This document shows positions 1 through 23,479 of a DNA stretch of 23,479 nucleotides, in pieces; positions within the stretch are counted from its first letter, which is position 1; each line of letters begins with the position of its first letter. The DNA lies in IMG/VR virus record IMGVR_UViG_3300030056_000006, positions 1 through 23,479 of that record, one strand, 5' to 3'. This DNA comes from a virus. Below the pieces are notes generated by a model. The model was not told the origin of the DNA and searched no databases. It worked only from the letters and a program-made list of their open reading frames with translations. Position numbers and translations under genes: made by a program.

Positions 1-311
1 CGGCCCCACACGGTCAGGTCGCGCAGGCAGCGGTCCAGGGCGGCCTTGAGCGTGAGACGGCCGTCAGCGCGCAGAGCGGAGACGTGAGCCACGCTTCCTT
101 CGCCACGGACCAGCGCGACGATATCCGCCTGGGTCATGAGGGGGTTCTGGCGTACCGCCTCGGCCACCTCGCTCTCCTTGCGGATCGCCAAGTCCTTCTT
201 CCGGGTGTTCGAGCTAACGACGATGCGCCGGCCATTCACTTGCAGGCGGATCATGTAGTACCGGGTGTCAGCTTGGCCCGGTTTGATGGTTCCCTTCAGT
301 TCTAAAGGCAT
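1..311 (-). CDS. int: Tyrosine-recombinase integrase, N-terminal part (runs off left edge)
   Basis: This is the first 103 codons of a gene that continues beyond the left edge. Residues about 18-50 (YYMIRLQVNGRRIVVSS, then an alternating K/R/E helix) have the form of the short arm-type DNA-binding domain at the start of phage integrases. Residues about 86-100 (LTLKAALDRCLRDL) look like the start of the SAM-like core-binding domain. The catalytic R-K-H-R-H-Y domain would lie outside the window, so activity cannot be judged. The start is ATG at 311, preceded by CAGGAG at 6-nt spacing. An intrinsic terminator ends just upstream, so int is separated from the MarR-like gene. From family knowledge, such enzymes recombine attP with attB. 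I see no att core here. The call rests on domain shape only. Confidence 0.72.
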   Translation of the reverse strand, partial: MPLELKGTIKPGQADTRYYMIRLQVNGRRIVVSSNTRKKDLAIRKESEVAEAVRQNPLMTQADIVALVRGEGSVAHVSALRADGRLTLKAALDRCLRDLTVWG

Positions 312-332
312 TTCGATCTCCTGAAACGAAGA

Positions 333-354
333 AACCCGCCTCAGTGGGCGGGTT
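333..354 (-). terminator. Intrinsic terminator between MarR-like gene and integrase
   Basis: On the minus strand an 8-bp perfect GC-rich stem (AACCCGCC / GGCGGGTT) with a 6-nt loop is followed by TTCTTCGTTTC. It lies 30 nt after the stop of the MarR-like gene and only 12 nt before the integrase Shine-Dalgarno. Transcription from upstream should therefore be largely stopped before int unless an antiterminator or phage polymerase passes through. Confidence 0.75.
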
Positions 355-383
355 CGTCGGGTGTTGCGAGTGAATGAGGTCGG

Positions 384-785
384 CTAGGCGGCCTTTGGCT
401 CCGCTTTCGCCAGCAGTTTGTTGAACAGTTTGGTCAAGTCGTTGATGAACTTCTCGCCCTCGCTGGTCACAACCACTGTGTTGACGCGATTGTCAGACTC
501 CAGCGGCTCCAGGTGGATCACAGGGCGGAGCGGCGACTGGACGACACCCTGCCGCTTGCCACGCAGGTAGCGGAGCTGGCGGGATAGGGTGGCGCCGTCC
601 TTCGTGGGGTGCAGGTTGAGAGTCGCTGCGACTTCAGGCTGCGTGACGTTGGGGTACTCGACAGCTACCAGCAAGGGCAGCAGGTTCGAGATGGTGAACT
701 GAGGATTCGCCTCCAGCTCCTTCAAAGTGTGCTGAAGCAATAGCCGCAAGATGTGCGCTGTCTGCTTCGATGTCAGGGAGTTCAT
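384..785 (-). CDS. MarR-like winged-helix DNA-binding protein
   Basis: A 133-residue protein with the layout of a MarR-family regulator. It has an N-terminal helical segment (1-30) and a helix-turn-helix region around residues 32-75 (TQPEVAATLNLHP, then ATLSRQLRYLRGKRQG). The wing around 88-108 carries the signature-like LESDNRVNTVVVTSEG, and a C-terminal lysine-rich helix follows. MarR proteins bind DNA as dimers and usually repress. Its place directly before the integrase makes it a candidate lysogeny or integrase regulator; that role is inference. The start is taken at 785, where AAGGA precedes ATG by about 7 nt. An in-frame start at 842 would add 19 unconvincing residues. It overlaps the upstream small membrane protein gene by about 150 nt in another frame and ends at an intrinsic terminator. 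Confidence 0.7.
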   Translation of the reverse strand: MNSLTSKQTAHILRLLLQHTLKELEANPQFTISNLLPLLVAVEYPNVTQPEVAATLNLHPTKDGATLSRQLRYLRGKRQGVVQSPLRPVIHLEPLESDNRVNTVVVTSEGEKFINDLTKLFNKLLAKAEPKAA

Positions 786-972
786 CGGAAGTCCTTGCGA
801 GCGGGGGCTTGCCCCATGATAGGTAAAGCATGATGAGTCCACAAGCGACTAAAGCGCTTGATGCTCCACTCCGATACAGCCAGAACTCTCCTCTCCTGAA
901 GTCTTCGATGAGGCCGAAAGACATGCGGAAGTGGTGCAGCAGCGCGATGTGGGCGAGTAGAACGTGGATCAT
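634..972 (-). CDS. Small predicted membrane protein overlapping the MarR-like gene
   Basis: A 112-residue reading frame with a very good ribosome site (AAGGAG, 5 nt, ATG at 972). Residues about 38-53 (SSALVACGLIMLYLSW) form one hydrophobic segment, preceded by a charged stretch (EDFRRGEF). The C-terminal half (about residue 63 on) is read out of frame over the start of the MarR-like gene. It has no evident fold, so selection probably acts only on the N-terminal part. I do not recognise a family. The ribosome site and the position between two other minus genes support translation. The long overlap argues against it, or suggests an ancestral stop was lost. Confidence 0.42.
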   Translation of the reverse strand: MIHVLLAHIALLHHFRMSFGLIEDFRRGEFWLYRSGASSALVACGLIMLYLSWGKPPLARTSDELPDIEADSAHLAAIASAHFEGAGGESSVHHLEPAALAGSCRVPQRHAA

Positions 973-1054
973 GGGTACTCCTTGTAACCGCAGGGGTTTG
1001 CGGCGGGCGGTATTTAAGACAGGGGAGGGTTCGTCGCGCAAGACGCTACTTTCG

Positions 1055-1180
1055 TCACATTTCGTCGTCTGGCGTCAGCGTATGTACGAAAGCCCTTGCT
1101 ACAGCTTCGTCGAGGGTGACACCTGTAATTTCATCCAGTGTGTCATTCAGTCGCACCACCTCACTGTATGGGTACAGCAT
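1055..1180 (-). CDS. 41-residue acidic small protein
   Basis: This short gene is easy to miss. ATG at 1180 overlaps the TGA of the preceding two-helix membrane protein (TGATG, 1-nt overlap). A strong GGGAGG lies 5 nt upstream, so translation is likely coupled. The product is acidic, with many D/E and few K/R (for example LNDTLDEITGVTLDEAVARA, then TPDDEM at the C-terminus), and probably folds as one or two short helices. I do not recognise a family. Small acidic early proteins are common in lytic podoviruses as host-takeover factors, but nothing here shows that function. Confidence comes from the ribosome site and stop/start overlap, not from homology. Confidence 0.55.
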   Translation of the reverse strand: MLYPYSEVVRLNDTLDEITGVTLDEAVARAFVHTLTPDDEM

Positions 1181-1356
1181 CAGCACCTCCCGCTGCGGTA
1201 GGCCATCAGGCCCCACGCGATCAGGACGGCCAGGTAGACCACGCAGTAGACCGCAGCGAGCTTGCCGGAACCGATGGATGCGACAGCGAACCCCAGCAGC
1301 GCCAGGGCGATCATGAGGACGCGAAGGATCAGCGGGTAACGTGAGGGTTTCCCCAT
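1180..1356 (-). CDS. 58-residue protein with two membrane helices
   Basis: A tiny inner-membrane protein. After a basic N-terminus (MGKPSRYP) come two hydrophobic segments, about residues 10-27 (LRVLMIALALLGFAVAS) and 33-50 (AAVYCVVYLAVLIAWGL), and a short basic tail (YRSGRC). The start is ATG at 1356 with AAGGAG 8 nt upstream; an in-frame upstream start at 1395 lacks such a site. It is translationally linked to the downstream 41-residue protein. A two-helix hairpin could be holin-like or a superinfection-exclusion protein, but a better holin candidate sits next to the terminase genes, so function is open. Confidence 0.6.
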   Translation of the reverse strand: MGKPSRYPLILRVLMIALALLGFAVASIGSGKLAAVYCVVYLAVLIAWGLMAYRSGRC

Positions 1357-1423
1357 GCGTATGACTCCTTGAGACGAGTTAGGAATAAAATTCACCCATT
1401 ACGCGCAGCCGGGGGTGGCTCTT

Positions 1424-1657
1424 ATGGAAGAAGACGAGCGTTGCTTCCTCTACCGTGGGCATTTGTTGATGTGCGATCCCACACGCCTCGACGGCGGTGG
1501 GTACAAAGCGAACGCAGTGGTTGTCCGGGCTGACCAAACAGGGGACACCGTGATCGCTGCATCGCTTGAAAAGCTGGTCTTCATTTCCGAAGAAGCGGCC
1601 GTGGTGCACGCAAAGAATTGGGCGGCCCATTGGGTAGACGAACAGGCAGGCCGTTAG
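1424..1657 (+). CDS. Small hypothetical protein on plus strand (77 aa)
   Basis: This gene runs against the early operon. The 77-residue product has a compact alpha/beta look: YRGHLLMCDPTRLDGGGYKAN, then an A/V-rich strand, then FISEEAAVVHAKNWAAHWVD near the C-terminus. That pattern is familiar to me from small proteins of Burkholderia-type genomes (a DUF6566/HlyU-like form), but I cannot confirm the family. I chose ATG at 1424, which has GGGGGTGG a few nt upstream, over the GTG at 1415. It diverges from the 58-residue membrane protein gene and is followed 6 nt later by a second plus-strand gene that opens with nearly the same bases (ATGGAAGAAGA). It may be a lysogenic-state accessory gene. 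Confidence 0.55.
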   Translation: MEEDERCFLYRGHLLMCDPTRLDGGGYKANAVVVRADQTGDTVIAASLEKLVFISEEAAVVHAKNWAAHWVDEQAGR

Positions 1658-1663
1658 TCGGCT

Positions 1664-1939
1664 ATGGAAGAAGATCAGACGCGCATCAAGTGGGAGCGCA
1701 TCCGGCTGGGTGAGAACACGATGGGGCCGTGGTACGCGCGGCTCCCGTCGCGAGATGGCGTGTGCTTCGCGACCATCAGCGAGTGCCTGGACTCCCGCTG
1801 GGTGGTGAATCTGTTCCCGAAGGGCCGCGACGTAGCCATGTGGAGCTGCTACGTCCCGACAGGGGAGAAGGGCAAGGTGTGGATCGAGCGGTGGACGCGC
1901 CACCACTGGCAGTCGGTGACTAGCTCCCCGACTCAATGA
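1664..1939 (+). CDS. Small hypothetical protein on plus strand (91 aa)
   Basis: A 91-residue protein rich in Trp, Arg and Tyr (WERIRLGENTMGPWYARL, later VGR-like FPKGRDVAMWSCY and a WIERWTRHHW tail). The composition and regular strand/turn pattern look like a genuine folded protein, but I do not recognise the family. It follows the 77-residue gene by 6 nt and probably shares its transcript. Its own ribosome site is weak, so coupling is likely. The 3' end converges with and overlaps by about 20 nt the minus-strand gene ending at 1920. No terminator is visible between them. Confidence 0.52.
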   Translation: MEEDQTRIKWERIRLGENTMGPWYARLPSRDGVCFATISECLDSRWVVNLFPKGRDVAMWSCYVPTGEKGKVWIERWTRHHWQSVTSSPTQ

Positions 1940-2234
1940 AGGCGGGCTCGTCGTGTCCGTGGATGTGGGTGTGCCGGAACTCATCGACCGCTGCTTCGTA
2001 CCGCTCATTGCCGGCCGCATCGGTGTACCAGTAGCCGATGAGGCAGATGTCCACCTCCTCGCGCAGCAGTTCGTTGTCATCCGGGTGCGCCGCGTCCTCG
2101 CACCACTTGACGAACTCCGCAACGTTGAAGCGGGTGATGTCCGCGTATTCATCCCCGTCCAGATCGGTGCTCACGATTGCGCCAGTAGCGTCGATCACGA
2201 TGGCCCCGTGGGAGCCGAGAATTGTCCTGTTCAT
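1920..2234 (-). CDS. Acidic hypothetical early protein (104 aa)
   Basis: A strongly acidic 104-residue protein with runs such as DLDGDEYADITRF and CEDAAHPDDNELLREEVD, and a YWYTDAAGNERYEAAVDEF segment. No signal peptide or membrane helix is seen. The start ATG at 2234 overlaps the stop of the upstream gene (ATGA, 4 nt), so the two are translated together. An acidic early gene product might mimic DNA or bind a host enzyme, as several T7 early proteins do, but the sequence gives no direct sign of this. Family not recognised. Confidence 0.62.
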   Translation of the reverse strand: MNRTILGSHGAIVIDATGAIVSTDLDGDEYADITRFNVAEFVKWCEDAAHPDDNELLREEVDICLIGYWYTDAAGNERYEAAVDEFRHTHIHGHDEPAFIESGS

Positions 2235-2857
2235 GCGTGTGCATCCCGTGTGCGGAGGTACTCATGGACTCGATAGAGTCGCTCGATCCCCGGTGTGTTG
2301 TTTTCGATCCAGCTCTCGATGTTGCCGTTGCACCATGCGTCTTCCATCAGGTGCACTTCGTCAACCTCATCGGCCATGTCCGCCGCGTAGGCTTCGATCA
2401 TGGTCTGGAGTTGGTTGTGATCCCACGTTTCCACCTCGCCCCACTGACGCCAGTCAGACGTGTAGAAGGAAATGAACCCGCTGCGTGAGGTGTGCCGCTC
2501 CTCAGCCTTTTCGGTCATCGTTCCCGGTGAGATGTTCTCGAACATCCGCCGCGCCTCAGTGGCCGCAAGCGTCACGAAGATGCGATCGGTCTCGAAGTTG
2601 TAGAACTTGGGAGACTGCATCGACTCGAAGCACGCCTCGAATCCCACGGCTTCGCAATACTCCTCAACGAACCGCGCCGCGTAGCTTTTCTGGACATCGT
2701 GCCAGCTACAGGAATACGTCAGGCGCTCCACAAGGCCCCGGTTCGCGTCCCCTTGATCGTCAGAGAACATCGACTGTGCCGCGTAGTCCAGTTGCGCGTC
2801 ATGCGCGCTCCCGTAAAAGCCCGCGAAGGGAATGCAGGCGGCCAGTAGTTGTGTCAT
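2231..2857 (-). CDS. Conserved phage protein of unknown function (208 aa)
   Basis: A 208-residue protein matching a family I know as an uncharacterised phage or plasmid early gene. It has IPFAGFYGSAHDAQLD near the N-terminus, a SMFSDDQGD stretch, the middle motif SPKFYNFETDRIF (about residues 83-95) and SGFISFYTSDWRQW with TWDHNQL (about 125-147). It has no membrane segments and an overall negative charge. The start is ATG at 2857, one base after the previous stop, with GGGG nearby; a longer version from 2908 would overlap the upstream gene and lacks the family's N-terminus. It is coupled to the 104-residue gene downstream. The function of the family is unknown to me. Confidence 0.72.
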   Translation of the reverse strand: MTQLLAACIPFAGFYGSAHDAQLDYAAQSMFSDDQGDANRGLVERLTYSCSWHDVQKSYAARFVEEYCEAVGFEACFESMQSPKFYNFETDRIFVTLAATEARRMFENISPGTMTEKAEERHTSRSGFISFYTSDWRQWGEVETWDHNQLQTMIEAYAADMADEVDEVHLMEDAWCNGNIESWIENNTPGIERLYRVHEYLRTRDAHA

Positions 2858-2858
2858 G

Positions 2859-3449
2859 TCAGTACCCCATGCTGCGTTGATAGCGAGCCATATCGGCCCG
2901 TGCGTCAATCAGGGAAGCCAGCGCAGCCTTGAAGGCATCGCGGGCATCAGTGAGGCGCTGGCGTAGGTCTTTGCAGAGCCGCGCGCCAAGCGCACCGATC
3001 CCCTGCTGTTCACGCCATGCGTCCCGTGCATCCTTGAAGGCATCGCGGGCGTCAGCGAGGGCCTCCTCAGCCGCCATCTCCGCGTGCCAGTAGCTTTGGT
3101 ACTCGCACTCACGCTCAGCGTTGACGCGCGCCAGTTCGTCACCGGCCCGCGCTGCATCCTCAGCCGTATCAAACAGGCGGAGCTTCCCGCGCATGGCGTC
3201 CAGCACCACGTAACCGCTGTCTACGCTTTCGATGTAGCCCGCGAGGAACAAAGTGCGGCCCTTGCGGGAAGGGAGCTGCCACACGTTGCCGCGATACGTG
3301 GCATCAGCGAACTCGAAGTCAGTGAACCAGCCCGTGTGCCCAATGCTCCGCACGAGGGCATCACTCGCCCCGATGTCGCGGAGGTGGCGCATCACGGCGC
3401 TATCGACGCTCGCGTGGTTGCCGCACTTGCTGAAGTTGAAAGCTGGCAT
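2859..3449 (-). CDS. Hypothetical early protein with C-terminal helical repeat (196 aa)
   Basis: The N-terminal half (residues 1-105) looks like a compact mixed fold (GWFTDFEFADATYRGNVW, GYIESVDSGYVVLDA, FDTAEDAARAGDEL). The C-terminal half is a long Ala/Asp/Arg-rich helix, probably a coiled coil. It contains two copies of a DARDAFK unit (around residues 132 and 166), encoded by a 29-nt direct repeat. The start ATG at 3449 has only a modest site (GGGA). A duplicated stem-loop element lies directly upstream, so this gene may begin a new mRNA segment. Family not recognised. The helical repeat suggests oligomerisation, but that is inference. Confidence 0.62.
   Translation of the reverse strand: MPAFNFSKCGNHASVDSAVMRHLRDIGASDALVRSIGHTGWFTDFEFADATYRGNVWQLPSRKGRTLFLAGYIESVDSGYVVLDAMRGKLRLFDTAEDAARAGDELARVNAERECEYQSYWHAEMAAEEALADARDAFKDARDAWREQQGIGALGARLCKDLRQRLTDARDAFKAALASLIDARADMARYQRSMGY
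2927..3060 (-). repeat. Intragenic 29-nt direct repeat (two copies)
   Basis: Positions 2927-2955 and 3032-3060 match at 27 of 29 bases, with the core CCTTGAAGGCATCGCGGGC on the plus strand. The 105-nt offset is a multiple of three, so both copies encode the same helix motif (DARDAFK) of the 196-residue protein. This is consistent with internal duplication and changes in coiled-coil length. Confidence 0.85.
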
Positions 3450-3464
3450 TGTCGTTGTCCCGTC

Positions 3465-3511
3465 AGAAACCAGTGAGGCCCACTTAGGATCGAATGGGCC
3501 TCGCTTGTGTC
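3465..3511 (-). repeat. Intergenic stem-loop element, copy B
   Basis: The minus strand carries CACAAGCG, a perfect 7-bp stem AGGCCCA/TGGGCCT (3476-3482 with 3495-3501) around a 12-nt loop beginning TTCGAT, then CACTGGTTTCT. It sits between the 148-residue gene (stop at 3514) and the 196-residue gene. Its sequence and layout match the element at 4201-4249. It may be a weak terminator or an RNA-processing stem: the tail has some U but no clean run. Confidence 0.65.
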
Positions 3512-3513
3512 TG

Positions 3514-3960
3514 TCAGTTGAACCAGCGGCGAGCCACGCTCAAGCTCAGCTCCCGCTTCGCCACGCGGCGGATGTTGTCTCCCCAGCTTTCGTCTTCGCT
3601 CGCCGGCTTGTTGTCATCGCGCCAGTAGTCCCACAAGGCGGAAGACAGCACGGCGCAGACCGCGCGGCGGTACTCAGTCGGGAAGTATTGGCCGGCGCAG
3701 TAGCTCAGCCGTTCCCCATCCCACGACAAACGGCCCGAAAAGGAACCCGTAAGAGCCAGCTTGAGTGCAGGCGCGTCGATGCTGCGACGCTCGACAGCGC
3801 GTAGCAGTTCTTCCGCGTGGTGGCGATCCTTCGTGATCCCCCGCATCTCGCTGCGATACGAACTCACATCCCCGTAGTTCGCATACTCCAGCCCCGGCCG
3901 TTGCGCGATGAATTTCCACAGTGCCGCAATGATCGCGTCGCGTTCGTCGATAGAAGTCAT
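3514..3960 (-). CDS. Conserved phage protein of unknown function (148 aa)
   Basis: A 148-residue protein of a type often seen in early regions of phages of GC-rich proteobacteria. The recognisable stretch is FIAQRPGLEYANYGDVSSYR, then MRGITKDRHHAEELLRAVE (roughly residues 16-60). Later come FSGRLSWDGERLSYCAGQYFP and TEYRRAVCAVLSSALWDYWR (about 73-113). It appears soluble and mainly helical. The start at 3960 is supported by GAGGGA 7 nt upstream; a start at 3981 is weaker. It lies between the single-helix membrane protein gene and stem-loop element B. Function unknown to me. Confidence 0.7.
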   Translation of the reverse strand: MTSIDERDAIIAALWKFIAQRPGLEYANYGDVSSYRSEMRGITKDRHHAEELLRAVERRSIDAPALKLALTGSFSGRLSWDGERLSYCAGQYFPTEYRRAVCAVLSSALWDYWRDDNKPASEDESWGDNIRRVAKRELSLSVARRWFN

Positions 3961-3988
3961 GTCGTCATCCCTCAAAACCAATCAATCA

Positions 3989-4177
3989 TTAGTGCGCAAT
4001 GAAGCCCACGAAGGTCACGACAGCGATGCTCACGGCAGCGCAGTAGCCCACAAGGTTCGCCAGTACGCGGCGGTTGCTACGACAGGGCCGCATGGGTGCC
4101 GGCTTGTACCCCATGGACACTGCGGGGCGCTGCGGCTGGCGATTGTGGAACGGGTACGGGTTACGGTCTGCACGCAT
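3989..4177 (-). CDS. Small single-pass membrane protein (62 aa)
   Basis: A basic N-terminal half (RPCRSNRR before the helix) is followed by one hydrophobic helix, about residues 41-60 (LVGYCAAVSIAVVTFVGFIA), ending almost at the C-terminus. The positive-inside rule puts the N-terminus in the cytoplasm. ATG at 4177 lies downstream of AAGGAG (9-nt spacing) and just after stem-loop element A. It resembles the tiny membrane proteins common in early phage operons. I cannot name a function. Confidence 0.58.
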   Translation of the reverse strand: MRADRNPYPFHNRQPQRPAVSMGYKPAPMRPCRSNRRVLANLVGYCAAVSIAVVTFVGFIAH

Positions 4178-4200
4178 GTCATGCGCTCCTTGTGTTGGGT

Positions 4201-4249
4201 AGGAACCAGTGAAGCCCCCTCAACGAATCGAAGGGGCTGCGCTTGTGCC
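4201..4249 (-). repeat. Intergenic stem-loop element, copy A
   Basis: The minus strand reads CACAAGCGC, a GC-rich stem (AGCCCC.../...GGGGCT, 4213-4238) with a loop containing TTCGATTCG, then TTCACTGGTTCCT. It begins at the TAG stop of the first early gene and precedes the 62-residue gene. It is the same element as at 3465-3511: the flanks CACAAGCG and CACTGGTT are conserved, while the stem bases differ but still pair. That pattern is what an RNA structure under selection would show. Confidence 0.65.
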
Positions 4250-4521
4250 TAGTAGGTGAAGCCAGCAAAGAGAACCGTTCCCGGCTTGACGTACAGCCAT
4301 CGGTTCGTGTCTTCCACATCCACCAGTTGCCAGCGTTTCAGGTCAGCGCGGTAGCACTCGACCATGTAGACCTTTCGCGCTGACTCCTTGCGCTTGACGT
4401 ACTCACCCTTGAGTTCGTGTACCGGCTTGCTGCATTCGTGATCGAGCATCGTGCCCCCCTTCGTTGTCCGTGAACCGTGGCGTTGTCTTCTGCGGCCCTT
4501 GAAGCGTGTCTCGCTATCCAT
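4249..4521 (-). CDS. First early gene: small basic conserved phage protein (90 aa)
   Basis: This is the first gene downstream of the two predicted early promoters. The C-terminal two-thirds (ESARKVYMVECYRADLKRWQ, then VEDTNRWLYVKPGTVLFAGFTY) looks like a small beta-rich domain that I have seen in other phage hypotheticals. The first 24 residues are strongly basic (FKGRRRQRHGSRTTKGG). Two starts are possible: 4521, with GGGAG 7 nt upstream, giving 90 aa; and 4449, with AAGGGGGG upstream, giving 66 aa. I report the longer one but cannot decide. The gene ends at stem-loop element A. A basic early protein could bind nucleic acid; that is inference. Confidence 0.6.
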   Translation of the reverse strand: MDSETRFKGRRRQRHGSRTTKGGTMLDHECSKPVHELKGEYVKRKESARKVYMVECYRADLKRWQLVDVEDTNRWLYVKPGTVLFAGFTY

Positions 4522-4699
4522 GTCCCACTCCCGTTGTGCACCCCTTGAATGCTTCCAGTCATGCCGTCCGGTGCGTAGGCGGCATGAGTCGAGTCACTCA
4601 GTGCATCTGTGGCATCGTCATCAGGCACGCCGGGTGGCGCCGCTGGATCGTGAATAGCCGTGTCAGGTGTCGGTCGGTGTTGCGTTGACCGTGTTGCAT

Positions 4700-4727
4700 A
4701 CACTACATCATGTTTGATCGTTGTCAA
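4700..4727 (-). promoter_or_regulatory. Predicted sigma70-type early promoter, downstream copy
   Basis: The minus strand has a perfect -35 TTGACA (4727-4722), a 16-nt spacer and a poor -10 (TAGTGT). The -35 and most of the spacer are shared base for base with the upstream copy. An imperfect dyad, TTGA-6 nt-TCAA (4714-4727), overlaps the -35, so a bound repressor would block polymerase. With the weak -10 this copy may serve more as an operator than a promoter. Confidence 0.45.
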
Positions 4728-4944
4728 GTCAGCAAGTATCAATCCGTATTGCAGTGCCTAGCAAGGCGAGCGGCAGGGCCGTCATTTGCGGTTCGAGTTC
4801 GTCGGGGGCCATTCGGCTAGTCCCTTGGTTCCCTTGCCGCTCCGCGCTATCCCTAGGGAAGCTCGCGGTGCCTTGTGATCCTTCACTGCGCTGGCCGGTG
4901 AGCTGGCGAGCTGGTCGGTGGCGTCGTGCCGTGACTTGGATGCA

Positions 4945-4972
4945 AATATACAGCATGTTTGATCGTTGTCAA
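4945..4972 (-). promoter_or_regulatory. Predicted sigma70-type early promoter, upstream copy
   Basis: The minus strand has a perfect -35 TTGACA (4972-4967), a 16-nt spacer and -10 TATATT (4950-4945), matching the consensus at 5 of 6. Transcription would start near 4938 and run into the early operon. The same TTGA-6 nt-TCAA dyad overlaps the -35. Host-polymerase promoters just inside the genome end are the rule in T7-like phages, so sequence and position agree. Confidence 0.65.
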
Positions 4973-5034
4973 CACCTCAAGCATCTGGAAGGCGGAAAAC
5001 GATAGATAGCCCATCAGGCGCCGTGCGTGGCCTT

Positions 5035-5099
5035 GTGGGGCCGTGGATGATTGCGTGGGGCCGTGGGTTGCCTAGGAGATCGCGTGGGGCGTGTGGGGC
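5035..5099. repeat. Cluster of four GTGGGGC short direct repeats
   Basis: GTGGGGC occurs at 5035-5041, 5055-5061, 5084-5090 and 5093-5099 on the plus strand. The first two are 20 nt apart and both continue as CCGTGG. Related GGGGCC/GGGGCT words follow to about 5245. T7 carries arrays of short repeats next to its terminal repeat, so this could be the comparable region. The function is not shown by sequence alone. Confidence 0.6.
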
Positions 5100-5481
5100 A
5101 GCGCATGAGGCCGGCGAGGGCACGGCAGGGCATCGGCGAAAACTACAGATGAGGACAGACAAGCACACGCGCATTGCGGCCCGCTTGGGGCCTTGCTTGG
5201 CTCATTCGGGGCCGTTGCGGGCTGCATCGGGGCTGCTAGGGCATAGCGCAGCAGATATACAGGCTGGCGCGGATGGCTCAGTGGTGCGGGCTAGGGCCAT
5301 CAAGTGCCGCCACAGGTGCCGCGAGGGCATCGGGATAAGGCAGCGCGCGCGCGTTTCTTCACGTCACGACGCGAGGCGCGCGATCATTGACGCGGGCACG
5401 GGGGGATGCGCGCGGTTCAGAATCTATGGATACCCCAACGAAAATCTCTGCTGAACATTTCAGGGGCCTGGGATGACCCCT

Positions 5482-6012
5482 TCAGGACACCGAAGGACAC
5501 AGCTTGGCGTCGATAGTGCCGTGTAGCTCCGCGTGGGTCACCGTGCCGGTAGCAGGATCGACCGTCAGCTCCAGGCTGCACGAGACGGGAGACGTGCTGT
5601 AGCCGGTGACCGTCGAGGTGTAGCCGCTGAAGAACTGGCCGTTCACGGAACCGGAGAAGCTCCCCGAGGACACCTGCGGGTTCGTTTGGACACCTGTCTG
5701 CTCCCAGCGATAAAGCTTCTCACCCGTGCCGGGATCAACCACGATCCACTTTCGCGGCCCGCCGTTCACCATGCACATGGGGCTGGTGTAGGGCTTGCCG
5801 TTTGGAGCGATGTCGGTACAGGAGGATGGGTCTTTAACCTCCTTCCGTACCTCGCCCTTGTTGTCGATGCGGGACGGCTTGCCGAGTTGGGCCACGGCCA
5901 CAGCTACAGGCTGACCTTGCCAGCGGGAGGCCACGGACTGGAGGTGCTTCGGGGAGGAGGCGCAGCCCGTGAGGGCCAGGAGGGCGGTCACCGCAAGAGT
6001 CCGTCGCAGCAT
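5482..6012 (-). CDS. Predicted outer-membrane or periplasmic lipoprotein (176 aa)
   Basis: The N-terminus is a clean lipoprotein signal: MLRRTL, a short hydrophobic core, and lipobox LTGC with the lipidated Cys at residue 17, followed by ASS (no Asp at +2, so outer-membrane sorting is expected). The mature part starts with an SVASRWQGQPVAVAVAQLGKPSRID segment resembling small-protein-A/OmlA-type lipoprotein beginnings. It then has a strand-rich domain with Cys pairs (SSCTDIAPNG...PMCMV, and later SCSLELTVD) and a C-terminal repeat-like D-P-x-T-G pattern. The start is ATG at 6012, AAGGAC 7 nt upstream. It is the last late-side gene before the noncoding region and is a plausible lysogenic-conversion or superinfection-exclusion gene; that is inference. 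Confidence 0.68.
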   Translation of the reverse strand: MLRRTLAVTALLALTGCASSPKHLQSVASRWQGQPVAVAVAQLGKPSRIDNKGEVRKEVKDPSSCTDIAPNGKPYTSPMCMVNGGPRKWIVVDPGTGEKLYRWEQTGVQTNPQVSSGSFSGSVNGQFFSGYTSTVTGYSTSPVSCSLELTVDPATGTVTHAELHGTIDAKLCPSVS

Positions 6013-6083
6013 CTTTCAAGTCCTTGTACGTGTTGAGGAAATGATATAACCGGGAACATAGGAGCAAGGGAAGGAGCAAGAGA

Positions 6084-6103
6084 ACCTAATGATCTCTTTA
6101 GGT
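6084..6103 (-). terminator. Possible weak terminator hairpin upstream of lipoprotein gene
   Basis: A perfect 6-bp stem (ACCTAA/TTAGGT) with an 8-nt loop is followed on the minus strand by TCTCTTGCTCCTTCC, which is pyrimidine-rich but has no U run. It lies between the HslV-like gene and the lipoprotein gene. It could attenuate late readthrough or be a processing signal. Confidence 0.35.
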
Positions 6104-6142
6104 GTCATGTAGAGCACCTCAAGAGTCATCAGGAGGAGAGCG

Positions 6143-6201
6143 GGTGATCTCCTTCCTCATCCCCTCACGCAGCCCAGGGAAGGGGGTAGGGAGGGATCAC
6201 C
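6143..6201 (-). other. Long stem-loop just downstream of the HslV-like gene
   Basis: Positions 6143-6165 and 6181-6201 are complementary over most of their length. The outer 7 bp (GGTGATC/GATCACC) are perfect, then come purine/pyrimidine tracts with small bulges, and a loop of about 15 nt. No U run follows on the minus strand, so a simple terminator is unlikely. An RNase III-type processing stem, common between T7 genes, or an mRNA-stabilising 3' stem fits better. Confidence 0.5.
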
Positions 6202-6229
6202 GAGGTGACCACTCCCACTGTTCCCCTGC

Positions 6230-6646
6230 TCACACCTTCAGGGCCTTGATGGTCTCCACAGGCAACCCGGAGTTCGGGTCAAGCTCACAGGCGATCTTCA
6301 CGGCCACTGCTGCGGACTTGCCGGCGTGCATGGCGCCGAGGGCGAAGTCAGCTCCGCTACCGATGGCATAGCGAGTCCCTGTGATGTCCATTGCGAGACC
6401 ATCGCCACTGTAGTGAACAACACGCCCGTCTAGGTGCATGACCAGGGTGTCGTACTCCCCTTCGGGGATGGTCGCTGGGTCGCCGAAGAAACTGCGGAAG
6501 AAGCGGTGGATGTCCGCAACGATCCCCGCACCGGCCCCTCGGGAGCCATCAGGGAGCTGCTGGACTTTCGAGCTGGTGTGCATGAAGCCCCCAGCGATGC
6601 GAGTGTCCACCGCGATGTTCTTGCCGTCGTAGGCGACAGTGGTCAC
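6230..6646 (-). CDS. HslV/proteasome-like Ntn-hydrolase protease (138 aa)
   Basis: The protein begins MTTVAYDGKNIAVDTR, the form of HslV (TT...D) after Met removal. Counting from the first Thr as residue 1, Thr1, Asp13 and Lys26 line up with catalytic Thr1, Asp17 and Lys33 of HslV, and the last sits in SSKVQQL like HslV's VKKVRRL. Residues about 93-104 (YAIGSGADFALG) match the conserved IGSG strand-turn, and DPNSGLPVETI matches the C-terminal helix region. At 138 residues it is shorter than HslV (about 175). HslV works as a double ring with the HslU ATPase; no HslU-like gene is in the window. The start is GTG at 6646, overlapping the upstream TGA (GTGA). Possible targets are virion or lysis proteins, or host proteins in lysogens; unknown. 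Confidence 0.75.
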   Translation of the reverse strand: MTTVAYDGKNIAVDTRIAGGFMHTSSKVQQLPDGSRGAGAGIVADIHRFFRSFFGDPATIPEGEYDTLVMHLDGRVVHYSGDGLAMDITGTRYAIGSGADFALGAMHAGKSAAVAVKIACELDPNSGLPVETIKALKV

Positions 6647-6846
6647 TTGGTCTCGGTCAGAGCCTTGAGCATCGAATCGAACTCAGCGACCTCGGCACGA
6701 TAGTCGGCGATGAACTCCGGGATGTGCTTGGCGACGTGGACGATGGCGACGATGGCAGCGGAGGCAGGCAGCAACGTGTAGCGAAGGAAAGGCCACACAC
6801 GCGGGAACCGGGTGAGGAAGCGGCCGAAGGAATTGAGGTTGCTCAT
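6643..6846 (-). CDS. 67-residue single-helix membrane protein in the lysis cluster
   Basis: A basic N-terminus (FGRFLTRFPRVWPFLRY), one hydrophobic helix at about residues 24-40 (YTLLPASAAIVAIVHVAKH), and a charged helical tail (DYRAEVAEFDSMLKALTETK). ATG at 6846 overlaps the lysozyme stop (ATGA), and its own stop overlaps the protease start, so the three are translated as a coupled set. The N-in, single-helix, helical-tail plan could fit a small inner-membrane spanin, an antiholin or a membrane tether for the protease. No cysteine-lipid partner gene is nested in it. Not recognised by family. Confidence 0.6.
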   Translation of the reverse strand: MSNLNSFGRFLTRFPRVWPFLRYTLLPASAAIVAIVHVAKHIPEFIADYRAEVAEFDSMLKALTETK

Positions 6847-7292
6847 TTGCTACTCCAGAGTTTGATCTCGGCACCACGACGATTCGTGAGGCCGTCATTG
6901 ATTCGGAGAACGCCATTGACGGTCTCCTTGTTCCACCGCGCGAGCTGCACGGGGACGGACGCGTAGTCGCCTGCATTGAGCAAGCGAAGCAGCGTGGAAG
7001 TCAGGAACTTGGTCTCGCCCTCGTTGAACACAAAGGACACGAGAGCGATCCACTGCGGCTCCGTAAGAGCGACGTGGACATTCTTGGATACGCAGTTGGT
7101 GGCCCACGCGAGATCGCGTAGGAGGAGCGCACGCGAGGTCTCAGGGGTGATGCGGAGACCAGGGGTAACGTCGAGGCCGGTGTGGCCCACGCCGATGGTC
7201 AGGGTGCCGTTGGTGTCACGATATGCGACAAGCCTTTCCCCCTCGACTTTGACCATGAAGTCGAGGAGGCGGGTGGTGATCTGATAGGTTAT
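6843..7292 (-). CDS. GH24 phage lysozyme (endolysin), apparently with an AUA start
   Basis: A muramidase of the T4/P22 lysozyme type that cuts the glycan chain of peptidoglycan at lysis. With the start at 7292 it has 149 residues, and the triad E17-8-D26-5-T32 has exact family spacing within VEGERLVAYRDTNGTLTIG, then VGHTG. There is no signal or SAR anchor, so a holin must release it. The first in-frame ATG (7256) would cut off the helix ITTRLLDF just before the catalytic Glu and has no ribosome site. Upstream, GGAG-5 nt-ATA at 7292-7290 lies in the same context (GGAGTACCCAT) as the ATG start at 972. No in-frame ATG, GTG or TTG exists between the upstream stop and 7256. The true start is therefore either ATA, or an ATG altered by mutation or sequencing error. 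Confidence 0.82.
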   Translation of the reverse strand: MTYQITTRLLDFMVKVEGERLVAYRDTNGTLTIGVGHTGLDVTPGLRITPETSRALLLRDLAWATNCVSKNVHVALTEPQWIALVSFVFNEGETKFLTSTLLRLLNAGDYASVPVQLARWNKETVNGVLRINDGLTNRRGAEIKLWSSK

Positions 7293-7304
7293 GGGTACTC
7301 CAGG
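7286..7304 (-). promoter_or_regulatory. Ribosome site that places the lysozyme start at an ATA codon
   Basis: The minus strand reads CTGGAGTACCCATAACC. GGAG sits 5 nt before ATA, and the stretch GGAGTACCCAT is identical to the ribosome site and start of the small membrane protein at 972, where the codon is ATG. The internal ATG at 7256 has CCTCCTCGACTTC before it, which cannot pair with 16S rRNA. Confidence 0.55.
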
Positions 7305-7319
7305 GGGAAGGAATGACTT

Positions 7320-7655
7320 ATGCGCTTTCGACTGTTCGCTGTTGCTGCTGTGTGCGCTTTATGTGCGCCGGGAATCGTGTCGGCGCGCGGCTACACTGTT
7401 TACGGGGCCGGAGCCGCAAGCTGTGGCACCTGGACAACTGACCGAGCGCACCATCTCGACGCAGATCTCCTGGGATGGGTCGCCGGTTTCGTCACGGCTT
7501 CCGGTTACTACGATGTGGATGGCGCGCTCAAGCAGGAAGACACCAACGCGCTAGACGCCTATGTAGACGCGTACTGCGCGGCTCACCCGCTTGATCGGGT
7601 CGAAATAGCTACGCAGCACCTCGTTGACGATCTTATGGACAAACCAACTCAGTAG
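7320..7655 (+). CDS. Small secreted protein, accessory gene on plus strand (111 aa)
   Basis: A Sec signal peptide is clear (MRFRLF, a hydrophobic core with VAAVCALCAPG, then cleavage near SARG at 21-24). The mature part is about 88 residues with Cys35 and Cys86, probably a disulfide, and a FVTASGYYD...AYVDAYCAAHPLD pattern. This type recurs in small periplasmic proteins of proteobacteria and vaguely resembles Rap1a/Tai-type immunity proteins; I cannot assign it. ATG at 7320 has AAGGA about 7 nt upstream. It points against the late operon, so it is likely a 'moron' expressed on its own in the lysogen. Its last codons and TAG stop lie inside a remnant of terL. Confidence 0.6.
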   Translation: MRFRLFAVAAVCALCAPGIVSARGYTVYGAGAASCGTWTTDRAHHLDADLLGWVAGFVTASGYYDVDGALKQEDTNALDAYVDAYCAAHPLDRVEIATQHLVDDLMDKPTQ

Positions 7656-7690
7656 TTGTCGCAGAAGTTTGGCCCGGAGGGTCGATGAGG
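7648..7690 (-). pseudogene. Diverged copy of the terL 3' end (remnant)
   Basis: On the minus strand this reads HRPSGPNFCDNY-stop, against HRPAAPNFFDNY-stop at the real terL C-terminus (8309-8268). The DNA matches at 34 of 43 bases, and 21 of the last 22. The two copies flank the tail-anchored accessory gene as direct repeats about 620 nt apart. This is best read as a leftover from recombination between related phages at the end of terL. Confidence 0.8.
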
Positions 7691-7698
7691 GTAAGCGA

Positions 7699-8250
7699 AT
7701 GCAGAACAACGATCTAAACAACACGGCACGGGATACGATAGAGAAGTTCCGTCGCGACCTGCACGGGGTCGTGTTCCGTGGAGAGCCTGTGGCAGCAAAT
7801 ATAGGCGGGGTAGTCGGCCAGAACAGCAGCGCTGTGAGTGTCCTAATCGAGCAACACAGAGACGTGCTAGACCAGCTCGCTGCGAAGTGCGTAGAGCAAT
7901 ATCGCTGGGTCAATCAATACGCTCTCATTCCGAGCTGGATACATACAAGAGAGTGGGAGCTGTATACGAAGTCACAGCTCCAAGCGCTGCTTCAGTTCTG
8001 CGATCAAAGGCTGCATGCTCTGCTGCCTGCTTACGAGTCCAACGGGCTTAAGCACGACGGCTATCTGGACATTCTGCGGAGGCACCATGAGGACGTCGAG
8101 ACGAACGTGGTTCTTATGCTAAGAACGGCGCGCGCAGAACAGAAACGTGCGACAGCGAGGATGGGCCTCAGCTTGTTGGAGAGGGTCTTTTGGCTCGCGG
8201 TGGGCGCGGTGATTAGTGCGGTTGTTCTATCTATTCGCCCACCGCATTAG
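7699..8250 (+). CDS. Tail-anchored membrane protein, accessory gene on plus strand (183 aa)
   Basis: Residues 1-155 are polar and probably helical (IEKFRRDLHG, QHRDVLDQLAAKCVEQYRW, YLDILRRHHEDVETN, LRTARAEQKRATARM). A single C-terminal hydrophobic helix, about 160-179 (LERVFWLAVGAVISAVVLSI), would anchor the domain in the inner membrane facing the cytoplasm. ATG at 7699 follows GAGG at 8 nt; the in-frame start at 7624 would read through the terL remnant. The DNA looks less GC-rich than its neighbours. It runs against terL, ends 17 nt from the terL stop with no terminator, and is flanked by copies of the terL tail, so it was probably acquired as a cassette. Superinfection exclusion or defence is a reasonable guess; no family recognised. 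Confidence 0.6.
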   Translation: MQNNDLNNTARDTIEKFRRDLHGVVFRGEPVAANIGGVVGQNSSAVSVLIEQHRDVLDQLAAKCVEQYRWVNQYALIPSWIHTREWELYTKSQLQALLQFCDQRLHALLPAYESNGLKHDGYLDILRRHHEDVETNVVLMLRTARAEQKRATARMGLSLLERVFWLAVGAVISAVVLSIRPPH

Positions 8251-8267
8251 CTATCCTTTGCGGCCGC

Positions 8268-9926
8268 TCAGTAGTTGTCGAAGAAGTTCGGCGCTGCCGG
8301 CCGATGACCGAAGACGCTCTCCGCGAACTTCGCGTACTCGATCTCCATCAGCTCCTCCATCCGCTTGTCTTCCTCGCGGGAGATGTCGCGGTTGAGGTAC
8401 TCGCTCCAGTACGCGACGGCCATTGCGAGCGCATCGAGTCTGTCGTCGTGCCGTAGGGCGCCACGGTCGCGGGTGATCCGCGTGAGCTGGTGGAACAGTT
8501 GGAACTTCGGTTCGCACTTCTGATCCGCACGCATGAGCGCGGCATCCACGATCAGTCGGTGCTGGTTGAGCACAGGCTCCAGCGTGTCGATGATGCGGCG
8601 TTCCTTCTGACCGACACTGCGAGTCTCCTCGACAGCGCACGGGTAGATGCGGCGGAGCACAGGCTCCAGCAGCTTGATGAACATGCCGTCGCCGAAGTTC
8701 GACTCGACCAGGATCATCTTGACCTTCTCGGCACGGGCTACGTGCGCGATCTGCTCAAGAGCCTCGTCGTCATAGCCGCCCTTCAAGCCCCCTGCACGAC
8801 GCAGGAAGACCATGCCGCGCAGCAGCTTGGTCACGGTGTAGCCCGTCTCGTCACCGCCGCGTCCCGAGGGATCGACGGACATGACGGAGCCGGTGTACTC
8901 CTCGACTTCCTTGGCGAGATACATCGGTCGGTGCAGGCGGTCACCAGTGAATCCCACAGCGGGGATGTCGTCGATCACCTGCTCTTTGCCAGAGGCCCAC
9001 ATGATTCGGATGGGTGCCGCTTCGCGGTCTACGTCCATCACGATCAGGTCGGATAGCTTCAGCGGATACCGCTCAGCATCGGACAGCGTGGTGTCGAGCA
9101 TGAATTGCAGCAGGAACCCGCCGCGACCATAGGACGCCTCACGGCGAAGAAGGTCATCCTCATGGAACCGGGAAGGCTCCACGGGTTGCCATGCAGACCC
9201 AGGGTTGGCCTCGAAGTGATCCGCGATGAACGGAGCGAGCCGACCGCTGTACTGGTTGAAGTGCTTGCGATCCTTCGGATACCGCGCGGGCCAGATGCGA
9301 ATCTCATAGCCACGCGAGGGGAGCTGGTTGTAAATGGACTCCTCGGTCTGAGGTGTGCCCAGGTAGACGATCTCTGCGTGAGCCAGTGGCTTCAGGATCG
9401 CGTCGAACTCTTTGATGAGTTCACCCAGCTTCTCGCGTTGAGCGACAGTGGCCGAGTTCTTCACCACTTCCACGTCATCCGCGATGATCGTGTCGGCGCG
9501 TGAGCCGGTGAGCTGGCCGGTGATACCGACAGACTTCACGGAAGGGGACTGGTCGGGTTTCGCAGGGCCGACATCGAACGCGAGGTTCGAGTTGCGCTGG
9601 TCGCCCTTGGGCTTCAGATGAGCCAGTTCGGGAATGGTCTCGATCAATCGCTTGGTGAAGATCGAGAAGGCGTCAGCGCGATCTTTGGATGCGGAGACGA
9701 CGAGTACCTTGTGTTGCGCGTCTTTCCACAGGAGCCAGCAGACATACGCTGCGGTGATCCAGGATTTCCCGATGCCTCGGAAGGCTTCGATGACGCGGCG
9801 GCGAGGGCCGTATTGCAGGTAGGCAGCGATGTCGTACTGGACAGCAGTCGGCGCCGGTAGGCCGAGCTGCTGCCAGATATGGTAGACAAAGTTACGGAAG
9901 TCCTCGAACGGATGCGGCTCGCTCAA
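8268..9926 (-). CDS. terL: Terminase large subunit, T7 gp19 type (552 aa)
   Basis: The DNA-packaging motor and end-forming nuclease. The ATPase half shows a Walker A variant at residues 48-56 (AFRGIGKSW), Walker B DTIIADDVE (145-153, with the catalytic acidic residue) and the coupling motif YLGTPQ (188-193). The nuclease half shows acidic residues in SVDPSGRG (Asp352), VESNFGDG (Glu408) and HDDRLDALAMAV (Asp494/495 and Asp498). Length is close to T7 gp19 (586). The start is TTG at 9926, with GGAG just upstream and a 4-nt overlap with the stop of the small subunit (TTGA). The downstream neighbour is a convergent accessory gene rather than the rest of the late operon. Confidence 0.95.
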   Translation of the reverse strand: MSEPHPFEDFRNFVYHIWQQLGLPAPTAVQYDIAAYLQYGPRRRVIEAFRGIGKSWITAAYVCWLLWKDAQHKVLVVSASKDRADAFSIFTKRLIETIPELAHLKPKGDQRNSNLAFDVGPAKPDQSPSVKSVGITGQLTGSRADTIIADDVEVVKNSATVAQREKLGELIKEFDAILKPLAHAEIVYLGTPQTEESIYNQLPSRGYEIRIWPARYPKDRKHFNQYSGRLAPFIADHFEANPGSAWQPVEPSRFHEDDLLRREASYGRGGFLLQFMLDTTLSDAERYPLKLSDLIVMDVDREAAPIRIMWASGKEQVIDDIPAVGFTGDRLHRPMYLAKEVEEYTGSVMSVDPSGRGGDETGYTVTKLLRGMVFLRRAGGLKGGYDDEALEQIAHVARAEKVKMILVESNFGDGMFIKLLEPVLRRIYPCAVEETRSVGQKERRIIDTLEPVLNQHRLIVDAALMRADQKCEPKFQLFHQLTRITRDRGALRHDDRLDALAMAVAYWSEYLNRDISREEDKRMEELMEIEYAKFAESVFGHRPAAPNFFDNY

Positions 9927-10162
9927 TGGCTCCGGTCAGAGCTTGCGTCGAAGGGGAACTCCTTGAGCTTGTCCGCCAGCTTGCCAGCGGGACTGCCAGG
10001 TACGATGACGGCTTCGATGCCGTTGTCTTTGACGAACTGTCGGGCGACGTTGAGGATCGCAGCGAGTCCCTTGGTGTCCGTATCCATGCTCTCGATGGTG
10101 TCGGTGAGCTTGTTGGCGATAGCGGAGTGCAGGGCTTCGAGTGCGTCCTTACTTGCTGCCAC
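9923..10162 (-). CDS. terS: Terminase small subunit, T7 gp18 type (about 79 aa)
   Basis: A small acidic-basic helical protein (SKDALEALHSAIANKLTDTI, LAAILNVARQFVKDNGIEAV, then GSPAGKLADKLKEFPF). It sits between holin and terL exactly as gene 18 does in T7 (89 aa). It would form the ring that selects phage DNA and activates TerL. There is no ATG: GTG at 10162 is my choice, GTG at 10171 is equally possible, and neither has a strong ribosome site. Translation is probably coupled to the holin gene, whose stop lies 14 nt inside. The 3' end overlaps the terL start by 4 nt. The identification rests on position, size and helical character. Confidence 0.72.
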   Translation of the reverse strand: MAASKDALEALHSAIANKLTDTIESMDTDTKGLAAILNVARQFVKDNGIEAVIVPGSPAGKLADKLKEFPFDASSDRSH

Positions 10163-10433
10163 TACCGCCACCGAGGAAGCGAGCGAACAGACTCTCCAGC
10201 GCGGTCGTCCCGAGGGACGCCAGGGCCGCAGCGAGACCCACATGGGCCGGGAAGGACAGCGTGGGGAAGATCACGACGGCCAGCGCGGCACTCATGCTGA
10301 GACCGGCCGTGGTGATGCAGCGGGCGAGGGCGATCTTCCAGTTGGAAGGGCCGCTCGAAGCAAGGGTTTTGCCGAGGCCGATGACGGCCCCGGTGATGCC
10401 CAAGGTAGCGAGTAGTTTCGTGTCGTTGTCCAT
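10149..10433 (-). CDS. Phage holin, about three membrane helices (94 aa)
   Basis: A 94-residue protein with hydrophobic segments at about 7-25 (LATLGITGAVIGLGKTL), 38-57 (CITTAGLSMSAALAVVIF) and 65-84 (VGLAAALASLGTTALESL), ending in LFARFLGGGSGSK. The pattern resembles LydA-like holins. Its place directly before terS-terL matches T7 gene 17.5. It would form the membrane lesion that lets the GH24 lysozyme reach the wall. ATG at 10433 lies 2 nt after the stop of the preceding gene and has no strong ribosome site of its own, so it is probably coupled. Confidence 0.75.
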   Translation of the reverse strand: MDNDTKLLATLGITGAVIGLGKTLASSGPSNWKIALARCITTAGLSMSAALAVVIFPTLSFPAHVGLAAALASLGTTALESLFARFLGGGSGSK

Positions 10434-10435
10434 GG

Positions 10436-10900
10436 TTACTTGTTGGTCGAGTAGGAGAGGGTGTAGTTCACGTACACCACGAAGGACGATTGGCCGTCCG
10501 AGATGGTGCAAGCCAGCACGCCGGTGATGGCGCCGACAGCGGCAGTCACGACACGGGAGATGGTTGTGGACTGTCCGTTCGGGCTGGTGATGGTCGGGGC
10601 GACGCCGTTGCTCACGGAGACGATTGACCAGGTGTAGCTGTACGAGCCGTTGCCGTTTGCACCGTAGGCCGCTGTAGCATTCGAGGTGACGTTGCCGGAA
10701 TTCGGGACACCCTGCGCGCCACCTGAAATGCTGGTGGGACTGGCAGAGCCGCTAACGGGTGTGTAGGCAGCGAACGCGAGCACCCAGGCGCCTCCCTGTC
10801 GCCTGTAGATGTTTCCGATCTTGGTCTGGATGCCGCCGGTCTTACGTGCTTGTCCTTGCACCGGATCGCGCCACCCGCCGCCGCTTCTAATCTTCAGCAT
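10436..10900 (-). CDS. Ig-like tail or receptor-binding accessory protein (154 aa)
   Basis: The first 45 residues (MLKIRSGGGWRDPVQGQARK, then IQTKIGNIYRRQGGAWVLAF) resemble the short adaptor modules seen in tail-tip proteins (xxVGGxW repeats). The rest (about 50-150) is Ser/Thr/Gly-rich with a YTWSIVSVSNG and LACTISDGQSSFVVYVNYTL pattern, typical of an Ig/PKD-like beta-sandwich. It starts 3 nt after the second fibre gene. It probably decorates or extends the fibre and may contact the host surface. Only the fold type is supported. Confidence 0.62.
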   Translation of the reverse strand: MLKIRSGGGWRDPVQGQARKTGGIQTKIGNIYRRQGGAWVLAFAAYTPVSGSASPTSISGGAQGVPNSGNVTSNATAAYGANGNGSYSYTWSIVSVSNGVAPTITSPNGQSTTISRVVTAAVGAITGVLACTISDGQSSFVVYVNYTLSYSTNK

Positions 10901-10903
10901 GGG

Positions 10904-12601
10904 TCACCAAATCCACAGGTCACCGTCTTGCGCAGCGCCGCCTGGGTCACTGCCCTGGACGAAGATGCGCGGCATGCCTACCCAACCAGCACTGTTCGCC
11001 CATAGCCTGTTCATCTGGCCTGCGAAGTACGCGTTGCCATTGTGCTGAAGGCCGCTGCCGTTGCCGTTGATGTACGCACCGCCGTTACTTTGGGTGGTCA
11101 GGCTGTTGCCTGCTACCTGACCGGCACAGTTCCAGTTCGTGACGCCTTCGTGGATCACGCGGTACGCGTTGGCACCCATCGACCAGCCGCCGACCTTCCA
11201 CTGGTTGTCGGTGTCGATACCGAAGTGGGCGCCGTACTGACCGTCGCGGAGGAAGGACATGACGGCCGCTGCGTACTGGTTGTTGTTGTTCGCGATGCAC
11301 AGCGCGGTGGCGTTGTTGTTGACGATCCCCGAGATGTTAGGAGGGCTACCGCTGGCGAGAACCGTTCCGTCTTTGGAGGTACGCACGCCGACAGGCAGAT
11401 AGCTGCCAGGGTCGAAGTTGCCCGCATGCCACACGGCCTTACCGTTGACCTTGTAGCCACCCAAGGTGTCCCACGTACCCGTGCGGGCGTCGTACACGCC
11501 ACGAACCGTATCCGTGTAGTCCGCAAGACCGAGGCCCCAATGCAAATGCACACGGCTGTTGTGGGTAGCGTAGGAGGCGCCATCGCCCGCACCTGACGCG
11601 AAGAAGCACCGACCTGTTGCCGAGGGCATATCAACGAGTCCCGAGAAGGCGGGACTTGCCAGCGGTGCCTTGGCATCAAGCGTGCCCTGTAGACCCGCGA
11701 GGTCGGAGATGCCGATCACCACGTTGCCGGTGCGGCCGGCGACAGTAGTGACGACGGTCTGGTTGTCGATGCGATCCCAGGAGTCGCCGTCGTAAACGAG
11801 CATGTCGCCTACGCCGTACTTGATGGTGCTGACGGTGCCGGCAGCGGAGACGATGTAGAAGTCGCCGACCTTCGGACTGTCCGGCATTGCACCGGATGCA
11901 GCAGACCACTTGCCTCGGTAGATCAGCGCGCCGATGGCGGTGAGGCGGGCCTGCTCGGCCCAATGGAACGCCGAGAAGTTACCAGGCGAGACCTGGACGT
12001 TCACCGGAGCGTTCGCGTATTGCAGGGCGAGGCCCTGCGCGGTTTCCGCAGCGCCCTTCGAGGACAACGCGGATGCCGCAGAGAAGCCGGCATTGTCGGA
12101 GTTGTTCCTGGAGGTCGTCGCGCTGCTGGCCGCAGCCACCGCAGACGCGTCAGCCGCAGCAGCCTTCGTGGTCGCCGTGGTTGCGCTTGTAGCAGCGTCA
12201 GTGGCCTTCGAGGTCGCGTTGGAAGCCGAGGTGCCCGCAGTGACCGCAGAGGCAGCAGCGGCATCCTTAGCGACAACGGAAGCGGCGCGGGCTGTGTCGG
12301 AGTCAGTAGCGGACTTCAGCGACGCCGATGCGAAGGCCGAAGCCTGCGACGAGGACGCCTGTGCTTGCGCGGCGGCACCCGTCAAGTTCTCCGTAAGGGA
12401 CGTGACGGTCTTCTGTAGGGCCGGGAAGGTCGGCAGGGTGACGATGGCACCCGTACCGTCTTCCATATCCACCGTGCCGGTCTGCTTGGTGAGCAAGTCG
12501 CGCAGTGCGTTCTTGTATCCGTTCCACTTGTCGATCAGAGCGGAGATGCGAGCGGCTAGAGTCGAGTTCGAGATCGAGCCGGGGTTGTCGTTTGCGGAGA
12601 T
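10904..12601 (-). CDS. Second tail fibre protein (about 565 aa), non-AUG start
   Basis: Residues about 50-160 are an Ala/Ser/Thr-rich heptad-like region (ASSSQASAFASASLKS and similar), as in lambda-type side tail fibres. This is followed by a GTVSTIKYGVGDMLVYDG domain and a repetitive beta-rich shaft (VNGKAVWHAGNFDPGSY, AYRVIHEGVTNWN). The tip region is Gly/Asn-rich and ends GSDPGGAAQDGDLWIW. The reading frame extends up to a stop at 12655 with a natural-looking N-terminus (VTISANDNPGSISNSTLAAR, then ISALIDKWNG) but no ATG, GTG or TTG before a TTG at 12496. AGG-5 nt-ATC at 12601 is the best-placed start. The GTA at 12607 overlaps the stop of fibre 1. It likely attaches to fibre 1 and determines host range. 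Confidence 0.75.
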   Translation of the reverse strand: MSANDNPGSISNSTLAARISALIDKWNGYKNALRDLLTKQTGTVDMEDGTGAIVTLPTFPALQKTVTSLTENLTGAAAQAQASSSQASAFASASLKSATDSDTARAASVVAKDAAAASAVTAGTSASNATSKATDAATSATTATTKAAAADASAVAAASSATTSRNNSDNAGFSAASALSSKGAAETAQGLALQYANAPVNVQVSPGNFSAFHWAEQARLTAIGALIYRGKWSAASGAMPDSPKVGDFYIVSAAGTVSTIKYGVGDMLVYDGDSWDRIDNQTVVTTVAGRTGNVVIGISDLAGLQGTLDAKAPLASPAFSGLVDMPSATGRCFFASGAGDGASYATHNSRVHLHWGLGLADYTDTVRGVYDARTGTWDTLGGYKVNGKAVWHAGNFDPGSYLPVGVRTSKDGTVLASGSPPNISGIVNNNATALCIANNNNQYAAAVMSFLRDGQYGAHFGIDTDNQWKVGGWSMGANAYRVIHEGVTNWNCAGQVAGNSLTTQSNGGAYINGNGSGLQHNGNAYFAGQMNRLWANSAGWVGMPRIFVQGSDPGGAAQDGDLWIW

Positions 12602-12611
12602 AGTTACCTCA
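12597..12611 (-). promoter_or_regulatory. Ribosome site lacking a standard start codon, second fibre gene
   Basis: The minus strand reads TGAGGTAACTATCTCC. The stop TAA of fibre 1 is embedded in an AGGTAA that can act as a Shine-Dalgarno, followed 5 nt later by ATC in the frame of fibre 2. No ATG, GTG or TTG is available in this frame between the stop at 12655 and the TTG at 12496. Confidence 0.45.
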
Positions 12612-14541
12612 GCCCGAGGGCGTAGATTGAGATGGCGGTGACGTGGAAGTAGTCAGGGCGAATCTGCCCGGTGCCGTCGATGCGAACGCGGTAGCTCACG
12701 GCGCCTGTGGCTGCACCGTCCAGGGCCATCATTGAGTCGTAGGCGGTGGAGGAGACGTTCATGTAGTAGGCGTGTTGCTTCATCACTACCCACGTCGAAC
12801 CGACCAGCTTCTCCAGAATGATGAGTCCTGTGCAGGGGTTGGAGCCGGGGTTGTGGATCTCACACTCAACGTGCAGCACGGGCACTTGAGCTTCCCCAAG
12901 GAGCACAGGGGTCGTCAGGGTGATCTGTGCGCCGACACCGCCGACGTTCGCCGCGATGTCGCCAGTCCACGACGTGTAGGTGGACTTCTGCAAGTTGCCG
13001 ATCATGTTCTGAGCGGTGATCTGTCCAGCGAACTTGGCGTTGCCCGAACGATCGACAGAGAAGACTGCGTTGTTCCAGTTCTTCGCCCCGGCACCGATCC
13101 ACATCGGATAGGCATCGCCAGGGTTGTTCGTCATCTCGCAGCGGAACTCCAGCGGGTTGATGATCGCGCCGTTGCCGTCGAGCTGGAACGTGCGGAACGT
13201 ACCGCCGTTCACCGTGCCCAAGTTGGCCGTGATGGCTGACAGGGAGTTCGCAGTGATCTTGTTGGCTGTCACTGAGCCATCGACGATGAGCTGACCCTGG
13301 ATGCCCACGGTGCTCACGCCGCCGACCGTGCCGACAACGAACGGATACTTGAGTTGCGCCACGCCACCCGTAGTGGTGTAGGTCGGGGAGACCATGGCGA
13401 AGCGGTCAGCCATGACCGTGAAGGTCGAGCCAGTCTTGCTGTCGATGCCCAGGCCGATGCCGGCGATCACAGGGATGCCGTCGATCTTTCCGCCATTCAT
13501 CTTGACCGACCAGTTCGCCTGCCATTCCGGGTTTGCACCAGGATCAGGATTGCCAACCACGAGGGCCTCGAAGCGGCTCTGTAGGTTCGCGAAGGAACCG
13601 TTGGAGAACGCCTCGACCTGGGTGGTCGCGATGGCCTGCGCGTAGTCCTTGGTGGCGTAGGAGGTCTGCATGGTCTGCGAGATGGCCTTGTCGGCCTTGT
13701 CGAAGTCCGCAGCGACCTTGGTGATCGCGGTGGATCGTGCCTCGGTCTCATTGGCAATCGCCTGCTTCACGTCGGTGATCTGCGCGATGCTGTCGTTGAT
13801 GGCCGCGCTGAGCTGCGTGGCGGACGTGGTGCGTGCCTCGGTCTCCGTGGCGATGGCCTGGTTGACCTGGATGAACTGCGCAGCGGAGTCGTCGAACTTG
13901 GCGAACAGCTCGGTGATCTGCGTGGCGACGGACGAGTGATCGTCCACCAGCGCGGTCAGGCTGGTCTCTGCGATAGCGATGCGTCCTTCGAGCTTCCGGC
14001 GTTCGTCGAACGTCTGGTCGCTGCGGAGGAGTTCTTCCATCAGCGTCTCGGCCGTGTTGTCGATGTCATCGAGCCGGGTCACCAGGATGCCCATGATGGG
14101 CGACTGCATGATCGCGTCGATGATCTGCTGGATCGGCAGGGAAGGCTGGTCGCCTTGACCGGGCCAACCAGAGCCGCCGCCAGGAAGGCCGCCAGCACCG
14201 TAGGTGCCGAAGTCGAGCTGCTCCTGGATGATGTAGAGGAGCTGTGTACTGTTGAGGTTCAAGTCACGCGCTGGTAGCTGCGTGCCGTCTTCGACGACGA
14301 CGAGGTTCCTGTCGCGCGGAGTGAACCTGCGGATGGTCACGAGGATTCCCGAGGGAACCTCGGCGGCCAGTTGAATTGTGGTGGGGCCAGTCCAGGTGAA
14401 GGACTGCTCCACAGCATCCCCCACATCCCCTGCGAACACCCGGATGTCTTCGGAGTGCAGGTAGGGGAAGGGGATGGTGTACGTGACCGCTGACTCCGCG
14501 AGGTACATCACGAAGGAGTAGCCACGAGCCAGTGGGTTCAT
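12604..14541 (-). CDS. Tail fibre: T7 gp17-type N-terminus with gpJ-like central region (645 aa)
   Basis: Residues 1-112 match the T7 gp17 tail-attachment domain in pattern (YTIPFPYLHSEDIRVF, then VTIRRFTPRDRNLVVVEDG and QLPARDLNLNSTQLLYIIQEQ). A Gly/Pro hinge follows (115-135), then a helical coiled coil (about 155-315) with repeats of the form A-x-ETEARxTxxTxL. Residues about 362-450 (FTVMADRFAM, YPFVVGTVGGVSTVGIQGQL, IVDGSVTANKITANSLSA) resemble the DUF1983 region of lambda gpJ. The C-terminus (510-645) is a beta-rich domain ending ALGLR. ATG at 14541 has GGAG 6 nt upstream; a start at 14595 would overlap the internal protein gene and lies outside the domain. It attaches to the tail tube and carries the second fibre or tip proteins. 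Confidence 0.88.
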   Translation of the reverse strand: MNPLARGYSFVMYLAESAVTYTIPFPYLHSEDIRVFAGDVGDAVEQSFTWTGPTTIQLAAEVPSGILVTIRRFTPRDRNLVVVEDGTQLPARDLNLNSTQLLYIIQEQLDFGTYGAGGLPGGGSGWPGQGDQPSLPIQQIIDAIMQSPIMGILVTRLDDIDNTAETLMEELLRSDQTFDERRKLEGRIAIAETSLTALVDDHSSVATQITELFAKFDDSAAQFIQVNQAIATETEARTTSATQLSAAINDSIAQITDVKQAIANETEARSTAITKVAADFDKADKAISQTMQTSYATKDYAQAIATTQVEAFSNGSFANLQSRFEALVVGNPDPGANPEWQANWSVKMNGGKIDGIPVIAGIGLGIDSKTGSTFTVMADRFAMVSPTYTTTGGVAQLKYPFVVGTVGGVSTVGIQGQLIVDGSVTANKITANSLSAITANLGTVNGGTFRTFQLDGNGAIINPLEFRCEMTNNPGDAYPMWIGAGAKNWNNAVFSVDRSGNAKFAGQITAQNMIGNLQKSTYTSWTGDIAANVGGVGAQITLTTPVLLGEAQVPVLHVECEIHNPGSNPCTGLIILEKLVGSTWVVMKQHAYYMNVSSTAYDSMMALDGAATGAVSYRVRIDGTGQIRPDYFHVTAISIYALGLR

Positions 14542-14555
14542 GTGTCTCCAGAGAG

Positions 14556-17500
14556 TTAGGGAGTGTCGCCCTTCGGGAGCTGTGAAGCTGCCCACGAGAG
14601 ACCGTTACGAACGCCAGTGACGTTCTGGAACCACAGGAGCGACATCGCATCCTTGGCTTGCTTCTGTGTGACCTGTGCATGTGGATCGAGTGCTGTCACC
14701 GCGAGCTTCGGAAGACCCCACAGGGCACGTCCGGTTGCCAGCGAGGGGATGCCCTGTACACCGGAGTCCAGGCCCGTGGAGCGGCCATAGGCGAAGACAG
14801 GAGTGTCATCACCACCGAGGGCCTTCTTGAGACCCATGTCGTGTGCAACGGTGTCCACCATGAACGGGAGGATCGAGGAGTAGCTGGACTGCTGGAACGC
14901 CTGCTTGCCAATCGTATCCATCGTCATCAGCTTCTCCCGCTTCTCCGGGTCGCCGATGGTGTTGACGTAGTTACGAGCGGCCATGCCGATACCTGCGAAC
15001 AGCGTGGAACCCATCCACATCTGCGCCGTCTGCCAGTCACGCATGTGCAGCCCGTGCAAGAGCACCGAGGTGTACGAGTTGGTCTGGAAGGTACGGAACT
15101 GAGTGAAGATGCGCCCGGTCGCTGAGTGCATGAGCTGGATGGTGTCACCAACACCGCCTTCGCCCAGGTAGCGTTTCGCATTGCGATGGACGAACAGTGC
15201 CAGGAGACGCTTGTCATCCGGCGACCACTTGTCCCAGGACTTTGCTATGTCCTTGACGCCCGTCATGCCCTTGAGGTTTCCAAAGAGACGAGCTTGGTCA
15301 GCAGCGTCCAGGCCACCTGCACGCAGGCGGTTCAGTGCGCTCTTGTGGATCGACGCACGGTTGGCGAGGTCGATGATGTAGCTGGTGATGCCGGTGCCAG
15401 CGAGGCCCTGGTTGAACTGCACCATAGGTGCAATACCGGAGACCACGGACATCGCACGCTGTGCGTACTGCTCACCCTGGTCGAGCTTGTTCAGCGCCTT
15501 GCCTACCGCCTTCTCGTTGTTCCACACGGACTCGCCCACGGAGTCCAGGCGCAGATGCGGCTGGTTGCGGATGAAGTCGGTGCCGAAGCCGGATAGCTCG
15601 GAGATGAAGCGCGCCTCGTCAGTGGAGAACTTGCCGGTACGCATGTTGCGCACCATGTCCACCGCCGCAGGGGCCGCCTTCAGTGCGTTGCGGAAACCCA
15701 CAGCGCCCAGCGTACCGCCCACACTCTCCAGCATCGTGAAGCCCACCTGGCCCATGGAGGTCAGGAAGTTCCACCCACGAGCCAAGCGGGAACCGCGAGT
15801 CCACGCGGAGTGCGGTGCGTCGGACGTGGACTTGCCGAGGATCGAGTTGAACGTGATGTCGAGTGCGCGGGACAGATCGCTGTCGCCAGCCTGCTTGCTT
15901 TGAGCCAGGAGGAACGCCTTGTACTTGTCCAGCTCCGCTTGCGTGCCGATGTTGGCGTGCTTCTTCAGCGCTGCCCAGCCGGACATCTCGCGGACGTACT
16001 CGGGCACCAGCTTGTCCACGTTGTTCTCCAGGAGATCAGCGAGGTTCACCTTGTGCTCATTGCCGAGGTCGTCTTTCAGCGTTGCGCCGAAGGACTCGTC
16101 CATGTCGATGCGGGACTTCGCACGGGAGTGCATGGCCTTCTTGGCTTCGTCCTTCTCCAGCTTGCCCACCAGTGCGTCGATGCGTTGCACATCCACACCA
16201 GCTTCCGTCAGTAGATCGCGGACACTGCCGGCGTCTGCACGGTTCAGCGTGCCATGTAGGTCACCTGCGCCGCCCATCGCCTTGTCATATCCACGCTTGA
16301 GCCATGCGTTGCTGACTTCGTGCAGGAGGTCTTCGTTGACCTTCTCGCCGTCCGGCAGGTTCTTCGCCCACTCGCTGCGCATCGCTGGCTTGACCAAGTT
16401 GTCCCGCAGGTTCTCGAAGGAGAGGCCCTTGGTCGCATTGAGGTCGGTGTAGCCCTTCGCGGAGAAGATGCGGGGCAGGTAACCCTTGGTCGGCAGCTCC
16501 TTCTCGAAGCCGGGGACGCCGGCCGCGCGCAGCTCGTCATTCATTGTCTTGAAGGCAGCAGCGGCGTGCTCGGCAGTCGCTTGGACTTCGGGCGACATGT
16601 CCTGCGCTACGCCACGGATGTGATAGCCGACTGACTCGTTGAATTGAGCACGGGCCACGTCACCCTTGACGCCGCTGGTGTTGGAGAACTTCGACCACTC
16701 ACCCTCGACGCCCTTGCGGTACGCCGCGTGGATCGTCTGATCCATCAGCTCTGATTCTTCGGAAGCAGTGAACTTGGTTGCCGCGCTGCGATCCGTGTTG
16801 CCTACGCTGTCCCGCAGGAGCTTGCTGCCCTCGTTACGAACAACGGAGGACTCGCTGCCACCCAGGCGGCCCGCAAGGTCACGGCGGATGGTCATGTTCG
16901 CCATCCACTTCGGGAGCCACTTGGGCGCACCCTTGCCGCTGCCAGTGAATGCAGCGCGGTTGGTGTTCGCGTAGGACTCGTCGAGGATGGTCTGCTGCCA
17001 CTCGGGCGTGCCCACTGCGGGGCCGTCCAGGGTGCTCACTACAGAGCCATCGACTCGCGCTGCTCCCATGCTGTCATTGCCGGTACGCACGGGGGCTGTG
17101 GTGTCACGCACGAGCTTGTTGGTTCCATGCGCCAGATCGGCCAGCTCACCTGCGCGGAACCCGAAGGCGCCGCCCGTGAGGAACCCAAAGGCTCCTGCGG
17201 TGACCAGGTGGGACGTGTCGATCTCGGGGTCGTACTGTGAAGCGAGGCCCTCGGTGCCCATGTTGATACCTGCGCCGACGACGCCGGCACGCACAGCGTT
17301 CGCCAAGCGTCCCGCGTTCGCGGAGTAGCCAGCGCCACCCGAGAGGGCACCGATGGCGAACATGGAGGGATCGAGGGCGCCTGCTGCGAGGTTGGACAGG
17401 AGACCGGAGCGAGCCGAATCTTCCTGCGCCATCTTGTTCTGGATTGCGAATCCCTTGAGGAGTTCAGCGTGTGCGGGAGACGTTGCACGCTCCAGCAGTT

Positions 17501-17795
17501 CCATCTGATTCTCAAGGCCCGCCTTACGCCAGTCGTCAATGACTGGCTGTAGTGCCGCACCGTAGAAGTCGGGGTCGCGAGGGACGCCCTGTTCCTGTAG
17601 TGCCCTGTCGGCCCATGCGATAGGCCCCTGGACGATCTTGGCACCGATGAGGTCGGTGAAGGTCGTCGCGTCCTTTGTCTTCTGTTCCGTCGCCGCGTCC
17701 GTGCGGGCCTGTGCGTCCAGCTTGGTAACACCTGCGGACGGCAGGGCGAGGTTTGGTTGCCCCTCGCGAGCGTACATGCTCGGTAGTGTGTCCAC
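14556..17795 (-). CDS. Internal virion protein, T7 gp16 type (1079 aa)
   Basis: The largest gene of the block, in the place of T7 gene 16 (1318 aa). It would be packed in the capsid core and ejected with the DNA to form a channel through the cell envelope. Residues about 133-215 are a Gly/Ala-rich hydrophobic stretch (LLSNLAAGALDPSMFAIGAL, FGFLTGGAFGF), as expected for membrane insertion. Long amphipathic helices fill the middle (300-700). I see no lytic transglycosylase motif at the N-terminus, unlike T7 gp16; the enzyme domain is absent or elsewhere. The start is GTG at 17795, with GAGGT upstream. It follows the gp15-like gene by 12 nt and precedes the fibre gene by 14 nt. Confidence 0.85.
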   Translation of the reverse strand: MDTLPSMYAREGQPNLALPSAGVTKLDAQARTDAATEQKTKDATTFTDLIGAKIVQGPIAWADRALQEQGVPRDPDFYGAALQPVIDDWRKAGLENQMELLERATSPAHAELLKGFAIQNKMAQEDSARSGLLSNLAAGALDPSMFAIGALSGGAGYSANAGRLANAVRAGVVGAGINMGTEGLASQYDPEIDTSHLVTAGAFGFLTGGAFGFRAGELADLAHGTNKLVRDTTAPVRTGNDSMGAARVDGSVVSTLDGPAVGTPEWQQTILDESYANTNRAAFTGSGKGAPKWLPKWMANMTIRRDLAGRLGGSESSVVRNEGSKLLRDSVGNTDRSAATKFTASEESELMDQTIHAAYRKGVEGEWSKFSNTSGVKGDVARAQFNESVGYHIRGVAQDMSPEVQATAEHAAAAFKTMNDELRAAGVPGFEKELPTKGYLPRIFSAKGYTDLNATKGLSFENLRDNLVKPAMRSEWAKNLPDGEKVNEDLLHEVSNAWLKRGYDKAMGGAGDLHGTLNRADAGSVRDLLTEAGVDVQRIDALVGKLEKDEAKKAMHSRAKSRIDMDESFGATLKDDLGNEHKVNLADLLENNVDKLVPEYVREMSGWAALKKHANIGTQAELDKYKAFLLAQSKQAGDSDLSRALDITFNSILGKSTSDAPHSAWTRGSRLARGWNFLTSMGQVGFTMLESVGGTLGAVGFRNALKAAPAAVDMVRNMRTGKFSTDEARFISELSGFGTDFIRNQPHLRLDSVGESVWNNEKAVGKALNKLDQGEQYAQRAMSVVSGIAPMVQFNQGLAGTGITSYIIDLANRASIHKSALNRLRAGGLDAADQARLFGNLKGMTGVKDIAKSWDKWSPDDKRLLALFVHRNAKRYLGEGGVGDTIQLMHSATGRIFTQFRTFQTNSYTSVLLHGLHMRDWQTAQMWMGSTLFAGIGMAARNYVNTIGDPEKREKLMTMDTIGKQAFQQSSYSSILPFMVDTVAHDMGLKKALGGDDTPVFAYGRSTGLDSGVQGIPSLATGRALWGLPKLAVTALDPHAQVTQKQAKDAMSLLWFQNVTGVRNGLSWAASQLPKGDTP

Positions 17796-17807
17796 AGGTG
17801 TACCTCG

Positions 17808-20132
17808 TTAGTGGTTGCTGGTGATGAAGTCCGCGAAGGACTGCGAGTGGTTGGAGGGATCGTTGAGGAAGTTCGAGACCTTCGTGCGCTTGGCAACGTT
17901 GGCCGGGTCGAACCAGTTCTTCTTGCCGTACTCTTGGAGTTCGGTAGCTGCTGGCTTCGACCAGTTCTCGTCGGAGGTCTTCATCGCCGCATTGATCTTG
18001 GCGACGTTCGCAGCGGTCAGGCCGCCTTCCGGGATGGTCGTTTCATTGTTCTTGGCGAACTGCTCCACCGTGACACGCTTAGCGTCCTCCTGCTTCTTCC
18101 ACGCCGCGTAGTTCACGCGAGCGGCTGAAGGCATGACATCGACGAACTCGGTGCTGGTGTGCTCCTTGCCGTCGTCGCCGACCTTCGTGACCTCGTGGGT
18201 CACAGGCAGCGGGACACCACCAGCAGCGAAGTAGGTCAGCCGCCAGGTGTTCGGCGCTCCAGGGATCGGCGCGAACATCACCGGATCATCCTTGCCGACC
18301 ACATTCTTCTCGACGAGCTTGCCCTTCCACATGTTGCTGGCTTCAGTCATGGCTTCGCTGGTCTGCTTGTCCATGCCGTCACCCGTGCCGTAGTTGCGCA
18401 CCATGCGGTCGCCCACACGGATGTAGGAGGACTGCACTCGGGTCAGCGCGGCCTTGGCGGCCACCTCGGGAGATGCGCCGGCTTCCACCATGTCCTTGAC
18501 GGAGAGGCGGTAGGCCGTGTCCAGTTCACCCAGGTTTGCGATGGGCGTGTTGGACTGCCAGAAGTGATCCGATGGGAAGTCCTTGGGGGCATCCTTCGCC
18601 ACCAGCTTCATCGCGTCAGTGACGTTCTTGGTGATCGTCTCGGAGTCGAGGTTCGTCCCCATCTTCACCTTCGACCACGCTTGCGCGTCGTCAGCACCCA
18701 GAAGCTTCGCTTGTTTGTACTGCGTGTATCTCGCGAGGGCTTTGCTATCCAGCTCCGCAGAAGCGCGGGCAGGGGAGATGCTGAACATGCGATCCACAAG
18801 CTGCGCGTACTGCGTGGCCTGCTGGGGATTGCTGGGATCGAGGGTGCTCGACAGGATTCCCTTGAGGGCCGGGATGGGCGCACCGCTGCGCATGGCGTGA
18901 TCCACGACAGCAGCAACCTGACTCGGATCACCGGCCTGCAGAGCGGCGGTGAAGGTGGCGTCACCCGCTTTGCCGATCTCGTCGGCGGAGAAGCCCGCCC
19001 GATTCTCGCTGAGAGGATCGTGGTTGTTCCACAGGATCATCCCATCGCGAGCGCGCTGTTCCTTCGCCAGCTTGTCGGAGAGTCGCTCTCGCGCCTCACG
19101 GGACGAGTTGATCTTGGCAGCGACCTCGGCGGCTGACTTGTCGTTCGCCTTGCCCCATGCGAGCGCCCGTGCGTTCCCCAGGATTCCCTTTTGGGCCAGC
19201 GCGTCCACCTGCACGGTGTCCTGCACTTCCTGGTCATAGCGCGCGGCCTTCGCACGGTCGTCCTGCACAGCCTGCCCGCGCTTGGCGGCGAGCTGCAGTT
19301 CTTCTTTGTGTTCCGGGATGTCAGCCAGCACGGGCCGACCGTTTCCGGTCGAGGTCTGCAGGATGGACATGCCCTTGGCGATGTCGATGTCGCCGGACGC
19401 GAGGGATGCCTTCACCGCGCTCACCGCGATGTTGTCCATCTCGTCGTCGGACATACCCTTGCTGGCGTTGTAAGCGCGCCACTGAGCGTAACCCTCGGGG
19501 GTCGCCATGTTGCCCTTGGTCAGACCATCGACCAGCAGGGCGGACGCACCGTCCTCCTCGCGCTTCAGCGACTCTTTGATCGACTGCTTGAGGTACGCCT
19601 GCTTAATGTCGTCCTGCGACTTAGCGAGGCCCACCATGAAGGTATCGCGTGCTCCATCCTTCAGCCCGTTGTCGGCAATAAACTGCTCAGCGTGCTGCTT
19701 CACGAACCCGTCGATGTCCGCACCTGGTTCGAGCTTTGCCAGCGGTTCCTGAAGCTGCGACTGGAACTTGCTGACAGCGTTGATGCCGTCCGTTTCCTCG
19801 TAGCTCTGCTTGGCGATCTTGCTGGCGTGTTCGAGCCACTCGTGCTGATCTACGCCATTGATCTCATGGTCTGCTGCTTTCGCCGCACCGAGTTTGCTTT
19901 CGGACTGACGTGCATCGTCGTCGGCTTGGGCTTGGCGCTGTGCAGCTAGGCGCTGATCCTTCTGCGACTTGTCGGCCAGTACACCGCTGAGAGCGGAGCT
20001 GACTGCCCACATCGCGCTGCCCTGACCACGTACAGCGTTCAAGTCAGCCTGTACGGGTAGGGCGATGTTCGCGGATTGCGAGGAATCTACGGCCGGTCGC
20101 GAGGTGACGCGTTGTGCTTCAAAGCGAGGCAT
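17808..20132 (-). CDS. Internal virion protein, T7 gp15 type (774 aa)
   Basis: Size (774 against 747 in T7) and position between the gp14-like and gp16-like genes identify it. It is almost wholly helical and rich in Ala, Lys, Asp and Gln. Examples are DDARQSESKLGAAKAADHEI near residue 75, QEPLAKLEPGADIDGFVKQH near 130 and AALTRVQSSYIRVGDRMVRN in the last third. The N-terminus is short and polar, with no signal or membrane helix. In T7 this protein forms the tube of the inner core and, with gp16, the ejection channel. ATG at 20132 is supported by GAGGAA at 5-nt spacing. Confidence 0.85.
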   Translation of the reverse strand: MPRFEAQRVTSRPAVDSSQSANIALPVQADLNAVRGQGSAMWAVSSALSGVLADKSQKDQRLAAQRQAQADDDARQSESKLGAAKAADHEINGVDQHEWLEHASKIAKQSYEETDGINAVSKFQSQLQEPLAKLEPGADIDGFVKQHAEQFIADNGLKDGARDTFMVGLAKSQDDIKQAYLKQSIKESLKREEDGASALLVDGLTKGNMATPEGYAQWRAYNASKGMSDDEMDNIAVSAVKASLASGDIDIAKGMSILQTSTGNGRPVLADIPEHKEELQLAAKRGQAVQDDRAKAARYDQEVQDTVQVDALAQKGILGNARALAWGKANDKSAAEVAAKINSSREARERLSDKLAKEQRARDGMILWNNHDPLSENRAGFSADEIGKAGDATFTAALQAGDPSQVAAVVDHAMRSGAPIPALKGILSSTLDPSNPQQATQYAQLVDRMFSISPARASAELDSKALARYTQYKQAKLLGADDAQAWSKVKMGTNLDSETITKNVTDAMKLVAKDAPKDFPSDHFWQSNTPIANLGELDTAYRLSVKDMVEAGASPEVAAKAALTRVQSSYIRVGDRMVRNYGTGDGMDKQTSEAMTEASNMWKGKLVEKNVVGKDDPVMFAPIPGAPNTWRLTYFAAGGVPLPVTHEVTKVGDDGKEHTSTEFVDVMPSAARVNYAAWKKQEDAKRVTVEQFAKNNETTIPEGGLTAANVAKINAAMKTSDENWSKPAATELQEYGKKNWFDPANVAKRTKVSNFLNDPSNHSQSFADFITSNH

Positions 20133-20148
20133 GTAGGTTCCTCATGGG

Positions 20149-20613
20149 TTAGGTCTTGGTGGGTTGGGCGTTGATCGGGATGGTCGGGGTAGCAGTCTTC
20201 GCGCTGTAGCCCGAGTAGGCACTGGCGGCGGAGCTGCCCACACTTGAGATGAGCTGACCGTTGATTTCGGAATAGCGGCTGCGCGCCTGCTGCGATGTTT
20301 CGAGCTGGCCGTTCTCGCGGTTCTTCTCGATGCGAGACACGTCACGGCCTGACTGCATCATGATGTCGTTCATGATCGCGTCGGTGGAGTTACCGGATGC
20401 ACCCGACTCTGCCGCTGCTGCACGCGCTGCTGCGCGCTGTTCACGAGCCGCTTTGAGGCGGTCGTCAGTTTGAGCCTGAGCACCCTGATCGGTCTGCTCC
20501 TGCTGAAACTTCATCTGTCGCTCGGTAGCGATTTTCGATTGGTTAGCGGCATAGGCGGCGGTGCCGATTGCGGCAACGGCCATGACGATGTACGGAATGG
20601 CGACGTAGCACAT
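20149..20613 (-). CDS. Internal virion protein, T7 gp14 type (154 aa)
   Basis: The N-terminus MCYVAIPYIVMAVAAIGTAA parallels the MCWAAAIPIAI start of T7 gp14. The SSVGSSAASAYSGYSAKTAT stretch near the C-terminus parallels its GSSAASAYASG segment. Between them lies a Gln/Ala/Arg-rich helix (QSKIATERQMKFQQEQ, AAREQRAAARAAAAES). One hydrophobic helix (residues 5-25) fits the known insertion of gp14 into the outer membrane on ejection. ATG at 20613 comes 1 nt after the previous stop (TAAAATG) and has only a distant GAGG, so it is probably coupled. Upstream in-frame starts to 20883 would read over the preceding gene and are rejected. Confidence 0.85.
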   Translation of the reverse strand: MCYVAIPYIVMAVAAIGTAAYAANQSKIATERQMKFQQEQTDQGAQAQTDDRLKAAREQRAAARAAAAESGASGNSTDAIMNDIMMQSGRDVSRIEKNRENGQLETSQQARSRYSEINGQLISSVGSSAASAYSGYSAKTATPTIPINAQPTKT

Positions 20614-20614
20614 T

Positions 20615-21073
20615 TTAGTTGGGTGAAGCCTCGAACTCGATAAAGGGATAGCCGTGGATGTCATGCACCCGTGCGGCGTGGAAGCCGAGAGACAGCAGCC
20701 ACCGCTGAGCGCGGAGGTGCCGCAGATCGACCATGTTGAAAAGGCGGAGGTACATCGGTAGCCATGCGGCCACGTACTTCCGGGATGCAGCGATAAACTG
20801 GCGTGCGACACGCGCAGGCGGCGCTCCCGTGGAGAGCATCCAGGGAACGCCGTGATCTGTGTCGTAGGTGAAGTCGGCAACACCGAAGATTGCCTGCGGC
20901 TTGCCGTCCCACCATGCGACGTATGACTCTCTACTGGCCCCCACGGATTCCGTCAGGACATCCAGGGGATCACCACCACGGCTTGCTTCGATCTCGGCAC
21001 GATCCTCCGCGCACATACGTTCGGCTATCTGCTTGAGCGCCTCGGGTGTGGGCGCGTGGATCGTCAGGATCAT
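20615..21073 (-). CDS. gp13-like protein with GNAT-type fold (152 aa)
   Basis: It occupies the place of T7 gene 13 (internal virion protein A, 138 aa), between tail tubular protein B and the gp14-like gene. The sequence has the flow of a small acetyltransferase-like fold: an N-terminal APTPEALKQIAERM helix, the strand pair SYVAWWDGKPQAIFGVADFTY, a VARQFIAASRKYVAAWLPMY helix and the final RAQRWLLSLGFHAARVHDI turn. A clear acetyl-CoA loop (Q/R-x-x-G-x-G/A) is not obvious, so catalysis is doubtful. It is probably an assembly factor. ATG at 21073 overlaps the previous stop (ATGA) with AAGG 8 nt upstream. Confidence 0.75.
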   Translation of the reverse strand: MILTIHAPTPEALKQIAERMCAEDRAEIEASRGGDPLDVLTESVGASRESYVAWWDGKPQAIFGVADFTYDTDHGVPWMLSTGAPPARVARQFIAASRKYVAAWLPMYLRLFNMVDLRHLRAQRWLLSLGFHAARVHDIHGYPFIEFEASPN

Positions 21074-23205
21074 TGCTGTACCTTGCTGGTGTATAGGCCC
21101 TCCCACTGCACGGATTGGAACCAGGCGGGGTAGGGCGAGTCGGTGACGAAGGACACGTTCACTTGGTCGGAGCGCGAGGCCACGAGGAAGCTGTAGGTGC
21201 CCGATTGAACCTGCGGGGTGTTCGTGAGGAACGCAGCGTCACCAGCGGAACGGCCGGCGAACGTGCTCTCCAGTTGCGGCACCATTGAATCGGTGGCCGT
21301 GCTGCGACCCTTGGGGGTCACTTGGGTCTTGAAGTACGCAGCGTCGTTGAACCGCACGGTCATCCGCTTGATCTGCAAACGGCCGATGAGCTTCGCCACG
21401 TTGTTCTGATCCCGCGTGAACTGCTGGCTCAGCGTGATGCTTCGGTTGTAGCGGTAGCCCACGACGACACGTCCAGTGTCCACTCGACCAGGGAGACGGA
21501 TCGTCTGCCCACCATTCACCAGCGTTGCACTGCGAAGGTCGAGGTACGTGCCCGGTGAAGGCCAGTCAGTCGTCTTGAGGACGGTGAGGGCCGTGAGGGT
21601 CGGAAGGACGAGAGGGACGGTGATGTCGGTGTAGTTACCGAACGCCTGATACACAGGCTGCGCCGTCTGACGCCGGTCGAGATGGATGTCGAAGGTGCTG
21701 GAGATCGGCGGGTACGTCGGGGACGTACTCAAGTCCATCGTCAGCAGCTCCACACCGCCGCCCGGTGCCTTGGTCACGAGGTAGAGCATGGTGCCGATGG
21801 AGTGCATGTGCAGAACCGCTCCGGTGCCCACGAGAGTCCACGGGTGCCATGCGGACTGCTGCTTCTCATCACCCTGCCACTTGTACTGGTGGACGAACAC
21901 CTGCGGCCCTGTGGGCGACTGGTGCGCGAGGAACAGCATGTCGGCATCGCTGGCCGCTTCCATGCATCGGGTCTTGCCGGGGACGTAGGACGGAACGTGA
22001 GCGGTGATGTTCGCCGCCTCGGGCGTCACTGTGTCGTCGGAGACGAAGTATTCCCGCACGGTGCTCCAGGGCTTCGCGGCGTTGTCGTCCACGAAGAACA
22101 GGCTGCTCGCTGCCAGCAGGGGCTTGATCGTCGGCGACACTTGGTAGGTGGTCACCGGGTCGATCTTCACCGTCTTCGGTGTTAGCGTCGGCGTGCCGGT
22201 GAGCTGGAACATCGAGGTCTTGCCGGACGCGAAGATCATCAGCGCCTTCTGATAGGCACAGACATGCAGCATCTCCGCCACACCCTCCGTGGGTGCGTTC
22301 ACGTCGATCACGTCGGAGTCCAGCAGCGAGGTGACCGTGGTGCGCCAGAAGTTGAAGTAGTGCCCGATCTCGGACATCACGACATCGCCGGCGCTCGCCA
22401 CGAGACCTAGACGATCCCGATGGAAGAACACGTCACCCAGGCGTTGCCCGACGATGGACGGGGCAGGGCTGGACTTGTCGTCACCCGCATAGCGCGTGTC
22501 GTATTCGACCGGGCCGTAGGTGAAGTAGAAGCCGTCCGGGTTGATGGAGTCAGGGACTCGCTTGAGACCGTGAGGCATCGTGGCCTTGTCGAGCGTTCCC
22601 ATCTGTCCCGGACAGGGCACCTCTCGCCATACCATCGTGGACTCCATCTGCACGAAGTAGTTGTCGAAGGAGTTCTGAGAGTCACCACGGACTTCGTAGA
22701 TGACGCCGATGCGGTCGTAGTGATCGGTGATCTTCGGGAGGTCTTCAAAGGTCTGCACGGAACCCGTGACACTGCCAGGGGTCAACGTGTCGGCCAGGGC
22801 CACACGGACATCGCGGTTGACGATGAAGGTGTAGTCATCGACCGTGACGGCTCGAAGGGACTCCCAAGGGTTCTGCTGGGTCGTGAGGTACGACAGGGAC
22901 GCCTGGTCAACGATGACCACGTACTCCTTGCCGGTCTCGTGGTTGAACACACGAACCTTGCCAGGATAGATGGCGACGATGTAACGCTCGCGAGAGTCGC
23001 GGATGATGCTGTGGAAGAACGCGTTGTCCGGGATGTCGAAGCCAAGCACGTTCACGAACTGCGCGGGCGGCCGTGGGCCAGCACCGCGTGCAGGGGAGAG
23101 ATCGCAATTCATTGCCGCTTCGATCTGCGACATCAGGCGCACAGATGCGTCCTGCTGGGAGACCCCGCCAATCATCGACGGGATAGTTCCAGAGACCAAT
23201 GGCAT
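21070..23205 (-). CDS. Tail tubular protein B, T7 gp12 type (711 aa)
   Basis: The N-terminus shows the conserved MPLVSGTIPSMIGGVSQQ motif of this family. There follow the beta-rich nozzle protein features IVAIYPGKVRVFNHETGKEY, WESLRAVTVDDYTFIVNR, PSIVGQRLGDVFFHRDRLGL and SLLDSDVIDVNAPTEGVAEM. It is somewhat shorter than T7 gp12 (794). In the virion it forms the hexameric nozzle below tail tubular protein A and carries the fibres. ATG at 23205 shares one base with the preceding stop (TAATG). The 3' end overlaps the gp13-like gene by 4 nt. Confidence 0.93.
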   Translation of the reverse strand: MPLVSGTIPSMIGGVSQQDASVRLMSQIEAAMNCDLSPARGAGPRPPAQFVNVLGFDIPDNAFFHSIIRDSRERYIVAIYPGKVRVFNHETGKEYVVIVDQASLSYLTTQQNPWESLRAVTVDDYTFIVNRDVRVALADTLTPGSVTGSVQTFEDLPKITDHYDRIGVIYEVRGDSQNSFDNYFVQMESTMVWREVPCPGQMGTLDKATMPHGLKRVPDSINPDGFYFTYGPVEYDTRYAGDDKSSPAPSIVGQRLGDVFFHRDRLGLVASAGDVVMSEIGHYFNFWRTTVTSLLDSDVIDVNAPTEGVAEMLHVCAYQKALMIFASGKTSMFQLTGTPTLTPKTVKIDPVTTYQVSPTIKPLLAASSLFFVDDNAAKPWSTVREYFVSDDTVTPEAANITAHVPSYVPGKTRCMEAASDADMLFLAHQSPTGPQVFVHQYKWQGDEKQQSAWHPWTLVGTGAVLHMHSIGTMLYLVTKAPGGGVELLTMDLSTSPTYPPISSTFDIHLDRRQTAQPVYQAFGNYTDITVPLVLPTLTALTVLKTTDWPSPGTYLDLRSATLVNGGQTIRLPGRVDTGRVVVGYRYNRSITLSQQFTRDQNNVAKLIGRLQIKRMTVRFNDAAYFKTQVTPKGRSTATDSMVPQLESTFAGRSAGDAAFLTNTPQVQSGTYSFLVASRSDQVNVSFVTDSPYPAWFQSVQWEGLYTSKVQQ

Positions 23206-23479
23206 TACGAGCGAGTCCAGACTTCGGACACTTCGGCCGCATCGTTGAACATGTTGCCCTTCGGCTCGTAGGCCCGCTCCTCGTCGGCGAGGACTGCCAG
23301 TGCGAACCGCTCGTCGTCCTGGGTGAACCCGTAGGACTGCTCGCTGCCCTGGAACTGCGCCTGGAACTGCGTGGCCGCTTTCACGGTGATGTAGCGACGC
23401 GCCGACTCGGGCAGCGTCTCGAAGTCGAACATCCAGACCACCTCAGCGACCGGGCCGTTGTCGGCGTCGAACACGTAGG
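23205..23479 (-). CDS. Tail tubular protein A, T7 gp11 type, C-terminal part
   Basis: The last roughly 91 residues of a gene entering from the right edge. Stretches such as WMFDFETLPESARRYITVKA, ATQFQAQFQGSEQSYGF and ERFALAVLADEERAYE match the C-terminal half of the T7 gp11 family. The Arg-Arg-Tyr-Ile segment and the helix of the gatekeeper ring are visible. It joins the portal to the nozzle. The stop overlaps the start of tail tubular protein B by one base. The true start and first domain lie outside the window. Confidence 0.88.
   Translation of the reverse strand, partial: YVFDADNGPVAEVVWMFDFETLPESARRYITVKAATQFQAQFQGSEQSYGFTQDDERFALAVLADEERAYEPKGNMFNDAAEVSEVWTRS

Follow-up and report, generated by a model that had tools for sequence, protein, structure and literature searches.

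The window analysed here, a stretch of 23,479 nt, is a temperate T7-like phage of Rhodanobacter. The interval between its gene for the terminase large subunit (terL) and its endolysin gene is quite probably a slot for short antisense cassettes, in which the stacking of two cargo genes left a scar, whose contents are exchanged with host chromosomes, and whose cargo would protect the lysogen and be shut off by antisense transcription in lytic growth. The late-gene stretch lies on the minus strand and includes terS, holin and terL, followed by the lysozyme gene, as recognised by Pfam and PHROG profiles. The terL product matches PHROG 38, terminase large subunit (5.2e-114), and Pfam Terminase-T7_RNaseH-like (4.5e-38); it runs over 552 aa without interruption, and the nuclease and ATPase domains of the T7 terminase are both present. 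A near-identical prophage, L004, was found in Rhodanobacter sp. MP7CTX1, with 98.7% identity to the window over positions 6912-15926; beyond the lysozyme gene, the two are unaligned or share 81-82% nucleotide identity. At the ends of L004, an apparent integrase and a single-subunit RNA polymerase were recognised by eye. Pseudomonas phage LUZ100 has a T7-like genome with temperate features (PMC10134795). Its terL is related to that of the window (57.7% identity); among the matches listed, no other characterised T7-like phage showing temperate features comes closer. Unlike the window, LUZ100 has only small same-strand hypothetical genes 3′ of terL, with no lysozyme gene, no antisense cargo and no slot. 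The features of the slot in the window are as follows:

6843..7292, minus strand: endolysin (phage lysozyme), left border of the slot (Pfam Phage_lysozyme, 5.9e-35; PHROG endolysin)
7320..7655, plus strand: acc1, 111 aa, the presumably older cargo gene (homologues at the same site; model pLDDT 79)
7648..7690, minus strand: outer copy, a putative relic of a terL 3′ end comprising the last 13 codons and the stop (repeat and profile)
7699..8250, plus strand: acc2, 183 aa, predicted to be all-helical with a C-terminal membrane anchor, the presumably younger cargo gene (hydrophobic 19-mer; model pLDDT 85)
8267..8309, minus strand: inner copy, the 3′ end of the functional terL (direct repeat)
8268..9926, minus strand: terL, T7-type terminase large subunit, right border of the slot (PHROG 38, Pfam)

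The endolysin frame probably starts at an ATA (7290-7292) behind a GGAG motif. Around this apparent start (window positions 7256-7292), nearly all of the 24 aligned alleles have no ATG, GTG or TTG; in the 24 loci, ATA, ATC or GTA stands a few bases past a GGAG-like motif, and the DNA upstream is variable cargo. Non-canonical initiation of the endolysin is possible.

Searches for terL yielded 66 loci, and a survey of the interval covered the 23 distinct alleles in which the lysozyme gene is visible too. Its length ranges from 315 to 3698 bp, its genes are in all 23 alleles antisense to the late genes terL and lysozyme, and at least eight unrelated cargo families occupy it, with a high turnover. 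The cargo found in the relatives, antisense in every case, is listed below with the basis of each assignment:

Acc1-like secreted proteins: L011, L026, L031 (similarity)
Tail-anchored helical proteins of the acc2 kind: L002, L010, L021, L032, L034 (similarity)
Small Cys/His proteins: L012, L024, L025, L030, L041, L042 (similarity)
HEPN_AbiU2: L029 (profile, 1.9e-12), and L027 by similarity to that of L029
FRG protein matching the PADLOC candidate PDC-S15: L029 (FRG, 1.5e-19; PDC-S15, 1.9e-36)
DUF3800-like protein: L033 (profile, below the Pfam cut-off)
YD-shell protein: L016 (profile, below the cut-off)
GH19/XVIPCD protein and its neighbours: L003 (profile)
Unnamed cargo families: L006, L019, L036

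A weak profile match to PDC-M04A was also found among the slot cargo. Between the window and L010, L011 and L012, nucleotide identity is 87-89% towards terL and 88-94% towards lysozyme, but between these flanks only the 39-44-nt tail match aligns. Near-identical flanks around an unalignable middle indicate that cassettes are exchanged between otherwise similar phages. The suggestion of the initial annotation that the end of terL marks both a module boundary and a hotspot of gene exchange is well supported by the unrelated cargo held between similar flanks in the 23 alleles, and relatives do carry other genes at the same site. In L108 (genome G489), a decayed relative, terL and lysozyme lie a few bases apart, which has the look of an empty site.

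The antiviral hotspots of P2 and P4 are short slots (~1-5 kb) with a fast turnover, located between conserved phage genes (PMC9122126). The slot described here is likewise, as in hotspots of the Rousset type, a small locus (0.3-3.7 kb) between two conserved genes with a high gene turnover, and some of its contents resemble defence systems. It differs in its site between terL and the endolysin gene, in belonging to temperate T7-like phages, in the constantly antisense orientation of the cargo, in the stop codon often borrowed from terL and in the presence of terL-tail scars; its candidate antiviral cargo is recognised by profile only. With morons, the cargo has in common the location of extra genes between conserved genes, a slightly lower GC content and absence from relatives, as at the decayed empty site. 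However, the search around acc1 and acc2 detected neither a consensus promoter nor a terminator, and stacking left a relic of a core gene. No earlier description of this T7-like cargo hotspot was found in the literature searched. Its identification in temperate T7-like phages supplies candidate protective families, the tail-anchored acc2 family foremost.

In L003, a Dyella silvatica prophage, the slot (~7698-11263) holds a GH19/peptidoglycan-binding/XVIPCD protein of the T4SS antibacterial effector type, accompanied by three secreted-looking neighbours, perhaps including an immunity protein. An MtlR-like gene is common to phage L030 (5897-6366) and the chromosomal locus L091 (9217-9684), with 70% nucleotide identity; in L030 it lies past the lysozyme gene, which suggests a second accessory site there.

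Ends of terL also occur apart from phages. The search of 234 Rhodanobacteraceae genomes with terL revealed, besides intact and decayed prophages, five C-terminal fragments that reach the terL end, and a sixth (G001:C4) came from an order-wide search. Six host chromosomes carry such orphan tails of about 24-68 aa, each beside intact cargo lying antisense at the tail end:

L090: an L036-type gene, 60% identical
L091, L092 and L110: acc2-type genes
L093: AbiU2-like and acc2-type genes
L094: a 124-aa gene

In genome G105 (L092), an acc2-type gene is followed by a decayed terL tail and then by an FRG gene, a stacking like that in the window. The cassette L110 (G001:C4) keeps both arms: its acc2-type gene is flanked by the terL tail (~90 nt) on one side and the lysozyme head (~140 nt) on the other. 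Between orphan and phage copies of two cargo families, third-position differences are about twice as frequent as first-position differences, which suggests that the orphan cargo stayed under constraint at the protein level. The presence of cargo in host chromosomes together with pieces of phage arms would mean that phages and hosts exchange it, and the orphan tails provide a sequence tag for finding such cassettes in bacterial genomes.

The strongest competing explanation, which falls only a little short of being probable, is that the orphan tails are leftovers of decayed prophages that kept useful cargo, with no transfer of cassette size. Prophages of this group in G119 and G001:C3 (L097) are visibly decaying, and small remnants are the end state to be expected. 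However, the control, a 711-aa tail protein searched for in the same 234 genomes, was found in four intact prophages only and left no orphans, against six for the terL tail, although it is the larger gene; the cargo-terL end is evidently retained or moved much more frequently than a usual structural gene. Moreover, L110 is a small insertion, its site measuring ~2.6 kb in G001 and ~0.6 kb in the related genome G004. Its arms are nearer to the clade of the window (77-79% identical for terL, 88-90% for lysozyme) than to the prophage residing in the same genome (72% and 81%).

L097 (~31.4-32.7 kb of G001:C3) is a heavily decayed second prophage with terS and N-terminal terL pieces; genome G001 also carries an intact prophage and the orphan cassette. 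The latter (L110, 5710-7456) adjoins an XVIPCD-like gene pair recognised by eye, and phage arms and effector loci meet there. In L093 (6533-8244), a tRNA-Leu gene, a P4-type integrase recognised by eye, a 41-codon terL tail and the cargo follow one another, and this island may carry the cassette on its own.

The acc1 protein possesses a hydrophobic N-terminal segment and two conserved cysteines. The best PDB match of its model is YmgD (Foldseek probability 0.92). Acc1 has the two cysteines of the periplasmic proteins HdeA, HdeB and YmgD and may share with them a signal peptide and a small helical fold, but the E-value is 0.27, and no match to the acc1 family was found in Pfam, PHROGs or PADLOC, including any defence family. 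By its predicted fold, acc1 appears to be a secreted HdeA/YmgD-like protein, which is a likeness of fold and not a proof of membership. Besides the three relatives with acc1-like cargo at the same site, homologues exist in 17 other Rhodanobacteraceae genomes. Five of these host homologues had readable ends, none of them with a terL tail, so acc1 is an ordinary host family as well.

The hydrophobic 19-mer of acc2 (residues 159-177) lies 6 residues from the C-terminus, and the model consists of helix throughout. A fold search against the PDB returned only generic helical bundles, and the family search in Pfam, PHROGs and PADLOC gave nothing named and no defence family. The family is very divergent, with 9-19% identity to acc2, and scans of viral contigs with single proteins returned only near-identical phages. 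The six hits of the family model (A1) in the 234 genomes each lie next to the 3′ end of a terL; as this model was built partly from the orphans, the result speaks to the absence of the family elsewhere and is not independent.

A scan covering one promoter type found no sigma-70-like promoter, and no intrinsic terminator was found, in positions 6800-8500. The cargo is probably expressed in the lysogen, where acc2 at the inner membrane and acc1 in the periplasm would protect the host and the prophage. The predicted placement in these two compartments would fit exclusion of incoming phages. In lytic growth, late transcription from terL to lysozyme would run antisense through the cargo and shut it off. 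Such a layout would be a simple, testable way for a prophage to keep a defence gene that leaves its own lytic growth unharmed. In the Tha/Ith system of S. aureus prophages, an antisense noncontiguous operon has strands active in opposite states of the life cycle (Rostol et al. 2024, PMC11087260); Tha is a HEPN protein, and the defence gene is quiet during lytic growth (PMC11087260). The likeness lies in opposite-strand prophage genes serving opposite states, the reciprocal regulation being presumed in our case; unlike in Tha/Ith, it is the cargo itself that lies antisense within the late region.

It is rather unlikely that the cargo serves bacterial competition or stress tolerance rather than protection against phages. 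The T4SS-effector-like XVIPCD/GH19 protein of L003 and the YD-shell protein of L016 would suit such a role, as would the resemblance of the acc1 fold to acid-stress proteins of the HdeA type. Against this, HEPN_AbiU2, the FRG protein matching PDC-S15 and the weak PDC-M04A match occupy the same slot in other phages.

The history of the slot in the window can be read from the 43-nt direct repeat at positions 7648-7690 and 8267-8309, which, as first described, is identical at 34/43 positions and at 21/22 towards the terL stop. No other direct repeat of the region is as long or as good (41 nt without gaps, 83%), and when 43-mers taken every 50 nt across the window were compared with the remainder, only this repeat scored above 31. 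Both copies close alike on the minus strand, the outer one with HRPSGPNFCDNY and terL with HRPAAPNFFDNY, each followed by a stop. In a 13-residue profile built from 24 terL tails, the outer copy scores 23.2, and a background made by resampling the whole 18.5 kb of interval DNA 60 times with a Markov model peaked at 7.8. Chance similarity is ruled out by the 34/43 match, the 43-mer scan and the profile score against its background. The similarity follows the codons of terL. The tail-anchored plus-strand gene does sit between the copies (ATG at 7699, stop at 8250). It is less GC-rich, as was claimed, with 0.554 compared with 0.611 in terL and 0.615 in the whole window, but the difference is modest and not marked.

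The terL gene ends with GAC AAC TAC and then TGA or TAG, and in 23 of 23 alleles an antisense TAG lies within 6 nt of this end. In 15 of the 23, this TAG is the stop codon of the neighbouring cargo gene, and at least four unrelated families are involved (acc1-like, Cys/His, AbiU2, acc2-like in L032, DUF3800-like and other proteins). If the stop of terL is TGA, the cargo ends with CAG TAG or CAA TAG, so its last glutamine is derived from terL as well. The last codon and stop of acc1, CAG TAG (TAG at 7653-7655), are inside the outer copy, and the acc1 homologues in L011, L026 and L031 have the same ending, but in a real terL. The stop of acc1 inside the outer copy, in the standard geometry, is the strongest argument that this copy is what remains (the last 13 codons) of a terL formerly adjoining acc1, and for the later arrival of acc2. 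The spacer between acc1 and acc2 is essentially the terL relic, and the acc2 ATG is 9 nt past it. It seems that acc2 and a fresh terL end were added after acc1: acc2 with a complete tailed terL would have joined upstream of the shortened old tail at a later joint, stacking two cargo genes with the old tail as the spacer between them. The type of recombination and the order of events are read solely from the stop-codon geometry, as the joint on the acc2 side (~7690) has no known donor.

The outer tail was consequently not brought in with acc2, as the initial annotation had it, but was the original 3′ neighbour of acc1, judging by the CAG TAG geometry. Nor could it be assigned to the terL of another subgroup: when all tails were compared, no donor stood out, and the best value (33/42) was a tie with three alleles of the window's own clade. 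The acc1-type relatives without acc2 (L011, L026, L031) have a single terL tail, and none of the relatives scanned carries two tails without a second accessory gene. Scars of this kind date and order the acquisition of cargo.

A local duplication, in which the phage copied its own terL end once and acc2 was inserted between the copies later with no second phage involved, is improbable. The outer copy indeed matches no tail better than that of the window's own terL (33/42), but the stop geometry of acc1 needs a terL abutting acc1 before acc2, and one exchange suffices with no extra duplication. Furthermore, the nine differences between the copies include conservative, terL-like codon changes (S as in L016 and L002), and tail relics of other lengths adjoin cargo in hosts. 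Although the repeat stands at either edge of the cassette and is one of the best-conserved stretches of the slot, it is very improbable that it acts as a functional DNA element required at both edges (a recombinase site, a bidirectional terminator or a packaging signal), as other single- and multi-gene cargo has no second copy, no terminator-like site was found at the repeat, the similarity tracks terL codons and the relics in hosts differ in length. A target-site duplication or recombinase site was rejected, since the copies have diverged in a codon-like manner and other cargo has no flanking repeats; the recombinase site or target-site duplication at both ends that distinguishes integron-type or transposon cassettes was not found.

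Returning to cargo exchange at the terL end, a tentative generalisation, on the doubtful side, is that this end serves as a universal landing end for cargo. It would give the stop codon and, with the lysozyme head, form homology arms that let T7-like phages take up protective genes from reservoirs in chromosomes and shed them again, and the antisense placement would silence the cargo once the late genes are transcribed.

Among other stacked loci, no relic tails were found in L003, L016, L024, L091 and L093. The spacer that separates the FRG gene from the AbiU2 gene in L029 was not singled out in an unrestricted profile scan (score 1.4). It reads IPRLEFYDN, near to the tail SSPRLNFYDNY of L036 and L093 (20/30 nt), and none of 400 random spacers matched as well. 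The FRG stop falls within this tail-like spacer, and L029 is a probable second case of a terL-tail scar between stacked cargo genes.
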